Below, piece by piece: positions 1 to 64,000 of a DNA stretch of 64,000 bases. The number at the start of each line of letters is the position of its first letter. Position 1 is the stretch's first letter. Under the pieces are notes generated by a model that was not told the origin of the DNA, ran no database searches, and saw only the letters and a program-made list of their open reading frames with translations. Source of the stretch: Nocardioides litoris (lineage in GTDB: Bacteria; Actinomycetota; Actinomycetes; Propionibacteriales; Nocardioidaceae); assembly GCF_006346315.1 (NCBI RefSeq), contig NZ_VDMR01000008.1, forward strand, positions 124,001-188,000. Reading direction: 5' to 3'. The position numbers were made by a program, and so were the translations under genes.

Positions 1-1
1 G

Positions 2-652
2 GTCGCGATGTACGACTCCGCGTACGCCGCGCTGTACTACCCCTGGATCAAGGTCGAGAACCCGATCGGCACCAACGGCGACAGCGAGATCCTGATGCCG
101 CCGTCCGGCCACATCGCCGGCGTGTGGGCCCGCACCGACGACACCCGCGGCGTGTGGAAGGCCCCGGCCAACGACACCATGCGCGGCGTCCTCGACATCG
201 AGCGCGCGGTCACCCAGAACGAGCAGTCCCTGCTCAACCCGATCGGCATCAACTGCATCCGCCCGTTCGGCACCCGCGGCATCCGCATCTGGGGTGCGCG
301 CACCCTGGCCTCGGACACCGACTGGAGCTACATCAACGTCCGTCGTCTGTTCAACATGGTCGAGTCGACCATCCTCGAGGGCACCCAGTACGCCGTCTTC
401 GAGCCCAACGACATGGCGCTGTGGGAGGGCGTGAACCGGACCGTCAGCGGCTTCCTGCGCGGCCTGTGGACCGCCGGCGCGCTGTCCGGCCTGTCGGCCG
501 ACGAGGCGTTCTACGTCAAGTGCGACGCCGAGACCAACCCGCCGGAGTCGGTCGACGCGGGCATGCTCGTCGTCGAGGTCGGCATCGCGCCGGTCAAGCC
601 CGCCGAGTTCGTCGTGTTCCGCATCAGCCAGAAGAAGCAGGTCGCCGGCTGA
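2..652 (+). CDS. Contractile tail sheath protein, C-terminal part (eCIS)
   Basis: The open frame enters from the left window edge, so the true start lies upstream; 216 residues are visible. The text matches the C-terminal domain of T4/P2-like tail sheath proteins: a conserved stretch around GTRGIRIWGARTL, then YINVRRLFNMVESTI, and a final beta-strand ending in FVVFRISQKK. In contractile injection systems this protein polymerises around the inner tube and contracts to drive it through a target membrane. It is the first of a run of tail genes on the plus strand, and the tube gene follows after 56 bases. The family assignment is firm; whether one or several sheath genes exist cannot be seen. Confidence 0.93.
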   Translation, partial: VAMYDSAYAALYYPWIKVENPIGTNGDSEILMPPSGHIAGVWARTDDTRGVWKAPANDTMRGVLDIERAVTQNEQSLLNPIGINCIRPFGTRGIRIWGARTLASDTDWSYINVRRLFNMVESTILEGTQYAVFEPNDMALWEGVNRTVSGFLRGLWTAGALSGLSADEAFYVKCDAETNPPESVDAGMLVVEVGIAPVKPAEFVVFRISQKKQVAG

Positions 653-708
653 CCGCCGGAGTCCACTCCCACGCCACCCACCCGTAGACACAGGAAGCAG
701 AGCAGAGC

Positions 709-1188
709 ATGCCCAACGAGGCCCTCATCTCGACCGACCCGATCGTCGCCCAGAACTTCTACCTGGAGATCGCCGGCGAGAACATCATCCTGACCGGCGT
801 GTCCGGTCTCGACGTCGAGGCCGACGTCGTCTCCATCCAGCAGGTCGGCAAGACCGGCCGCTCGGAGATGGTCAAGACCCGCGGCAACATCAACAAGGCC
901 GCCGACATCACGATCACCCGGATGGCCCCCATGGACGCCATGTCGGACCCGATCTGGAAGTGGTTCAAGGACATCCGCGACAAGGGCATGGGCGGCACCG
1001 CCCGCACCGCCACCCGCAAGGACGGCTCCATCGTCCTGTACGACGGCGCCTACGCCGAGGTCGGCCGCTTCAACTTCTCCAAGGGCTGGCCCAGCAAGAT
1101 CGCGACCGACGCGGTCAGCACCGACTCCAACGAGGCCGTGAAGGAGACCATCACCCTGGTCATCGAGCGCCTCGACAGGATCAAGTGA
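709..1188 (+). CDS. eCIS inner tube protein 1 (T4 gp19-like)
   Basis: This 159-residue protein has the size and pattern of the gp19/Afp1-type tail tube family: an N-terminal NFYLEIAGE strand, a central VSIQQVGKTGRSEMVKTRG segment, then DITITRMAP and a final ETITLVIERLDRIK. Tube subunits stack as hexamers inside the sheath and form the conduit that is pushed out on contraction. The ATG is preceded by AGGAAG about 13 bases upstream, a loose ribosome site. It overlaps the next gene by four bases (GTGA), so translational coupling is likely. A second, different tube gene lies at 1866-2366, as is usual in eCIS clusters. Confidence 0.92.
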   Translation: MPNEALISTDPIVAQNFYLEIAGENIILTGVSGLDVEADVVSIQQVGKTGRSEMVKTRGNINKAADITITRMAPMDAMSDPIWKWFKDIRDKGMGGTARTATRKDGSIVLYDGAYAEVGRFNFSKGWPSKIATDAVSTDSNEAVKETITLVIERLDRIK

Positions 1189-1700
1189 GCAGTCTCCGCA
1201 CCTCGTACGAGTTCACGTTGCCGCGCGGCTACGTGGACGACGACGGCGGCCTCCACCGCAAGGGCACCATGCGGCTCGCAACGGCGCGGGACGAGCTCGC
1301 GCCGTTGCGGGACCCCACGGTGCAGGGCCCCGACGACCCCCGGTTGACCATCCTCGTCCTGACGAGGGTGGTCACCGGTCTCGGCACGCTCGACCAGGTC
1401 AACTCCCACGTCATCGAGGGCCTCTTCGCCGTCGACCTCGCGTTCCTGCAGGACTTCTACGGGGTCATCAACTTCGGCAACCAGGAGGAGTTCGAGGCCC
1501 TCATCGCCGCCCAGGAGGCCACCACGCTGGTGGGCTCCCCGGCGGCCCGGCCCGCGGCGCCCAGCGCGCCCGAGCCGGGGGCCGAGGACGGTGCGCCCGA
1601 CCAGGGCGGGGACGCCGACGACGCCGGCGACACGGTCGACGACGGTCCCGGCTCCTCGCGGCCGGGCGTGACCGGGCGGGTCTCCTACGGCGCCGGCTGA
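1185..1700 (+). CDS. Phage-tail assembly-like protein of the eCIS cluster
   Basis: The GTG at 1185 overlaps the tube stop codon, giving 171 residues. Residues 1 to about 110 form a folded domain starting SLRTSYEFTLPRGYVDDDG and containing LTILVLTRVVTGLG and DLAFLQDFYGVIN. This resembles the small tail-assembly proteins (Mu gp41-like) found between the two tube genes in eCIS clusters. The last 60 residues are an acidic, Ala/Asp/Gly-rich tail that looks disordered. In phages such proteins act as assembly chaperones for the tail tube; that role here is inference from family and position. The start was chosen for the GTGA overlap and because the domain begins at once. Confidence 0.72.
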   Translation: MSSLRTSYEFTLPRGYVDDDGGLHRKGTMRLATARDELAPLRDPTVQGPDDPRLTILVLTRVVTGLGTLDQVNSHVIEGLFAVDLAFLQDFYGVINFGNQEEFEALIAAQEATTLVGSPAARPAAPSAPEPGAEDGAPDQGGDADDAGDTVDDGPGSSRPGVTGRVSYGAG

Positions 1701-1705
1701 CGGCG

Positions 1706-1882
1706 ATGATGCGTTACCCGAGCGACGCCCTGTGGCAGGAGATCGCCTACCTGGCCTACCACCTGCACTGGCCGCTCGACGAGCTGCTCGACCTCGAGCA
1801 CATGGACCGGGTCCGGATGGTCCGGGCCGTGGTCTCCCTGAACGAACGAGCCTGGCAGGTGGTCCGTGAGCATGGCCAGTAA
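1706..1882 (+). CDS. Small DUF6760-type eCIS protein (58 aa)
   Basis: This short frame starts ATGATG and encodes 58 residues beginning MMRYPSDALWQEIAYLAYHL and continuing with HWPLDELLDLEHMDRVRMV and a final NERAWQVVREHGQ. The pattern (Leu-x-x-Glu-Ile-Ala, Tyr-His-x-His-Trp, Leu-Glu-His, Asn-Glu-Arg) is the signature I associate with DUF6760, a small protein found between the tube genes of eCIS loci. It sits where afp6 lies in the Afp locus. Its function is unknown. Its last 17 bases overlap the start of the second tube gene in another frame. At under 60 residues it is easily missed by automatic gene calling. Confidence 0.83.
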   Translation: MMRYPSDALWQEIAYLAYHLHWPLDELLDLEHMDRVRMVRAVVSLNERAWQVVREHGQ

Positions 1883-2366
1883 CAGCGGCGGCGCCGGGGG
1901 TGAGTCCGTCGAGCTCCTCGGCGGCGACGTCCCCACCGCCAACCGGTTCCTCTTCGAGCTCGACGGCGTCGAGATCGGCGTCTTCCGCGAGCTGCACGGG
2001 CTGCAGGTCACGGTGGCGGTGGAGGAGGTCCGCGAGGGCGGGCAGAACAGCTTCCACCACCGGGTGCCCGGCCGGATGAGCTGGCCCAACCTCGTCTTCA
2101 AGCGCGGTGTCACCTCCGGCAACGCCCTGTTCGACTGGCTCTCCAAGAGCTCGGGCGAGGGGTTCGCCACGTCCGGCAACAAGCTGGTCCGCTCCACGGG
2201 CGCCGTCACGGCGCTCGACCACCAGGGCACCCGGCTGCGAGCCTGGGAGCTGATCGACGTCTTCCCCGTACGGTGGAAGGGGCCGGACTTCTCCGTCGAC
2301 AGCCAGGACGCGCTGGAGGAGGAGCTCGAGATCGCCCACCACGGGTTCCGCGCGCAGGACAAGTGA
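1866..2366 (+). CDS. eCIS inner tube protein 2 (T4 gp19-like)
   Basis: This 166-residue protein is a second gp19-type tube protein. After a Gly/Ser-rich leader of about 20 residues it shows the family N-terminus NRFLFELDGVEIGVFRELHG, a central VPGRMSWPNLVFKRG segment, and ends in the strand LEEELEIAHHGF. In Afp and related systems this protein (Afp5 position) joins the tube to the baseplate or spike. The GTG at 1866 overlaps the upstream small gene; an in-frame ATG at 1872 is an alternative start. It is followed after 19 bases by the very long disordered-protein gene. Confidence 0.88.
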   Translation: MSMASNSGGAGGESVELLGGDVPTANRFLFELDGVEIGVFRELHGLQVTVAVEEVREGGQNSFHHRVPGRMSWPNLVFKRGVTSGNALFDWLSKSSGEGFATSGNKLVRSTGAVTALDHQGTRLRAWELIDVFPVRWKGPDFSVDSQDALEEELEIAHHGFRAQDK

Positions 2367-2385
2367 GCACCGAGGCCTACCGACG

Positions 2386-5300
2386 ATGAGCGAGACCAGC
2401 GGGCACGACCGCCCCGACCGTCCCGAGCGCCCCGAGCCGTGGCTCGGGGCGACGGTCGTGCGTCGGCTCCGCAAGCCCGGCCCGCCCCTGGGCCGACCCC
2501 TCCCGACGCGGGTGGGGTCGATCGCCTCCGCGGTCTCGCGCTTCGCGGCCTCGACGTCACGCCCGGTCGACATCCGCCGCGCCCTGGCCGGTCCCGAGCC
2601 GGCCGTGCGCCCGCCGCGGTGGTGGACCGGACCCGAGGAGGTCGACGAGGCGCCCGCCGCGGCCCCGACGTCGACGGCCCGCGCGGCCGCCCCGGCCCCG
2701 CTGCGCCGTGCGGCCGTCCCGTGGCTGGCGCCGTCGCGGCCCGTGTCCACCGACGCGCTGCCCGAGCGCAAGCTGCCCCGGGCCGCGCGGTCCGTCCCGC
2801 ACGAGGACACCTACACACCCGGCGGCATCCTCGGCGGCCTGACCGCCGAGGTCGTGCCCGTACGTCGCCACACCGAGGTGCAGGCCGCGGGCCCGATGCT
2901 CAACGCCACCGACCACGCCCGGCTCCGCGCCGCGCAGCGGGTCGCGCCGCTGCCGGTCGAGCCCGCCCCCGTCGTACGCCGCGCGGTGCCGTCGGCACCC
3001 GCCCCGGCACCCATCCCGGCACCCATCCCGGCACCCATCCCGGCACCCGCCGCGACACCCGCCCCGGCGTCCGCGTCGCCCGGCCCGTCGACGGCCGTGC
3101 CGCCTGCCCCGACCGCTTCCGCGCCCGCGCCGACGACCGGATCGGACGCCGGTCGTGCGGACGCCGTCCGCCGCACCCCGGACCCGGCCGGCCCGGCCTC
3201 GTCCGGCCCGACGCCCTCGAGCGCGTCGGGCAGCGCCGCCACGGCGCCTGGCCCGGCGATGCCCCGCAGCGGCCCCTCCGGCGGCTCCGACGACGGACCC
3301 GGGGGCCCCGGGGGCCCCGGCCCCTCGGGCGGCGGGGGTGGCGGGGGAGTCCGGGGCTCGTCCGGCCCCGGTCCCGCACCCCGCGGACCCGGCGCCCCGG
3401 GGGCACAGGCCCCGTCGTCCGCGGCGATGCCCACGGCTCCTCCGGCAGCCGACGGTCCCACGCCCGCCGGTCGGGCGACCGAGGTCCGCCGCACGCCCGC
3501 CGGCCCGGGGGGCGCCGCCGCTCCGAGCGCGGCCCCGGCTGCCCCGATCGCCAGGTCCGGCTCGTCGACGAGCACCGCCTCGGCCCCGAACGCGACCGCT
3601 CTCGCGTCCGCACCCGCCGCGGCCCCCGCCGGCGCACCCCCCGCGGCCGCCCCGCCCCGGGCCGGGTGGCGCCTGGGTGGCCAGCCGGTCGGGTCGCGGC
3701 TCGTGGCCCGGCGGCTCGCCCTCGGCGCCCGCCCGGGTGCGACCCCGCGCGCGGTGGCGCCGCTGCGCCGCGAGGCCGATGCCGCCCTGTCCGGCAGCGT
3801 CCGGGCCTCGGCCCCGGTCGCGGCGGCCGGGCCGTCCCTGATCGCCGCCTCGGCCCCGGCCTCGAGCCCCGCGCTCGCGGCGCGCGCCGGGGCCTCGCGG
3901 CGCGACGCCTGGTCGGCGTCCAGCGTCGTGATGCGCCAGGCCGGCCGGACCGCGGGCCTGCCGCTGACCCGCACGCCGGTGACCACGACGACCACCCCGA
4001 CGGCCACCACGACGGCCACCCCGGCGGCCGCCACGCCCGCCCCCGTCGCGCGCACCTCGGCGTCCACCACGCCCACGACACCCACGACCCCGGTCGCGCC
4101 GGTGGCCCGCACGGCCGCTGCGAGTGCCGCTCCCGCCGGGTCCGGAGGCGTCGCCGCCCCGGTCCGGACCGCGCCGAGCGGGGCGACCCCCACCCCGACG
4201 TCTCCGTCGTCGACGCCGGGCGTGGGCGGGTCCGCCCGCCCGGCGGCGTCCGGATCGGCGACCCCGCTGGCCCCCGAGCTCCGCGGCACCGACGCCGCGC
4301 CCGGGGCGGCCGTCGGCACCACCTCGACCCGGCCCGCACCCGGAGCCGTGCCCGAGGCTGCCGCGACCCCACTGCGCCGGGCCCTCGCCCCCGGGTCCGG
4401 CCCGGGTCCCGCGGCCAACCCGTCGGCTGCGCCGTCCACCCCGCACCTTCCGTCCAGTGCGGCTCGGGGCGGCGTCGCCGCCCGGCCCGGGGCCGACCTG
4501 GCCCCCGCTGCGCCGCGCCGGCTGCGCCGCGTCTTCGGCGGTGACGAGCAGCTCCGCCCGGCCACCGACCCCACCCGGCTCACGGTCGGCACCGGCGGCG
4601 TCACCGCCGTGCCGGCACGCCGCGCAGGCGACACCCCCTCCCGCGGGGCGGTGGCCGGTCCGGCCGCGCTGCGCCGCACCCCGGCCGCCTCGGCGCCGTC
4701 CGCCGCCTCGTCGGCAGCCCCGACGACCGCCCCCACCCCGCCCGCCCGGCCGGCTGAGGCATGGGCGCCCGGCACCCCGGCCGCCCCGGGCGCCCCGACA
4801 GCGAACCCAGACGCCCCGACCCCGGCCGCCCCGGGCGCGGCGAGCACGCCCCTGCGCCGCACGCCGGCCACGGGCCTCACCAGCCCCACCAGCCCCAGCA
4901 CGGGCGTCCCGGGCGCCCCGGCGTCGCTCCAGACCCCGGCGGCCGCCCTCCACACCACCGGCCCCGCGTCCGCGCCGCCGGTCGAGGTCGTGCCCGTCGT
5001 CGGCCCCCGGATCAGCCGCGTGGTCGGCCCGATCGGCGCGGTCTCCGCGGCCGCCCACCCGATGCCCGAGCTGTACTCGGTGCGTCGCGCACCGGTCCAC
5101 GGCCTCGAGTCCGGCCGGTCGCTCGCCTCGGCGCTCGCGGCGCCGGAGGAGATCCGTCCCGCCACCAGCGGCGCTGTCGCGTCCGTCGGGGCCGGGGTGC
5201 GCAGCGCATCCGCCGCCCGGTCCCGCACCGGCACGAGCAGCACGACCGGCGCGAGCGGCCCGAGCGGCCCGACCGGCACGACCGGCACGGCCGTCCCGGG

Positions 5301-6198
5301 CGCTGGCCGCCGCGGTGACACCTCGACCGTCCTCCGCTGGGCCCGCCCTGGCGGACCCGTCCGACGCCTCGCCACGACGACCCCGGCCGCGGTGCCCGCC
5401 CCGGGCGCTCCGGCCGCCGGGTCCACCCCGGGCCCCGCCCTCGGGGGCCTCGTCACCGCCGGCCCCGCGGGCTCGGCCGCCCGCACCGGGGCCCTGGTGC
5501 GCGCCGGCGGGACAGCAGGCGTCCCGGCCCTGCGCTCTGGTCCGGCCGGCGGCCCGCCCGTGCCCGACGTGGCCCGTCCCGGTGGCCGGTCGCCTGTGCC
5601 CGGCGGTCCCTCGGTCGCCGACCAGGTCGCGGCCGGCAGCCTGCGCCGGATGACGGTCGCCCCGCCCAGGGTCAGCATCGCCCCCCGCAGCACCGCGACC
5701 ACGGGAGCCGGCGGCGCCCCGCCCGTGCCCGCCGTCGCCCGCACCACCACGCCCGCGACCCCGGCCGCTGCGCCCGCGGGCGGGTCGCTCGTCGCGGCCA
5801 CCGCCCACCTCTTCGCCGACGCCGCGGGGTCCGCCCCGGCGTCCGGCGGTTCCACCTCGGCCGCGGCCGGCGTCGTACGCCGCCTGCTCGCCGAGCAGCC
5901 CGGCGGTCTGCCGGCACGTCACAGCGAGCTCCCGGGAGGGACCATGGACCCCGCAGCGCACTGGTCGGCCGACCCGCCGGGGAGTGGCGCCATCGTGCGC
6001 CGGCTGGCCACCGCACCCGACGATGTCCCCTCCACCTGGGAGCCCGCCACCGCCGCGGGCGGCGAGCCCGCCACGGGCGTGGTCCTGCCGGGCGAGGCCA
6101 TGGACGCCCTCGTCGACGCCGTCGTCGCGCGGATCGAGGAGCGGGTCATCGACGAGCTCGAGCGGCGCGGTCGGCGCCAGGACTGGGGAGTGATCTGA
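2386..6198 (+). CDS. Giant Pro/Ala/Thr-rich disordered eCIS protein with repeated R-R motifs (1270 aa)
   Basis: I do not recognise a named family. Nearly the whole protein is low-complexity Ala, Pro, Thr, Ser, Gly and Arg and is probably disordered. A short motif, hydrophobic residue followed by Arg-Arg, recurs about twenty times from end to end, for example VVRRLRKPG near the start, several LRRTP or VRRTP copies, and VVRRLLAEQ and IVRRLATAP near the end. A 12-base tandem repeat gives PIPA units at 3004-3051. The last 35 residues differ: they form a probable amphipathic helix, AMDALVDAVVARIEERVIDE followed by LERRGRR. The gene lies between tube 2 and the LysM baseplate gene, with one base before the next start, so it is co-transcribed with the eCIS genes. 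It could be a scaffold, tether or unusual tape-measure; none is proven. Confidence 0.75.
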   Translation: MSETSGHDRPDRPERPEPWLGATVVRRLRKPGPPLGRPLPTRVGSIASAVSRFAASTSRPVDIRRALAGPEPAVRPPRWWTGPEEVDEAPAAAPTSTARAAAPAPLRRAAVPWLAPSRPVSTDALPERKLPRAARSVPHEDTYTPGGILGGLTAEVVPVRRHTEVQAAGPMLNATDHARLRAAQRVAPLPVEPAPVVRRAVPSAPAPAPIPAPIPAPIPAPAATPAPASASPGPSTAVPPAPTASAPAPTTGSDAGRADAVRRTPDPAGPASSGPTPSSASGSAATAPGPAMPRSGPSGGSDDGPGGPGGPGPSGGGGGGGVRGSSGPGPAPRGPGAPGAQAPSSAAMPTAPPAADGPTPAGRATEVRRTPAGPGGAAAPSAAPAAPIARSGSSTSTASAPNATALASAPAAAPAGAPPAAAPPRAGWRLGGQPVGSRLVARRLALGARPGATPRAVAPLRREADAALSGSVRASAPVAAAGPSLIAASAPASSPALAARAGASRRDAWSASSVVMRQAGRTAGLPLTRTPVTTTTTPTATTTATPAAATPAPVARTSASTTPTTPTTPVAPVARTAAASAAPAGSGGVAAPVRTAPSGATPTPTSPSSTPGVGGSARPAASGSATPLAPELRGTDAAPGAAVGTTSTRPAPGAVPEAAATPLRRALAPGSGPGPAANPSAAPSTPHLPSSAARGGVAARPGADLAPAAPRRLRRVFGGDEQLRPATDPTRLTVGTGGVTAVPARRAGDTPSRGAVAGPAALRRTPAASAPSAASSAAPTTAPTPPARPAEAWAPGTPAAPGAPTANPDAPTPAAPGAASTPLRRTPATGLTSPTSPSTGVPGAPASLQTPAAALHTTGPASAPPVEVVPVVGPRISRVVGPIGAVSAAAHPMPELYSVRRAPVHGLESGRSLASALAAPEEIRPATSGAVASVGAGVRSASAARSRTGTSSTTGASGPSGPTGTTGTAVPGAGRRGDTSTVLRWARPGGPVRRLATTTPAAVPAPGAPAAGSTPGPALGGLVTAGPAGSAARTGALVRAGGTAGVPALRSGPAGGPPVPDVARPGGRSPVPGGPSVADQVAAGSLRRMTVAPPRVSIAPRSTATTGAGGAPPVPAVARTTTPATPAAAPAGGSLVAATAHLFADAAGSAPASGGSTSAAAGVVRRLLAEQPGGLPARHSELPGGTMDPAAHWSADPPGSGAIVRRLATAPDDVPSTWEPATAAGGEPATGVVLPGEAMDALVDAVVARIEERVIDELERRGRRQDWGVI
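3004..3051 (+). repeat. 12-base tandem repeat inside the disordered eCIS gene
   Basis: The unit CCGGCACCCATC occurs three times perfectly (3004-3039), followed by one altered copy to 3051. It keeps the reading frame and adds Pro-Ile-Pro-Ala units. Such in-frame repeats can change copy number by slippage, so length variation between strains is likely (inference). Confidence 0.85.
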
Positions 6199-6199
6199 G

Positions 6200-6856
6200 A
6201 TGGCGGAGCTGGAGAAGGCGTTCCTCGAGATCGAGGACGGGGCGCGGGTGCCGTGCCTCTACAACCCCGAGACGCTGAGCGTCGGGCGCAGCAACAACTG
6301 GGTGTCCAACCCGATGCCTGGCAAGGGCGTCTCGCAGCTGCGGTACGCCGGCGCGAGCTCGGGCTGGATGCGGCTCGACCTGTTCTTCGACACCACCTCC
6401 GACGGCACGGCCGTGACGACCCACACCGGCAAGATCCTGGCCCTGATGGACGTCGACCCCGACCTGCCCGGCAGCGACGAGGCCAGCAACAACGTCCGGC
6501 CGCCGACGGTCACCTTCCACTGGGGCGACCTGCACTCGTTCAAGGCGGTCGTGCAGGACCTGCGGCTCACCTTCACCTACTTCTCCTCCAGCGGGGTGCC
6601 GCTGCGCGCCCGGATGGCGCTGGAGCTGCGCCAGTACGAGGAGTCCCACGCCTTCGGTCCCCAGAACCCGACCTCCGGCACGCCCAAGCCGCACCGCACC
6701 CACCGGGTCCTGCCCGGCGAGACCCTCGACCGCATCAGCGCGCGCTACTACGGCGACAGCACGCGGTGGCGGATGCTGGCCGACGCCAACGGCCTGGAGG
6801 ACCCGCTCGCGGTCCGCCCCGGCACGGTGATCGACGTGCCGCGGCTGGAGGGCTGA
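6200..6856 (+). CDS. LysM-containing eCIS baseplate protein (Afp7-like)
   Basis: The 218-residue protein has an N-terminal tail domain of about 155 residues, beginning AELEKAFLEIEDGARVPCLY, and a C-terminal LysM module from about residue 163 (HRVLPGETLDRISARYYGD, then ADANGLEDP and PGTVIDVPRLEG). This two-part layout is that of Afp7/PVC7-type proteins and of gp53-like baseplate proteins, where the LysM-like fold packs against the spike rather than necessarily binding peptidoglycan. It starts one base after the stop of the long disordered protein, and its stop overlaps the VgrG-like gene by one base (TGATG), so tight coupling is expected. Confidence 0.9.
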   Translation: MAELEKAFLEIEDGARVPCLYNPETLSVGRSNNWVSNPMPGKGVSQLRYAGASSGWMRLDLFFDTTSDGTAVTTHTGKILALMDVDPDLPGSDEASNNVRPPTVTFHWGDLHSFKAVVQDLRLTFTYFSSSGVPLRARMALELRQYEESHAFGPQNPTSGTPKPHRTHRVLPGETLDRISARYYGDSTRWRMLADANGLEDPLAVRPGTVIDVPRLEG

Positions 6857-8616
6857 TGCCGCCACCGCTCGCCCCGGTCGTCGAGGTCAACGGCCGACCG
6901 CTGACGGCCCGCACCAACGACGCCCTGACCTCGTTGCGGATCGACCTCGGGCTCGGTCTGCCCGGCCGGGCCGTGCTGCGGTTCGTCGACACCGGCTACG
7001 AGATGGCGACCTCGGCCCTGTTCCCGATCGCCGCCGACGTCGAGGTCAGGGCCGGCGGCACGACGCTGCTGTCGGGCGAGGTGACCGCCATCGCGCTCGA
7101 GCAGGGTGACCGTCCCGCGCCCGAGCTCGTCGTCACCGTCGACGACCGGGCCTGCCGGCTCGGGCGCGGCACCCAGAACAAGGCCTTCACCAACCACAGC
7201 CACAGCGACCTCGTCTCCAAGATGGCCAGCGCCGCCGGGCTCAGCCTCGGTGGGCAGGACGCCAGCGTGCTGCCGAAGACCCAGCTGCCCTACGTCCTCC
7301 AGGCCGGCACCCACCTGGCCATGCTGCAGGAGATCTGCGCGCGGGCCGGGCTGGTCTGGTGGGTGCAGGGCAAGCAGCTCAAGATCGCCGCCGCCGGGGC
7401 GGGGTCCGGTACGGCGACGCTGCGCCTCGGCACCCCCGACCTGACCTCGTTCTCGGTCCGCGCGACGGCGACCGGTCCGGAGAAGGTCGAGGTCCGTGGG
7501 TGGAACCCCGACCAGCAGGCCGCCATCACCGGCACCTACGAGACCAAGCGGACCAAGGAGTCGGAGTTCGTGGCCTCCGCGGCCGGCCGCAAGGCCGCGA
7601 CCGGCGTGACGACTGCGGTCGCCCTCGCCGCCGACCGGCCCCTGGACGCCGCGGAGGCCGACACCCTCGCCAAGGCCCGGTTCGCCGAGGCGGCCTCGGC
7701 GTCCGTCGTGGCCACCGGCACCGGCGTGGTCGCACCCGCGCTCACCCTGACCACGGCTGTGACGGTCGACAACGCGGGTCCCGCGTCCGGCACCTACCGG
7801 CTCAGCCGGATCGAGCACACCTACAACCGTTCCGGGTTCACGACCCGCTTCACCGCCGGTCCGGTGCGTCCGTCCGGCCTGGTCGACCTGCTGGGCGGCT
7901 CGCGCCCGAGCGCCGGTCTCGACGTACCGGGCGTGCACCCCGCCGTCGTCAGCGACGTCAAGGACCCCGACAACAAGGGGCGGGTCAAGGTCACCTGGAA
8001 GGTCGTCGACGACCTGGTGGAGTCGGCGTGGGGCCGGATCGTCACCCTGGGGGCGGGCAAGTCGCGCGGCATGGTCCTGTTCCCCGAGGTCGGCGACGAG
8101 GTGCTGGTGGCCTTCGAGCACGGGGACTCACGCCGCCCGGTCGTCCTCGGCGGCCTCTACTCCACCAAGAACACGCTGCCGAGCGCCGACACCCTCGACC
8201 AGGACAAGGTGAAGTTCCGCCGCATCACCTCCCGGCTCGGGCACGTCGTCGAGCTGGCCGACGGGACCTCGCCCGCCGAGCAGCACGTCCTGATCACCCT
8301 GGAGGGCAAGAAGGACAAGATCCGGCTCGGCAAGGACCAGGTCGACGTCGTCTCCGACGGCACCCCCATCAAGCTGACCAACGGCCAGGCCTCGATCACC
8401 CTGGCCAAGAACGGCGACGTGACGATCGAGGGCAACAACATCGAGCTCAAGGCCAAGTCCGAGATCAAGCTGACGGCCACCAGCAAGGTGACCGTCAAGG
8501 GCAACGCCGGCGTCGCCGTCCAGGGCGCGCAGGTGCAGGTCAAGGCCGACGGCGTCGGCTCGGTCGAGGCCAGCGGGCCGCTGACCCTCAAGGGCGCGAC
8601 GGTGGCGATCAACTGA
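6856..8616 (+). CDS. VgrG-like spike/hub protein of the eCIS (Afp8-like)
   Basis: The ATG at 6856 shares its A with the preceding TGA. The 586-residue product has a gp27-like hub (residues 1 to about 340), then a gp5-type OB domain (VKDPDNKGRVKVTWKVVDD, GMVLFPEVGDEVLVAFEHGD, and RPVVLGGLYS, roughly 370-430), and a C-terminal needle-like beta-helix rich in short repeats (ITLAKNGDVTIEGNNIELKA and following). It forms the central spike under the tube. There is no added catalytic domain at the C-terminus, so this is not an evolved VgrG carrying an effector. No PAAR tip gene is visible next to it. The next gene overlaps the stop (TGATG). Confidence 0.93.
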   Translation: MPPPLAPVVEVNGRPLTARTNDALTSLRIDLGLGLPGRAVLRFVDTGYEMATSALFPIAADVEVRAGGTTLLSGEVTAIALEQGDRPAPELVVTVDDRACRLGRGTQNKAFTNHSHSDLVSKMASAAGLSLGGQDASVLPKTQLPYVLQAGTHLAMLQEICARAGLVWWVQGKQLKIAAAGAGSGTATLRLGTPDLTSFSVRATATGPEKVEVRGWNPDQQAAITGTYETKRTKESEFVASAAGRKAATGVTTAVALAADRPLDAAEADTLAKARFAEAASASVVATGTGVVAPALTLTTAVTVDNAGPASGTYRLSRIEHTYNRSGFTTRFTAGPVRPSGLVDLLGGSRPSAGLDVPGVHPAVVSDVKDPDNKGRVKVTWKVVDDLVESAWGRIVTLGAGKSRGMVLFPEVGDEVLVAFEHGDSRRPVVLGGLYSTKNTLPSADTLDQDKVKFRRITSRLGHVVELADGTSPAEQHVLITLEGKKDKIRLGKDQVDVVSDGTPIKLTNGQASITLAKNGDVTIEGNNIELKAKSEIKLTATSKVTVKGNAGVAVQGAQVQVKADGVGSVEASGPLTLKGATVAIN

Positions 8617-9041
8617 TGACCGAGACCTCCCTGACCAGCGACGACGGGTCCTTCGTCGGCCGCGGCCTCGGCTGGCCGCTCGGCGTCGACCAGACCGGCG
8701 CCCTCCGGCTCTCCGACGGCGTCCCCGAGCTCGACCGCTCGATCGAGCTGGTGCTGATGACGGCGCCGGGGGAGCGGCTCATGCGCCCGCAGTTCGGCTG
8801 CCGCATCTGGGACCTGCTCTTCGAGCCGGTGACGCCCAACCTGCTCGGCCTGATCAACGAGGCGGTCCGCTCCGCCCTGGCCCAGTGGGAGCCGCGCATC
8901 GTCGTCGACGAGGTCGTCAGCCGCCCCGACGACGACCAGTCGGCGCTGGTGCAGATCCACGTCGGCTACCGGGTCCGCGCCACCAACGACCGGCGCAACC
9001 TGGTCTACCCCTTCTACGTCATCCCGCACGACGCCGAGTAG
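8616..9041 (+). CDS. gp25-like baseplate wedge protein (Afp9-like)
   Basis: A 141-residue protein with the gp25/W family pattern: an N-terminal FVGRGLGWPLGVDQTGALRL segment, the conserved ELVLMTAPGERLMRPQFGCR stretch that carries the family's EPR-like core, then DLLFEPVTPN and ALAQWEPRIVVDEV. gp25-type proteins sit at the inner baseplate and nucleate sheath polymerisation. The ATG overlaps the VgrG-like stop codon by one base. A ten-base gap separates it from the baseplate J gene. Confidence 0.93.
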   Translation: MTETSLTSDDGSFVGRGLGWPLGVDQTGALRLSDGVPELDRSIELVLMTAPGERLMRPQFGCRIWDLLFEPVTPNLLGLINEAVRSALAQWEPRIVVDEVVSRPDDDQSALVQIHVGYRVRATNDRRNLVYPFYVIPHDAE

Positions 9042-9051
9042 GACGCGAGCC

Positions 9052-11007
9052 ATGCCCCTTCCCACCCCCGCCCTCGACGACCGGACGTTCCAGGACATCG
9101 TCGACGAGGCCAAGCGGATGATCCCGCGGTTCTGCCCCGAGTGGACCAACCACAACGTCTCCGACCCCGGCGTCGCGCTGATCGAGCTGTTCGCGTGGAT
9201 GAGCGAGATGGTCCTGTACCGGGTCAACCAGGTGCCGGAGCGGCTCTACACGCACTTCCTCAACATGGTCGGCATCCAGCCGTTCCCGCCGTCGGTCGCC
9301 TCGACCAACCTCACGTTCTGGCTCTCCGCGGTGCTCGAGGCCCCGGTCGTCGTGCCGTCGGGCACCGAGGTCATGACGGTCGCCGGCGCCAGCGCGGGCC
9401 GCGAGGACCCGGTCGTGTTCAGCACGGTCACCGACCTCGTCATCGCCCCGCCGGTCCTGGAGACGGCCAAGGTGACCACGGTGCTCGAGGGCCGCGTCGA
9501 GGACGTGTGGGACGACCTGCGGTTCAGCACCGAGGGGGCCCGCACCTTCGCCTCGTCCACGATGACCGCGGGCGACACCTTCTGCCTCGGGTTCGCCGAC
9601 TCCCTGGCCGGCATGGTGCTGCGCCTGTCGGTGACGGCCGAGGCCGAGGGCATCGGCGTCGACCCCCGCAACCCGCCCATCGCCTGGGAGGTCTGGAACG
9701 GCGAGGGCTGGATCGCCGCCGACGTCTACGAGGACACCACCGGCGGCCTCAACCGCGCCGGCGAGATCGTCCTGCTCGTGCCCGTCGAGCACCAGCCGCT
9801 CAGCATCGGCAACCGCACGGCCCACTGGCTGCGGGCCCGGCTGCTGCCCACCGCCAGCGGTCGGCCGACGTACCAGGCCTCGCCGCGGCTGCAGCGCGTC
9901 GAGGTCTCCGCGCTCGGCGGCACCGTGCCGGCCGAGCACGCCGAGACGGCCGAGGCCGAGCAGCTCGGCCGCAGCGAGGGCGCGCCGGCCCAGAAGTTCG
10001 CCGTCGCCCACGCCCCGGTGCTGCCGCGCCGCGAGGGCGAGACCGTGCGCGTCGTCGACGGCGAGCACGTGCACGAGTGGACCGAGGTCGCCGACTTCTC
10101 CGGCTCCGACCACCGCGACCGGCACTACGTGTGGGACAGCTCGACGGGCGAGGTCGTCTTCGGGCCGAGCGTGCGCTACCCCGACGGCTCGGTGCGCCAG
10201 CACGGCGCGATCCCGCGCGACGGCGCGTTCGTCGAGGTCACCGGCTACCGCCACGGCGGCGGCTCGCGCGGCAACGTCGGCGCCCGCACCCTGACCCTGC
10301 TGCGATCGACCGTCCCCTTCGTCAGCGGCGTGACCAACCTGCGCGCCGCGACCGGCGGCGTGGACGCCGAGACCGTCGCCGAGGCCAAGGTGCGCGGCCC
10401 GCTCGCGCTGCGCACCGGCCAGCGCGCGGTCACCGCGGGTGACTACGAGCGCCTCACGCTCGAGGCCTCGCCCCAGGTCGCCCGCGCCCGGTGCCGCTCG
10501 GCCCGACGCGGCAACGGCACCGTGCAGCTGCTCGTCGTGCCGCAGGTGCGCGGCGACGTCGGCGGCCACGGCATCGACGACTTCGCCATCTCCGACTCCC
10601 TCATGCGCACGATCTCCGACCACCTCGACCGCCACCGCGTCGTCGGCACGTCGGCGGAGGTGACCACGCCCTTCTACCAGGGCGTGTCCGTCGTCGCGCT
10701 CGTCCACGGCGCCCCCGGCCGCCCGCAGGGCCTGGTCAAGCAGCGGGCCGTCGACGCCCTCAACCGCTTCATCAACCCCCTCACCGGCGGGCCCGACAGC
10801 GCGGGCTGGCCCTTCGACGCCGATCTCAACGTCGCCGGCATCACCCAGCTGCTCGAGTCGGTCGAGGGCGTCGAGCGGGTCGAGGAGGCGCTGCTGTTCG
10901 AGTACGACCTGCGCACCGGTCGCCGCCTCGGCGCGGCCAAGGACGTCGTGCGCCTCGACCGCCAGTCGCTGTTCCTCTCCGCCGCCCACCAGGTGGTCGT
11001 GCGATGA
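9052..11007 (+). CDS. Baseplate J-like protein of the eCIS (Afp11-like)
   Basis: This 651-residue protein matches the putative baseplate assembly family (Afp11; J/gp6-like). The N-terminus LDDRTFQDIVDEAKRMIPRF with WTNHNVSDPGVALIELFAWM is diagnostic, followed by HFLNMVGIQPFPP. Middle domains contain WNGEGWIAADVYEDTTGG and HYVWDSSTGEVVFGPSVRYP, and the C-terminal third has the J-type core TGGVDAETVAEAKVRGPLAL and RAVTAGDYERL. These proteins form the wedge ring of the baseplate. The last four bases overlap the next gene (ATGA). Confidence 0.93.
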   Translation: MPLPTPALDDRTFQDIVDEAKRMIPRFCPEWTNHNVSDPGVALIELFAWMSEMVLYRVNQVPERLYTHFLNMVGIQPFPPSVASTNLTFWLSAVLEAPVVVPSGTEVMTVAGASAGREDPVVFSTVTDLVIAPPVLETAKVTTVLEGRVEDVWDDLRFSTEGARTFASSTMTAGDTFCLGFADSLAGMVLRLSVTAEAEGIGVDPRNPPIAWEVWNGEGWIAADVYEDTTGGLNRAGEIVLLVPVEHQPLSIGNRTAHWLRARLLPTASGRPTYQASPRLQRVEVSALGGTVPAEHAETAEAEQLGRSEGAPAQKFAVAHAPVLPRREGETVRVVDGEHVHEWTEVADFSGSDHRDRHYVWDSSTGEVVFGPSVRYPDGSVRQHGAIPRDGAFVEVTGYRHGGGSRGNVGARTLTLLRSTVPFVSGVTNLRAATGGVDAETVAEAKVRGPLALRTGQRAVTAGDYERLTLEASPQVARARCRSARRGNGTVQLLVVPQVRGDVGGHGIDDFAISDSLMRTISDHLDRHRVVGTSAEVTTPFYQGVSVVALVHGAPGRPQGLVKQRAVDALNRFINPLTGGPDSAGWPFDADLNVAGITQLLESVEGVERVEEALLFEYDLRTGRRLGAAKDVVRLDRQSLFLSAAHQVVVR

Positions 11008-11588
11008 GCTCGCTGGTCCGCTCCGCGCGCCTGCCGGCCCGGCCGGCACGGCGCGCGCGCCCCGACGACTGGATGCTGCGCCAGCTGCCGGTGCAGATGC
11101 TGGCCCACGACTTCTTCGTCCGCTTCGTCTCGATCTTCCAGGAGCTCGGGTCCTCGCTGCTCGACGACGCCGACAACGTCGACCACGCCGTCGACCTCAC
11201 CGTCGCGCCGGAGAGCTCGATCGCCTGGCTGGGCTCGTGGATCGGGGTGGAGAAGCTCGACAACTCCATGCCGGCCGAGCTGCGACGCCGTATCGTGGCG
11301 ACCGCTGCGCAGACGCTGGCCACACGCGGCACGGTCCAGGGGCTCCGCGCCTACCTCGAGCTCCTCAGCGGCGGTGCCGCCGAGGTCGAGGACGGCGGCG
11401 GGGTGTGGCGGGCGGGGGAGGTCCCGGCCGACACGGCCTGGGTCCGGATGCACGTGGCCTCGACGGGTGCGGTGCCGGAGGACGCGTTCGTGGACATGGT
11501 CCGCGACGAGGTCCCGGCCCACGTCCGGGCGCAGCTGTGGGTCGCCGACCGCGTGGTCTGGGACTCCGAGCACGACGACGAGTGGTGA
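11004..11588 (+). CDS. Phage tail protein I-like baseplate protein (Afp12-like)
   Basis: The ATG at 11004 overlaps the J-gene stop codon, giving 194 residues. The pattern WMLRQLPVQMLAHDFFVRFV, then IAWLGSWIGVEKLDNSMPAE and RRRIVATAAQTLATRGTVQG with YLELLSGG, is that of the P2 gpI/Afp12 family, partner of J in the baseplate wedge. The C-terminal half (VRMHVASTGAVPEDAFVDMV) is more variable. In many loci a fibre gene follows; here the next gene is a zinc-ribbon protein instead. Confidence 0.88.
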   Translation: MSSLVRSARLPARPARRARPDDWMLRQLPVQMLAHDFFVRFVSIFQELGSSLLDDADNVDHAVDLTVAPESSIAWLGSWIGVEKLDNSMPAELRRRIVATAAQTLATRGTVQGLRAYLELLSGGAAEVEDGGGVWRAGEVPADTAWVRMHVASTGAVPEDAFVDMVRDEVPAHVRAQLWVADRVVWDSEHDDEW

Positions 11589-11618
11589 GCACGACGTGAG
11601 CTGGAAGGTGGGTGCTCG

Positions 11619-12245
11619 GTGAGCAGGCACGTGCGGTCCCCCGAGGACCTCTCGCAGGGTCCGTGGGACGCGGAGGGCTCCGACGCGCACGCGGACGAGA
11701 CGACCTCCTGGTCGGCGTCGCAGGACCCGTCGACCGACCGCGACGCCCACGCGCCCGCCGACGAGCCGACCGGGCCGACCGGGCCCACCACGTCGCCGTC
11801 GTACGCCGGCACCGGCCGCGAGGTGACCTGCCCCGAGTGCGGGACGGTGGCCCGGGTGGCGGTCAACCGCCGGGAGTCGCACGACTTCTGCGCGACCTGC
11901 GACTTCCCGCTGTTCTGGACCCCCGACCAGGTCGTCCGCGGCGACGAGGAGGGGGCCGGGGCGGCGGCGCTGCGGCGGCTGCCCGGCACCGCCGGGCGCA
12001 CCACCGTGGGATCCCTCCCGTGCCCGCACTGCTCCGAGGTCAACCCGGTCTCCGGCGTGCTGTGCCTGCGGTGCGGGGGCGACCTGCACCCGGTCGCCCC
12101 GCCCCCGCCGGTCGTGGTCGCGCCGACCCCGCCGCCCGCGCCCGAGCCGCAGCCCGAGCCGACCCGCACTCCCGTGTGGTGGTGGGTGCTCGGCGGCGTG
12201 ACGCTGCTGCTGCTCGTCGTGGTGCTCGTGGTCCTGCTGGGCTGA
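11619..12245 (+). CDS. Tail-anchored double zinc-ribbon protein at the end of the eCIS cluster
   Basis: This 208-residue protein has three parts. Residues 1-67 are acidic and Ser/Thr/Pro-rich. Then come two four-cysteine zinc ribbons: CPECG with CATCDFPLFW, and CPHCSEVNP with CLRCGGDL. After a Pro-rich linker the last 22 residues are one hydrophobic helix (WWWVLGGVTLLLLVVVLVVL). It therefore probably sits in the cytoplasm held by a C-terminal membrane anchor. It starts 30 bases after the tail protein I gene on the same strand, so it is probably part of the eCIS operon. Function is unknown; it could link the particle to the cell membrane. Streptomyces CIS loci also encode a membrane protein, CisA, but I cannot show homology. 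Confidence 0.82.
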   Translation: MSRHVRSPEDLSQGPWDAEGSDAHADETTSWSASQDPSTDRDAHAPADEPTGPTGPTTSPSYAGTGREVTCPECGTVARVAVNRRESHDFCATCDFPLFWTPDQVVRGDEEGAGAAALRRLPGTAGRTTVGSLPCPHCSEVNPVSGVLCLRCGGDLHPVAPPPPVVVAPTPPPAPEPQPEPTRTPVWWWVLGGVTLLLLVVVLVVLLG

Positions 12246-12266
12246 GGCCGGCGTGCCCCGGTGGTG

Positions 12267-13595
12267 CTAGGGGACGTCGGGGGAGGCGCCGGAGCTCGGC
12301 GTGACGTGCGGAGGCTCGACGGGCGACTCCGGCGCGGGGGTCGGCTCGTCGACGGGAGGCTCCTCGGCCGCGAGGCACCGGTCCCAGACGTCGTCGGCGT
12401 CGAGCGGGTCGTCGACGTGCCCGGCGGCGGTGCAGGCCAGCTCGCCATCGGTCGGGCCGGACGGGCCTGTCGGTCCGGACGGGCCCGTCGGGTCGGTCGG
12501 GTCGGGTCCGGTCGGGTCCGTGGGATCGGTCGGGTGCGTGGGCGCCGTCGGGCCCGTCGGGCCGGGGCCGGGGGTCCAGGGGGTGCTCGGTCCGGTGGTC
12601 ACGGGGGAGCCGGGGACGACCGGTCCCAGGAGCGGCGGGGTGCCGCTGCCCTGGGGGGTCTCGACGACGAAGGACACCGTGCCGGCGCCGGCGACCAGGC
12701 CCGTCCCGCCGGCACCGGGGCCGCCGACCGGGACGCCGGGCACCGGTGGACCGACGGGCGGGGGCGGCGCGGCCTGGACGACCGTGGCGGTGCCGGCCGG
12801 GTCGCCCGTGCCGGCAGCGCCGTCGCCCGCGGCGAGGTAGTCGGCCATCACGGCCAGCACCTGGTCGACGTAGGCCTGGCTGTGGTTGTAGCGGAAGACC
12901 GCGGCCCGCAGGCCGGCGTCGGTGCCGAGGTCGTCGGAGCCGGAGCAGAGGTAGACCGCGGCGGCGAGGGCCGCGTCGTCGATGTCCTGGGGGTCGCGGG
13001 CGCCGTCGCCGTCGGCGTCGACCCCGACGGCCGCCCACGTGGACGGGATGAACTGCATCGGGCCGACGGCCCGGTCCCACGCGGTGTCGCCGTCGAGGTC
13101 GCCGGCGTCGGTGTCGCGGATCGCCGCCGTGCCGCTGGACCCGTCGAGGCGGATGCCCAGGATGGACGGCGTCGCCCGTCCGTCGGCGTCGAGCGCACCC
13201 CCGGCGTACCGGCCGTGGTCGGACTCGATGCGGCCCAGCGCGGCCACGGCCTGCCAGGCCAGGTGGCAGCCGGGGTCGGCTGCGTTGATGACGGCCTCGG
13301 CCCGCTGGTAGGCGGCCAGGGCGCGGGCGGGGACGTCGACGGTCGTGGTCGCCCCCGTGACCACCGGGAGGACGCCGTCGGTCGCGACGACGCCGCCCGG
13401 CGACGGGGTGACGCTGACGGGGGCGTCGAAGCCCTCGGCCGGGACGGTCAGGGTGGCGGCGATGCCGGGGGCGGGGGTGGCCGGAGCGGCCGTGGCGGTG
13501 GTGGCCGGGGCACCGGCGGCGTGCACGCACCAGGCGGTCGAGAGGAGCGCGAGCGGGACGCCGGTCAGGCCACGTCGCAGCGCGCTCGACAACAC
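12267..13595 (-). CDS. Secreted lytic transglycosylase with Asp-rich loops and a Pro/Thr-rich tail
   Basis: The GTG at 13595 gives 442 residues with a signal peptide (RRGLTGVPLALLSTAWCVHA). An in-frame TTG at 13592 fits the upstream GGGAG at 13599-13603 slightly better. Residues about 85-270 are an SLT_2/MltB-like lytic transglycosylase domain: AALGRIESDHGRYAGG holds the catalytic Glu, followed by GPMQFIPSTWAAVGVDADGD and AALAAAVYLC. Two Asp-rich loops (DTDAGDLDGD and DADGDGARDPQDID) look like calcium sites. The C-terminal third is Pro/Gly/Thr-rich with repeated GPT and DPT triplets. These enzymes cleave peptidoglycan glycan strands outside the membrane. The gene is convergent with the eCIS cluster, 21 bases away. 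Confidence 0.87.
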   Translation of the reverse strand: MLSSALRRGLTGVPLALLSTAWCVHAAGAPATTATAAPATPAPGIAATLTVPAEGFDAPVSVTPSPGGVVATDGVLPVVTGATTTVDVPARALAAYQRAEAVINAADPGCHLAWQAVAALGRIESDHGRYAGGALDADGRATPSILGIRLDGSSGTAAIRDTDAGDLDGDTAWDRAVGPMQFIPSTWAAVGVDADGDGARDPQDIDDAALAAAVYLCSGSDDLGTDAGLRAAVFRYNHSQAYVDQVLAVMADYLAAGDGAAGTGDPAGTATVVQAAPPPPVGPPVPGVPVGGPGAGGTGLVAGAGTVSFVVETPQGSGTPPLLGPVVPGSPVTTGPSTPWTPGPGPTGPTAPTHPTDPTDPTGPDPTDPTGPSGPTGPSGPTDGELACTAAGHVDDPLDADDVWDRCLAAEEPPVDEPTPAPESPVEPPHVTPSSGASPDVP

Positions 13596-13769
13596 AGGCT
13601 CCCGGGGGTGGGGCGCCTCCCGACGACGCCGACGCTCGATCAAACCAGCCTTCGGGGTGTGCCGTCCGCCGTTTGGCCGAACTGGCCGGAGCCGCGTGCT
13701 GCCGCCCCGCCCGGCAGGACACGAGGGACCGTCGCGCGTCGGGTGCCGCCCGGAGGCGCGCGGCGTGTG

Positions 13770-13775
13770 TAGCGT
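13770..13775 (+). promoter_or_regulatory. -10 hexamer TAGCGT, leaderless start
   Basis: TAGCGT ends 7 bases before the ATG at 13783 of the phosphotransferase gene. This spacing puts transcription start at the start codon. No ribosome site is seen between them. Confidence 0.6.
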
Positions 13776-13782
13776 CCGTGCC

Positions 13783-14709
13783 ATGCGCCCACCGACCTGG
13801 GAGCCCGACCCGGGGTGGCACGCCCTGCCCGCGGGCAGCGGGGCCTCGACGGTGGGGGTGTGGCGCACGGCGTACGGCGACCAGCCGGTCGTCGTCAAGC
13901 GGCTCGCGGCCCCGGAGCCGCACGACCCGGCCGAGCTGTCCGACCCGCGCCACGCGGCCTACTGGCGGCGCGAGGCCGACGTGCTCGAGACGCGGGTCGT
14001 GGCCGGCGCGCCGGGGCTCCGCTCGGTCGAGGCCGCGGTCGAGGAGGACGACGCCGGCATCACGATCACGCGCGAGTGGGTCGAGGACGCCGCCACGAGC
14101 GGGCTGTTCGTGGCCGTCTCGCTCGGCCGCTTCGCTGGGGCGGAGCTGCCGCGACCCCGGTTCCTGGTGCGCGAGCAGCTGCGCCAGCGCCTCGCCCGCA
14201 CCGAGCACCGGGCCGGGGGCTGGCCCACGCTGGCCCGCACCACCGCGGCCGACGTCGCCGACCACCTGTGGTCACGCCGCGAGGAGTTCTGCGAGCTGCT
14301 CGACGGCCTGCCCCAGGTGCCGCAGCACGGCGACCCCTCCCACCGCAACGTCCCGGGCCGGGCGGGCGACGACGCCGTCGCGATCGACTGGGCGACCCTC
14401 GGACTGGGCCCGGTGGGGGGCGATCTCGGCTACTTCGCGCTGGGTGCGCGCGAGGAGCTCGAGCCCCTGCTCGACGCCTACCTCGTTGGCCTCGGCGAGC
14501 GCCACGACGTGGCCACGACCGACGAGGTCCTGCTGGGAGCACGGGTCACCGCCGTCTTCACCGCGTTCGGCCGCGCCGAGTGGGCCCTGGCCCGCGTCGC
14601 GACGGGCGAGGGGGCGCTGGCCGGCAAGTACCGCCACCCCGCCGTGGCGCCGTACCTCCGGGCGCTGCAACGCATCGCCCCGCACGTCGAGGCCCTGCTC
14701 GGCTGGTAG
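13783..14709 (+). CDS. Aminoglycoside-phosphotransferase-fold kinase
   Basis: The 308-residue protein has the phosphotransferase (APH) fold: an N-lobe with QPVVVKRLAAPEP (ATP-binding Lys) and the catalytic motif QHGDPSHRNVPG, followed by DAVAIDWATLGLGPVGGDLG with the metal-binding Asp. The substrate is unknown; the family includes antibiotic, choline and sugar kinases, and the name does not imply drug resistance. The start was set by the ATG 7 bases after a TAGCGT hexamer. It is convergent with the metallopeptidase gene after a 16-base gap. Confidence 0.78.
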   Translation: MRPPTWEPDPGWHALPAGSGASTVGVWRTAYGDQPVVVKRLAAPEPHDPAELSDPRHAAYWRREADVLETRVVAGAPGLRSVEAAVEEDDAGITITREWVEDAATSGLFVAVSLGRFAGAELPRPRFLVREQLRQRLARTEHRAGGWPTLARTTAADVADHLWSRREEFCELLDGLPQVPQHGDPSHRNVPGRAGDDAVAIDWATLGLGPVGGDLGYFALGAREELEPLLDAYLVGLGERHDVATTDEVLLGARVTAVFTAFGRAEWALARVATGEGALAGKYRHPAVAPYLRALQRIAPHVEALLGW

Positions 14710-14725
14710 GTCGCCCCCGAGCGGG

Positions 14726-15685
14726 TCAGACCGACGCAGCGCCGAAGGTGTCGCACGCCTCCATCGAGCCCTGCTCGTAGCCGGTGCGGAACCACCGCTG
14801 GCGCTGCTCGGCCGAGCCGTGCGTCCACGACTCCTGGTCGACCTGGCCGGTGGTCTTCTGCTGGATGCGGTCGTCACCGACCGCGGCCGCGGCGTCGAGC
14901 GCGAGCCGGATGTCGTCGTCGGTGAGCTCGGCGAGCAGGACGTTGCCGTCGGCGTCCTCGGTCGTGGTGGCCACCCGCGCCCACATGCCCGCGAAGCAGT
15001 CGGCCTGCAGCTCCAGCCGTACGCCGGAGCTCTGCGGACCGCGGTCGCCGCGGACCTGGCCGATGGTGCCGATCAGGTTGGAGACGTGGTGGCCGTACTC
15101 GTGGGCGAGGACGTAGGGCTCGACGAACCCGCCGTCGGGCCCGCCGAGCTGGCGCTCGAGCACCTCGTCGAAGAACCCCGAGTCGAGGTAGATGCGCCGG
15201 TCCGACGGGCAGTAGAAGGGGCCGACGGCCGAGGACGCCTCGCCGCAGCTCGTCGCGACCGACCCGGTGAACGTGACGATCATGTCGGCGGGCCGGAAGT
15301 CGGGGCCGAGGGTGTCGGACCAGAAGTCGCGCAGCGAGTTCTCCACCGCGACGCGTGCACAGTCGGCCGAGCGGTTGGCGTCCTCGCCGGTGCGGCAGGA
15401 GGTGTAGCGCTCGGAGTCGTTGAGCCGGCTCGCGTCGAGCGTGCTGCCGCCGAGGCCGCCTCCGCCGCCGAGGCCGCCACCCCCGCCGCCGGAGCCGCTG
15501 AAGAGCTGGATCGCCACGAAGACGACCACGATGATGACGCCGACGACCCCGCCGCCGCCCGCGACCCCGCCGGGGATCGGGATCCGACCGCCCCCGCCGC
15601 CGAGGCCGCCTCCGAGCCCGCCGCCGCCACGTCCGGCGTCGCCGACCCGGCTGCTGTCGAGCCGGGCCTTGGGGTTGAAACGCAT
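14726..15685 (-). CDS. YpfJ-type neutral zinc metallopeptidase, membrane-anchored
   Basis: A 319-residue protein with a short N-terminal KPN-like start (MRFNPKARLDSSRVGDAGRG), a Gly-rich linker, one transmembrane helix (VVGVIIVVVFVAIQLF, about residues 46-62), a second Gly-rich linker, and a peptidase domain of the YpfJ/PF04228 family. The zinc motif HEYGHHVSNL and the downstream ELQADCFAGMWA Glu are intact. The active domain should face the outside. Its biological substrate is not known. It is divergent from the ABC-F gene, with only 21 bases between the two start codons. Confidence 0.92.
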   Translation of the reverse strand: MRFNPKARLDSSRVGDAGRGGGGLGGGLGGGGGRIPIPGGVAGGGGVVGVIIVVVFVAIQLFSGSGGGGGGLGGGGGLGGSTLDASRLNDSERYTSCRTGEDANRSADCARVAVENSLRDFWSDTLGPDFRPADMIVTFTGSVATSCGEASSAVGPFYCPSDRRIYLDSGFFDEVLERQLGGPDGGFVEPYVLAHEYGHHVSNLIGTIGQVRGDRGPQSSGVRLELQADCFAGMWARVATTTEDADGNVLLAELTDDDIRLALDAAAAVGDDRIQQKTTGQVDQESWTHGSAEQRQRWFRTGYEQGSMEACDTFGAASV

Positions 15686-15691
15686 GCTGAC

Positions 15692-15697
15692 ACACTA
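15692..15697 (-). promoter_or_regulatory. -10 hexamer TAGTGT, leaderless start (shared divergent region)
   Basis: Read on the minus strand, TAGTGT ends 6 bases before the ATG of the metallopeptidase. A plus-strand TAGGGG (15696-15701) overlaps it and lies 5 bases before the ABC-F ATG, so both promoters share this 21-base region. Confidence 0.55.
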
Positions 15698-15706
15698 GGG
15701 GCCGCC

Positions 15707-17297
<1,591 letters not shown>

Positions 17298-17305
<8 letters not shown>

Positions 17306-17316
17306 GGCTTAGGCCA
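17298..17316. terminator. Short hairpin between convergent ABC-F and NurA-like genes
   Basis: TGGCCT (17298-17303) pairs with AGGCCA (17311-17316) around a 7-base loop. It covers the only three bases between the two stop codons. The stem is short and lacks a T-tract, so the call is weak. Confidence 0.3.
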
Positions 17317-18241
17317 CCCGGGCCGCGGCCACGGTGATGGCGCGGTGCAGCTTGACCGCGTCTCCGAGCCGGTGCCGCAGCGTGCGCTCCAGCCCGCCGA
17401 CCGGCACCAGGTTGGCCGGGGCGCGCGGGTCCTTGTGGGGCAGCGAGGCCAGGGGCGGCAGCACCCGGCACGAGACGCCGGCCAGGGCCACGGCCTCGCC
17501 GCGGGAGAGCGTGTCGGCCACCTCGCAGCGCACGATGCCGGCCCACGGCATCGTCGAGGACGTCGGCAGCCGGAGGTACCAGGCGTGCCGCGTCCAGGAG
17601 GTGCCGATGGTGAAGACCGGCGTGCGCTCGCAGGGTCCCAGGGCGGCCACCACGGCGTTGCGGGCGTCGTCGAGGTAGGTCGCGTGGTGTGCCTTGACGT
17701 AGCCCATGGCCCGGGGGAGCGCGGTGCGGCCGCGCAGGGGCCCGTCGACCACGAGGAGGTCGTCGTCGACCCGGGCGGCGTCGGCCACGGCGACCTCCAG
17801 CGACGTCATCCGCTGCTGCAGGGCCAGGCGGAGCGCGTCGTCGTCGCCCCCGGCGGCGTGGGCGACCCGGTAGGTGCCGAGCGGCGTCACCAGGTCGCGG
17901 GCCGCGCCGAGCGCGGTGAACAGCGTGCGCTCGACCCGCTGCGCCACGACCCGGGCGGAGCCGTCGAGACGCACGACCCCGGCGGCGTGGCTCGCGGCCA
18001 GGCCGGGCTGGGGCACCGGGTCGTCGTCGAGCCCGAACCAGAGGCGGGCGTCGACGCGGCGTACGCCGTCGACGAGGAGCACCTGGGTGGGCTCCCAGCC
18101 CTCGCGGTCGGCCGGCAGCGGTCGCCACTGGTCGGCCGGGACCTCGAGGTCGAGGGTGACGCGGGCCGAGACGTCGTCGGGCTCGCCGCCGGCGCCCGGG
18201 GTGCCGTAGCCCGGGTCCCAGGGGTCGACCGCGACCCGCAC
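17309..18241 (-). CDS. NurA-like nuclease
   Basis: The 310-residue protein has the order of motifs expected for the NurA 5'-3' nuclease family: an early VLLVDGVRRVDARLWFG with two Asp (58 and 64), a central DLLVVDGPLRGR with Asp 166, then MGYVKAHHATYLDD and late strands WYLRLPTSSTMPWAGIVRCE. NurA works with the HerA translocase to resect DNA ends. The gene is the last of a four-gene operon with HerA-like, SbcD and SbcC genes, and its GTG starts one base after the sbcC stop. Context strongly supports the call; sequence similarity alone I judge as moderate. Confidence 0.75.
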   Translation of the reverse strand: MRVAVDPWDPGYGTPGAGGEPDDVSARVTLDLEVPADQWRPLPADREGWEPTQVLLVDGVRRVDARLWFGLDDDPVPQPGLAASHAAGVVRLDGSARVVAQRVERTLFTALGAARDLVTPLGTYRVAHAAGGDDDALRLALQQRMTSLEVAVADAARVDDDLLVVDGPLRGRTALPRAMGYVKAHHATYLDDARNAVVAALGPCERTPVFTIGTSWTRHAWYLRLPTSSTMPWAGIVRCEVADTLSRGEAVALAGVSCRVLPPLASLPHKDPRAPANLVPVGGLERTLRHRLGDAVKLHRAITVAAARVA

Positions 18242-18242
18242 C

Positions 18243-20690
18243 TCAGGCCCCCACCGGGGTGACGGTGGACGAGGACCCCTCCCGGGCGACCTGGAAGCGG
18301 GTCGGGATGCGCTCGGCCAGGGCCGCGACGTGGGTGATGACCCCCACGGTGCGCCCGCCCCCGCCGGCGAGGGCCTCGAGCGTGCCGGCGACGACGTCGA
18401 GGGTGGAGGGGTCGAGGGTGCCGAAGCCCTCGTCGAGCAGGATCGTGTCGAGCCGCCCGGCGCCCGAGGCCGAGAGCGAGGCGACCTGCGTGGACAGGGC
18501 CAGCGCCAGGGCGAGGGACGCCTGGAAGGTCTCGCCGCCGGACAGGGTGGTGACCGGTCGGGTGCTCCCGGCGTCGTTGTGGTCGACGACCAGCAGCTCC
18601 TGCTCGTCGTCGGTGGTGATCTCGAACTGCCCGCCCGAGAGCTCGAGCAGCGTCCGCGAGGCCTCGGCGACCAGGCCGGTCAGGGCCTCCTCGACGATCC
18701 AGCGCTCGAAGTGGGTGGCGTCGAGGAGCTGGCCGAGGGTCTTGTGGACGCGCTCGCTCTCGAGCGAGGCGGCCACCTGGGCGCGCAGGTCGGCGGCCTC
18801 GGCGACACGCTCGCGCAACCGGTCGGCCCGGGCCCCGGCGGCGGTCACCGCCGAGCCGACCGCGGTGCTCACCGCGACCTCGGTCAGCGGGCTGGGCGCG
18901 GGCACCCCCGCCGCGGACAGGGCGTCGCGCACCGCGTCGCGGCGCGTCTCGGCCTCGGTGGCGCGTCGGCGCTGCTCCTCGCGCAGCGCCGCGACCTGCG
19001 CGTCGACCTCGTCGCGGCGCGCCGCGGCCCACGCCGTGACAGCCGTCCAGTCGGCGGCGTGGTCGCCGGTCGTCGGTGGCGGGTCCTCGGCCGCGACGGC
19101 CTGCCGGGCATCGTGGAGGGCGGCGCCGGCCGCGGTCCAGCGCTCGCCGGACGCGGCCAGGGCCTGCTCGGCCCGCCGCTGGTCGCCGACCGCGGCGCGC
19201 AGCTCCTGCCGCGCCGTCGCCGCGGCCGCCGCGGCGTCGACGGCCGCGCGGTGCCGGGCCTGGGCGGTGGCGAGGTCGTCGCGGCCCTCGAGCGCGCCGG
19301 TCATCTCGGCCTGGCGGCCCTCGAGGTCGTGCAGGCGCCCCTCGAGCCGGGCCACCTCGCCCGCGGTCGTGGTCGCCTCCGCGGAGGTGCGGCGTTCCGC
19401 GGCGACGGCCGCGGCCAGCGCGGCCTCCGCCTCGGCGATGCCCGCGTGCGCGGGCCGGTCGGGCACGACGGCGACGTCCTGCAGGCAGACCGGGCAGGCC
19501 TCCCCGGCCTCCAGGTGCCGGGCCAGGTCGTCGGCGGCGTGGGCGGTGCGGACGGCGTCGAGGTCGGCGCGGGCTCGCGCCGTGGTCGCGGCGGCCAGCT
19601 CGGCCGCGGTCGCGGCGGTCGCGGCCGACTCGCGGCTGACGGCGAGGTCGGCCGCGCAGGCGTCGCGCTGGGCGCGCTGGTCGGCGAGTGCGGTGTGGGC
19701 CTGGACGAGTCCGGCCCAGTCGCGGGGGTCACCCGCCTCCTCCGCGGCCGCGTCGGCGCTCTCGGCCGCGGCCTGCGCGCGCCCGAGCCGGTCGCGGGCG
19801 GTGGCCACCGCGGCCTCGGACGCGGACCGCTCGCTCCCGAGCTCGGCGAGCCCGGGCGGGGCGGCCACGGCCCGCAGCCGGGCCGAGCGCCGCTGGAGGT
19901 CGGCCACGGCGTCGTCGGCGTCGGCCAGCGCACGGGTGGCGCCGGTCCACGGCTCGACCAGCGCGGCCAGGTCGTCGCGCAGCCCGGCGAGCCGGTCGGC
20001 CTCGAGCTGGGCCTCGGCCACCGCCTCGTCGGTGGCGTCGGCCAGCCGCTCCAGCTGCCCGTCGAGGGTGCGTCGCCGGACGACCTCGTCGCTGGCGATC
20101 CGGCGGGCCGCGGTGGCGACCCGGTCGTAGACCCCGAGGCCCAGCAGGTTGACCAGGAGGTCCTGGCGCTGCCGGCGCGGGGCGCCCAGGAACTTGGCGA
20201 AGTCACCCTGCGGCAGCACGACGCACTGCACGAAGTGGTCCCAGGTGAGGCCGAGCAGCTCGACCACGCCGGAGCGGACCGCGGCCGGCCCGTTGGCCAG
20301 CTCCTCGGCCTCCTGGTCGAGGAGGTCGGCCAGGCTGCCCCCGAGGTCGGCGCCGTCGGCGAGCCGGACCAGCCGGACCTGCTTGGTGCCCACCTGGCCG
20401 CGGGCGTTGCGCACGACGACCCGCAGGGCGGCGTACGTGCGGCCGCCGCTGCGGAAGGTCAGGCACACCGAGCCGCGGGTGGTCGACGGCGCGAGGGCGA
20501 GGTGGATCTGCCGCTCGTCGCGCCACCGCGGCGCCGTGCCGTACAGGGCGAAGCAGAGGGCGTCGATGATGGTCGACTTGCCGGAGCCGGTGGGGCCGAC
20601 GAGCGCGAAGTACTCGGCGTCGGACAGGTCGAGGGTCTGGGCGGCCCGGAACGTGCCGAAGCCCTCGAGGTCGAGGCGGAGGGGTTGCAC
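18243..20690 (-). CDS. sbcC: SbcC/Rad50-type exonuclease subunit
   Basis: The GTG at 20690 begins one base after the sbcD stop and gives 815 residues, within the usual range for a shorter SbcC. The N-terminus has the Rad50 start (LRLDLEGFGTFRAAQTLDL) and Walker A GPTGSGKSTIIDAL at residues 32-45. A long Ala-rich coiled coil surrounds the zinc hook CPVC near residue 400. The C-terminal lobe has LSGGETFQASLALALALS and TILLDEGFGTLDPS. With SbcD it forms an ATP-driven nuclease that trims hairpins and broken ends. Confidence 0.95.
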   Translation of the reverse strand: MQPLRLDLEGFGTFRAAQTLDLSDAEYFALVGPTGSGKSTIIDALCFALYGTAPRWRDERQIHLALAPSTTRGSVCLTFRSGGRTYAALRVVVRNARGQVGTKQVRLVRLADGADLGGSLADLLDQEAEELANGPAAVRSGVVELLGLTWDHFVQCVVLPQGDFAKFLGAPRRQRQDLLVNLLGLGVYDRVATAARRIASDEVVRRRTLDGQLERLADATDEAVAEAQLEADRLAGLRDDLAALVEPWTGATRALADADDAVADLQRRSARLRAVAAPPGLAELGSERSASEAAVATARDRLGRAQAAAESADAAAEEAGDPRDWAGLVQAHTALADQRAQRDACAADLAVSRESAATAATAAELAAATTARARADLDAVRTAHAADDLARHLEAGEACPVCLQDVAVVPDRPAHAGIAEAEAALAAAVAAERRTSAEATTTAGEVARLEGRLHDLEGRQAEMTGALEGRDDLATAQARHRAAVDAAAAAATARQELRAAVGDQRRAEQALAASGERWTAAGAALHDARQAVAAEDPPPTTGDHAADWTAVTAWAAARRDEVDAQVAALREEQRRRATEAETRRDAVRDALSAAGVPAPSPLTEVAVSTAVGSAVTAAGARADRLRERVAEAADLRAQVAASLESERVHKTLGQLLDATHFERWIVEEALTGLVAEASRTLLELSGGQFEITTDDEQELLVVDHNDAGSTRPVTTLSGGETFQASLALALALSTQVASLSASGAGRLDTILLDEGFGTLDPSTLDVVAGTLEALAGGGGRTVGVITHVAALAERIPTRFQVAREGSSSTVTPVGA

Positions 20691-20691
20691 C

Positions 20692-21852
20692 TCAGGCTCC
20701 CGTCTGGGCGTCGTGGAGCTCGGCGAAGCGACGGCCGAGGACCTCGGCGTCGGCCCGCTCGAGGCTGGCGAGGTAGTCGCCGAACAGCTCGACCGGGCTG
20801 CGCCCGGCCAGCCGGTCGGTGGCGGGGCCGCCGGCAGCCGCGACCAGCTCGGGGTCGATGCGGACCTCGAGCGCACCGGGCAGGAGGTCGCGCACGTCGT
20901 CGGCCAGGCCGGTGCGCGGCTGCTCGCGGACGACGACCCGCAGCCAGTCGCGCGGGTCGGTGTGCGGTGCGAGCGCCTCGAGGTCGGTGAGCGTGCCGGC
21001 CACCGTGCGCAGCGTCCGTCCGCCGGTGAGCGGGACGTCGCGGGTGACCGCCGGCGTCTCGGCCGTGACGTCGACGACGACGACGCCCGGCGTGTTGTCG
21101 ACCTCGCCGAAGTCGACCTGCAGCGGAGCACCGCTGTAGTGCAGGGGCACCGGCCCGGGCACCACCTGGCGGCGGTGCAGGTGGCCGAGGGCGCCGTAGT
21201 GCAGGTGGGGCGGGAAGACGGTCGCGGGCACCGAGTAGTCGAACAGGTGGGTGTCGCGCTCGCCGCCGCCCTTCGTGCCGCCGACGAGGGTGGCGTGGGT
21301 CATCAGCAGGTTGACCGCACCCGGGCGGTCGAACCCGTCGCAGAGCACCTGGACCATGCGGGCGACGTTGTCGGCGTAGTCGCGGTTGACCTCGGCCTGC
21401 GTGCGCGTCATCGCCTGCACCGCACTGACCGCGCTCCGGGGCGAGACCCAGGGGAGCACGGCCAGCCGGGCCGTCTCGCCGGCGCGCGTGGTGATCTCGA
21501 CCTGCCCGCCGTCGGCGGGGCCCACCGGCAGGCCGACGACGGTGATCCCGAGCTCGGCCAGCAGGGGCCGGAAGACGTCGAGCTGGCGCGGGTTGTCGTG
21601 GTTGCCGGCCTGGACGACGACCCTGCGGCCGTCGGCGTTGAGCTGCATCAGCGTCTGCATGACCAGCTGCTGCGCGGCGGGCGTGGGCGCGGCGGTGTCG
21701 AACACGTCACCGGCGACGAGGACGAGGTCGACGTCCTCCTCGTGCGCGGTGCGGACGAGGTCGCGGAGCACCGGGCGGTGCTCCTCCTCGAGGCGGGGGC
21801 GGCCCTTGAGGACCTTGCCGACGTGCCAGTCGGCGGTGTGCAGGATGCGCAC
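20692..21852 (-). CDS. sbcD: SbcD/Mre11-type nuclease subunit
   Basis: The GTG at 21852 gives 386 residues. Calcineurin-type phosphoesterase motifs are in order: RILHTADWHVGK, LVLVAGDVFD, VVVQAGNHDNPRQL, LLMTHATLVGG, and ALGHLHRRQVV. The C-terminal part, with VELFGDYLASLERADAEVLG, is the SbcC-binding region. It is the catalytic subunit of the SbcCD (Mre11-Rad50) complex. The stop lies one base before sbcC and the start 32 bases after the HerA-like gene. Confidence 0.95.
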   Translation of the reverse strand: MRILHTADWHVGKVLKGRPRLEEEHRPVLRDLVRTAHEEDVDLVLVAGDVFDTAAPTPAAQQLVMQTLMQLNADGRRVVVQAGNHDNPRQLDVFRPLLAELGITVVGLPVGPADGGQVEITTRAGETARLAVLPWVSPRSAVSAVQAMTRTQAEVNRDYADNVARMVQVLCDGFDRPGAVNLLMTHATLVGGTKGGGERDTHLFDYSVPATVFPPHLHYGALGHLHRRQVVPGPVPLHYSGAPLQVDFGEVDNTPGVVVVDVTAETPAVTRDVPLTGGRTLRTVAGTLTDLEALAPHTDPRDWLRVVVREQPRTGLADDVRDLLPGALEVRIDPELVAAAGGPATDRLAGRSPVELFGDYLASLERADAEVLGRRFAELHDAQTGA

Positions 21853-21884
21853 GGGGCTCCAGGTGTCTCGGTGGGGCGGTCGGC

Positions 21885-23639
21885 TCAGAAGGGGGCGGGG
21901 TCGTCGCCGCGGTCGGGTGTGAAGCGGGCGAACGGGTCGGCGGCGACCTTGCTCGCCTGCACCCCGGTGGGCGCCTCGGGCGGGGCGCCGGCCTCGGCAG
22001 CCCGGGTGGCCCAGGCCGGGAAGGGGAAGCCGACGGCCAGCGGCACGGGCAGGTCGGGCTGGCTGACGAACATCGAGCCCGGCTTGGCCAGGAGCGCCCG
22101 CTGGCGCTGGGACGGCGGGAGGTAGCCGTACTCGGGGCGGCCGGCCTCGGCCGGGTCGAGCCGGCCGGCGACCCGGATCGCGCAGTTGGACACGATGCGG
22201 CGCTCGACCTCGGAGGCGGTCTGCTGCGCCCCGACGAGCACGACGCCGAGCGAGCGGCCGCGCTCGGCCACGTCGAGGAGGATCTCCTTGATCGGGTGCG
22301 ACCCCTCGCGCGGGGCGTACTTGTTGAGCTCGTCGAGGACGATGAAGGTCAGCGGGTCGGCGGTGCCGCTGGCCTCCTTGTCGCGCAGCTGGCGGCGCAG
22401 GGTGGTGCCCACGACGAACCGCTGCGCCCGGTCGGGCAGGGAGTGGATGTCGACCACGGTGACCTGGGCCTGCGAGGTCGAGACCGGCACCCGGTCGCGC
22501 AGGTCGAGGTCGCCCCGGACGAGCGGCCCGAGGGCCCGCACCGAGGAGTGCAGCCGGCGCAGGAAGGCGTTGACCGACCCCAGGGCCGTCGCGCCGGGGG
22601 TCCACCCGCTGCGGGTCGCGTCGTCGGTGAGCTCGGCGTCGAGCAGCCGCACGAGGTCCTCCCAGGTGCGGACGGTGTGGCCCGCGACCTGGACGGCGCC
22701 GGTGTCGCCGATGGGCACGGCCTCGCGCTTGAGGCGGGCGGCGACCTGCCCGATGAGCAGGGTGTACTGCGCCCGGTCGTCCTCGGCGTCGGCGAAGCAG
22801 AACGGCAGCATCTCGTCGCGGCAGAACTCCGCCAGCGTCCAGAACATCGAGGTCACGGCCCCGCCCTGGCGGCCGGTCACCGCGGGCGTGCCCGAGGGGT
22901 CGCCGGGCCGGGGCGGGGCGAAGACGTGCACGGACCGGAACGGGGTGGCGGGCAGCCCGAGCAGGGCGTAGTCGGCCTCGGCCTCGGGCGTGAGCCGGGT
23001 GTTGGGGTAGTCGAGGTAGAGCAGGTCCTCGCCCTTGACGCAGTAGACCATCGCCTTGGTGTTGGCGGCCTTGGCCCCGAGCACGCCGGAGGTGAAGACC
23101 GAGTGCAGCAGGAACAGGGCGTAGCTGGTCTTGGTGGCCACCCCGGAGATGCCGGAGATCGACACGTGGGCGCCCTTGGTGCCGTCGACGAAGTCGAAGT
23201 TGGCGAAGACCGGGCGGCCGTCGCGGCCGGTGCCGATGGGCAGCTGCCGCTCCATGGCGTCGAAGTGGAGCGCCGCGTCGCGCTCGCCGGCCTCGGCCCG
23301 GCGTACGGCGGCGCCCGGCGTGGGCGGGACGTACAGCTCGGGCTCGACCCGGGTCACGGTGACCTCGGCCTGCTCGACGACCTCGGCCGGGAGGGTGCCG
23401 TCGGCGATCAGGTGGACGTCGGAGGCGAAGGTCGCGCCCTCGTGGCGGGCCTCGACCTGGGTGACGATGCCCGAGGTGACGACCCGGCCGCGACCGGGCA
23501 CGTCGCGCTCGGTGACGACGACGTCGTCGAGCTGCAGCCACTGCTCGGGCAGCAGGGCCGTCCAGAAGGTCAGCGGCGAGGCCGGCTGGGTGCCCAGCAC
23601 CCGGCCGACGGGGTCGCGGGTCACGTCGTCGGTCGTCAC
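21885..23639 (-). CDS. HerA-like DNA translocase ATPase
   Basis: The 584-residue protein has an N-terminal HAS-barrel-like region (GRVLGTQPASPLTFWTALLP) and a RecA-type ATPase core. Walker A is unusual: SGISGVATKTSYALF (about residues 165-180) has the final Lys-Thr but not the standard Gly spacing. Walker B is LTFIVLDELNKYAP, and GAQQTASEVERRIVSNCAIR carries the sensor and arginine residues. HerA hexamers pump DNA and drive NurA. The gene heads the operon and has a leaderless promoter, with the GTG chosen because it lies 7 bases after TAGGGT. Confidence 0.85.
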   Translation of the reverse strand: MTTDDVTRDPVGRVLGTQPASPLTFWTALLPEQWLQLDDVVVTERDVPGRGRVVTSGIVTQVEARHEGATFASDVHLIADGTLPAEVVEQAEVTVTRVEPELYVPPTPGAAVRRAEAGERDAALHFDAMERQLPIGTGRDGRPVFANFDFVDGTKGAHVSISGISGVATKTSYALFLLHSVFTSGVLGAKAANTKAMVYCVKGEDLLYLDYPNTRLTPEAEADYALLGLPATPFRSVHVFAPPRPGDPSGTPAVTGRQGGAVTSMFWTLAEFCRDEMLPFCFADAEDDRAQYTLLIGQVAARLKREAVPIGDTGAVQVAGHTVRTWEDLVRLLDAELTDDATRSGWTPGATALGSVNAFLRRLHSSVRALGPLVRGDLDLRDRVPVSTSQAQVTVVDIHSLPDRAQRFVVGTTLRRQLRDKEASGTADPLTFIVLDELNKYAPREGSHPIKEILLDVAERGRSLGVVLVGAQQTASEVERRIVSNCAIRVAGRLDPAEAGRPEYGYLPPSQRQRALLAKPGSMFVSQPDLPVPLAVGFPFPAWATRAAEAGAPPEAPTGVQASKVAADPFARFTPDRGDDPAPF

Positions 23640-23646
23640 GGGGCCG

Positions 23647-23652
23647 ACCCTA
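23647..23652 (-). promoter_or_regulatory. -10 hexamer TAGGGT, promoter of the herA-sbcD-sbcC-nurA operon
   Basis: On the minus strand TAGGGT ends 7 bases before the GTG at 23639. It is the only promoter-like hexamer found at the head of the operon. Confidence 0.6.
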
Positions 23653-23721
23653 GGACGGACGGCCGACACATCCGCGCCCCCGGCCCGGCCGACCACCCCG
23701 AGGGTTGTCCCCGCCCGTCCC

Positions 23722-23727
23722 TACACT
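23722..23727 (+). promoter_or_regulatory. -10 hexamer TACACT, leaderless start
   Basis: TACACT ends 7 bases before the ATG at 23735. It favours this ATG over an in-frame upstream TTG at 23705. Confidence 0.6.
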
Positions 23728-23734
23728 CCGGACC

Positions 23735-24535
23735 ATGCCGCCGACGCCCGACCAGCTCGCCGCCGCTCGCCTCCGCTACGAGGTCGACGGGGTGGTCGCG
23801 ACGATCACCCTCGACAAGCCCGAGGCCCGCAACGCCCAGACCCCGACCATGTGGCGCACCCTCGCGGCCATCGGCGAGGAGCTCCCGGACGAGGTCCGTG
23901 TCGTCGTCCTGCGCGGGGCCGGCGCGACGTTCAGTGCCGGGCTCGACCGCACCCTGCTGGCGCCCGGCGGCGGAGACGGGCAGGAGAGCGTGGCCGAGCT
24001 GCTCGCCGCCTCCGACGAGGTGGTCTCCGAGACCATCGACGCCTACCAGCGCGGCTTCACCTGGCTGCGCGACCCGCGGTTCGTCTCCATCGCCGTCGTC
24101 CACGGCTACGCCATCGGTGCCGGGTTCCAGCTGGCCCTGTCCTGCGACCTGGTGCTGGCCGCCGACGACGCCTACTTCTGCATGAAGGAGGCCGCGCTCG
24201 GGCTGGTCCCCGACCTCACGGGAACAAAACCGCTGGTCGAGGCGGTTGGCTACCCGAGGGCGCTGGAGATCTGCGCCACGGCCCGCAACGTGGGTGCCGA
24301 GGAGGCGGTGCGCATCGGCTTCGCGCTCGACGCCGTCCCGGTCGACGCGCTCGACGCCCGGCTGGCCGACCTCGTCTCTGCCCTCACCGCCCCCATGGCC
24401 GGCGCCGTCCGCGAGACCAAGGCGCTCGTCGCCAGCGCGGCCGCCGCCGACCTCGACACCCAGCGCCGGCTCGAGCGCGAGGCCCAGACCCGCCGGTTCC
24501 GCGAGCTCGCCGCCCTGCTGGGGGCCGCCACCTAG
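23735..24535 (+). CDS. Enoyl-CoA hydratase/isomerase family protein
   Basis: A 266-residue crotonase-fold protein. It has VATITLDKPEARNAQT, the first oxyanion-hole segment VVLRGAGATFSAGLDRTLL, and the second segment VVHGYAIGAGFQLALSCDLV followed by FCMKEAALGLVPDLTGTKPL. Such enzymes hydrate or isomerise enoyl-CoA in fatty acid breakdown. The Glu normally expected after the GAG loop region is not clearly placed, so the exact reaction is uncertain. An ABC exporter gene follows after 26 bases with its own strong ribosome site. Confidence 0.85.
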   Translation: MPPTPDQLAAARLRYEVDGVVATITLDKPEARNAQTPTMWRTLAAIGEELPDEVRVVVLRGAGATFSAGLDRTLLAPGGGDGQESVAELLAASDEVVSETIDAYQRGFTWLRDPRFVSIAVVHGYAIGAGFQLALSCDLVLAADDAYFCMKEAALGLVPDLTGTKPLVEAVGYPRALEICATARNVGAEEAVRIGFALDAVPVDALDARLADLVSALTAPMAGAVRETKALVASAAAADLDTQRRLEREAQTRRFRELAALLGAAT

Positions 24536-24561
24536 AGCCAGACCCACAGAGGAGGACGCCG

Positions 24562-26439
24562 ATGTCGTCCATGTCACCCAACGCGGCCGCCTGGCGCAGC
24601 CTGCGCACCGACCGCAGCGTGGTCGACCGGCGCGTCTCGCGCCAGACCGTCCGCCGCGTCGTCGGCTTCGCCCGACCCCACCGGCGGCTCATCACCGGCT
24701 TCCTCGCCGTCACGGTCGTCGACGCCTCGATGGTCGTCGTCACCCCGCTGCTGGTGCAGCGCATCGTCGATGACGGCATCGCGGCCAAGGACGCCGGCGT
24801 CGTGGCCACCTTCGCCTCGCTGATGGCCGTCGCGGCCCTGGTCAGCGCGCTCCTCGCCGTGCTCAGTGGGTGGCTGTCCTCGCGCATCGGCGAGGGACTG
24901 ATCTACGACCTCCGCACCCGTGTCTTCGCCCACGTGCAGCGCCAGTCGCTCGCGTTCTTCACCCGCACGCAGACCGGAGCGCTGGTCTCCCGGCTCAACA
25001 ACGACGTCGTCGGCGCCCAGCGCGCCTTCACCAGCACCCTCGGCAGCACCGTGTCCAACGGCATCGCCGTGGTCGTGGTCGGCATCGCGATGCTCGCGCT
25101 GAGCTGGCAGGTGACCCTGCTGTGCCTGCTCATGTTCCCGGTGCTCTTCCTCGTCTCGCGCTGGGTCGGCTCGCGCCTGGCGGGCCTGACCCGCCAGCAG
25201 ATGGACGGCAACGCCGACCTCGGCAACGCCATGACCGAGCGCTTCAACGTCGGCGGCGCGATGCTGCTCAAGCTCTTCGGTCGCCGCCCCGAGGAGGACG
25301 CGCTCTTCGCCACCAAGGCCGCCGTGGTCCGCGACCTCGGCGTGCGCATCTCGCTCATCACCCGCGTCTTCGGGGCGACGATGACGCTCGTGCCGGCCCT
25401 GGCCACCGCCCTGGTGTACGGCGTCGGGGGCTGGCTCGCCATCCAGGGCGAGCTCACCGTCGGCACCCTGCTCGCCCTGGCCACGCTGCTGCTGCGGCTC
25501 CTCGGGCCGCTGCAGGGCCTGTCCAACGTGCGCGTCGACATCATGACCGCCCTGGTGAGCTTCGAGCGCGTCTTCGAGGTGCTCGACCTGCCGTCGTTGG
25601 TGCGCCAGAAGCACGGCGCGGTCGTGCTGCCCCGCACCGCGGGGCGCCTGGAGCTCGAGCACGTCTCGTTCACCTACCCCGGCGCCGAGGAGGTCTCGCT
25701 GGGCTCGCTGGAAAAGGTCGCCCGCAACGAGTCCCGCGAGCGCCGCCAGGTCCTCACCGACGTCGGCTTCGTGGCCGAGCCCGGCCAGATGGTCGCCCTC
25801 GTGGGCCCCTCCGGCGCCGGCAAGACCACCATCACCCACCTCGTCGCCCGCCTCTACGACGCCGACGAGGGCGCGGTCCGTGTGGGCGGCGTCGACGTCC
25901 GCGACGTCACCCTCGACTCCCTCGAGGACGTCGTCGGCTACGTCACCCAGGACGCCCACATGTTCCACGACACCATCGGCGCCAACCTGCGCTACGCCCG
26001 GCCGGAGGCCACCGACGACCAGGTCTGGGACGCCCTCGACGCGGCCCAGGTGGGTGACCTCGTCCGAGCCCTGCCCGACGGCCTGGCCACCGTCGTCGGC
26101 GACCGCGGCTACCGGCTCTCCGGCGGCGAGCGCCAGCGTCTCGCGATCGCCCGGCTGCTGCTGAAGTCCCCCTCGATCGTCGTCCTCGACGAGGCGACGG
26201 CCCACCTCGACTCCGAGTCCGAGGCGGCCGTGCAGCGGGCGCTCGACGCCGCGCTCGAGGGGCGCACCTCGCTCGTCATCGCCCACCGGCTCTCGACGGT
26301 GCGCAACGCCGACCAGATCCTGGTGCTCGAGGGCGGCCGCATCGTGCAGCACGGCACGCACGACGAGCTGCTGGCCCGCGGCGGGCTGTACGCCGAGCTC
26401 TACCGCACCCAGTTCCTGCACGACGCCGGCGCGGCCTGA
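24562..26439 (+). CDS. ABC exporter, fused membrane and ATPase domains
   Basis: The 625-residue half-transporter has six predicted membrane helices in residues about 40-320 and one ATPase domain: GPSGAGKTTITHLVARLYDA (Walker A near residue 415), YVTQDAHMFHDT, LSGGERQRLAIARLLL and IVVLDEATAHLDSESE. It should work as a dimer exporting a lipid or small hydrophobic compound; the substrate is unknown. An AGGAGG site at 24550-24555, six bases before the ATG, decides the start. This gene is one of the few in the window with a textbook ribosome site. Confidence 0.92.
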   Translation: MSSMSPNAAAWRSLRTDRSVVDRRVSRQTVRRVVGFARPHRRLITGFLAVTVVDASMVVVTPLLVQRIVDDGIAAKDAGVVATFASLMAVAALVSALLAVLSGWLSSRIGEGLIYDLRTRVFAHVQRQSLAFFTRTQTGALVSRLNNDVVGAQRAFTSTLGSTVSNGIAVVVVGIAMLALSWQVTLLCLLMFPVLFLVSRWVGSRLAGLTRQQMDGNADLGNAMTERFNVGGAMLLKLFGRRPEEDALFATKAAVVRDLGVRISLITRVFGATMTLVPALATALVYGVGGWLAIQGELTVGTLLALATLLLRLLGPLQGLSNVRVDIMTALVSFERVFEVLDLPSLVRQKHGAVVLPRTAGRLELEHVSFTYPGAEEVSLGSLEKVARNESRERRQVLTDVGFVAEPGQMVALVGPSGAGKTTITHLVARLYDADEGAVRVGGVDVRDVTLDSLEDVVGYVTQDAHMFHDTIGANLRYARPEATDDQVWDALDAAQVGDLVRALPDGLATVVGDRGYRLSGGERQRLAIARLLLKSPSIVVLDEATAHLDSESEAAVQRALDAALEGRTSLVIAHRLSTVRNADQILVLEGGRIVQHGTHDELLARGGLYAELYRTQFLHDAGAA

Positions 26440-26475
26440 GCCCGCCGGCCCCTGGCTGCCGGCCCCCGGCCGCCG

Positions 26476-26503
26476 CTGACGGGACTGCCGGCCGGCCCGT
26501 CAG
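26476..26503. terminator. Hairpin between convergent ABC exporter and SURF1 genes
   Basis: CTGACGGG (26476-26483) pairs perfectly with CCCGTCAG (26496-26503) around a 12-base loop. The right arm includes the SURF1 stop codon. There is no T-tract, as is common for high-GC actinobacterial terminators. Confidence 0.5.
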
Positions 26504-27348
26504 CGTCGCTGGTACTCCGCCGGCACGTTGGTCCGGCGCTCGCGCTTGGGCTTCGGGCCCGCGGGGGGCCGGGGGCCGGAGGGCCCGCGGCCGCCCCGGT
26601 GCGGCCGCTCGCCCCGGGGGCCGCGCTTGCGCTCGTCGTAGGCCAGGTAGCCGAACCCGAAGACGGCCAGCACGCCGAAGAACCACCACTGCAGGCCGTA
26701 GAAGAAGTGCGGGCCGTTGTCGAGCTCGGGCAGCTCCTGCGGGGCGAGGTCGGGCACGGGCTCGCCGTTCTCGCTGATCGCGTCGACGAACCCGCCGAAG
26801 ACCGGCCGGTCGATGGCGCGCCCGATCTGCTCGGAGGAGATGGCGCGCGTGTAGAGGTCGGGGGTCACCTCCGTGCTGTCCCCGGTGCCGTCGACCCGCA
26901 CCCACCCCACCACCGTCACCTCGCCGGCCGGGGCCGGGGGCACGTCGGTGGTGTCGGGGGAGCGGTCGGCGATGGCCCAGAACCCGCGGTCGACGACCAG
27001 GGCGGTGCCGTCGTCGGTGACCAGCGGGACGACCACGGCGACGCCGGGCTGGCCGTCGTCGTCGCTGCGGTAGCGCACGATCACCGTCTTGGCGGCGTCG
27101 TAGGTGCCGGTCGCCTCGACGCGCCGCCACTCGTCGTCGGGGTCGGCGTCGCGGCCGGGGGAGAGGACCTGCTCGACCGGGGTGACCGGGCGGGCCTCGT
27201 TGGTCTCGGTGACGCGGTTGTCGGACCTGCGCTCGTCAAGGCGGCCGAACTGCCACTCCCCGAGCCACCAGGCGAAGGCCGAGAGCAGGACCACGACCAC
27301 CCCGAACGTGACCCAGCGTCGACTGAGCAGGAAACGGTAGGACCCCAC
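26500..27348 (-). CDS. SURF1-family cytochrome oxidase assembly protein
   Basis: The 282-residue protein has the SURF1 layout: an N-terminal membrane helix (WVTFGVVVVLLSAFAWWLGE), the conserved GEWQFGRLDERR that follows it, an outer domain containing WRRVEATGTYDAAKTVIVRY and ALVVDRGFWA, and a second helix near residues 220-245 (YGLQWWFFGVLAVFGFGYLA). SURF1 helps insert haem into aa3-type cytochrome oxidase. The last 50 residues are basic and Pro-rich. The GTG follows a TAACCT hexamer by 6 bases. Confidence 0.92.
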   Translation of the reverse strand: MGSYRFLLSRRWVTFGVVVVLLSAFAWWLGEWQFGRLDERRSDNRVTETNEARPVTPVEQVLSPGRDADPDDEWRRVEATGTYDAAKTVIVRYRSDDDGQPGVAVVVPLVTDDGTALVVDRGFWAIADRSPDTTDVPPAPAGEVTVVGWVRVDGTGDSTEVTPDLYTRAISSEQIGRAIDRPVFGGFVDAISENGEPVPDLAPQELPELDNGPHFFYGLQWWFFGVLAVFGFGYLAYDERKRGPRGERPHRGGRGPSGPRPPAGPKPKRERRTNVPAEYQRR

Positions 27349-27354
27349 GCCTCC

Positions 27355-27360
27355 AGGTTA
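27355..27360 (-). promoter_or_regulatory. -10 hexamer TAACCT, leaderless start of SURF1 gene
   Basis: On the minus strand TAACCT ends 6 bases before the GTG at 27348. A GGAGG also lies in this six-base gap, so an alternative short leader cannot be excluded. Confidence 0.5.
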
Positions 27361-27596
27361 TCGACCGCCGGGTGGGCCTGAGCGGGTGCCGCCGACCGGT
27401 CCTCGGCGTGTCCTCACGGCGGGTGGGTCCACCCCGCCGTACGGTCGAGAGTTCGGTCGAGCCTGGCCGAGCCTGGCCCCGGACCGGGGTCGTGGGCTTA
27501 GGATGCCGGAGCACCATCCGACACTTTGGTCACACCCGTCGCAGAGAGGCGCCGCCCGCGACCGCGGGGGCGCCCTCGCCGCCTGGAGGTACGACG
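27361..27596. other. Intergenic region with a possible promoter for the secreted nuclease fusion
   Basis: This 236-base stretch has no convincing gene. It contains a plus-strand TAGGAT at 27499-27504, a possible -10 site for the next gene, a short palindrome GGTGGGTCCACC and a near-direct repeat of GAGCCTGGCC. The open frames that cross it lack coding character. Confidence 0.35.
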
Positions 27597-29528
27597 ATGC
27601 TCCCCCGCTCCGGCTCCCGCCGCGCGCCCCGCGCCCTGGCGACGCTCACCGCCCTCGTGACCGCCCTCGGCCTCGCCGCCGGCCCAGGCGCCGAGGCCGC
27701 CCCGGCCCCGACGCGCGGGGCGGGTGCGGTGGCCTCGGCCTCCGTCGCACCGGCGGGGGCGACCGGGGTCGCCGAGGCCCGCAAGCGGAAGAAGCGGCCG
27801 GCGGCGCAGCCGCTCGGCCCGACGGTCTTCCAGATCGCCTCGTTCAACCTGCTGGGCTCCGGTCACACCGACAAGAACGGTCCGCGCAAGGGCTTCGCCA
27901 ACTCGCCGCAGCGGCTGACCCTGACCAAGCGGGTCGTCGACCAGGAGGGCCTGGACCTCATCGGCTTCCAGGAGATGCACGACAAGCAGATCGACATGTG
28001 GCAGAAGCGCCACGGCCGCTGGTGGGGCCTCTTTCCGGGGCGCCAGGTGCGCTACCCGGCCGGCCACAACTCGATCACGTGGCGCAAGACGATGTTCGAC
28101 CTCGTCAAGGCCAAGACCCTCGACATGCCCTACTTCAAGGGCGAGACGTACAAGATGCCGTACGTGCTGCTGCGGCACCGCAAGACCAAGCAGCTGCTGT
28201 GGGTGTCCAACGTGCACCTGCCGGCCAACACCGTGGGCAACGCGCAGCGCTACCGCGACGAGGGCATCCGCCGCCAGGCCGCGCTGGTCAAGCGCCTGCG
28301 CAAGCACCGGCCCAGCGTGCCGGTCTACCTCACCGGCGACATGAACGACCGGGCCAAGTTCTTCTGCCCGATGCTGGCCCAGGCGCCGCTGCAGGCGGCC
28401 AACGGCGGCTCGGTCGTGGGCAGCACCTGCACCCCGCCCTCGCCGATGGACGTCGACTGGCTGCTCAGCACGTCCGGGTCCACCTTCAGCGCCTTCCACG
28501 CCCGCGACGACGCGATCGTCGACGCGGCCAGCGACCACCCCTTCATCATCGCCAACGCGACCATCCCCTCGCTCCAGGCCCGGCGCTCGCCGGTCCGCCA
28601 GGTCGTCGTCGTCGCGGTCGACGGGCTGCGGTCCTCGGCCATCGACCCGTCGTCGGCCCTGCCGTGGTTCGGCTACCTGCGCAGCCGCGGAACGTCGACC
28701 CTCAACGCCCGCACGACCCCCGAGCGCAGCCTGCCGCTGCCCAACCTGACCAGCATCCTCACCGGCCGACCGGTGAGCACCACGATCGGTGGCCACGGGG
28801 TCGCCACCGACGTCGACTCCGGCGGCACGGTCCACCAGGCGGCCGGCCGCTACGTCTCCAGCATGTTCGACATGGCGCACAACAACGGCTACCGCACCGG
28901 GTTCTACTCCGCCGAGGCGCGCAGTCGGGTGCTCGCGCGCACCTGGACCGAGGCCGGCGGTCTCGACCCGTACGGCGTCGACAACGGCACCAACAAGCTC
29001 ACCTACGTCGGCGCCGGTGCCGACGACGCCTCCTCGACGGCCGCCCTGGTCCGCGACCTGGGCGGGTCGCTGCCGCCGGCGGTGTCCGTGCTGGAGCTCG
29101 GTGCGCCGGAGGAGGCGGGCCTGGCCCACGGGTTCGAGAGCCCGGAGTACGCCGCCGCCGTCCGCTCCACCGACACACGGATCGGCGCCGTCATCCAGAC
29201 CACCACGCGCGCGGCGGCGCTCGAGGGGCGCACCCTCGTGGTCGTCGTCGGCACCTCCGGCGGCGAGGGCCGGTCCAACGCCACCCCGACCCGCTACGCC
29301 CAGTTCCGGGTCCCGTTCCTGGCCGTCGGCCCCGGCGTCGCCGAGGGCAAGGGCCTCTACGCCCTCAACCCCGCCTGGCGGGACCCCAAGAGCACCCAGG
29401 GCACCTACACCAACGGGTCGGTGCAGGTCGGGTCGGTGGCCAACCTCGTGCTGGGCGCCCTGCGCCTCCCGGCCCTGCCCGGCAGCAGCATCAACCCGGC
29501 CCAGAACCTGTCGGTGTGGAAGCCCTGA
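27597..29528 (+). CDS. Secreted fusion: endonuclease/exonuclease/phosphatase domain plus degenerate alkaline-phosphatase-like domain
   Basis: The ATG at 27597 follows GGAGG by about 8 bases and gives 643 residues with a signal peptide (LATLTALVTALGLAAGPGAE). Residues about 80-330 are an EEP (DNase I-like) domain: FQIASFNLLGSG, LIGFQEMHDKQI, YLTGDMNDRA, and AASDHPFIIANATI. Residues about 340-643 resemble a type I phosphodiesterase (VVVVAVDGLRSSAID; LPNLTSILTGRPVS). There, expected metal ligands are missing: the usual D-H-G loop reads VVVVGTSGGEGRS, and the D-x-x-G-H loop reads GAPEEAGLAHG. The second domain may thus be inactive or bind without catalysis. The first domain looks active. Confidence 0.85.
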   Translation: MLPRSGSRRAPRALATLTALVTALGLAAGPGAEAAPAPTRGAGAVASASVAPAGATGVAEARKRKKRPAAQPLGPTVFQIASFNLLGSGHTDKNGPRKGFANSPQRLTLTKRVVDQEGLDLIGFQEMHDKQIDMWQKRHGRWWGLFPGRQVRYPAGHNSITWRKTMFDLVKAKTLDMPYFKGETYKMPYVLLRHRKTKQLLWVSNVHLPANTVGNAQRYRDEGIRRQAALVKRLRKHRPSVPVYLTGDMNDRAKFFCPMLAQAPLQAANGGSVVGSTCTPPSPMDVDWLLSTSGSTFSAFHARDDAIVDAASDHPFIIANATIPSLQARRSPVRQVVVVAVDGLRSSAIDPSSALPWFGYLRSRGTSTLNARTTPERSLPLPNLTSILTGRPVSTTIGGHGVATDVDSGGTVHQAAGRYVSSMFDMAHNNGYRTGFYSAEARSRVLARTWTEAGGLDPYGVDNGTNKLTYVGAGADDASSTAALVRDLGGSLPPAVSVLELGAPEEAGLAHGFESPEYAAAVRSTDTRIGAVIQTTTRAAALEGRTLVVVVGTSGGEGRSNATPTRYAQFRVPFLAVGPGVAEGKGLYALNPAWRDPKSTQGTYTNGSVQVGSVANLVLGALRLPALPGSSINPAQNLSVWKP

Positions 29529-29596
29529 CCGGCTCGATCGTCGCGCCGCACGGCCGGTCCGGCTCCCGGACCAGCCGCGGGCCAGCCACCGCTCCG

Positions 29597-29602
29597 TAGA
29601 CT
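29597..29602 (+). promoter_or_regulatory. -10 hexamer TAGACT, leaderless start of moaA
   Basis: TAGACT ends 6 bases before the GTG at 29609. GGAG within the spacer could also act as a very close ribosome site, but it is too near to the start to be typical. Confidence 0.55.
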
Positions 29603-29608
29603 GGAGCG

Positions 29609-30601
29609 GTGCAGCCCCTCCAGGACAGCTACGGCCGTGTCGCGACCGACCTCCGGGTCTCGCTGACCGACAAGTGCAACCTGCGCTGCACCTACTGCAT
29701 GCCCGCCGAGGGCCTCGACTGGATGCCGACCTCGCAGCAGCTCACCGACGACGAGGTCGTCCGGCTGATCGGGGTCGCGGTCGGCCACCTCGGCGTGCGC
29801 GAGGTCCGGTTCACCGGCGGTGAGCCGCTCGTGCGCCGTGGCCTGGTCGACATCGTGGCCCGCACGACGGCGCTCGACCCGACGGTCGAGACCTCGCTGA
29901 CCACCAACGGCCTCGGTCTCGCGCGCACGGCGGGCGCCCTGGCCGGAGCCGGCCTGCACCGCGTCAACGTGAGCCTCGACTCGGTGCGCCGCGACACGTT
30001 CACCGCGCTCACGCGCCGCGACCGCCTCGACGACGTCGTCGCCGGGCTCGCTGCGGCGGCCGAGGCCGGCCTGGGCCCGGTCAAGGTCAACGCCGTGCTG
30101 ATGCGCGGAGTCAACGACGAGCAGGCGGCCGAGCTGCTCGGCTGGTGCCTCGAGCGCGGCTACGAGCTGCGCTTCATCGAGCAGATGCCCCTCGACGCCG
30201 AGCACCGCTGGACCCGCGACGACATGGTGACCGCCGAGGAGATCCTCGCCTCACTCGAGGCGTCGTACGTGCTGACCCCGGCCGAGGAGCCGCGGGGGAG
30301 CGCGCCCGCCGAGCGGTTCCTCGTCGACGGGGGCCCGGCGACCGTCGGTGTCATCGCCTCGGTCACCCGGCCGTTCTGCGGTGACTGCGACCGCGTGCGG
30401 TTGACCGCCGACGGCCAGGTGCGCACCTGCCTGTTCGCGCGTGAGGAGTCCGACCTCCGGGGCGCCCTGCGGGCCGGGGCGAGCGACGAGGAGCTCGCCG
30501 AGCGCTGGGTGGTGGCGATGCGGGGCAAGGCGGCCGGCCACGGCATCGACGACCCGACCTTCCTGCAGCCGGCGCGCCCGATGTCGGCCATCGGCGGCTG
30601 A
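29609..30601 (+). CDS. moaA: GTP 3',8-cyclase MoaA (molybdenum cofactor)
   Basis: The 330-residue radical-SAM protein has the N-terminal cluster motif CNLRCTYC (Cys 23, 27, 30), EVRFTGGEPLVRR, and the MoaA-specific C-terminal cluster CGDCDRVRLTADGQVRTCLF. It ends in Gly-Gly, the tail needed for MoaA activity. It makes the first intermediate of molybdopterin from GTP, together with MoaC. No other moa gene lies nearby. A hairpin overlaps its stop codon. Confidence 0.96.
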   Translation: MQPLQDSYGRVATDLRVSLTDKCNLRCTYCMPAEGLDWMPTSQQLTDDEVVRLIGVAVGHLGVREVRFTGGEPLVRRGLVDIVARTTALDPTVETSLTTNGLGLARTAGALAGAGLHRVNVSLDSVRRDTFTALTRRDRLDDVVAGLAAAAEAGLGPVKVNAVLMRGVNDEQAAELLGWCLERGYELRFIEQMPLDAEHRWTRDDMVTAEEILASLEASYVLTPAEEPRGSAPAERFLVDGGPATVGVIASVTRPFCGDCDRVRLTADGQVRTCLFAREESDLRGALRAGASDEELAERWVVAMRGKAAGHGIDDPTFLQPARPMSAIGG

Positions 30602-30622
30602 ACCGCCGAGAGCGGCTCAGCC
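30596..30622. terminator. Stop-codon hairpin between moaA and the convergent small gene
   Basis: GGCTGA (30596-30601) pairs with TCAGCC (30617-30622), and inside it CCGC pairs with GCGG around a 5-base loop, with one mismatch between stems. The outer stem is made of the two opposed TGA stop codons. Confidence 0.5.
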
Positions 30623-30859
30623 CGTCCCGGTGGGCCCGGCGACGTGCGGCACGACGTCGCGCAGGAACTGCCGCGCCCCCAGGAACTGGGAGAGGGACTC
30701 GCGGTGCACGTCGCAGGCGAGCCAGGTCTTGCGGCGCTCGGGCGTGTGCAGCCGGGGGTTGTTCCACAGCAGCTGCCACGCCGCAGGCGCGTGGCAGCCC
30801 TTGGCCGAGCAGGTGTCGGGCTCGCGCTCTGCGGGTCCGTCGGGGAACGGCCCGGTCAC
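30617..30859 (-). CDS. Small Cys/His protein, unknown function (80 aa)
   Basis: The GTG at 30859 overlaps the DUF3099 stop (GTGA). The 80-residue product has a possible metal site, CSAKGC followed later by WLACDVHRESL, and aromatic residues in between (WQLLWNNPRLHTPERRKTW). I recall similar small proteins in this place in actinobacteria, sometimes given the unlikely name acetone carboxylase, but no function is established. It is probably co-transcribed with the DUF3099 gene. Confidence 0.7.
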   Translation of the reverse strand: MTGPFPDGPAEREPDTCSAKGCHAPAAWQLLWNNPRLHTPERRKTWLACDVHRESLSQFLGARQFLRDVVPHVAGPTGTG

Positions 30860-31182
30860 AGCTGGCGGCGCCGGCCCTCGCCGGACTCCAGCTCGGGGCG
30901 GCTGAAGTCACCCTCGCGCAGCCGGAAGCCGTCGGACAGGTTGGCGGCCGCGTTGGCCGCGACGACCGCGATGTAGGGCAGGATCAGGGCCCCGGCGATG
31001 AGGATCGGCCAGAGCCAGTCGATGCCGGCCATCGAGGCGAGGATCGCCCCGACGAAGCAGATCGTGCGCAGGCTCATCGAGAGCAGGTAGCGCTTCTGCC
31101 GCTGCCGGATGTCGGCCGCGCGGCTCTCGGACGCCGTCGTGATGCGGACGACGTCGTCGTCGGTCGCCTTCGTCCTGGCCAT
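30856..31182 (-). CDS. DUF3099 membrane protein
   Basis: A 108-residue protein with a basic N-terminal part (ITTASESRAADIRQRQKRYL) and two membrane helices (LRTICFVGAILASMAGIDW; LWPILIAGALILPYIAVVAA), the DUF3099 pattern of actinobacteria. Its role is unknown. It starts 6 bases after a TAGGCT hexamer on the minus strand and overlaps the next gene by four bases. Confidence 0.88.
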   Translation of the reverse strand: MARTKATDDDVVRITTASESRAADIRQRQKRYLLSMSLRTICFVGAILASMAGIDWLWPILIAGALILPYIAVVAANAAANLSDGFRLREGDFSRPELESGEGRRRQL

Positions 31183-31188
31183 GCTCCG

Positions 31189-31194
31189 AGCCTA
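31189..31194 (-). promoter_or_regulatory. -10 hexamer TAGGCT, leaderless start of DUF3099 gene
   Basis: On the minus strand TAGGCT ends 6 bases before the ATG at 31182. Confidence 0.55.
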
Positions 31195-31300
31195 CGTCGC
31201 GGGGTCCGGGCACCAGGTACACCCGAGGGTGACCCTCGTGACCCTCGTGACACCGCGCACCGCCTCGCGCGCGCCGCGCCCGGCGGCACCCGGCACGCCC

Positions 31301-31306
31301 TAGGGT
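31301..31306 (+). promoter_or_regulatory. -10 hexamer TAGGGT, leaderless start of dodecin gene
   Basis: TAGGGT ends 6 bases before the ATG at 31313. No ribosome site is present. Confidence 0.6.
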
Positions 31307-31312
31307 GCGGCC

Positions 31313-31528
31313 ATGAGCAACCGCACCTACCGCCTCACCGAGATCGTCGGCACCTCGCCCGACAGCGTCGAGCAGGCCATCAGCAACGGCGTCGAGCGGG
31401 CCGGCAAGACCCTGCGCCACCTCGACTGGTTCGAGGTCACCCAGATCCGCGGCCAGATCAAGGACGGCCAGGTCGAGCACTACCAGGTCGGGCTCAAGCT
31501 CGGGTTCCGCCTCGAGGACGACGAGTAG
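31313..31528 (+). CDS. Dodecin-family flavin-binding protein
   Basis: The 71-residue protein matches dodecin along its whole length: TYRLTEIVGTSPDSVEQAIS, then RAGKTLRHLDWFEVTQIRG with the conserved Trp that stacks on flavin, and HYQVGLKLGFRLE. Dodecins assemble as dodecamers that store or buffer flavins. The start follows a leaderless promoter. The fabG gene begins 34 bases downstream. Confidence 0.95.
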   Translation: MSNRTYRLTEIVGTSPDSVEQAISNGVERAGKTLRHLDWFEVTQIRGQIKDGQVEHYQVGLKLGFRLEDDE

Positions 31529-31548
31529 GTCTACCTCACGGTAATCAC

Positions 31549-31554
31549 TAGCGT
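31549..31554 (+). promoter_or_regulatory. -10 hexamer TAGCGT upstream of fabG
   Basis: TAGCGT ends 8 bases before the GTG at 31563, at the upper end of the spacing seen in this window. Confidence 0.5.
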
Positions 31555-31562
31555 CGCGGAGC

Positions 31563-32303
31563 GTGAGCGAGAGCCCCCAGCAGCCCCAGCCCGAGACGCA
31601 GCCCCGTGTCGTCCTGGTCACCGGCGGCAACCGCGGCATCGGCCGCGCCATCGCCGAGGCGTTCCTCGCCCAGGGCGACAAGGTCGCGGTCACCACGCGC
31701 AGCGGCGGGGCGCCCGAGGGTGCGCTCGACGTGACGTGCGACGTCACCGACCCGGCGGCGGTCGACGCGGCCTTCGCGACGGTCGAGGCCGAGCTCGGCC
31801 CGGTCGAGGTGCTGGTGGCCAACGCCGGCATCACCGCCGACACGCTGGTGCTGCGCATGTCCGACGACGACTGGTCGCGCGTCATCGACACCAACCTCAC
31901 CGGCAGCTTCCGGCTGGCCAAGCGTGCGGCCAAGGGCATGCTGCGGCTGCGGCGCGGCCGGATCATCTTCATCTCCTCCGTCGTCGGCCTCCTCGGCTCC
32001 CCGGGCCAGGTCAACTACGCCGCGTCCAAGGCCGGCCTGGTGGGCATGGCGCGCTCCCTGGCCCGCGAGCTCGGGTCGCGCTCGATCACGGCCAACGTGG
32101 TCGCCCCGGGGTACGTCGACACCGACATGACCGCGGTGCTGACCGACGACCAGAAGGCCGCGATCCGCACCCAGGTCCCGCTCGGCCGGTACGCCGACCC
32201 GGCCGAGGTCGCCTCGGCGGTGACCTGGCTCGCGGGCGACGGCGCCGGCTACGTCACCGGGGCCGTGATCCCGGTCGACGGCGGCCTCGGCATGGGCCAC
32301 TGA
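31563..32303 (+). CDS. fabG: 3-oxoacyl-ACP reductase
   Basis: A 246-residue SDR enzyme with VVLVTGGNRGIGRAIAEAFL (cofactor binding), LVANAGITADTLVLRMSDDD (the AG-T pattern of FabG), FISSVVGLLGSPGQVNYAAS with catalytic Ser, Tyr and Lys, and the C-terminal VTGAVIPVDGGLGMGH. It reduces 3-oxoacyl-ACP in fatty acid (or mycolate-type) elongation. It lies directly before the enoyl-ACP reductase gene, the same pairing as mabA-inhA in mycobacteria. Confidence 0.93.
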   Translation: MSESPQQPQPETQPRVVLVTGGNRGIGRAIAEAFLAQGDKVAVTTRSGGAPEGALDVTCDVTDPAAVDAAFATVEAELGPVEVLVANAGITADTLVLRMSDDDWSRVIDTNLTGSFRLAKRAAKGMLRLRRGRIIFISSVVGLLGSPGQVNYAASKAGLVGMARSLARELGSRSITANVVAPGYVDTDMTAVLTDDQKAAIRTQVPLGRYADPAEVASAVTWLAGDGAGYVTGAVIPVDGGLGMGH

Positions 32304-32353
32304 CCCCTCCTCGCAGCCGCAACCCCAGCACCGAACCCGACGGAAGGACCGAC

Positions 32354-33133
32354 ATGGGCATCCTCGACGGCAAGACGATCCTGGTGGCGGGCGTGACGAT
32401 GGACTCCTCCATCGGCTTCGCGACCGCCCGGGTGGCGCAGGAGCAGGGCGCCACCGTGCTCATCTCCAACTTCGGCCGGGCGCTCGGCATCACCCGCCGC
32501 ATCGCCAAGCGGCTGCCGACCGAGCCGCCGGTCCTCGAGCTCGACGTCACCGACCAGGCCCACCTCGACGGGCTGGCCGACCAGGTGCGCGAGCACCTCG
32601 GTCCCGACGCCCGACTCGACGGCGTCGTCCACTCCATCGCCTACGGCAACCCCGAGACGCTGCTCGGCGGCAAGTTCCTCACCGGCCCGTGGGACGACGT
32701 CGCGCAGGCCGTCCAGGTCTCGGCGTACTCGCTGAAGTCGCTGGCCATGGCCGCCCGCCCGCTGCTGGGCGAGGGGTCCTCGGTCGTCGGCCTCACCTTC
32801 GACGCCACCACGGCCTGGCCGGTCTACGACTGGATGGGCGTGGCCAAGGCTGCCCTCGAGTCGACCTCGCGCTACCTCGCCCGCGACCTCGGTCCCGACG
32901 GCATCCGGGTCAACCTGGTCTCCGCGGGTCCGCTGAAGACGTTGGCGGCCAAGGCGATCCCCGGCTTCGAGGACCTCGAGGCGCTGTGGGAGACCAAGTC
33001 GCCGCTCGGCTGGGACAACGCCGACCACGAGCCGACCGCCAAGGCCGTCGTCGCCCTGCTCTCGGACTTCTTCCCGGCCACGACCGGCGAGATCGTGCAC
33101 GTCGACGGCGGCTTCCACGCGATGGGCGCCTGA
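32354..33133 (+). CDS. fabI: Enoyl-ACP reductase, InhA/FabI type
   Basis: The 259-residue protein begins MGILDGKTILVAGVTMDSSI, the InhA-like N-terminus, and has VVHSIAYGNPETLLGG, LTFDATTAWPVYDWMGVAKA (catalytic Tyr and Lys) and GEIVHVDGGFHAMGA. It performs the last reduction in fatty acid elongation using NADH. AAGGA lies about 8 bases before the ATG. It probably shares a transcript with fabG, 50 bases upstream. Confidence 0.95.
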   Translation: MGILDGKTILVAGVTMDSSIGFATARVAQEQGATVLISNFGRALGITRRIAKRLPTEPPVLELDVTDQAHLDGLADQVREHLGPDARLDGVVHSIAYGNPETLLGGKFLTGPWDDVAQAVQVSAYSLKSLAMAARPLLGEGSSVVGLTFDATTAWPVYDWMGVAKAALESTSRYLARDLGPDGIRVNLVSAGPLKTLAAKAIPGFEDLEALWETKSPLGWDNADHEPTAKAVVALLSDFFPATTGEIVHVDGGFHAMGA

Positions 33134-33191
33134 GCGCCGCCCGCGCCACGCCACCCGGTCGACCCTCGGGGGCGACCGCGACCCCACTCGG

Positions 33192-33197
33192 TAGCGT
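33192..33197 (+). promoter_or_regulatory. -10 hexamer TAGCGT, leaderless start of the Mur-ligase-like gene
   Basis: TAGCGT ends 6 bases before the GTG at 33204. Confidence 0.6.
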
Positions 33198-33203
33198 GCG
33201 GGC

Positions 33204-34922
33204 GTGCCTTCCTCGCCGCCACCGACTGCCGCGCCGACGTCGCTGATCGAGCTCCGGGTCCTCGAGGGGCCCAACCTGTACTTCCCGCGGGCCGCGATCA
33301 AGGTGACCCTCGACATCAGCGGGCTGAGCGGCGCCTCGGAGGCCACGGCGGCTCGCTTCGCCGACCGGATCGGCCTGCGCAACGCGCGGCCGGGGGAGCC
33401 GGGCACGGGGTTCCGGCAGCGGTTCGCGCTGCGCGCCGTCGGACGTCTCCTGCGGGCTGTGGCGCACGAGTCGGGGACCATGCGGCTGGCCGTGCGGGTG
33501 CGGCCGACCGCCGACCGGCACACGATCGTCGTGGCCTTCCCGTGGCGGCACCGCACCCGCGCCCAGGAGCTGGGCCGGGCCATCGCCGACGTGCTGGACG
33601 CCGTCCCGGGCGCCGACATCGACGAGGCCGTCGGCCGGGCCGCGCGGCGGGTCGCCGCGGCGGAGGCAGGGCCCGGGCCGACGACGATCAAGCCGGACGT
33701 CCCGGTCGTCGCGGTGACCGGCACCAACGGCAAGACGACGACCTCGCGGATGGTCGCCCACATCGGCCGCTGCCACGGCCGGTTGGTCGGCTGGTCCAAC
33801 ACCGACGGCATCTACATCGACGGCGAGCTCGTCGAGGCCGGTGACTACTCGGGGCCGAGCGGGGCCGGCCGGGTGCTGGCGCACCCGCAGGTGCAGCTCG
33901 CGGTCACCGAGACCGCCCGCGGCGGCATCCTGCTCAAGGGCATCGGCCTGGTCCGCAACGACGTCTCGGTCGTCACCAACGTCACCGCCGACCACCTCGG
34001 CCTGCACGGCATCGACACCGTCGACCAGCTCGCCGAGGTCAAGTCGGTCGTCGCCCAGATCACCCGCCGCTCCGGCTGGTCGGTGCTCAACGCCGACGAC
34101 CCGCGCGTCTACGCCATGCGCCACGTCATCCGGGCCCGGCCGTGGGTGTTCTCGCGCGACGTCGACTCGCCCGGCGTCCGCGAGGTCCTCTCCGACGGCG
34201 GCCGGGCCACCGTCGTCATCGACGGCTGGGTCGCGGTGCTGCGACCCAACGCCGACCCCGACCCGCTCGTCGAGCTGGTCGACGTGCCGATGACCCTGGC
34301 CGGGCTGTCGCGCTTCAACGTCGAGAACACCCTCGCCGCCACCTCGGCCGCGCTGGCCGTCGGCATCCCGCGGGCCACGGTCGTCGAGGGCCTGCGCAGC
34401 TTCCTGCCCGACGCCGAGCACAACCCGGGCCGGATGAACTTCTTCTCCATGCCCGGGGGGGTCTCGGTCGTGATGGACCTCGCCCACAACGAGGCCGGCC
34501 TGGAGGCGATGGTCGAGATCATGAACGGCGTCCGCGCGCCCGGGCAGCGGGTGCTGCTCGGCCTCGGGGTCGTCGGCGACCGCACCGACGAGCTCATCGA
34601 GAAGCTCGGCGAGATCGCCGCCCGCGACAGCGACGTCGTCGCCATCGGCCACAAGGAGCGCTACCTGCGCGGGCGCACGACCGAGGAGCTGGAGGCGCTG
34701 ATGCGCGCCGGCGCCGAGCGGGTCGGGGTGACCGGCGTGCCGGCGTACCCCACCGAGGTCGCGGCGCTCTCCGCGCTCGTCGGCCAGGCCCTGCCCGGCG
34801 ACGTCGTCGGGCTGATGTGCCACGCCGAGCGCCAGGAGTGCTACGACTGGATCGCCGCCCACGGCGGCACCGCCGACACCACCGCCACCCTCGCCGCGAA
34901 GGTCCGCGCAGCCGGCGGCTGA
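33204..34922 (+). CDS. Cyanophycin-synthetase-like Mur ligase lacking the ATP-grasp domain
   Basis: The 572-residue protein starts with a CphA-like N-terminal domain (IELRVLEGPNLYFPRAAIKV, about residues 1-165) and passes straight into a Mur-ligase domain at residue 171 (VTGTNGKTTTSRMVAHIGRC). The Mur part closely follows the full-length CphA of this window at 38702-41488: shared TARGGILLKGIGLVRNDVSV-type and DHLGLHGIDTVDQLAEVKS segments and the C-terminal HNEAGLEAMVEIM. The whole ATP-grasp module, which in CphA lies between these parts, is absent. It may ligate a single amino acid type or a different substrate; this is inference. The gene is followed after 16 bases by an SDR gene. Confidence 0.85.
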   Translation: MPSSPPPTAAPTSLIELRVLEGPNLYFPRAAIKVTLDISGLSGASEATAARFADRIGLRNARPGEPGTGFRQRFALRAVGRLLRAVAHESGTMRLAVRVRPTADRHTIVVAFPWRHRTRAQELGRAIADVLDAVPGADIDEAVGRAARRVAAAEAGPGPTTIKPDVPVVAVTGTNGKTTTSRMVAHIGRCHGRLVGWSNTDGIYIDGELVEAGDYSGPSGAGRVLAHPQVQLAVTETARGGILLKGIGLVRNDVSVVTNVTADHLGLHGIDTVDQLAEVKSVVAQITRRSGWSVLNADDPRVYAMRHVIRARPWVFSRDVDSPGVREVLSDGGRATVVIDGWVAVLRPNADPDPLVELVDVPMTLAGLSRFNVENTLAATSAALAVGIPRATVVEGLRSFLPDAEHNPGRMNFFSMPGGVSVVMDLAHNEAGLEAMVEIMNGVRAPGQRVLLGLGVVGDRTDELIEKLGEIAARDSDVVAIGHKERYLRGRTTEELEALMRAGAERVGVTGVPAYPTEVAALSALVGQALPGDVVGLMCHAERQECYDWIAAHGGTADTTATLAAKVRAAGG

Positions 34923-34938
34923 CGGGGCACCGGGGCCC

Positions 34939-35892
34939 ATGGACCCCGCAGACCGCACGCCCGTCCTGCTCGTCACCGGCGCCTCGAGCGGCATCGGCCT
35001 GGCCACCTGCCTGCTGGCCGCCAGCCGCGGCTGGCACGTGGTGCTCGCGGCCCGCGGACCGGCGTCCTTGCAGGTGGCGGCCACCGAGTGCGACGCCGCC
35101 GGGGCGGCGTCGACCCTGGTGGTGCCGACCGACGTGGGGGACGACGCGGCCGTCGAGGCGCTGGTCGCCGCCACGCTGGACCGGCACGGCCGGATCGACG
35201 CGGTGGTCAGCAGCGCCGGCGTGGTCGCCTACGGCCGCACCGAGGAGGTGCCGGTCGACGTCTTCGACGGCGTCCTGCGCACCAACCTGCACGGCTCGGT
35301 CAACCTGGCCCGGCACGTCGTGCCCGTCCTGCGCCGCCAGGACCACGGCACCCTGGTGCTGGTCGGCTCGGTGGTCGGGCACCTCACGGTGCCGTCGATG
35401 TCGCCGTACGTGCTGAGCAAGTGGGGCGTGCGCTGCCTCGTCGGGCAGCTGCGCGCTGAGAACCGCGACCGGCCCGGCGTCGGCATCGCGTACGCCGCGC
35501 CCGGCGGGGTCGACACCCCGATCTACCGGCAGGCCGCCAACTGGGCAGGGTTCGCGGGACGACCGCCCCCGCCGGTGAGCAGCGCGGAGCGGGCGGCGCG
35601 CCAGGTGCTCGACCGGGTCGCCCGGCCCCGGCGGCGGGCGCAGCTGACCTGGGCCAACGACGTCGTGCGCTTCGGTCACCAGTACCTGCCCCGGGTCTAC
35701 GAGCGGATCATCGAGACGTCGTTCGCCATCGGCGCCACCGACCTGGCCCGCCCGGTGCCCCCGACCGACGGCAACGTGCTGCACCCGCGCGAGGAGGGCA
35801 ACACCCTCGACGGCCGGCACGGCAGTGCCCTGCGTGACCTCGTGGCCAACGCCCGCGTCGTCGCGCGCACCGGCCGGCGCCCGCGTTCCTGA
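34939..35892 (+). CDS. SDR-family oxidoreductase
   Basis: A 317-residue short-chain dehydrogenase with VLLVTGASSGIGLATCLLAA at the N-terminus, VVSSAGVVAYGRTEEV, LVLVGSVVGHLTVPSMSPYV with catalytic Ser and Tyr, and the following LSKWGVRCLVG Lys. The C-terminal 100 residues extend past the usual SDR length, with YLPRVYERIIETSFAIGATD. The substrate is unknown. It lies 16 bases after the CphA-like gene on the same strand, so they may be co-transcribed. Confidence 0.87.
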   Translation: MDPADRTPVLLVTGASSGIGLATCLLAASRGWHVVLAARGPASLQVAATECDAAGAASTLVVPTDVGDDAAVEALVAATLDRHGRIDAVVSSAGVVAYGRTEEVPVDVFDGVLRTNLHGSVNLARHVVPVLRRQDHGTLVLVGSVVGHLTVPSMSPYVLSKWGVRCLVGQLRAENRDRPGVGIAYAAPGGVDTPIYRQAANWAGFAGRPPPPVSSAERAARQVLDRVARPRRRAQLTWANDVVRFGHQYLPRVYERIIETSFAIGATDLARPVPPTDGNVLHPREEGNTLDGRHGSALRDLVANARVVARTGRRPRS

Positions 35893-35958
35893 GCCGAGGC
35901 CACCCCACGTTCACCTGGGCGTCGACGGCCGGTCCGGCGCTGCTGGCACGGTCGCGGG

Positions 35959-37569
35959 GTGACCTCGGACCACGCCTCCCGACCTGACCGCCTCGACCGC
36001 CCCGACCGGCTCGACCGCCGCGGCCTGCTGCGAGCCTCCGCCCTGTCGGGCCTCGCGGTCGGCGCCGCCGCCCTGCACGCGCCCGCGCCGGCGTTCGCGA
36101 GCGCCCCGGCGTTCGTGCGGGCCGGCCGGCCGCTGCTCACCCACGGCGTGCAGTCCGGCGACGTCCGCGACGGCCGGGCCGTGCTGTGGAGCCGCGCCGA
36201 CCGGCCCTCGCGCCTGGTGGCCGAGATCTCGCGCGACCCGTCGTTCCGCCGCTCCCGCACGGTGCGCGGGCCGGTCGTGACGCCGACGACCGACCTGACC
36301 GGTGAGATCGCGCTGACCGGGCTGCCGGACGGCACCGACCTGCACTACCGCATCACGGCCGTCGACCTCGACGACCGGCGCCGGACCAGCCGCCCGGTGA
36401 CCGGTCGGCTCCGCACCGCGCCGGGCCGCCACGACGACGTCCGGTTCCTCTGGTCCGGCGACATCGCCGGGCAGGGCTGGGGCGTCAACCCCGACCTCGG
36501 CGGGTTCCGGATCGCCGACGCGATGCGCGCCCGGCACGCCGACTTCTTCCTCTGCAGCGGCGACAACGTGTACGCCGACGGGCCGGTCGTGGCCTCGGTG
36601 GCGCTGCCCGACGGCTCGACGTGGCGCAACGTCGTCACGCCCGAGAAGGCCAAGGTCGCCGAGACCCTGGAGGAGTTCCGCGGCCAGTACCGCTACAACC
36701 TGCTGGCCGACAACTGGCGGGCCTTCCTGGCCGAGACCTCCCAGGTGGTGCAGTGGGACGACCACGAGGTCACCAACAACTGGTACCCCGGTGAGCTGCT
36801 CGACGACGCCCGCTACACCGAGAAGCGCGTCGACGTGCTCGCCCAGCGGGCCCGGCGGGCCTTCCACGACTACCTGCCGGTCGCCGACATCTCGCCCGAC
36901 GCCGAGGGCCGGGTCTACCGCGTCATCCACTACGGTCCCCACCTCGACCTGTTCGTGCTCGACATGCGCACCCACAAGGACGCCAACACCGCCGGCCGCG
37001 AGACCGCGCGCGACGGCGGCGTGCTCGGCACCCGGCAGACCCGCTGGCTGCTCGACGAGCTCGGCCGGTCGCGGGCGACCTGGAAGGTCATCGCGGCCGA
37101 CCTCCCGCTGGGGCTCGTCGTGCCCGACGGGTCCTCGGCCCAGGAGGGCCTGGCCCAGGGCGACCCCGGCGCACCGCTCGGGCGCGAGCTCGACATCGCC
37201 GACGTGCTGACCGGGCTGCAGCGCCTCGGCATCCGCAACCACGTCTGGCTCACCGCCGACGTCCACTACACCGCCGCCCACCACTACTCGCCGGACCGGG
37301 CGGCGCACCAGGACTTCGACCCGTTCTGGGAGTTCGTCTCCGGGCCGCTCAACGCCGGTGCCTTCGGCCCCAACGCGCTCGACGGCACGTTCGGGCCGCG
37401 CGCCGACTTCGTGGCCGCGCCCCCGACGGCCAACACCTCGCCGGCCGACGGCTTCCAGTTCTTCGGCGAGGTGGAGGTCGACGCCGCCAGCCGCGAGCTC
37501 ACGGTCACGCTGCGCGACGTCGACGGTGCCGCGATCTACCGCCGCACCCTCAGCCCGCACCGACGCTAG
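35959..37569 (+). CDS. PhoD-type alkaline phosphatase/phosphodiesterase, Tat-exported
   Basis: The 536-residue protein has a twin-arginine signal (DRRGLLRASALSGLAVGAAA). The mature part starts with an N-terminal beta domain, LTHGVQSGDVRDGRAVLWSR, and has the PhoD metallophosphatase core: LWSGDIAGQGWGVN, FLCSGDNVYADG, VVQWDDHEVTNNW, and HVWLTADVHYTAAHHYSP. PhoD enzymes release phosphate from phosphodiesters or phospholipids outside the cell and need Ca and Fe. Its 3' end overlaps the convergent membrane-protein gene by 20 bases. Confidence 0.92.
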   Translation: MTSDHASRPDRLDRPDRLDRRGLLRASALSGLAVGAAALHAPAPAFASAPAFVRAGRPLLTHGVQSGDVRDGRAVLWSRADRPSRLVAEISRDPSFRRSRTVRGPVVTPTTDLTGEIALTGLPDGTDLHYRITAVDLDDRRRTSRPVTGRLRTAPGRHDDVRFLWSGDIAGQGWGVNPDLGGFRIADAMRARHADFFLCSGDNVYADGPVVASVALPDGSTWRNVVTPEKAKVAETLEEFRGQYRYNLLADNWRAFLAETSQVVQWDDHEVTNNWYPGELLDDARYTEKRVDVLAQRARRAFHDYLPVADISPDAEGRVYRVIHYGPHLDLFVLDMRTHKDANTAGRETARDGGVLGTRQTRWLLDELGRSRATWKVIAADLPLGLVVPDGSSAQEGLAQGDPGAPLGRELDIADVLTGLQRLGIRNHVWLTADVHYTAAHHYSPDRAAHQDFDPFWEFVSGPLNAGAFGPNALDGTFGPRADFVAAPPTANTSPADGFQFFGEVEVDAASRELTVTLRDVDGAAIYRRTLSPHRR

Positions 37570-38272
37570 GTCGGCCGGTCGCCGGATCGGCGGTGGCGGG
37601 CTCCTCCTGGGCCCGCACCCGCTCCCACGGCCACGTCATCAACGCCCACACCGTCGCCAGGACGACGACCGACGCGACGACGTACCAGGGCCACGGGCCG
37701 AGCAGGTCGAGGGCCGAGCCCCCGGTCGGCTTGCGCTGCAGGTAGCCGTAGTTGGTGCCCGCGACCGCGTTGAAGCCGTACGCCGCCGCGGCCCACGCCA
37801 GGGTCACTGCGACGGTGGACCGGTAGTCCTCCCAGCGCGGCCGGACCCGGGCGCCCCAGACCAAGAACACCGCCGCCCAGACCACGACGAGGTGGATGAA
37901 CCAGTAGGCGAAGAACCGCACGTCGGGGAACGCCTCGCCCAGCGAGGGCGTCAGGACCGACTGCGTGGTCAGCACCAGGCCCCAGAAGTAGGTCAGGGCC
38001 ACGGCGTACCGGTGGTGGGTCCACAGCGCGACCGCGGCCGCCACCCAGGCCAGGTCGCTCAGGTTCACCGGCAGCGAGACCCCGAGCTCGAAGTGGAACG
38101 CGACGTCGTGGACCTGCGTCGGCACGTGCACCACCGGGATCGCGACGGCGAGGGCTCGGCTCCACCGCCGGTCGCCCCGCCGCCGCTCCGCCCGTCCGAG
38201 CAGCCAGGCGGTGGGCAGGCCGACCACGAAGACGGCCAGCACCACCAGGTGCGACGTGCCCCAGGGCTCCAT
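37550..38272 (-). CDS. TIGR02206/YwaF-type integral membrane protein
   Basis: The ATG at 38272 starts MEPWGTSHLVVLAVFVVGLP and gives 240 residues with about six membrane helices. Conserved-looking motifs are PTQVHDVAFHFELGVSLPVN, LTYFWGLVLTTQSVLTPSLG, and GTNYGYLQRKPTGGSALDLL, which together mark the TIGR02206 (YwaF) family. Function is unknown. A CAGGGT hexamer 6 bases before the ATG is a weakened version of the leaderless promoter pattern. Confidence 0.87.
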   Translation of the reverse strand: MEPWGTSHLVVLAVFVVGLPTAWLLGRAERRRGDRRWSRALAVAIPVVHVPTQVHDVAFHFELGVSLPVNLSDLAWVAAAVALWTHHRYAVALTYFWGLVLTTQSVLTPSLGEAFPDVRFFAYWFIHLVVVWAAVFLVWGARVRPRWEDYRSTVAVTLAWAAAAYGFNAVAGTNYGYLQRKPTGGSALDLLGPWPWYVVASVVVLATVWALMTWPWERVRAQEEPATADPATGRPSVGAG

Positions 38273-38339
38273 GGCGCCACCCTGCCCCGCGGACCGGGCG
38301 CGACGCCTGAGCACCGGGACTCAGGTCCCCTCGGCTCCC

Positions 38340-38705
38340 TCAGGTGTCGCCGGGGTCCACCACGTGCCCGGGCAGGCCGACGTCGAGGTCGCCCTCGACG
38401 ACCATCGCCACGAGCCCGCCGGTGGTCCGGGTGTCGTGGGGCTCGCCGGCCTCCCACACGGCGGCGCGACCGGGACCGATCTCGTGCCCGACGCCGTCGG
38501 CCCCGGAGACCACGGCATCGCCCTCGAGGACGACGAGCAGCTGCCCGCCGGCCGCGGGGTGCCGGCCGATCCGGCCCCGCGGGCCCAGGCGCACCATCAC
38601 CAGGTGCGTCTCCGCCCCGACCGCGAACGCCCCGATCGAGAACCCACGGCTGCCGTGGGCCTCGACCGGGCGGTGCGGCACCGAGCCGAGGTCGAGGAGC
38701 CTCAC
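38340..38705 (-). CDS. Cupin-like protein coupled to cphA
   Basis: The GTG at 38705 overlaps the cphA stop (GTGA), giving 121 residues. The sequence reads as one small beta-barrel: IGAFAVGAETHLVMVRLGPR, GRIGRHPAAGGQLLVVLEGD, and PGRAAVWEAGEPHDTRTTGG, the two cupin motifs with His residues. It is probably co-translated with cyanophycin synthetase. Whether it is regulatory or an enzyme is unknown. Confidence 0.78.
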   Translation of the reverse strand: MRLLDLGSVPHRPVEAHGSRGFSIGAFAVGAETHLVMVRLGPRGRIGRHPAAGGQLLVVLEGDAVVSGADGVGHEIGPGRAAVWEAGEPHDTRTTGGLVAMVVEGDLDVGLPGHVVDPGDT

Positions 38706-41488
38706 TCCGCCGCTGGGGGAGCGGTCGTGGGGGCCACGAGGTCGGGGTCGGCGCCGGGCGCCTCGTCGGTGGCCCCCGACCCGGCCTGGGCGACCGAGGA
38801 CCAGTTCTCCAGCTCGGTCATCACCGCGGCGTGCTTGTCGACGCAGATCACCACGAGGTCGCCCCGGTTGGCCCGGGACATCGCGTGGTGGACCGCCTCG
38901 ATCTCGTCGTGCACCTCCTCGACCTGCTTGCACCGGGCCCCGTCGGCCATGGACGTGCGGACGCCCTCGGTGACCAGGGCGGCGACCTCGCCGGGCTGCC
39001 GCCCGCGGGGGTGGGCGTCCTCGCGGACGATGACCACGTCGAAGTGGCGGGCCGCGATCTCGCCCAGCTCGCGCATGTCCTGGTCGCGGCGGTCACCGGC
39101 GGTGGCGATCACCCCGATGCGGGAGGGCCGCGCCAGCTCGTGGGAGGACTCGAGCGAGTCGCCCACCCGGTCGACGAAGTCGCCGAGCATCTTCATCCCG
39201 GGCGCGTTGTGGCAGTAGTCGACGATGACGTTGACGCCGTTGACGTCGACCTCGTTGAGCCGGCCGGGCGCGAGGTAGTAGTTGGTGGAGAAGGTGCGCA
39301 GGCCCTGCCGGATGTCGTGCAGGGGAGCGCCCGCGGCGAAGGCGGCGGCCGCGGCGGCCAGCGCGTTCTGGACGTTCATCCGGGCCCGGCCGTTGAAGGT
39401 CGCGGGCAGCAGGTGGGTCCAGGCCAGCTGCATCTCGCGCGAGCCGTGCTTGACCACGATCATCTCGCCGCGCTCGCTGGGGTTGAGCACCAGCGCCTTG
39501 CCGCCGCGGCGGCAGTGCGCGTCGATCATGTCGCGCACCTCCGAGCCCGGCTCCTCCATGGAGAACCACACGACCTGGCCCGAGCAGCGGCGGCGCATCT
39601 CGCGCACCAGCGGGTCGTCGGCGTTGAGCACCGCGTGGCCGTCGCGCGGCACCGCCTCGACGAGGACGGCCTTGACGTCGGCGAGCTGCTCGACGGTGTC
39701 GATGCCGCGCAGGCCGAGGTGGTCGGGCTGCACGTTGAGCACGACCGCGACGTCGTTGCGTTCGTAGCCCAGGCCCTCGCGCAGGATGCCGCCGCGGGCG
39801 ACCTCGAAGACGGCGAAGTCGACGCGGGGGTTCTGCAGCACCATCCGGGCCGACCGCGGCCCGGAGGCGTCGGCGCGGATCAGGAGCCGCTCGTCGATGA
39901 CCACGCCGTCGGTCGAGGTCATGCCGACCTTGCGGCCCATGCCCTTGAAGACGTGGCTGATCATCCGCGAGGTGGTCGTCTTGCCGTTGGTGCCGGTCAC
40001 GGCCACGATCGGGATGCGCGAGGTCGCCCCCGGCGGGAAGAGCATGTCGACGACCGGCTTGGCGATGAACTGCGGCTCGCCGATCGTCGGGTGGGTGTGC
40101 ATCCGGAAGCCCGGGGCGGCGTTGACCTCGCAGATCGCGCCGCCGGTCTCGCGCACGGGCTGGGTGATGTCGGGGCAGATGAAGTCGATGCCGGCGATGT
40201 CGAGACCGACCATCTGGGCGGCCTCCTCGGCGATGTCGATGTTCTCCGGGTGGGCCTCGAAGGTGCGGTCGATCGAGATGCCACCGGTCGACATGTTGCC
40301 GGTCAGGGCCAGCTTGACCTGCGTGCCCTCGGGGGGCACGTCGGTCATGGCGAAGCCCTGCTCCTCCACCAGCCGTACGGCGGCGTCGTCGACCTTGATG
40401 CGGGTGAGCACCTTCTCGTGGCCGACGCCGCGGCGCGGGTCGGCGTTGGCGGTGTCGACGAGCTGCTCGACGGTGGAGATGCCGTCGCCGGTGACCGAGG
40501 CGGGCACCCGCTCGGCGATGGCAGCGACCCGGCCGTCGATGATCAGGCAGCGGTAGTCCTTGCCGACGATCTGCTGCTCGACCAGCACGACGCCGCGACG
40601 CGACTCGGCCCGGGCCGCCTCGAACGCGACCCGCACGTCCTCCTCGGACTCGTTGTCGAGGATCACCCCGCGGCCGTGGTTGCCGTCGAGGGGCTTGAGC
40701 ACCACGGGGTAGCCGATGCGCTCGGCGGCCCGCACGGCCGCCTCGACGGTGCGCATCATCTCCTGCTTGGGCACCGGCAGGCCGGCCGCGCTCAGCAGCG
40801 AGGTGGTGAGGTCCTTGTCGGAGGCGATGTCGACGGCGATGGCGCTGGTGTTGCTGGTCATCGTGGCGCGGATGCGCTTGGCGTGGACGCCCTGGCCGAG
40901 CTGGACCAGGGAGTACTGGTTGAGCCGGATCCACGGGATGTCGCGCGAGACGGCCTCGTCGAGGATGGCCTGGGTCGACGGCCCGAACGCCGAGCGCTGG
41001 GCCCGCTTGATGAACGCCTCGAGCTCGGCCTCCCAGTCGAACTCGGGGTCGGCCTCGACGAGGTGGTTGACCAGGCGGACCGCGAGCCGGCCCGCGGCCA
41101 GACCGACGTTCTCGTCGGCGTACCCGAAGATGACGTTGTAGACGCCCTTGCGGCCCTTGACGCCGCGGGTCTTGCCGCGCCGGATGTCGTGGCCGACGAC
41201 CTGCTGCAGCGCGAGGGCGCAGTGCTCGGCGACGTGTCCGAGCCAGGTGCCCTCGTGCAGCCGCTCGGCGAACCCGCCGCGCTTGCCGCGCGAGCAGGAG
41301 TGCTCGCGCAGGCCGGGCAGCATCTCCAGCAGCGTGTCGGTGAACCCGGGGATCGTGTTGGTCGGGAACTCCTCGAGCCGGCCGAGGTCGACGACCAGGT
41401 GGATGGCCTTCTCGTAGGACCACACGTTGGCGCCGCGGTAGACGCGGGTCTCGATGATCGTGAGGTCGGGCGTGGGGCGCTCGCTCAT
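38702..41488 (-). CDS. cphA: Cyanophycin synthetase
   Basis: The 928-residue protein has the full CphA architecture. Residues 1-160 are the N-terminal domain (IIETRVYRGANVWSYEKAIH, HEGTWLGHVAEHCALALQQV). Residues about 205-475 are an ATP-grasp domain (YPVVLKPLDGNHGRGVILDN; ICEVNAAPGFRMHTHPTIGE). From about residue 490 a Mur-ligase domain follows (VAVTGTNGKTTTSRMISHVF; DYCHNAPGMKMLGDFVDRVG). CphA builds the storage polymer multi-L-arginyl-poly-L-aspartate from Asp and Arg with ATP. The start codon overlaps the cyanophycinase stop (ATGA), and the end overlaps the cupin gene. Confidence 0.96.
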   Translation of the reverse strand: MSERPTPDLTIIETRVYRGANVWSYEKAIHLVVDLGRLEEFPTNTIPGFTDTLLEMLPGLREHSCSRGKRGGFAERLHEGTWLGHVAEHCALALQQVVGHDIRRGKTRGVKGRKGVYNVIFGYADENVGLAAGRLAVRLVNHLVEADPEFDWEAELEAFIKRAQRSAFGPSTQAILDEAVSRDIPWIRLNQYSLVQLGQGVHAKRIRATMTSNTSAIAVDIASDKDLTTSLLSAAGLPVPKQEMMRTVEAAVRAAERIGYPVVLKPLDGNHGRGVILDNESEEDVRVAFEAARAESRRGVVLVEQQIVGKDYRCLIIDGRVAAIAERVPASVTGDGISTVEQLVDTANADPRRGVGHEKVLTRIKVDDAAVRLVEEQGFAMTDVPPEGTQVKLALTGNMSTGGISIDRTFEAHPENIDIAEEAAQMVGLDIAGIDFICPDITQPVRETGGAICEVNAAPGFRMHTHPTIGEPQFIAKPVVDMLFPPGATSRIPIVAVTGTNGKTTTSRMISHVFKGMGRKVGMTSTDGVVIDERLLIRADASGPRSARMVLQNPRVDFAVFEVARGGILREGLGYERNDVAVVLNVQPDHLGLRGIDTVEQLADVKAVLVEAVPRDGHAVLNADDPLVREMRRRCSGQVVWFSMEEPGSEVRDMIDAHCRRGGKALVLNPSERGEMIVVKHGSREMQLAWTHLLPATFNGRARMNVQNALAAAAAAFAAGAPLHDIRQGLRTFSTNYYLAPGRLNEVDVNGVNVIVDYCHNAPGMKMLGDFVDRVGDSLESSHELARPSRIGVIATAGDRRDQDMRELGEIAARHFDVVIVREDAHPRGRQPGEVAALVTEGVRTSMADGARCKQVEEVHDEIEAVHHAMSRANRGDLVVICVDKHAAVMTELENWSSVAQAGSGATDEAPGADPDLVAPTTAPPAAE

Positions 41489-42456
41489 GGGGTGGGGTCC
41501 TTCCTGCCGCGGGTGCGGGCTAGTCGGCGGCGCAGCGAGCCGGGGTCGGCATCGGCCGCGGCGATGTCACGGGCCAGCTGGCGCAGGTCTCGTCCGGCCT
41601 CGGCGAGGTCGGCGGCCGTCTCGGCCGCGACCACGGGGTCGACCTCCGGGGCGTGGGTGACCAGGGTCCGGGCGGTGAGGTCGAAGGCCGAGCCGGCCGG
41701 CAGCACGTGCAGCACCACGCCGCTGGCCAGGATGGCCGAGGACCGCTTGGCCTCGTAGGCGTTGGTGGTGATGCGGGCCGGGTCCATGACGGTGACCGCG
41801 CCCCGGCCGATGACCCGGGCCACCTCGTGGCCGCGCTCGTCGCGCTCGACCACCGCCGCGGTGTCCTCGTCGACGCCGATGCCGAGCAGCTGGGGCGACT
41901 GGGCGACGATCATCAGCAGCCGGCCGTAGCGGTTGCGCTGGTCGAAGTGCTGGTCGACCACGCTCGAGCCGAGCAGCCCCAGCCCGGCCGCGACCTGGGT
42001 CATCCGCTGCTTGGGCGTCGAGCCGGGGCCGCCGAAGGCGACCATGTGGCTGGACTGGATGCTGGCCCCGGCCGAGGTGCCGCCGACCACCACACCGCGG
42101 TCTCGGGCGGCGACGACCTCGTCGCCGAGCGGTGTGCCGCACACGAGGGCGGAGAGCTTGAGCTGGTTGCCGCCGGTCATGAAGATGCCGGTGGCGCCGC
42201 GCAGCCGCTCGACCAGCGCCGGGTCGTGCGCGTCGTCGCGGCTCTCCGGACGCACGGCCACGACGTCGGCGGCGCCCTCGCGACGGAAGAGGGCGTCGTA
42301 CACCTCGACGACCTCGGGGCCCAGCGAGGAGGCGGTCGGGACGACGGCGATGCGGGCCTCGGGCCCGCCGGCCGCGGCGACGAACTCCTTGAGGATCGTC
42401 CGCTTGCGCAGCTTGTCCTCCGCGCCGCCGATGATCATGAGGGGACCGGGAGGCAT
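41485..42456 (-). CDS. cphB: Cyanophycinase
   Basis: The 323-residue serine peptidase (S51 type) has MIIGGAEDKLRKRTIL at the start, GIFMTGGNQLKL, the nucleophile motif VVVGGTSAGASIQSSH, and SVVDQHFDQRNRYGRLL with the conserved His. It releases beta-Asp-Arg dipeptides from cyanophycin. It is the first gene of the operon cphB-cphA-cupin and has a leaderless promoter 6 bases before its ATG. Confidence 0.95.
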   Translation of the reverse strand: MPPGPLMIIGGAEDKLRKRTILKEFVAAAGGPEARIAVVPTASSLGPEVVEVYDALFRREGAADVVAVRPESRDDAHDPALVERLRGATGIFMTGGNQLKLSALVCGTPLGDEVVAARDRGVVVGGTSAGASIQSSHMVAFGGPGSTPKQRMTQVAAGLGLLGSSVVDQHFDQRNRYGRLLMIVAQSPQLLGIGVDEDTAAVVERDERGHEVARVIGRGAVTVMDPARITTNAYEAKRSSAILASGVVLHVLPAGSAFDLTARTLVTHAPEVDPVVAAETAADLAEAGRDLRQLARDIAAADADPGSLRRRLARTRGRKDPTP

Positions 42457-42462
42457 GCGGAC

Positions 42463-42468
42463 ACCCTA
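42463..42468 (-). promoter_or_regulatory. -10 hexamer TAGGGT, promoter of the cyanophycin operon
   Basis: On the minus strand TAGGGT ends 6 bases before the cphB ATG at 42456. Confidence 0.6.
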
Positions 42469-42519
42469 GTGAGGCGCCGCACCCGCCGCCGGGCACCCTT
42501 CCGGGGGCGCCGCGAGGTC

Positions 42520-42525
42520 TACGCT
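42520..42525 (+). promoter_or_regulatory. -10 hexamer TACGCT, leaderless start of sixA-like gene
   Basis: TACGCT ends 7 bases before the ATG at 42533. Confidence 0.55.
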
Positions 42526-42532
42526 TCGGCCC

Positions 42533-43060
42533 ATGACGGCAGGGCAGGCGGGCGCGCGGACGCTGGTCGTGATGCGGCACGCCAAGGCGGAGCCCGACGG
42601 GCCGAGCGACTTCGAGCGGGCCCTGGCCCAGCGGGGCCACGGCGACGCGGTGGCGGCCGGGGCCTGGCTGGCCGAGAGCGGTGTCGAGCCGGAGCACGCG
42701 CTCGTCTCCGCCGCCCTGCGCACCCGCCAGACCTGGGAGCACGTGTGCCGGGGGGCGGGCTGGTCCCTCGAGCCCGAGCTCGACCGCGGCCTGTACGCCG
42801 CGGGCGTGGACACCGCGATCGACCTGCTGCGCCTGCTCGACGACGACGTGACCACCGCGGTCGTGGTGGGCCACAACCCGACGATGCACTCCCTCGCCAC
42901 CACCCTCGACGACGCCGGCGGCGACACCCGCGCCAGCACCGAGACCGCCATCGGCGGCTTCCCGACGAGCGCGACCGTGGTGCTGGCCGTCCCCGGCTCC
43001 TGGAGCGACCTCGGCCCGGGCGGGGCCAGCGTGGTCGCCTACCACGTCGGGCGCGGCTGA
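42533..43060 (+). CDS. SixA-type histidine phosphatase
   Basis: A 175-residue protein of the histidine phosphatase superfamily. It has LVVMRHAKAEPDGPSDFERA, the RHAK motif typical of SixA-like members, then SAALRTRQTWEHV and VVVGHNPTMHSLATTLDD with the second catalytic His. Relatives remove phosphate from phosphohistidine proteins. The target is unknown here. It is divergent from the cyanophycin operon, 76 bases apart. Confidence 0.88.
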   Translation: MTAGQAGARTLVVMRHAKAEPDGPSDFERALAQRGHGDAVAAGAWLAESGVEPEHALVSAALRTRQTWEHVCRGAGWSLEPELDRGLYAAGVDTAIDLLRLLDDDVTTAVVVGHNPTMHSLATTLDDAGGDTRASTETAIGGFPTSATVVLAVPGSWSDLGPGGASVVAYHVGRG

Positions 43061-43089
43061 CCCCGGCGAGACCTGTCGGCGACGTCTCC

Positions 43090-43095
43090 TAGAGT
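43090..43095 (+). promoter_or_regulatory. -10 hexamer TAGAGT, leaderless start
   Basis: TAGAGT ends 7 bases before the GTG at 43103 of the membrane phosphodiesterase gene. Confidence 0.6.
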
Positions 43096-43102
43096 CCGAC
43101 CC

Positions 43103-45211
43103 GTGGGGTCAGGCGGGTCGCTCGGTCGGCGGTCGGAGCTCGCGGGACGCGAGGTCCGACGCTTCCGGCCGTCCTGGCGCTGGTTGCGCGGGGTGGCCCG
43201 GTCGGCCGCCGTGTCGGCGCTGGCGCTGACCCTCACGTTCTGGCTGGTGCCGGGCGAGCAGGTGCCCGGCGGCGACGTGCTGTCGGTCGTCAGCCTGGCC
43301 CTCGTCGTGCTCGGCCTCGGTGCCCTCCTCCGCCCGCTGCTGGTGCGGTTCGTCGTGGTCACGGGCGTCTGGGGGCTGCTGGTCACCGGGTTCCTGGCCC
43401 AGTCGTTGGTGCTGGGCCTGGCCCTGGCCGCGGTGCCCTCGATCCAGCCCATCGACTTCCCCGAGATCGTGCTCGCCGCCTGGCTGGTCGCGGTCCTCGC
43501 CGCGGTCATCAACTGGGTCGTCGACGCCTCGGGCGAGGAGGTCCACCTGGCCCAGGTGATGGGCCGCACGGTCAGCACCGCCCGCCGCACCGACGTCACC
43601 GGTCCCGGCCTGCTCGTGGTGCAGCTCGACGGCGTCAGCGAGCCGCTGCTGCGCCAGGCCGCGGCCGCCGGGTCCGTGCCGTTCCTGACCAGCCTGCTGC
43701 GCTCGGGCAGCCACCGCCTGCGTGAGTGGCACACCGGCCTGCCCTCGACCACCCCGGCCGGCCAGGCCGTGCTGCTGCACGGCGACGAGCGAGCAGTCCC
43801 GGCGTTCCGCTGGTACGACAAGGAGCAGGGCAAGGTCGTCCAGTGCAGCCGCCCGGTCGACGCCGGCGACGTCGAGCGCGGCTTCACCACCGGCCGCGGG
43901 CTGCTGGCCGACGACGGCGCCAGCGTGGCCAACCTCTTCTCCGGCGACGCGCCGTTCCGGGCCCTGACCATGAGCCACGCGCGGCTGCCCGGTTCCGAGC
44001 CCGGCGCCGCGGCGTACGCCGCCTCGCGCAGCGGCTTCGTGCGCTCGATGGTGCTCTTCGTCGGCCAGGTGGCCACCGAGTGGTACCAGGGGCGCCGCCA
44101 GCGCTACCGCGACGTCGTGCCGCGGGTGCGCCGCGGCCGCACCTTCGTGCTGCTGCGCGGGCTGACCACCGTGCTGCTCAAGGACCTCAGCGTCGCCATC
44201 GTCGCCGACCGGATGGCGCGCGGCACGCCGGTGGTCTTCGTCGACTTCCTCGACTACGACGAGGTCGCGCACCACGCGGGCCCGACCCGCCCCGAGTCGG
44301 TGCGCACGCTGGAGAGCCTCGACCGGGTGCTGCGGTTCTTCGCCGAGGTCTCGCAGGAGGTCGGCCGCGACTACGAGCTGGTCGTGCTCTCCGACCACGG
44401 CCAGACCCAGGGGAGCACCTACCTCCAGCTCGCCGGTCGCACCCTGGCCGACGACGTCGACGCGATCGTCGACGGCGACGTCGACGGCCCCGGCGGCTCG
44501 CCCGAGGTGCTCGGACCGGCCAACATGCTCCGCACCCACGGCGGCCGCCCGGCCGAGCTGGTCCGGCGGCCGCTGCACCGGGTCGTCGGTGCGTCCGAGG
44601 CTGCCACCGACCCCGCCAAGCCGCGCTGCGACGTCCAGGTCGTCGCCGGGGGCAGCATCGCCCACCTCTACCTCCCCGACCACCCCGGTCGCCTGGTCCG
44701 CGAGCAGGTCGAGGCCGCCGCCCCCGGGCTCGTCGAGGGCCTCCGGCTCCTGCCGTACGTCGGCCTGGTGGCCACCCGGCGCGCCGACGGGTGCCTGGTG
44801 GTCGAGGGCGGGTCGGGTCGGGTCGTTCTCGAGCGGCGCACGGGCGGGCCGGTGGTCGTGGAGGCGTCCGGCGAGGATCCGACGGCCGTCTACGGCCCGA
44901 CCGCCGTGGCCGACCTGCTCGACCTCGACCGGCGCGACCACGTGGGCGACGTCGTGGCACTGGGGCGCTACGACCCCGGCCTGCACGAGGTGGCCGCCTT
45001 CGAGGAGCTCGTGGGGTCCCACGGCGGGCTCGGGGGCGACCAGACGCGCGCGCTCTTCGTGCACCCGGCCGACTGGGCGGTGCCCGACCGGCCGCTGGCG
45101 GGCATCGACGTGCACCGCCTGCTGGTCGACCGGCTGCTCCAGCAGGGCCTGCGCCGGCCCGAGACCGACGCCCCTTCCCCCGAGCCGTCGCCGGCGGGGG
45201 TCGGGTCGTGA
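43103..45211 (+). CDS. Membrane protein with holin-like N-terminus and alkaline-phosphatase-type phosphodiesterase domain
   Basis: The 702-residue protein has about four membrane helices in residues 30-150 (AAVSALALTLTFWLVPGE; SVVSLALVVLGLGALLRPLL; WGLLVTGFLAQSLVLGLALA; FPEIVLAAWLVAVLAAVINW). A soluble phosphodiesterase domain follows from about residue 170: LLVVQLDGVSEPLLRQAA, GLPSTTPAGQAVLLHGDE, VFVDFLDYDEVAHHAGPTRP, and LVVLSDHGQTQGS. Unlike the fusion at 27597, all expected Asp and His metal ligands are present. Its substrate, perhaps a lipid head group, is unknown. It overlaps the next gene by four bases, starting a three-gene operon. Confidence 0.85.
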   Translation: MGSGGSLGRRSELAGREVRRFRPSWRWLRGVARSAAVSALALTLTFWLVPGEQVPGGDVLSVVSLALVVLGLGALLRPLLVRFVVVTGVWGLLVTGFLAQSLVLGLALAAVPSIQPIDFPEIVLAAWLVAVLAAVINWVVDASGEEVHLAQVMGRTVSTARRTDVTGPGLLVVQLDGVSEPLLRQAAAAGSVPFLTSLLRSGSHRLREWHTGLPSTTPAGQAVLLHGDERAVPAFRWYDKEQGKVVQCSRPVDAGDVERGFTTGRGLLADDGASVANLFSGDAPFRALTMSHARLPGSEPGAAAYAASRSGFVRSMVLFVGQVATEWYQGRRQRYRDVVPRVRRGRTFVLLRGLTTVLLKDLSVAIVADRMARGTPVVFVDFLDYDEVAHHAGPTRPESVRTLESLDRVLRFFAEVSQEVGRDYELVVLSDHGQTQGSTYLQLAGRTLADDVDAIVDGDVDGPGGSPEVLGPANMLRTHGGRPAELVRRPLHRVVGASEAATDPAKPRCDVQVVAGGSIAHLYLPDHPGRLVREQVEAAAPGLVEGLRLLPYVGLVATRRADGCLVVEGGSGRVVLERRTGGPVVVEASGEDPTAVYGPTAVADLLDLDRRDHVGDVVALGRYDPGLHEVAAFEELVGSHGGLGGDQTRALFVHPADWAVPDRPLAGIDVHRLLVDRLLQQGLRRPETDAPSPEPSPAGVGS

Positions 45212-46053
45212 CGGGCGGTGCGGCACCCGCGGTCACCTGGTGGGGCCACTCGTCGATGACCCTCGAGCTGGGCACGGCACGCGTGGTCACCGACCCGCTG
45301 CTCACCGCCCGGCTCTTCCACCTGCGCCGGGCCCTGCCCGAGCCGGCCGACCGGGCGACCGAGGCCGACCTCCTGCTCGTCTCCCACCTGCACCACGACC
45401 ACCTGCACGTGCCGTCGCTGCGCCGGTTCGACGCCGCCGTGCCGCTGGTGGTGCCCCGTGGGGCGCCGGCGCGGGTGCGCGGGCTGGTCGGCCGCGAGGT
45501 CGTGGAGGTCGAGCCCGGCGAGACCGTCGAGCTGGCCGGCGTACGGGTGGAGGTGCTGGCCGCCACCCACGACGGATCCCGCGACAAGCTGCGTGGCCGC
45601 GACGGCGCGCCCCCCGCGCTCGGCTTCCGCATCGACGACGGCACCACCTCGGTCTGGTACCCCGGCGACACCGGTGTGCGGGCCGACTTCGCCGACGTCG
45701 CGCCCGTCGACCTGGCCGCCGTGCCCATCGGTGGCTGGGGCCCGACGCTGGGGGAGGAGCACCTCGACCCCGAGCAGGCCGCCGACGCCGTGCGGGCCGT
45801 CGGAGCCAGGTGGGCCCTGGCCGTGCACTACGGCACCTACTGGCCGATGGGCCTGCGGCGGCTCCACCCCGCCAACCACCGGCGGCTCTTCGTCACGCCG
45901 CCGCAGCGCTTCCACCGCGCCCTGGCCGAGCGGTGCCCGCGGGCCACGGCGCTGACGCCGGCGGCGGGGGAGCGCCTGGTGCTGGGCGGTCCTGGCGGTC
46001 CTGGCGGTCCTGGCGGCCCTGGCGGTCCTGGCGGCCTCGCGGGCGACGCGTGA
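45208..46053 (+). CDS. MBL-fold metallohydrolase
   Basis: The GTG at 45208 overlaps the preceding stop (GTGA) and gives 281 residues. Metallo-beta-lactamase-fold motifs are clear: VTWWGHSSMTLELGTARVVT, LLLVSHLHHDHLHVPSLRRF (HxHxDH), SVWYPGDTGVRADF, and WALAVHYGTYWPMGLRRLHP. The pattern fits the UlaG/NAPE-PLD-like group. The C-terminus carries Gly-Gly-Pro repeats from a 9-base DNA repeat. The next gene overlaps the stop by four bases. Confidence 0.88.
   Translation: MTGGAAPAVTWWGHSSMTLELGTARVVTDPLLTARLFHLRRALPEPADRATEADLLLVSHLHHDHLHVPSLRRFDAAVPLVVPRGAPARVRGLVGREVVEVEPGETVELAGVRVEVLAATHDGSRDKLRGRDGAPPALGFRIDDGTTSVWYPGDTGVRADFADVAPVDLAAVPIGGWGPTLGEEHLDPEQAADAVRAVGARWALAVHYGTYWPMGLRRLHPANHRRLFVTPPQRFHRALAERCPRATALTPAAGERLVLGGPGGPGGPGGPGGPGGLAGDA
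45985..46029 (+). repeat. 9-base tandem repeat coding Gly-Gly-Pro
   Basis: The unit GGCGGTCCT occurs five times in frame, with one C/T variant in the fourth copy. It lies at the C-terminus of the MBL-fold protein, where length changes would be tolerated. Confidence 0.85.
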
Positions 46054-46649
46054 ACGCCGACCTCGGGCTCGCCGGGCTCGCGGCCCTGTTCGGCGTCGTC
46101 GCCTTCGGGGCCGTCGTGCCCGTCGTGCCGACCGGGGCGGCCGTGAGCGCCGCGGCCGTGCTGGCTCGCGCGGAGCAGCCGTGGGAGCTGGTGCTGGTCG
46201 TCCTCGTCGGCGGTGCCGGGGCGTGGGTCGGTGACGTCATCACCTACGCCGTGCTGCGGCTCGCCGGACGTCCGCTGGCCCAGCGGATCGGCTGGCTCGG
46301 CGCCGACGACCCCGACGGCGCCCTGCAGCACCTGCGGGCCCGGCTCGAGGCCGACGAGGTGCGCTCCTTGCTGCTCTCGCGGCTGGTGCCGGGCGGGCGG
46401 GTGCCGGTGCTGCTGGCCGCGGCGCTCGGCGGCTACCCGGTGGCCCGGTTCGCCTCGGCCGACGTCGCGGCGGCGCTGCTGTGGGCGGGCGTCTACGCGA
46501 CGGTCGGCATCGTCGGCGACGCGCTGATCCCCGACCCCATGGTCGCCCTCGTCGTGGTGGTGGTCGCGGCCGTGGTCCTCGGGCTGGTCGTGCCGCGGCT
46601 GGGGCGGCTGGTGCGGGTCAGGCGCGCGCGACCGGAGGGGACGGGGTGA
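46050..46649 (+). CDS. DedA/VTT-family membrane protein
   Basis: The GTG at 46050 overlaps the preceding stop and gives 199 residues with four to five membrane helices. The DedA pattern is visible: GAVVPVVPTGAAVSAAAVL, GGAGAWVGDVITYAVLRLAG, and LLLSRLVPGGRVPVLLAAAL followed by GYPVARFASADVAAALLWAG. DedA proteins move polyprenyl or other phospholipids across the membrane. The operon with a membrane phosphodiesterase suggests lipid-linked work. Its 3' end overlaps serB by 32 bases on the other strand. Confidence 0.88.
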   Translation: MNADLGLAGLAALFGVVAFGAVVPVVPTGAAVSAAAVLARAEQPWELVLVVLVGGAGAWVGDVITYAVLRLAGRPLAQRIGWLGADDPDGALQHLRARLEADEVRSLLLSRLVPGGRVPVLLAAALGGYPVARFASADVAAALLWAGVYATVGIVGDALIPDPMVALVVVVVAAVVLGLVVPRLGRLVRVRRARPEGTG

Positions 46650-47844
46650 CGATGCCCGCCTCGGCGTCGGCGGCCTCGATCTCCTCGCGGGAGATCCCGA
46701 GCAGGTAGAGCACCGTGTCGAGGTAGGGCACGTTGACCGCCGTGTCGGCGGCTTGCTGCACGACCGGGCGGGCGTTGTAGGCCACCCCGAGGCCGGCGGC
46801 GCCCAGCATGTCGAGGTCGTTGGCGCCGTCGCCGATGGCCACGGTGGCCTCGAGGGGCACGCCCGCGGCGGCGGCGAACTCGCGCAGGGCGGTCGCCTTG
46901 CCGGCCCGGTCGACCACCGCGCCGACGATCTCGCCCGTGATCCGCCCGTCGACGACCTCGAGCTCGTTGGCCCGGGCGAAGTCGATGCCGAGGTCGGCCG
47001 CCAGCCGGTCGGTGACCTGGGTGAACCCGCCACTGACGATGGCGAACCGGTAGCCGAGCCGCCGGAGGGTCCGGACCATCGTGCGGGCACCCGGCGTGAC
47101 CACGATGTCGTCGTACACCGCGTCGAGGGCGGAGGCGTCGAGACCCGCGAGCAGCCGCACGCGCCGCCGCAGCGACTCCTCGAAGTCGATCTCGCCCCGC
47201 ATCGCCTCCTCGGTGACGCGGGCGACCTCCTCCTCGTGCCCGGCGTGGGCGGCGAGCATCTCGATGACCTCGCCCTGGATGAGCGTGCTGTCGACGTCCA
47301 TCACGATCAGCCGGCTCCCGCGGCGCAGCAGGGTCGCCGGCTGCACGGCGACGTCGACGCCCTGGGCGGCCGCCTCGCCGGCCAGCAGCGCGCGGAGCAG
47401 GTCGGGGTCGGCGCCGGAGACGTGCAGGTCGATGGCGGTGACGGGGTAGCGCGCCATCCGCTCGATGCGGTCGATGTTGCCGCCGGTGTCGGCGATGCGG
47501 CCGGCGATCGCGGCCATCTGGGTCGCCTTGAGCGGGCTGCCGATCACGGACACGTGCACGCGGCCGGCGGCGCGGGACCGGTTGTCACCGGTGCCCCGTT
47601 CGAGCTCGACCGTCATCCCCAGCTCGGCCGCGGTGCGCTCGACCGCGGCGGCGACCTTCTTCAGGTCGCGAGGGGCGGTGACCAGCACGCCCAGGATCAG
47701 GCGGCGCCGCAGGATGATCTGCTCGACGTCGAGCACCTCGACCCCGACCTGGCTCAGGGCTGCGAAGACCGACGACGTGACGCCGGGACGGTCGTGGCCG
47801 GTGAGGGTCACCAGCAGGGTGTCGGGAGGCGCCGGCGTGCTCAT
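46618..47844 (-). CDS. serB: Phosphoserine phosphatase with N-terminal ACT domains
   Basis: The 408-residue protein begins with ACT-type regulatory segments (LLVTLTGHDRPGVTSSVFAA; VHVSVIGSPLKATQMAAIAG, residues 1-175). The HAD domain follows: LIVMDVDSTLIQGEVIEMLA near residue 182, FAIVSGGFTQVTDRLAADLG, and ATVAIGDGANDLDMLGAAGL. It makes serine from phosphoserine, and the ACT part probably senses serine. A TAGCCT hexamer lies 8 bases before its ATG. Confidence 0.95.
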   Translation of the reverse strand: MSTPAPPDTLLVTLTGHDRPGVTSSVFAALSQVGVEVLDVEQIILRRRLILGVLVTAPRDLKKVAAAVERTAAELGMTVELERGTGDNRSRAAGRVHVSVIGSPLKATQMAAIAGRIADTGGNIDRIERMARYPVTAIDLHVSGADPDLLRALLAGEAAAQGVDVAVQPATLLRRGSRLIVMDVDSTLIQGEVIEMLAAHAGHEEEVARVTEEAMRGEIDFEESLRRRVRLLAGLDASALDAVYDDIVVTPGARTMVRTLRRLGYRFAIVSGGFTQVTDRLAADLGIDFARANELEVVDGRITGEIVGAVVDRAGKATALREFAAAAGVPLEATVAIGDGANDLDMLGAAGLGVAYNARPVVQQAADTAVNVPYLDTVLYLLGISREEIEAADAEAGIVTPSPPVARA

Positions 47845-47852
47845 CGGGCCCG

Positions 47853-47858
47853 AGGCTA
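47853..47858 (-). promoter_or_regulatory. -10 hexamer TAGCCT upstream of serB
   Basis: On the minus strand TAGCCT ends 8 bases before the ATG at 47844. Confidence 0.5.
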
Positions 47859-47874
47859 TCGGCGCGCGCGGGGT

Positions 47875-48027
47875 TCAGGGCATCGAGGTGCTGCTGGACG
47901 CCGACCCGCTGCGGAAGATCGAACGGCGGCGGTGGCGCTGGGGCCGGAGCCCGGCCAGCAGCAGCAGGCCGACCAGCAGGACGAAGACGACGCCGACGGC
48001 GAGGGCGATGACGACGAGGGGGTGCAT
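47875..48027 (-). CDS. Small single-span membrane protein (50 aa)
   Basis: This short frame encodes MHPLVVIALAVGVVFVLLVG and continues LLLLAGLRPQRHRRRSIF, then a Ser-rich tail; 50 residues in all. The layout is one membrane helix followed by a basic cytoplasmic segment. AGGGGGG lies just before the ATG as a possible ribosome site. It lies between lon and serB with no other gene to fill the space. I do not recognise a family, and the case rests on coding character and the ribosome site. Confidence 0.5.
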   Translation of the reverse strand: MHPLVVIALAVGVVFVLLVGLLLLAGLRPQRHRRRSIFRSGSASSSTSMP

Positions 48028-48058
48028 GCCCCCCTACGTACCCGGATTCCGCTCAGGA

Positions 48059-48080
48059 CGAACACCGGAACACCTGTTCG
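48059..48080. promoter_or_regulatory. Inverted repeat upstream of lon, candidate operator
   Basis: CGAACA (48059-48064) and TGTTCG (48075-48080) are perfect inverted copies 10 bases apart, ending 21 bases before the lon ATG. lon genes of actinobacteria are controlled by HspR or ClgR, and LexA sites also contain GAAC/GTTC, but this site matches none of those exactly. Confidence 0.35.
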
Positions 48081-48101
48081 GGCCGCGGCCGTTGTGCCGG
48101 C

Positions 48102-50415
<2,314 letters not shown>

Positions 50416-50423
<8 letters not shown>

Positions 50424-50442
50424 GGCCGGTCGTCTCAGGCGG
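50416..50442. terminator. Stop-codon hairpin between lon and the lipoprotein gene
   Basis: CCGCCTGAG (50416-50424) and CTCAGGCGG (50434-50442) form a perfect 9-bp stem with a 9-base loop. Each arm contains the TGA stop of one of the convergent genes. It can act in both directions. Confidence 0.6.
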
Positions 50443-50995
50443 GGTCGTCCACCTCGACGACGAGGCGGGTCGGGTCGGTCCGGGTGCTCACCCGGTAGGA
50501 CGCCGGCCCGCCCTCGAGGCCGACCAGCACCTGGGTGACCCCCTCGAACGTCCCGGCGACGTACGACGCCGCGACGGCCCCGCCCGTGCTGGTGGGGAGG
50601 CGGGCTGGGCCGTCGTAGTAGCCCGGCGCCGGCCACGTGGTGTCCGAGGCGTACACGTCGAGGGTCGCCCCGCCCCCGAGGTCGGGGGTCTCCCCGCTCC
50701 CGTCGACGACCGGCCGGTCGACGTACCGCGCCTGCCAGCCGGGCGTCCCCGTGCCGTCGAAGGTGATCACCACCCGGTCGCTCCCGTCGCCCTCGACGAC
50801 GTCGACGTCGGTCAGCACGAGCCCGCCCGGACCGTCCGGCGCACCCGTCTGCGGCGCGGTCGAGGGTGCGCCCGGTGGCGTGGGGCCGGGTCGCCCGGCG
50901 GCGCCGCTCGGTCCGCACCCGGCCGCCAGGGCCAGGGCGAGGGCGGTGACAGCGGCGGCGGCGGTGGCGGTGGCGGCGTGGCGTGGGGTCCTCAT
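50435..50995 (-). CDS. Lipoprotein with AMIN-like domain
   Basis: The 186-residue protein has a lipoprotein signal ending in LALALAAGCGPSG, a Pro-rich linker, and a beta-rich domain (VEGDGSDRVVITFDGTGTPG; FEGVTQVLVGLEGGPASYRV; PTRLVVEVDDPA). This pattern fits the AMIN-like domain found in actinobacterial lipoproteins. It should be anchored on the outer face of the membrane. Function is unknown. Confidence 0.83.
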   Translation of the reverse strand: MRTPRHAATATAAAAVTALALALAAGCGPSGAAGRPGPTPPGAPSTAPQTGAPDGPGGLVLTDVDVVEGDGSDRVVITFDGTGTPGWQARYVDRPVVDGSGETPDLGGGATLDVYASDTTWPAPGYYDGPARLPTSTGGAVAASYVAGTFEGVTQVLVGLEGGPASYRVSTRTDPTRLVVEVDDPA

Positions 50996-51035
50996 GCAGG
51001 GGAGACGCGCGCCGGCGCCCGGAGGTTGACGTCCC

Positions 51036-51041
51036 TAGGGT
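51036..51041 (+). promoter_or_regulatory. -10 hexamer TAGGGT, leaderless start
   Basis: TAGGGT ends 6 bases before the GTG at 51048 of the nucleotidyltransferase-like gene. Confidence 0.6.
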
Positions 51042-51047
51042 GGGCGG

Positions 51048-51644
51048 GTGGTGGCCGAGGGGTGGGTGCGGCGGACGCCGGCCGACGCGGCCGCGCTGCT
51101 GGCCGGCTACCCGGGCCTGTGGTGGATGGCCGGCGGGTGGGCGCTGCAGGCCTTCACCGGGGTGGCCCGCGAGCACGACGACTGCGACCCGTGCGTGCTG
51201 CGGTCGGACCTCCCGCTGCTCCGGGCCCACCTGTCGGGACGCCTCGAGGTGTGGGCGGCGACCGACGGCGTGCTGACGCCGCTCGGGACCGACGACGACC
51301 TCCCGGCCGGCTGCGGCCAGGTCTGGCTGCGCCCCTCGGCGGCCGAGCCGTGGGAGCACGACGTGCTGCTCTCACCGGGCACCCGCGAGGAGTGGGTCTA
51401 CAAGCGCGACCCGTCGCTGCGGATGCCCATGGCCGAGGCGCTGTGGCAGCGCGACGGCGTCCGCTACCTCCAGCCCGAGGTCCAGCTGCTCCACAAGGCG
51501 AAGGGCCTGCGGCCGAAGGACCAGGCCGACCTCGACGCCACCCTGCCCCACCTCGACGACCGCCGGCGACGCTGGCTGGCCGCCGCGCTCGACCGCACCT
51601 TGCCCGGGCACCCCTGGATCCCCGCCCTCCGACCGCGACCGTGA
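51048..51644 (+). CDS. Nucleotidyltransferase-like protein (AadB-type fold)
   Basis: The 198-residue protein opens with LWWMAGGWALQAFTGVAREH and DDCDPCVLRSDLPLLRAHL. The GGWAL and EHDDxD motifs are those of the ANT(2'')/AadB-like nucleotidyltransferase superfamily, with two Asp as metal ligands. The later QPEVQLLHKAKGLRPKDQAD is also typical. Most chromosomal relatives have no known substrate, so drug modification should not be assumed. Confidence 0.78.
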   Translation: MVAEGWVRRTPADAAALLAGYPGLWWMAGGWALQAFTGVAREHDDCDPCVLRSDLPLLRAHLSGRLEVWAATDGVLTPLGTDDDLPAGCGQVWLRPSAAEPWEHDVLLSPGTREEWVYKRDPSLRMPMAEALWQRDGVRYLQPEVQLLHKAKGLRPKDQADLDATLPHLDDRRRRWLAAALDRTLPGHPWIPALRPRP

Positions 51645-51786
51645 GGTCGGGCTCGCCGAGCCGCTGGGGACGGCGTGCGGCCCGGGGGTGCGTCCTCCGG
51701 GCTGGCTGCGCCGGCGACCCGTTCGCATGACGTCCCCGCCAGCCGGCACACGCCCGCACGCGCCCGCCTCCGCGGCCGCCGCCCGG
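51645..51786. other. Intergenic region between convergent genes, nothing recognised
   Basis: This 142-base stretch between the nucleotidyltransferase-like gene and the hypothetical gene at 51787 holds no supported gene and no clear hairpin. Confidence 0.5.
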
Positions 51787-52515
51787 TCAGTCGGGCCACA
51801 CCTCGGGCGAGGTCGCCGCGACGAGGGCTCGACGCCCGGCCCGCGCGAGCGGGGCGAGCGCCTGCCGGCGGTGCTCGATCTCCGAGAGGGACACGGCGCC
51901 GCCGTCGTCCTCCAGCGCCAGGTCGGCGATGCCCATGGCCTGCAGGCCGCGGGCGGCGAGGTCGACGCAGCGCGGCGGCACGCCCGGGGGAGCCGGGACC
52001 GACGGCCGGTGCCGCAGGTTCATCAGCCGGTCGGCCACCTCGGGGCGCCAGCGGGCGACGTCGAGCGCAGCGAGCCGCTCGGCCGAGTCGAGGAGCACCG
52101 AGCGCAGCTCGCGGTCGGCCTCGCCGACGTCGGGCAGCTGGCGGCGGCGGGCGGGCAGCGGCGTCCACTCGACCGTCGGCCCGACGCGCGTGGGCACGAG
52201 GCCGGCGTCGGCGCCGACGGCGACCACGGCCTCGCCGGCGTCGAGGGCGGCGGAGTTGAGGGCCGGCGGCCCGCCGAGCCCGACCAGGTCGCCCTCGACG
52301 GGGAACGCCGCGCCGAACGACGTCGCGCCCGCGGCCCGCAGCGAGGCCAGCGTCGTCACCAGCCCGTCGTCGGGCCCGAGGACGAGGTGGGCGACGTCGT
52401 CGCCGAGCACCCCGTCGAGCATGTCGTCGGGGCCGACGTGCCCGCGCACCCACGAGGTCGCCCACCACGCCAGCCGAGCCGAGACAGGCAGCGCAACGAG
52501 GTCGTCGGACGGCAC
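51787..52515 (-). CDS. Conserved actinobacterial hypothetical protein (242 aa)
   Basis: I do not recognise a named family. The GTG at 52515 lies 7 bases after a TAGCGT hexamer. The protein has LVALPVSARLAWWATSWVRG, then LVLGPDDGLVTTLASLRAAG, FPVEGDLVGLGGPPALNSAA, and a Trp/Arg-rich C-terminal half (LSEIEHRRQALAPLARAGRR). No membrane segment or signal is seen. It is divergent from an ABC ATPase gene, 69 bases apart. Proteins like this are common in actinobacteria without an assigned role. Confidence 0.72.
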   Translation of the reverse strand: MPSDDLVALPVSARLAWWATSWVRGHVGPDDMLDGVLGDDVAHLVLGPDDGLVTTLASLRAAGATSFGAAFPVEGDLVGLGGPPALNSAALDAGEAVVAVGADAGLVPTRVGPTVEWTPLPARRRQLPDVGEADRELRSVLLDSAERLAALDVARWRPEVADRLMNLRHRPSVPAPPGVPPRCVDLAARGLQAMGIADLALEDDGGAVSLSEIEHRRQALAPLARAGRRALVAATSPEVWPD

Positions 52516-52522
52516 GGAACCG

Positions 52523-52528
52523 ACGCTA
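52523..52528 (-). promoter_or_regulatory. -10 hexamer TAGCGT, leaderless start
   Basis: On the minus strand TAGCGT ends 7 bases before the GTG at 52515. This hexamer decides the start within a much longer open frame. Confidence 0.6.
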
Positions 52529-52571
52529 GGCCATGGGTCAGGGCCTCGGTCCGGCCACCCCGGGCACGGCA

Positions 52572-52577
52572 TAGGGT
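52572..52577 (+). promoter_or_regulatory. -10 hexamer TAGGGT, leaderless start
   Basis: TAGGGT ends 7 bases before the ATG at 52585 of the ABC ATPase gene. Confidence 0.6.
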
Positions 52578-52584
52578 GGCCGGC

Positions 52585-53382
<798 letters not shown>

Positions 53383-53420
53383 GGTCCGCGCGCTCGGTCG
53401 GGGCTGTCGGTGGCCGCGGC

Positions 53421-53426
53421 TAGGCT
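53421..53426 (+). promoter_or_regulatory. -10 hexamer TAGGCT, leaderless start of NfeD gene
   Basis: TAGGCT ends 6 bases before the ATG at 53433. Confidence 0.6.
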
Positions 53427-53432
53427 CGCGCC

Positions 53433-53921
53433 ATGGACTGGCTCAGCGACCACCTGTGGAGCATCTGGCTCACGGTCGCGGTCGTCCTCGGCGTCGCCGA
53501 GCTGATGAGCCTCGACCTGGTGCTGGCCATGCTGGCCGTCGGCGCGGTCGCCGGGGGCGTGGCGGCCCTGGCCGGGGCGCCGATCGTCCTGCAGCTGCTG
53601 CTCGCCGGCGGCGCGTCGGTCGCCATGCTCGCCCTCGTCCGGCCCGGCGTCGTGCGCCGCCTGCACACCGGTCCCGAGCTGCGGCTTGGCCACGGCAAGC
53701 TGGTCGGCCGCCGCGCCGTGGTCACCGCCGCGATGGACGGCGTGACGACCGGGCGCATCCGGGTCGACGGCGACGTGTGGTCGGCGGTGCCCTACGACGA
53801 CACGCTCGAGATCGCCGAGGGCCAGACGGTCGAGATCTTCGAGATCAAGGGCGCCACGGCGTACGTCCACCCCGTCGCGGGCACAGGCCCGGGACAGCTC
53901 GGGTCCGGCTCGGTCGGCTGA
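53433..53921 (+). CDS. NfeD-family membrane protein
   Basis: The 162-residue protein has two to three membrane helices in its first 75 residues (WLTVAVVLGVAELMSLDLVL; LLLAGGASVAMLALV) and a C-terminal OB-fold domain (LVGRRAVVTAAMDGVTTGRI; RVDGDVWSAVPYDDTLEIAE). This is the short NfeD form. NfeD and SPFH proteins work together in membrane microdomains, and the SPFH gene follows after 27 bases. Confidence 0.92.
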   Translation: MDWLSDHLWSIWLTVAVVLGVAELMSLDLVLAMLAVGAVAGGVAALAGAPIVLQLLLAGGASVAMLALVRPGVVRRLHTGPELRLGHGKLVGRRAVVTAAMDGVTTGRIRVDGDVWSAVPYDDTLEIAEGQTVEIFEIKGATAYVHPVAGTGPGQLGSGSVG

Positions 53922-53948
53922 GGCCGGCGTCAAGGAGGAGGAGAGACC

Positions 53949-55106
53949 ATGGATGGAGCATCGGTCCTGCTGATCGTGCTCGCGGTGCTGCTGGTGTTCG
54001 TGGCGGTGCTGCTGGCCAAGACGATCCGCATCGTGCCGCAGGCGCGGGCGGGTGTCGTCGAGCGCTTCGGCAAGTACAAGACGACCCTCGACGCCGGCCT
54101 CAACACGGTGGTGCCGTTCGTCGACAAGGTCCGCTACACGATCGACCTGCGCGAGCAGGTCGTCAGCTTCCCGCCGCAGCCGGTGATCACCGAGGACAAC
54201 CTCGTCGTCTCCATCGACACCGTCATCTACTTCCAGGTCACCGACCCGGTCGCGGCGACCTACGAGATCGCCAACTACATCCAGGCCATCGAGCAGCTCA
54301 CGATGACCACGCTGCGCAACATCGTCGGCGGCATGGACCTCGAGGAGACGCTCACCAGCCGCGACTCCATCAACACCGGACTGCGCGGGGTGCTCGACGA
54401 GGCCACCGGCAAGTGGGGCATCCGGGTCAACCGGGTCGAGCTCAAGGGCATCGACCCGCCGCCGTCGATCAAGGACTCGATGGAGAAGCAGATGCGCGCC
54501 GACCGCGACAAGCGCGCGCAGATCCTCACCGCCGAGGGTGGCCGGCAGTCGGCCATCCTCACCGCCGAGGGCCAGAAGCAGTCGGCCATCCTCACCGCGG
54601 AGGGCGAGCGCGAGTCGCAGATCCTGCGCGCCCAGGCCGATCGGGAGTCTGCGATCCTGCGCGCCCAGGGCGAGGGCCAGGCCATCCAGACGGTCTTCCA
54701 GGCCATCCACGACGGGCGGCCGGACCAGTCGCTGCTGGCCTACCAGTACCTCCAGATGATGCCGAAGATCGCCGAGGGCGACGCCAACAAGGTCTGGATC
54801 GTGCCCAGCGAGATCGGCAAGGCCCTCGAGGGCCTCGGCTCGACCATGAGCCAGATCGGCGGCATCCCCACCGAGACCGAGGGCCCGCGCGAGCGCGTCG
54901 ACCTCGGCCCGGGCGTGACGCCCGAGGCCCTGACGAAGCGCACCGAGACCTCGGCCGACGACGCCGTGCGTGCCGCGATCGCCGAGGCCGAGGACGCCGC
55001 CCACCCGGGCCGCCCCGACGCCTCGACGGCCCCGCTCGCCACCGATCCCGCGATCGACCCGACCAACGTGCCACCGGAGCCCCCCGGGCACAATCAGGGC
55101 GAGTGA
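53949..55106 (+). CDS. SPFH/band 7 (stomatin-like) protein
   Basis: The 385-residue protein has one N-terminal membrane helix (VLLIVLAVLLVFVAVLLA), the SPFH domain (IRIVPQARAGVVERFGKYKT; YFQVTDPVAATYEIANYIQA; RVNRVELKGIDPPPSIKDSM), and then a coiled coil of near-repeats (QSAILTAEG twice, ESAILRAQG) at about residues 188-240. Stomatin-like proteins oligomerise in membrane domains. AGGAGG 8-12 bases before the ATG sets the start. The gene overlaps the TauE-like permease by four bases. Confidence 0.94.
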   Translation: MDGASVLLIVLAVLLVFVAVLLAKTIRIVPQARAGVVERFGKYKTTLDAGLNTVVPFVDKVRYTIDLREQVVSFPPQPVITEDNLVVSIDTVIYFQVTDPVAATYEIANYIQAIEQLTMTTLRNIVGGMDLEETLTSRDSINTGLRGVLDEATGKWGIRVNRVELKGIDPPPSIKDSMEKQMRADRDKRAQILTAEGGRQSAILTAEGQKQSAILTAEGERESQILRAQADRESAILRAQGEGQAIQTVFQAIHDGRPDQSLLAYQYLQMMPKIAEGDANKVWIVPSEIGKALEGLGSTMSQIGGIPTETEGPRERVDLGPGVTPEALTKRTETSADDAVRAAIAEAEDAAHPGRPDASTAPLATDPAIDPTNVPPEPPGHNQGE

Positions 55107-55864
55107 GCCCGCTCGAGTCCCTCCTCGTCGTCCTCGCGGGCGTCGCCGCCGGCACGATCAACACCGTTGTGGGATCCGGCACCCTCATCACCTTCCCGAC
55201 CCTGCTCACCTTCGGCGTGCCGCCGGTGACGGCCAACGTGTCCAACAACATCGGTCTCGTGCCCGGGTCGGTGGCGGGCGCGCTCGGCTACCGCGAGGAG
55301 CTCCGCGGCCAGCGGTCGCGCGTCCTGCGCCTCGCCTCGGCCTCGATCCTCGGCGCCGCCGCGGGTGCCGTGCTCCTGCTCGTGCTGCCCGAGGGGGCCT
55401 TCGCGGCCATCGTGCCGGCACTGATCCTGCTCGGCCTGGTGCTGGTCGTGGTCCAGCCACGACTCTCGGAGCGGGTGCGCCGGCGGGCCGAGGGGCGCGA
55501 GGCCGCCCCGGCCGACGCCTGGTGGGTCTGGCCGGCGGTGCTCCTGTGCGGGGTGTACGGCGGCTACTTCGGTGCCGCCCAGGGGGTGCTGCTCATGGGC
55601 GTGCTCGGGATCGGCGTCGCCCAGTCGCTGCAGCACAGCAACGCGGTCAAGAACGTCCTGGCGGCCTTCGTCAACGGCGTCGCCGGCCTCATCTTCGCCG
55701 TCGTCGCCGACGTCGACTGGCGCGTCGTCGCGCTCATCGGTGCGGGGTCGGTCGTGGGCGGGCTGCTCGGCGCCCGCGTCGGCCGCCGTCTGCCGCCCAC
55801 CGGGCTGCGCGCGGCCATCGTGGTCGTCGGCGTCGTCGCCCTCGTGGTCCTGCTGACCACCTGA
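55103..55864 (+). CDS. TauE/SafE-family permease
   Basis: The GTG at 55103 overlaps the SPFH stop (GTGA) and gives 253 residues with about eight membrane helices. The family motifs VVLAGVAAGTINTVVGSGTL at the N-terminus and its half-repeat GVYGGYFGAAQGVLLMGVLG in the second half are clear, plus NVSNNIGLVPGSVAGALGYR. The family exports sulfite, sulfoacetate or related organic anions; the substrate is unknown here. Confidence 0.92.
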   Translation: MSPLESLLVVLAGVAAGTINTVVGSGTLITFPTLLTFGVPPVTANVSNNIGLVPGSVAGALGYREELRGQRSRVLRLASASILGAAAGAVLLLVLPEGAFAAIVPALILLGLVLVVVQPRLSERVRRRAEGREAAPADAWWVWPAVLLCGVYGGYFGAAQGVLLMGVLGIGVAQSLQHSNAVKNVLAAFVNGVAGLIFAVVADVDWRVVALIGAGSVVGGLLGARVGRRLPPTGLRAAIVVVGVVALVVLLTT

Positions 55865-55874
55865 TCGACGCCGA

Positions 55875-55895
55875 CCCGTCGTCGTCCACGACGGG
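55875..55895. terminator. Hairpin between convergent TauE-like and DUF4267-like genes
   Basis: CCCGTCGT (55875-55882) and ACGACGGG (55888-55895) form a perfect 8-bp stem with a 5-base loop, in the 46-base gap between two convergent stop codons. Confidence 0.6.
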
Positions 55896-55910
55896 CCGGC
55901 CGTGCGTCGG

Positions 55911-56282
55911 TCAGGCGACCTCGAGGGCGACGCCGCGCTTGCGGACGCGCAGGCCCAGCAGGCCCGAGACCACCGCGCCGGCCGCGACGCCGACGAGGGC
56001 GTAGCCGGGGTTGGCCGGCAGCTCGTCGTCCTGCACGCCGGCGTACGCCGTGGCGGCGTCGGCGCCGTCGACCGCGACGCCGATGAGGACGAGCGTGCGC
56101 TGGGCCGAGCCGGAGGTCAGGAGGGTGGCGGCGCCGAGGGCGACCTCGCGGGTGCCGAACCAGCGGGTCAGCAGCGGGTGGCTGGAGGGGATGCCCATGG
56201 TGCGGCCGACGAGCTCGGGCCGGGCGAGGGAGGCGACGCCGACCGCGATGCGGCCGAGTGCCAGTCCGGTGACAGGGTTCAT
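55911..56282 (-). CDS. DUF4267-like membrane protein
   Basis: The ATG at 56282, 7 bases after TAGGTT, starts MNPVTGLALGRIAVGVASLA and gives 123 residues with about three hydrophobic segments (REVALGAATLLTSG; YALVGVAAGAVVSGLLGL). ARPELVGRTMGIPSSHPLLT and RWFGTREVALG match the pattern I associate with DUF4267-type proteins. Function is unknown. Confidence 0.78.
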   Translation of the reverse strand: MNPVTGLALGRIAVGVASLARPELVGRTMGIPSSHPLLTRWFGTREVALGAATLLTSGSAQRTLVLIGVAVDGADAATAYAGVQDDELPANPGYALVGVAAGAVVSGLLGLRVRKRGVALEVA

Positions 56283-56289
56283 GCCGGGC

Positions 56290-56295
56290 AACCTA
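56290..56295 (-). promoter_or_regulatory. -10 hexamer TAGGTT, leaderless start
   Basis: On the minus strand TAGGTT ends 7 bases before the ATG at 56282. It overlaps the last codon of the upstream secreted-protein gene. Confidence 0.5.
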
Positions 56296-56979
56296 GCGCC
56301 CGGGGGCGCCGCGCGGTGCGCGGACCCGCGGGCCGACCGGGTCGCCGAAGACGCCGACCTCGGTGCCACCCGAGCGGGGCTCCCACCGGTCCCACGACGA
56401 GTCGGTGCGGTCCGGCACCAGGACCTGCAGGGATCCACCGACGCGCACCCACCGTGGCGAGCCGACGCAGCGTCGGGGCAGCGTCACCCGGACCAGCCCC
56501 GTGCCGGGCCGCACGACGGCGGCGGCGCCCGCGCAGCGGCCTGCCTCGGAGAAGAACGCGTAGGTGCCGCACTCGCCGGCGGGCGGGAGGCGTCGGGCCT
56601 GCCGGGTGACCGTCACGACGGGCCTGCGGCCCGAGGCCCCGCTGGCGACGTCGGCGTCCCAGACGCCTGCGGGAGTGGCGACGACGAAGCTGGCGACCGT
56701 GCGGCGCACGCCCGGCAGCCCGGTCGCGCGCATGGTGAGCAGGAGCTCGTCGCGCGTGTGCTGCACCGACAGGCGCCGCAGGTCCCCGCCGGACGCCGGG
56801 GACTCGGTGGACGTGCCGCAGGGCTCCGGCTCGGGGTCGTACGTCGTGGTGACGGCGTCGCCGCCCGGGTCGCTCCCGGTCCAGGAGGCGGCCAGGGCGG
56901 GGGCCGCCGTCGCGAGCACCACGAGCACGGTGGCAGGGGCGAGGAGGCGGCGGACGCGCCGGGCCGAGGTCACGGGCAC
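56293..56979 (-). CDS. Secreted protein of unknown function, paralogue 1
   Basis: The 228-residue protein starts MPVTSARRVRRLLAPATVLV and has a signal peptide ending near ALAASWTG. The mature part has four Cys and beta-rich text. The C-terminus WVRVGGSLQVLVP with GPRVRAPRG resembles that of the next minus-strand gene at 57020-57667. No domain is recognised. An in-frame GTG at 56973 preceded by CACACT is an alternative start. Confidence 0.72.
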   Translation of the reverse strand: MPVTSARRVRRLLAPATVLVVLATAAPALAASWTGSDPGGDAVTTTYDPEPEPCGTSTESPASGGDLRRLSVQHTRDELLLTMRATGLPGVRRTVASFVVATPAGVWDADVASGASGRRPVVTVTRQARRLPPAGECGTYAFFSEAGRCAGAAAVVRPGTGLVRVTLPRRCVGSPRWVRVGGSLQVLVPDRTDSSWDRWEPRSGGTEVGVFGDPVGPRVRAPRGAPGR

Positions 56980-57019
56980 CAGTGTGGGTCCCGCGGCGGG
57001 GTCCTGCAGGCGAACCGGC

Positions 57020-57667
57020 TCAGCCGGGCGGACCGGCCGGAGCGAGGACCCGCGGGCCGAGCGTCGGGCGGGCCACGTCGCCGGCCGACTGGCCGTAGGG
57101 GCCGACGTCGACGGACCCGCCGACCCGCACCCACGCCGGGTCGTCGAGGCACGACCGGGCTACGACGGCGGTGACCCGGCCCCGCTCGACGTCGACCGTG
57201 CCCGTCGGCGCCGGGCAGACCGGCACCTCGCCCACGTCGAGGTAGGACACGCAGTGCCCGTCCGACGGGCCCGCGGGCGCCTGCCGGCGCACCTGGCGGG
57301 GAGGCGACATCTCGGCCAGGCCCGCCCACGTCGTCCCCTCCGTGCTGTCCACGTGCACCGACCAGCGGCGGCCGGGTGTCCGGAGCGTGAAGGACGCCGA
57401 GGTGGTGGTGCGGTGGCGGAGGCCGGCGACGTCCATCACGAGCCGCACCGTGCCGCTCCGGTGGCGGGCCTCGAGCTGCTCGATCGAGACCTCGGGGACC
57501 AGCCACTGGAAGACCGAGGTGGTGCAGGAGGGGCTGGTGGGCCCGGTCGCGGGCCCGTCCCGGCCGCCCGTCGCCCGGGAGAAGGCGACGCCCCAGGCCC
57601 CGGTCACCGCGAGCAGCCCCACCAGCACCAGCACGACGAACCGGCGCACGGGCTGCTGCGATGACAC
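57020..57667 (-). CDS. Secreted protein of unknown function, paralogue 2
   Basis: The 215-residue protein starts SSQQPVRRFVVLVLVGLLAV, an uncleaved anchor or signal. It has two Cys pairs and a C-terminal AWVRVGGSVDVGPYGQ with GPRVLAPAG that matches its neighbour. The two genes appear to be tandem copies that have diverged. No function is assigned. A GAGACT hexamer 6 bases before the GTG is a weak promoter candidate. Confidence 0.72.
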   Translation of the reverse strand: MSSQQPVRRFVVLVLVGLLAVTGAWGVAFSRATGGRDGPATGPTSPSCTTSVFQWLVPEVSIEQLEARHRSGTVRLVMDVAGLRHRTTTSASFTLRTPGRRWSVHVDSTEGTTWAGLAEMSPPRQVRRQAPAGPSDGHCVSYLDVGEVPVCPAPTGTVDVERGRVTAVVARSCLDDPAWVRVGGSVDVGPYGQSAGDVARPTLGPRVLAPAGPPG

Positions 57668-57716
57668 CGCCCCAGTCTCGCGACCGAGGCCGGGTCGTGC
57701 AGCCGGATCCCCTCAG

Positions 57717-57722
57717 TAGCGT
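57717..57722 (+). promoter_or_regulatory. -10 hexamer TAGCGT, leaderless start of nitroreductase gene
   Basis: TAGCGT ends 7 bases before the ATG at 57730. Confidence 0.6.
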
Positions 57723-57729
57723 GAGCCCC

Positions 57730-58389
57730 ATGGAGCTCTACGACGTCATGCGCACGACCCCGGCGACCCGCGAGTTCACCGACGACCCGGTCGACGACGA
57801 GACGCTGCGGCGAATCCTCGACCACGCGCGGTTCGCCCCCAGCGGCGGCAACCGGCAGGGCGCCCACGTGGTCGTCGTCCGCGAGCAGGCGACCCGCCAG
57901 GCCCTGGTCGAGCTCTACCCCAGCGCGGTCAAGCGGTACGTCGCCCAGGTCAAGGCCGGCGAGGCCCCGTGGAACAGCGTCCACCCGCCCGGGCCGTCGC
58001 CCGAGGAGATCGAGGCCACCGAGGTGCCCGACCGGTTCACCGGTCCGGTCCTGGAGGCGCCGGTGGTGCTGGTGTTCTTCGTCGACCTCTCGGTCGTCGC
58101 CTCGATGGACCAGGACCTCGACCGCGTCGGCGTCATCAGCGGCGGCTCGGTCTACCCGCTCGTGTGGAACGTCCTGCTCGCCGCCCGCAACGAGGGCCTC
58201 GGCGGCACCATCACGACCATGGCGGTGGTCGAGGAGGCGAAGGTCAAGGAGCTCTTCGGCGTGCCCGACACCTACGCCGTGGCCGCTGTGGTGCCGCTCG
58301 GCCGCCCGGTCAAGGTGCTGACCAAGCTCAAGCGCCAGCCAATCGAGGAGTTCGTCACCCGCGAGCGGTACGACGGCCCCGCGCTGTGA
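57730..58389 (+). CDS. Nitroreductase-family flavoprotein
   Basis: A 219-residue protein with MELYDVMRTTPATREFTDDP, RFAPSGGNRQGAHVVVV (FMN binding), YPLVWNVLLAARNEGLGGTI and a final VKELFGVPDTYAVAAVVPLG. This is the oxygen-insensitive nitroreductase fold, which reduces quinones, nitro compounds or related electrophiles with NAD(P)H. The natural substrate is unknown. Confidence 0.9.
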   Translation: MELYDVMRTTPATREFTDDPVDDETLRRILDHARFAPSGGNRQGAHVVVVREQATRQALVELYPSAVKRYVAQVKAGEAPWNSVHPPGPSPEEIEATEVPDRFTGPVLEAPVVLVFFVDLSVVASMDQDLDRVGVISGGSVYPLVWNVLLAARNEGLGGTITTMAVVEEAKVKELFGVPDTYAVAAVVPLGRPVKVLTKLKRQPIEEFVTRERYDGPAL

Positions 58390-58405
58390 CGCCGGTGCCG
58401 ATGCC

Positions 58406-59234
58406 GTGACCGGGCCCGACGTGGCCTGGGTCGCCGACGCGGCGGGGTCGCCGGTCGTGGGCTCGCGCCCGCTGGCCGGGGGTGGACATCGTCCATCACC
58501 GCCCTGGCCCACGCCGACGGGCGGGAGACCGTGCTCCGGGTCGTCGACCGCGAGCCGTGGGCGACCCACCGCGAGGCGCTGACGACCCGCGAGCACGTCA
58601 CGCAGCGCTTCCTCGCCGCGACCCCGGTGCCCGCGCCCGGGACCGTCGGCCTCGATGCCGCGGCCGGGCGCCACCTGATGACCTTCGTGGCGGGCCGCGT
58701 CGACCCGACCCGCACCGACGCCGGCTCGCCGCGTGGGCTCGCGGCGGTGCTCGCCACCATCCACGACCAGCGGCCCGCCGGCCCGCCGCGCACCTACGAG
58801 TCGTGGGCGTGGGAGGCCAAGCACGTCGTGCCCGACTGGGCCACCGAGCCCGGCGTGTGGCGGGCCGCGTCGACCTGCTGCGTGCCGGACCGCCGGCGTA
58901 CGAGCCGACCTTCCTGCGCCGCGACCTCCGGCCGCCCAACGTGCTGTGGACGGCCGAGGGGGTCAGCGGGGTCGTCGACTGGGTCGAGACCTCGACCGGT
59001 CCGGCCTGGCTCGACGTGGCGCACTGCGCGACGAGCCTGGCGCAGGTCGGGGGCGACGCCGCGGGGCTCGCGGCCGACTGCACCGCGCTCACCGGTCGAC
59101 CCCGGGAGCCCTGGTGGGAGGTCATGGACGTCGTCGGGCTGCTGCCTCCACCGGGCAGGACGGCCATGGTCCGCGACCCGGTCGAGCGGTTCCGCCTGGA
59201 GCGTCGGCTCGCGGACTCGCTCAGCCGGTGCTGA
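58406..59234 (+). pseudogene. Phosphotransferase (APH-fold) gene broken by two -1 frameshifts
   Basis: Three frames must be joined to read one protein. From GTG 58406 (frame 2) comes VTGPDVAWVADAAGSPVVGS followed by RPLAG. Near 58478-58483, in a run of five G, the text moves to frame 1 (WTSSITALAHADGRETVLRV to WATEPGVWRAA). Near 58867, at GCGTCG, it moves to frame 0 (VDLLRAGPPAYEPTFLRRDL, then RPPNVLW and SGVVDWVETSTGPAWLDVAH). Adding one G at each point restores an unbroken phosphotransferase of about 276 residues. Its catalytic loop is RRDLRPPNV where HxD is usual. This is a true pseudogene or two G-run sequencing errors. It overlaps the convergent hydrolase by 14 bases. Confidence 0.82.
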
Positions 59235-60207
59235 CCCGCGGCCCGTCGACGTACGCCGTCACCCACCGGTCGAGCTCGGCGTAGACGATCGCGCGCGCCG
59301 GCGCCCGCGAGAGCACCACGTCGTGGCGGGCCCCGTCGACGGCGACGTAGGTGACGTGCGGGCCGACCGAGGTGGCCCACCGCCGGATGTGCGGCACGTC
59401 GAGGACGACGTCGTGGGTGTGCACGTCGTCGTCCATCTCCGCCGGTCGCACGGTGGCCGCCGAGGACAGCACCAGCGTCGGGGCGAGCACGGTGAGGCCG
59501 GCGTGCAGCTCGGCGTGGCCCGCCCGGATCGCGCGCAGCCAGCCCAGCCGGACCGGGAACGAGGTCAGCGGCTTCCAGGTCAGGTCGAAGTCCCACTCGC
59601 CGTCGTGCTCGCGGTGCAGGCTGCGGCCGTACAGGCCGGTGACCTCGCGGCTGATCTCGCGCATGGGGTGCCGGGCGCCGAGCCGGTCGAGCGCCGCGCC
59701 CGCGGGGGCCGAGCGCAGCCAGGGGGCGCCCTGCAGGTCGAACCACGGCGAGTTCAGCACCAGGCCGCCCAGGCCCGACGGCTGCCGGTGGTGGGCCCAC
59801 AGCGGCGCGGTCAGGCCACCGGTCGAGTGCGCGGAGAGCACGACCGCGGCCGGGCCGTCGTGGCCGTCGCGCTGCGTGATGCGCCACCAGGCGAGGTCGA
59901 GCTCGGCGAAGTAGGTGTGCAGGTCCGCGACGTAGGTCGCGGTCTGGTGCGGGCGCAGCGAGCGGCCGTACTTGCGCAGGTCGAGGGCGTAGAAGTCGTA
60001 GCCCCGCTCGAGCCACCACGCGGCGTACTCGGTGTGGAAGAAGTAGTCGGCGAACCCGTGCACGTGGAGCACCGCCCGCCCGGTGGGGCGCTCGACGCGG
60101 CGCGAGACCAGGGTCGCCACGACGGGGCCCTCGTCGTCGGGCGGGAGCCCGATGGTCTCCGCGAGCCAGGGCTCGCCCAGGACGTCGACGGACTGCTCGA
60201 CACGCAC
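59221..60207 (-). CDS. Alpha/beta hydrolase
   Basis: The 328-residue protein has RAVLHVHGFADYFFHTEYAA (oxyanion region), YDFYALDLRKYGRSLRPHQT, the nucleophile elbow VVLSAHSTGGLTAPLWAH, and DGARHDVVLSRAPARAIVYA with the catalytic His. It belongs to the serine-aminopeptidase/monoacylglycerol-lipase-like group (Hydrolase_4). The substrate is unknown. CAGGAT lies 7 bases before the GTG. Confidence 0.88.
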   Translation of the reverse strand: MRVEQSVDVLGEPWLAETIGLPPDDEGPVVATLVSRRVERPTGRAVLHVHGFADYFFHTEYAAWWLERGYDFYALDLRKYGRSLRPHQTATYVADLHTYFAELDLAWWRITQRDGHDGPAAVVLSAHSTGGLTAPLWAHHRQPSGLGGLVLNSPWFDLQGAPWLRSAPAGAALDRLGARHPMREISREVTGLYGRSLHREHDGEWDFDLTWKPLTSFPVRLGWLRAIRAGHAELHAGLTVLAPTLVLSSAATVRPAEMDDDVHTHDVVLDVPHIRRWATSVGPHVTYVAVDGARHDVVLSRAPARAIVYAELDRWVTAYVDGPRVSTG

Positions 60208-60250
60208 GGCGAGGATCCTGCCACCCCGCCCCCGGAGCCACGGGCCCCAC

Positions 60251-60256
60251 TACGGT
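60251..60256 (+). promoter_or_regulatory. -10 hexamer TACGGT, leaderless start
   Basis: TACGGT ends 6 bases before the GTG at 60263. It sets the start inside a longer open frame. Confidence 0.55.
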
Positions 60257-60262
60257 GCGGGG

Positions 60263-61363
60263 GTGACGAGGCTGCGACGGGTGGTGCACGACGCCGTCGA
60301 GACGTGGCGCTCCGGCACCCAGCGCAGCCAGCAGCGCGTGCTCGGCGTGCTCGCGGTGGGCGTCGTGCTGTCGATGGTCGTGAGCCTGGCCGACTACGAC
60401 CTCTTCCCGATCGCCGGCTTCTTCATCTGGCTGCTGCTCGGGCTGCTGCTGCTGCGCTTCCGCGAGCAGGTGCTCCTGGCCGGGCTGGTGCTGGTCGCGG
60501 GCGCCATCTCCCGGCTCGACCAGGGTGACGTCGTCGGGGGCCGGGTCTCGGGCGTGGTCCTGCTGCTGCTGGCGTGCGCACTGGTGGTCTTCGCCTCCAG
60601 CCGCCAGCGCAGCGGCCTGCCCGGGCCGTTGAGCTCGGCCCTGCTCGCCGACCTGCGCGACCGCCTCAACGCCCAGGGCCGCGTGCCGCCGCTGCCGGAG
60701 CCGTGGAGCTGCGAGACGGCGATGGTGGCCGCCCACGGCGTCGGGTACGCCGGCGACTTCATGGTGGCCGACCTCGACACCGAGGAGGGCCTGCTCGACC
60801 TCGTGCTCGTCGACGTGGTCGGCAAGGGCGTCAAGGCCGCCCCGTCGGCCCTGCTGCTGGCCGGGGCGCTCGGGGGCGTGGTCGGCACCCTGCGCGGCCG
60901 GGCGCTCTTCGACGCCGCCAACGACTTCCTGCTCAAGCAGGACGAGCGCTACTCCGAGGAGACGTTCGCGACGGCGGTCCACGTCAGCGTCGAGCTGGCG
61001 ACCGGGCGCTACACGATCCTCAGCGCGGGCCACCCGCCGGCGCTGCGGTGGGAGCCCGACCCGGGGGAGTGGGTCGTCGACAACGCGCGCGGCCTCGCCC
61101 TCGGCGTGATGGCCCACCCCGAGCTCGAGGCCAGCACGGGTGTCCTCGGCCCCGGCCAGGCGCTCCTCTTCTACACCGACGGCGTCGTCGAGGCGCCCGG
61201 CACCGACATCGGCGACGGCATCGCCTGGCTGCAGGGCGTCGCCGCGACGGCGTACACGCGCGGGCGCCTCGGCGCGGCACGGCGCATCATCCGGTCCGTG
61301 CCCCGCGGCGACGACGACCGCGCGGTGCTGGTCCTCAGCCGGGCGGTCGGCCGCGGGGAGTAG
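60263..61363 (+). CDS. Membrane SpoIIE-type PP2C phosphatase
   Basis: The 366-residue protein has about four membrane helices in residues 30-115 (VLGVLAVGVVLSMVVSLADY; AGFFIWLLLGLLLLRF; VLLAGLVLVAGAIS; VSGVVLLLLACALVVFASS). A SpoIIE/RsbU-like phosphatase domain follows: GYAGDFMVADLDTEEG, LVLVDVVGKGVKAAPSALLL, ILSAGHPPALRWEPD and LLFYTDGVVEAPGTDIGDGI, with metal-binding Asp residues intact. Such enzymes often dephosphorylate anti-sigma-factor antagonists. No partner genes are adjacent. Confidence 0.9.
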   Translation: MTRLRRVVHDAVETWRSGTQRSQQRVLGVLAVGVVLSMVVSLADYDLFPIAGFFIWLLLGLLLLRFREQVLLAGLVLVAGAISRLDQGDVVGGRVSGVVLLLLACALVVFASSRQRSGLPGPLSSALLADLRDRLNAQGRVPPLPEPWSCETAMVAAHGVGYAGDFMVADLDTEEGLLDLVLVDVVGKGVKAAPSALLLAGALGGVVGTLRGRALFDAANDFLLKQDERYSEETFATAVHVSVELATGRYTILSAGHPPALRWEPDPGEWVVDNARGLALGVMAHPELEASTGVLGPGQALLFYTDGVVEAPGTDIGDGIAWLQGVAATAYTRGRLGAARRIIRSVPRGDDDRAVLVLSRAVGRGE

Positions 61364-61403
61364 CGTCCGGGTAGTTGATCTCGACAACTTCCCAGGAGTG
61401 CTC

Positions 61404-62186
61404 GTGCCCGTCGACCGTCGTTCCCTGCTCGGACTGCCCCTCGCCGCCGCCGGGGCCACCGCCGTGGCCCGTCTCGCCACCGACCCCGCGCTCGGGGCCG
61501 TCGCCCCGGGGGCGGCGCGCCCGGCTCGGCAGAGCCCCATCGACATCCGTCCCGACCGCGTGCGCCGCGTGGCCGGCCTCCCGCCGCTGGAGGTCCACTA
61601 CGCCCGCAGCGCGGCCGTCTCGGTCCGCTACGTCTCCAAGGACGACCCGGCCGGCGGCGGCTGCCAGGCCCGGGGCGACCAGGAGACCGAGGAGGTCGAC
61701 GTCGAGGAGGGTGCCGGGCACGTGACGCTCGCCGGCCACCGCTGGGACCTGCTGCAGCTCCACTTCCACACCCGCTCCGAGCACACCGTCGACGGGCGGC
61801 ACTTCCCGCTCGAGCTGCACCTGGTCCACCAGGACGCGGCCGAGCGGCGCCTGGTCATCGGCGTGCTGCTGCGCCCGGGACGGCGCAGCGAGCTCGACCG
61901 CATCCTGGTCCGGCTGCCGCAGGAGTGCGGGCAGGCGGTCGAGGTGCCCGACCTCGACCTCGCCTCGCTGGTGCCCCGCCGCCCGCGCACCCTGCGCTAC
62001 CGGGGCTCGCTGACCACCGACCCCTACACCGAGGGCGTCCGGTGGTTCCTCACCGTGCCGCGCACGACCTCGCGCGCCGGCATCGACGCCTTCCGCAGCC
62101 TGTTCCCCGACGGAGACTCCCGGCCGACCCAGCCGCTCGCCGGCCGTCGGGTCGTCGCCGACCCGGGGTGGCACGCCCGGCGCTGA
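61404..62186 (+). CDS. Alpha-type carbonic anhydrase, exported
   Basis: The GTG at 61404, six bases after AGGA at 61394-61397, is preferred to the GTG at 61398, which is too close to it. The 260-residue protein has an export signal with paired Arg (DRRSLLGLPLAAAGATAVAR). The alpha-carbonic anhydrase core follows: RQSPIDIRPDRVRRV, LLQLHFHTRSEHTVDGRHFP and LELHLVHQDAAERRLVIGVL. The three zinc His (two in HFH, one in ELHLVH) are present. It interconverts CO2 and bicarbonate outside the membrane. Confidence 0.92.
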   Translation: MPVDRRSLLGLPLAAAGATAVARLATDPALGAVAPGAARPARQSPIDIRPDRVRRVAGLPPLEVHYARSAAVSVRYVSKDDPAGGGCQARGDQETEEVDVEEGAGHVTLAGHRWDLLQLHFHTRSEHTVDGRHFPLELHLVHQDAAERRLVIGVLLRPGRRSELDRILVRLPQECGQAVEVPDLDLASLVPRRPRTLRYRGSLTTDPYTEGVRWFLTVPRTTSRAGIDAFRSLFPDGDSRPTQPLAGRRVVADPGWHARR

Positions 62187-62224
62187 GGCCGCCGGGGGCG
62201 GCGACCCGGCCGGCGCGGCCTCAG
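62183..62224. terminator. Stop-codon hairpin between carbonic anhydrase and PIG-L fusion genes
   Basis: CTGAGGCCG (62183-62191) pairs perfectly with CGGCCTCAG (62216-62224). Each arm contains a TGA stop of one of the convergent genes. The 24-base interior can form a further CCGGG/CCCGG stem. Confidence 0.5.
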
Positions 62225-63552
62225 GCGTGCGGGTCGGGCAGCTGGGAGGGGTCGGCCAGGACGAGCAGCTCGACGTCGCGGTCGGCGTACTCGGCGACGA
62301 CCGGGGGCAGGCCGGGGCCGCGCAGCCGGGCGTGCACCGCCGGCCCGTCGAGCGGCCAGCCCACCACCTCGTGCCGCCAGTGGCACAGCACCACGACGCC
62401 GTCGGGGGCCAGCGAGCTCGAGATCCGCTCGGCCAGGTCGTCCAGGCCGGCGGGCGAGAGGAAGTAGCCGACCTCGCTCAGCACGACCAGGTCGGCCGAC
62501 CCCGACGCGACGTCGCGCGGCCAGTCCTGCGGCACCGCGGCCCGACGCACGTCGGCGCCGGGCAGACGCCCACGGGCGGCGGCCACCGCGGTCGGGCTGG
62601 CGTCGAGCGCGACCAGGCGGTCGCAGCGGGGGAGCAGGTCGGCGGCGAGCGCGCCGGTCGAGCACCCGACCTCGACCGCGAGCCGGAAGCGCTCGCGCGG
62701 CAGCGCCGCCAGCACCAGGTCGCGCTTGCGGCGCTCGTACCACCGCCGGTCGACGCCCCAGGGATCGGCCGAGGCGGCGTGCAGCTCGTCGAGCGCGTCG
62801 TCACCGGTGGGTCCCGCCCAGAACACCTCGTACGACGCCGTGAAGTGCGCGAGGAAGCCGGGCCGCAGCAGCACCTCGTCGCCGGGCGCGGGCGAGAGGG
62901 GCGCGACCTGCGTGCGGTGGCGCTCGATCGCGGTCCGCTTGGCCGCGACCTCGGTCCCGTCGAGGGCGAGGACCCGGCCGGTCGACCACGGCGCGTCGGC
63001 CGGGTCGGCCCAGTGCCGGGCCCAGACGGGGTACTCCAGCAGCGCCGCCCCGGTCCGCGCCGCCGCGGTGGCGGCCGCGCGGCCGACCGCCTCGTGGTCG
63101 GGGTGGCCGTCGCCGCGCCACGGCGCGACCAGCAGCGTGGCGCGCCCGTCGCCCACCAGGTCGACGACGGAGTCGAGCAGGGCGTCCTCGTGCTCGGGGA
63201 CCGCGCCGTCGGGCAGGCCGAGGACGCGCGGGGTCGCACCCGGTGCGAGCACCTCGACGGCGTCGGCCAGCTCGGTCTCCCGCAGCGCGGCCAGCCGCTC
63301 ACGGGGGTGGGTCGGCGAGCGCGGGTGGCTGGCCTCGCCGCGGGTCGCGACCACCACCTGCACCTCGAGCCCGAGGCGGTGCGCACGGGCGACGAGGCCA
63401 CCGGCGCCGAGGGTCTCGTCGTCGGGGTGGGCCGCGAGGACCACCACCCGGCGCACCCGGTCGAGCGCGACCCCGGGCAGGTCGCGGCGGTCGACCTCGC
63501 CGCGCCAGGCGGTCTCGGGGGTGCCGTCGGCGTCGGGGGAGAAGGTCACCAC
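62221..63552 (-). CDS. Fusion of PIG-L deacetylase and SAM-dependent methyltransferase
   Basis: The 443-residue protein has an N-terminal PIG-L/LmbE domain (VVVLAAHPDDETLGAGGLVA; VAPWRGDGHPDHEAVGRAAA, zinc His and Asp present, residues about 35-235). A C-terminal class I methyltransferase follows (LAVEVGCSTGALAADLLPRC; ADLVVLSEVGYFLSPAGLDD). PIG-L enzymes remove N-acetyl groups from sugars, so the fusion may modify one glycan or glycoside in two steps. The start overlaps the stop of the upstream acyl-CoA dehydrogenase-like gene. GTG 63549 is an alternative start. Confidence 0.9.
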   Translation of the reverse strand: MVTFSPDADGTPETAWRGEVDRRDLPGVALDRVRRVVVLAAHPDDETLGAGGLVARAHRLGLEVQVVVATRGEASHPRSPTHPRERLAALRETELADAVEVLAPGATPRVLGLPDGAVPEHEDALLDSVVDLVGDGRATLLVAPWRGDGHPDHEAVGRAAATAAARTGAALLEYPVWARHWADPADAPWSTGRVLALDGTEVAAKRTAIERHRTQVAPLSPAPGDEVLLRPGFLAHFTASYEVFWAGPTGDDALDELHAASADPWGVDRRWYERRKRDLVLAALPRERFRLAVEVGCSTGALAADLLPRCDRLVALDASPTAVAAARGRLPGADVRRAAVPQDWPRDVASGSADLVVLSEVGYFLSPAGLDDLAERISSSLAPDGVVVLCHWRHEVVGWPLDGPAVHARLRGPGLPPVVAEYADRDVELLVLADPSQLPDPHA

Positions 63553-64000
63553 GGGAGCGGTCCGTCGGGCTGGTCGAGCAGCAGGCCGCCCGCCGCGGCG
63601 TGGTCGCGCCGGGCGTGGTGCTGGCGCAGGTAGAGCACGAGGTCGGCGACGCGGTCGGCGTGCTCGGGCTCCTGGCTCAGCGGGCCGGGTCCGAGCGCGT
63701 GGCCGACCTCGGTCAGCACGGTCTCGGCGGCGCCGGCCACCACGTTGCGCACGCGCGCGGCCAGCAGCGCCGTCCCGCCCCGGTCCGCGGCGGGGCCGCC
63801 GCGGTCGGCGACCTCGGCCGCCTCGCGCAGCACCGCGCGGGCGCCGGCGAGCGCGGTGTCGACGGCACCGAGGTGGGCCAGGGCGACCTGGTCGGGCGCT
63901 CGCCGCTCGGCCGCCTGCCGCAGCCGCCGGGCGAGGCCGACCGCGCCGCCGTACCAGACGGCGGCGACCCCGATGCCGCCCCAGGCGAAGCCGGGCCGGT
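63546..64000 (-). CDS. Acyl-CoA dehydrogenase-like protein, C-terminal part
   Basis: The frame enters from the right window edge, and about 150 C-terminal residues are visible. It reads PGFAWGGIGVAAVWYGGAVG, ARRLRQAAERRAPDQVALAH, LREAAEVADRGG and LVLYLRQHHARRDHAAAGGL. The helical, His-rich end resembles acyl-CoA dehydrogenases. Such a gene next to a PIG-L/methyltransferase gene is a recurring actinobacterial cluster, often with a glycosyltransferase. Its stop overlaps the start of the fusion gene. Confidence 0.75.
   Translation of the reverse strand, partial: RPGFAWGGIGVAAVWYGGAVGLARRLRQAAERRAPDQVALAHLGAVDTALAGARAVLREAAEVADRGGPAADRGGTALLAARVRNVVAGAAETVLTEVGHALGPGPLSQEPEHADRVADLVLYLRQHHARRDHAAAGGLLLDQPDGPLPW

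What the first reader, a model, noticed from the sequence alone, without database searches (positions are those of the whole stretch)
2386..6198. A 1270-residue disordered eCIS protein built around about twenty Arg-Arg motifs
The sequence shows a very long Pro/Ala/Thr/Arg-rich protein between the second tube gene and the LysM baseplate gene. A hydrophobic-Arg-Arg motif recurs from end to end, often as LRRTP or VRRTP, and the last 35 residues form a probable helix. Known eCIS maps have no such large disordered protein at this point in the best-studied systems. Evenly spread short motifs on a flexible chain would fit a scaffold that binds many identical subunits, a tether, or an unusual length ruler. 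The function is inference.
Basis: partly seen in the sequence, partly recalled or inferred. Interest (0 to 1): 0.72.

Follow-up and report, generated by a model that had tools for sequence, protein, structure and literature searches.

The report
Disordered tape-measure-like protein in injection systems
A giant floppy protein sits where phage tails encode their length ruler, and long relatives of it occur in bacterial injection machines whose published gene maps lack a ruler, so it may be a missing piece that sets their length.

Summary
Window 2386-6198 (+) is one intact 1270-residue low-complexity frame with 24 RR and 17 [LVI]RR (1.3 expected) and a confident C-terminal helix. It lies in a Nocardioides contractile injection locus without a recognised tape-measure gene. 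It is not unique: 53 complete relatives of 529-1586 residues occupy the same slot in other Actinobacteria. Nineteen loci that seemed to lack it carry a relative one gene upstream, between DUF6760 and tube 2. So does a Streptomyces genome whose tube equals the solved S. coelicolor tube, a system reported as uniform in length yet without a tape-measure gene. A chaperone-like gene precedes it, as P2's E/E' precede tape-measure gene T. Nine of 53 relatives carry the eCIS_core domain inside the chain. Best reading: a disordered, hub-anchored tube-lumen protein working like a tape measure with a plug-like foot. Position, partners, conserved ends and family are shown; lumen location, length setting and cargo docking are inferred. 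Sequence makes it a member of neither the short Cis6/Alg6 plug family nor a known tape-measure family.

The parts
2386..6198 (+). Giant disordered slot protein, 1270 aa (P0001)
   Evidence: relatives
2443..2625 (+). Conserved N-terminal module, residues 20-80 (LG..VRR.R.PGP..GR..P..IGS.AS...RFA...SRPV.IRRAL.GP....RPPRWW)
   Evidence: AF2 short low-confidence helices
2722..2931 (+). Second conserved block, residues 113-182 (WL...LP...LPRAAR...E..TPGG....VRR..EV.A.GPML)
3658..3714 (+). Short conserved island, residues 425-443, within the variable middle
5662..5685 (+). Short conserved island PPRVSIAP, residues 1093-1100
5785..5826 (+). Conserved island and weakly predicted helix around SLV.ATAHLFADA, residues 1134-1147
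6091..6180 (+). C-terminal amphipathic helix, residues 1236-1265 (..DALVDAVVARIEERVIDELERRG), proposed foot in the hub/spike cavity
   Evidence: profile links
1185..1700 (+). Tail assembly chaperone-like gene (PHROG 508, E 5.8e-4); found in 43 of 43 tested loci that hold both it and DUF6760 together with a helix-tailed slot protein
1706..1882 (+). DUF6760 gene, partner of the chaperone gene
709..1188 (+). Tube protein 1 (Phage_T4_gp19)
1866..2366 (+). Tube protein 2 / tube initiator (Phage_T4_gp19)
1..652 (+). End of the sheath gene (starts upstream of the window, coordinate -898)
   Evidence: Phage_sheath_1 and sheath PHROGs
6200..6856 (+). CIS_tube plus LysM tube initiator (Cis7/Afp7-like)
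6856..8616 (+). VgrG/gp27-gp5-like spike and hub (Phage_GPD, Phage_base_V)
8616..9041 (+). gp25-like sheath initiator
9052..11007 (+). Baseplate_J wedge
11073..11588 (+). Tail_P2_I wedge

Best explanation
The gene encodes the tape-measure-like protein of this injection-system lineage, in an unusual disordered form. Its C-terminal helix anchors it, probably as a small bundle, in the hub/spike cavity at the base of the inner tube, where the short Cis6/Alg6 plug sits in other systems. The roughly 1230-residue Arg-rich, Lys-poor chain then runs up the tube lumen, held during assembly by the tail assembly chaperone and the DUF6760 protein encoded just upstream, until the conserved N-terminal module meets the growing end or cap. 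Chain length would set the number of tube rings, and repeated hydrophobic-[Arg/Gln]-Arg motifs would dock the chain to the tube wall or to DUF4157 cargo. Shown: gene position, partner genes, conserved ends, non-random motifs, wide distribution, embedded eCIS_core domain in some members. Inferred: lumen location, oligomer, length setting, chaperoning, what the motifs bind.
For: Position: sheath - tube - chaperone - DUF6760 - (tube 2) - giant - LysM - hub in the window. Phage P2 reads sheath FI - tube FII - E/E' - T 'putative tail length determinator' - U - D (that E/E' is a chaperone is recalled). In 19 related loci plus 2 Streptomyces plasmids a disordered frame with the helix lies between DUF6760 and tube 2: 21 of 21 examined, 20 intact at 722-1488 aa (the C-terminal pattern used was drawn). 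Chaperone and DUF6760 were found in 15 of 16 loci with a giant (the other is a contig end), 9 of 10 with a medium-length helix-tailed protein, 19 of 23 that first looked empty, 0 of 4 with a short Afp6-like gene; of 3 unclear loci one has the chaperone only (its profiles were trained on 17 loci, among them 3 of the 10 and genomes shared with some of the 16). The 4 of 23 without chaperone and the 4 short-gene loci gave no helix-profile hit below E 0.07. No other tape-measure candidate among the called genes of the window's locus or between sheath and Tail_P2_I in 13 sampled loci (crude gene caller); four long unclassified genes elsewhere in them are CarboxypepD_reg or regulator genes. Helix profiles match across groups: P 4.8e-10, 2e-8, 1e-5 and 1.1e-6, 2.2e-7, 1.3e-17 for Streptomyces, against best column-shuffled controls of 0.019 and 0.0036 in 20 each. 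eCIS_core-like domain embedded in 9 of 53 complete members, confirmed by Pfam in 5 of 8 scanned; DUF4157 proteins are lumen cargo in AlgoCIS. All 54 chains of the window's clade are net positive; AlgoCIS and other lumens are reported negative. Size: 1378 aa beside a tube identical over 142 of 142 residues to the S. coelicolor tube; the particle has 60 tube layers, so about 0.17-0.18 nm per residue with AlgoCIS layer spacing. Lengths within close groups vary less than simulated drift (15 disjoint pairs, P about 0.03).
Against: No tape-measure family is hit (Pfam, NCBIfam, PHROGs). No membrane segment: maximum 19-residue hydropathy is 1.33 and falls at the C-terminal helix; no coiled-coil program was run, and the ends modelled show no long helix but the last. 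Deleting three effector genes in S. coelicolor left about 85 per cent of lumens looking empty, although the slot gene was presumably intact (PMC10066040), so a filled lumen cannot be the giant alone. The CIS-Sc model section lists nine modelled proteins and mentions no plug or lumen chain. Of 14 upstream-slot relatives measured, 13 are net negative, although the 8 intact Streptomyces ones are positive, so charge attraction to the lumen is not general. The length signal is weak (P 0.10 against variance 1). In haloarchaea a figure legend calls sheath lengths heterogeneous, although a 2322-codon helix-ending frame exists in a relative. The link to the short Cis6 family is not supported by sequence. 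One medium-group member is annotated at only 85 aa.
Confidence: 0.5

Rival explanations
1. Cargo scaffold: the chain is anchored at the hub and its repeated h[R/Q]R motifs each dock a DUF4157 cargo protein or another lumen protein; length is set by something else.
For: Motif Arg residues are better conserved than other Arg in the middle (0.656 over 196 residues against 0.515 over 705; rest 0.429). Members with an embedded DUF4157 domain mostly lack the motif excess (7 of 9 against 4 of 45 without; Fisher P 6e-5, relatedness not corrected). Of 20 DUF4157-like ORFs found in the fetched loci (one of them L177's slot gene itself), the h[RQ]R total is 74 against 19.7 and 10 of 20 reach P 0.05 singly, mostly in upstream-slot loci.
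Against: The motif being in both partners is not what a simple ligand-receptor pair predicts. The window's own DUF4157 protein shows no excess (1 against 0.8). Three of 20 intact frames and 11 of 54 of the window's clade lack the excess while keeping length and helix. No binding was tested.
Confidence: 0.2
2. Effector: the chain itself is the delivered cargo, ejected with the spike, like the tape-measure-related effector Tme of Streptomyces davawensis.
For: Tme is large, about 70 per cent disordered, carries DUF4157, is encoded just upstream of baseplate genes and co-purifies with spike and tube initiator (PMC11126660). 15 of 78 chains examined here carry the DUF4157-like domain (9 of them trained the profile).
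Against: No enzymatic domain but eCIS_core in the 8 relatives scanned, and none in P0001. The conserved piece is the C-terminal helix, where Tme has its nuclease. DUF4157 is near the C-terminus here and in the N-terminal region in Tme and many toxins.
Confidence: 0.15
3. Assembly nucleator only: the C-terminal helix is a plug needed to start the baseplate, and the long chain is dispensable low-complexity drift.
For: Alg6 deletion gave no particles (PMC8894135). The middle of the chain aligns poorly even within the genus.
Against: 53 of 54 lengths fall in 800-1600 aa, median 1100. Both ends and internal islands are conserved. Motif residues are better conserved than their surroundings.
Confidence: 0.1
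4. Outside tether or coat linking the particle to membrane or partners.
For: Long flexible chain; the locus encodes proteins with apparent membrane segments (Zn-ribbon and CarboxypepD_reg proteins).
Against: No membrane segment in the chain; gene position and chaperone point to the tube; eCIS_core fusions point to cargo space.
Confidence: 0.05

Closest known systems
Phage tape measure proteins, e.g. P2 gpT (AF063097)
   Same: Gene order sheath-tube-E/E'-long ORF-U-hub; chaperone of PHROG 508 upstream; longest ORF of the window's tail block; size fits about 0.17-0.18 nm per residue if the S. coelicolor-type member is the ruler.
   Different: No sequence match to tape-measure families; disordered by composition rather than helical; a second tube gene stands between chaperones and giant in the window's clade; length control untested.
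Cis6/Alg6/Afp6 spike plug
   Same: Lies between tube 2 (Cis5) and LysM (Cis7) in the window; C-terminal helix; Anabaena Cis6 has a flexible loop reaching the lumen.
   Different: About twenty times longer than the 59-71 aa short proteins seen here; no DUF5908 match in 5 related genomes or records and none in P0001; comparison with short Afp6-like proteins gives P 0.006-0.008, no better than the best shuffled controls of other pairs; short-plug loci lack the chaperone pair.
Tme, tape-measure-related effector of S. davawensis (PMC11126660)
   Same: Large, mostly disordered, upstream of baseplate genes; DUF4157 in Tme and in 9 of 53 complete relatives here.
   Different: Tme has DUF4157 in its N-terminal region, predicted TM helices, coiled coils and a C-terminal nuclease; P0001 has no such domain and ends in the helix.
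Sle1 coiled-coil effectors of actinobacterial CIS (PMC13277306)
   Same: Tape-measure-like idea in the same class of bacteria.
   Different: [quoted passage not shown] coiled coil and TM hairpin; a different gene from the slot protein (passages).
Afp14 length regulator of AFP
   Same: Proposed role.
   Different: No Afp14-like gene recognised in the window's locus; Streptomyces clusters are reported to lack it.

Membership tests
Tape measure protein | Encoded between tail tube/chaperone genes and the baseplate hub | tested here: met
Tape measure protein | Co-occurs with a tail assembly chaperone | tested here: met
Tape measure protein | Sequence similarity to known tape measure families | tested here: not met
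Tape measure protein | Coiled-coil or transmembrane segments | tested here: not met
   no membrane segment; AF2 of the two ends shows one long helix only; no coiled-coil program was run and the middle was not modelled
Tape measure protein | Polypeptide length proportional to tube length | tested here: inconclusive
   one assembled comparison (1378 aa, 60 layers); weak length-compensation signal
Tape measure protein | Located in tube lumen, bound to hub | not testable with these tools
   needs structure or cross-linking
Cis6/Alg6 spike plug (DUF5908) | Gene between Cis5 and Cis7 | tested here: met
   for the window's clade; upstream-slot relatives lie before Cis5
Cis6/Alg6 spike plug (DUF5908) | C-terminal alpha helix | tested here: met
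Cis6/Alg6 spike plug (DUF5908) | Sequence match to Afp6/DUF5908 | tested here: not met
   (no Pfam hit); for five relatives; no solved Cis6 chain was reached
Cis6/Alg6 spike plug (DUF5908) | Trimer in spike cavity | not testable with these tools
   no complex prediction offered
DUF4157 (eCIS_core) effector | Contains PF13699 | tested here: not met
   absent in P0001; present in 9 of 53 complete relatives

The most novel reading that the evidence does not exclude
A whole lineage of contractile injection systems, bacterial and archaeal, measures its tube with an intrinsically disordered, hub-anchored chain instead of a coiled-coil tape measure. It is encoded in the phage tape-measure position behind its chaperone, doubles as the spike plug and as the cargo rail through repeated hydrophobic-[Arg/Gln]-Arg motifs, and in some branches has fused with the eCIS core domain. 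It has been overlooked because it has no recognisable sequence.
Probability: 0.3. Interest if true: 0.88.

Novelty: new variant of a known kind. Interest (0 to 1): 0.77.

Why it matters
The 2025 CIS-Sc structure paper states that all analysed particles are identical in length and that the tape-measure gene is absent from the cluster (PMC12237407, section 6), and the haloarchaeal paper reports that plug and tape-measure homologues were not found (PMC11566945, passages). The family described here sits in the tape-measure position of clusters of that kind and names one gene to delete or shorten. If right, it explains length control without Afp14, shows that a tape measure need not be helical, and joins plug, ruler and DUF4157 cargo in one chain.

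Tried and rejected
Composition artefact: rejected by shuffles and by conservation. Other-frame ORFs (for example 2557-5961 minus, 1134 aa) as the real gene: rejected, since the + frame has conserved ends in relatives. Direct identification by Pfam, NCBIfam and PHROGs: nothing for P0001; the C-terminal peptide gave only DUF5805 at E 0.047, far below its cut-off. PDB sequence search with the helix alignment, the Nostoc and Haloferax slot proteins and the short Afp6-like set gave no usable hit. DUF5908 (PF19265) in five related genomes or records: none.

My first conclusion that 23 loci lacked the gene was wrong: 19 of them carry a relative one place upstream. My reading of the Haloferax relative as 177 aa followed the record's annotation; the frame is open for 2322 codons. 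Tape measure in short-plug loci: three candidates gave one fibre-like protein and no tape measure, so an inverse relation 'short plug plus Afp14, or giant' was not shown. Alignment A3 held two mistyped peptides and A4 one row in a wrong frame; neither is used. The Fisher test was set up with one negative locus too few; one search repeats it with the right count (P 1.2e-8), but loci are related, so only counts are used as evidence. Charge attraction as a general rule: rejected, because 13 of 14 upstream-slot relatives are net negative.

Rows dropped: of the 80 loci (best 80 of 100), one false match (L161), 24 partial genes and 2 without the gene (L167, L178) were left out of the 53 complete members. 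L088 and L099 (frames disturbed) were left out of the same-genus alignment and L097 is cut by a contig end. L052 was left out of group B; 14 of the 19 upstream-slot loci entered the profile and charge counts. L054, L194 and L195 were set aside as unclear. One of ten matching Streptomyces genomes was not fetched.


Full report
WHAT IS THERE. The window starts inside the sheath gene of a contractile injection system (CIS) in a 4.66 Mb genome. A genome of the same genus has a contig of the same length as a named Nocardioides record, so the window is Nocardioides. Reading the contiguous upstream stretch, the locus is: two CarboxypepD_reg proteins with an apparent membrane segment, an AAA ATPase, a separate eCIS_core (DUF4157) protein, a Pvc16_N cap protein, a Septum_form protein, a DUF4280 protein, sheath, tube 1, a tail-assembly-chaperone-like gene, DUF6760, tube 2, the finding, LysM tube initiator, VgrG-like hub, gp25, Baseplate_J, Tail_P2_I and a Zn-ribbon protein with an apparent membrane segment. 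Among these called genes there is no recognisable Afp14-like tape measure and no fibre.

THE OBSERVATION. The 1270-residue frame is intact and its motif excess is far beyond chance. AlphaFold2 on the two ends, with 33 and 34 homologous rows, gives a confident helix at residues 1236-1265 and low confidence elsewhere; the middle was not modelled.

THE FAMILY. Twelve complete same-genus proteins (912-1389 aa) and one cut by a contig end share the ends and short internal islands. A scan of GTDB genomes with the neighbouring LysM protein gave the best 80 of 100 loci; 53 hold a complete gene in the same slot, 529-1586 aa (median 1096; 1100 with the window's protein), in records titled Nocardioides, Cellulomonas, Nakamurella, Virgisporangium, Acidimicrobiales and others. 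The C-terminal consensus is roughly [LV]D.VVERIE.RV..ELERRGR...GVF, and an N-terminal module ending in RPPRWW recurs in most of the listed N-termini. Other proteins with the same kind of C-terminus lie between tube 2 and LysM in a Nostoc plasmid (524 aa), in Paenibacillus (a 534-codon frame) and in Rhodococcus (annotated at 85 aa), and directly before LysM in Haloferax. Profile comparison of the giants' C-termini with nine such proteins gives P 4.8e-10. Haloferax is annotated at 177 aa but its frame is open for 2322 codons.

A CORRECTION THAT MADE THE CASE. Twenty-three loci first looked as if they lacked the gene. Nineteen of them have the chaperone and DUF6760 genes, and all nineteen, plus two named Streptomyces plasmids, hold a disordered frame with a matching C-terminal helix between DUF6760 and tube 2 (21 of 21; 20 intact, 722-1488 aa, one broken). 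These genomes are from the window's order, six of them from its own family. The C-terminal profile of 14 of them matches the others (P 2e-8 and 1e-5), while column-shuffled controls reach only 0.019 and 0.0036 as the best of 20 each. The remaining 4 of 23, and 4 loci with a short Afp6-like gene, lack the chaperone pair and gave no helix hit below E 0.07. Haloferax is the exception: a helix-tailed protein without a chaperone found in the fetched stretch. These loci are related to each other, so the counts are not independent events.

WHY A TAPE MEASURE. In phage P2 the order is sheath, tube, E/E', T ('putative tail length determinator'), U, D. The gene here matches PHROG 508 'tail assembly chaperone' in the window, in Streptomyces and in Nostoc (E 1e-4 to 6e-4). 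The giant therefore occupies the tape-measure position behind the chaperone. In S. coelicolor the published structure has 60 tube layers, 268 nm, all analysed particles identical in length, and the authors note that the tape-measure gene is absent (PMC12237407, passages and section 6); the earlier paper gives about 230 nm for a non-contractile mutant (PMC10066040). The tube of that structure (8bl4; depositions confirmed in the two papers) was sought in 392 genomes of one genus; ten matched at E 1e-60 and nine loci were fetched. One genome with 142 of 142 identical residues has a 1378-aa slot protein (nominal start) a few bases behind DUF6760. All 9 fetched loci have chaperone, DUF6760 and the C-terminal signature; 8 have an intact slot frame of 1101-1378 aa, and the second 100 per cent match has a disturbed frame. 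P2 gpT has 815 aa; its tail of about 135 nm is recalled, not looked up, and would give a similar value. As a weaker cross-species check, contracted sheaths are about 140 nm in S. coelicolor and 220 +/- 16 nm in Halogeometricum, a ratio of 1.57; the 1378-aa and 2322-codon frames stand at 1.69, but the archaeal frame is from another genus, its start is unknown and a legend calls those sheaths heterogeneous.

WHY THE LUMEN AND THE HUB. [quoted passage not shown] in AlgoCIS its C-terminal helix makes the trimer core, and in Anabaena a flexible loop of it reaches into the lumen (PMC8894135 section 11 and passages; PMC8894136 passages). The giant has a C-terminal helix and lies in the slot of that gene in the window's clade. 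Nine of 53 complete relatives (15 of 78 chains with partial ones and the window's protein; nine trained the profile) carry an eCIS_core-like domain, mostly near the C-terminus, above Pfam's cut-off in 5 of 8 scanned. DUF4157 proteins are lumen cargo in AlgoCIS. Against this, sequence does not connect the giant to short Afp6-like proteins, and three effector genes account for most visible lumen density in S. coelicolor.

THE MOTIF. A [LVIM]RR excess at P 0.01 or less is present in 43 of 54 members. Upstream-slot relatives mostly carry [LVIM]QR: 17 of 20 intact frames have an h[RQ]R excess, and the S. coelicolor-like protein has 25 against 1.0, 22 of them QR. Motif Arg are better conserved than other Arg (0.656 against 0.515). 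Of 20 DUF4157-like ORFs the total is 74 against 19.7, with 10 of 20 at P 0.05, but the window's own DUF4157 protein has none to speak of. Chains with the domain fused in mostly lack the excess (7 of 9 against 4 of 45). This fits docking to a common lumen partner, cargo or tube wall, or protease sites; the data do not decide.

LENGTH. Within close groups, insertions and deletions cancel more than in simulated drift: mean squared net/rms 0.61 over 35 non-independent pairs against 1.21-1.35 simulated; 15 disjoint pairs give P about 0.03 against the simulated variance and 0.10 against variance 1. This is suggestive only.

WHAT IS KNOWN. Ten text searches of an open-access library showed me no paper describing this protein; I saw their listings and read ten papers in passages or sections, and most subscription journals are not covered. 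Papers read as passages treat Cis6 and Cis14 as absent in some systems or lineages and discuss DUF4157 at the N-terminus of toxins, sometimes with linkers over 1000 residues (PMC8213781). The nearest described proteins are Tme (PMC11126660, passages and sections 6, 9, 12) and Sle1 (PMC13277306 passages).

VERDICT. A real, widespread family, not described in the papers I could search, in the tape-measure position of CIS loci that keep the chaperone pair. It works, most likely, like a tape measure with a plug-like foot; by sequence it is not filed as a member of either known family.

Noticed in passing
L162, L177, L180, L182, L183, L184, L186, L157, L158 (slot gene): An eCIS_core (DUF4157)-like domain with HExxH is embedded in the slot protein, mostly nearer the C-terminus, the reverse of its usual N-terminal place in toxins.
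   Followed up: partly
L193:1851-8819 (+): Haloferax larsenii plasmid: a 2322-codon S/T/A/R-rich open frame ends in the plug-like helix; only its last 177 aa are annotated. A haloarchaeal CIS paper reports the plug gene missing in a relative.
   Followed up: partly
L198:5228-9373 (+): S. clavuligerus plasmid: a 1381-aa slot ORF is not in the gene table shown (which is incomplete by design); two small ORFs are listed in its place.
   Followed up: partly
L212, L104, L088, L099: Slot gene (or the neighbouring LysM gene in L099) appears frame-disturbed; could be assembly error or decay.
   Followed up: no
L126 and L127: Cellulomonas sp. SG140 seems to hold two CIS loci whose slot proteins have identical C-termini; one lies at a contig end.
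   Followed up: no
L195:8002-12780: Deinococcus plasmid: a 1592-aa gene annotated as FHA-domain Ser/Thr kinase lies just upstream of the LysM-like gene.
   Followed up: no
L036-L046, L100-L103 (DUF4157 ORFs): Several short DUF4157 proteins carry repeated hydrophobic-[Gln/Arg]-Arg motifs, the same motif as the giants of those loci.
   Followed up: partly
window 12267-13526 (-): Proline/threonine-rich lytic transglycosylase-like protein (SLT_2) right after the CIS locus.
   Followed up: no
window -12478 to -5546 (L029): Two large CarboxypepD_reg repeat proteins and an AAA ATPase on the opposite strand at the locus edge; CarboxypepD_reg genes recur in other giant-bearing loci.
   Followed up: partly
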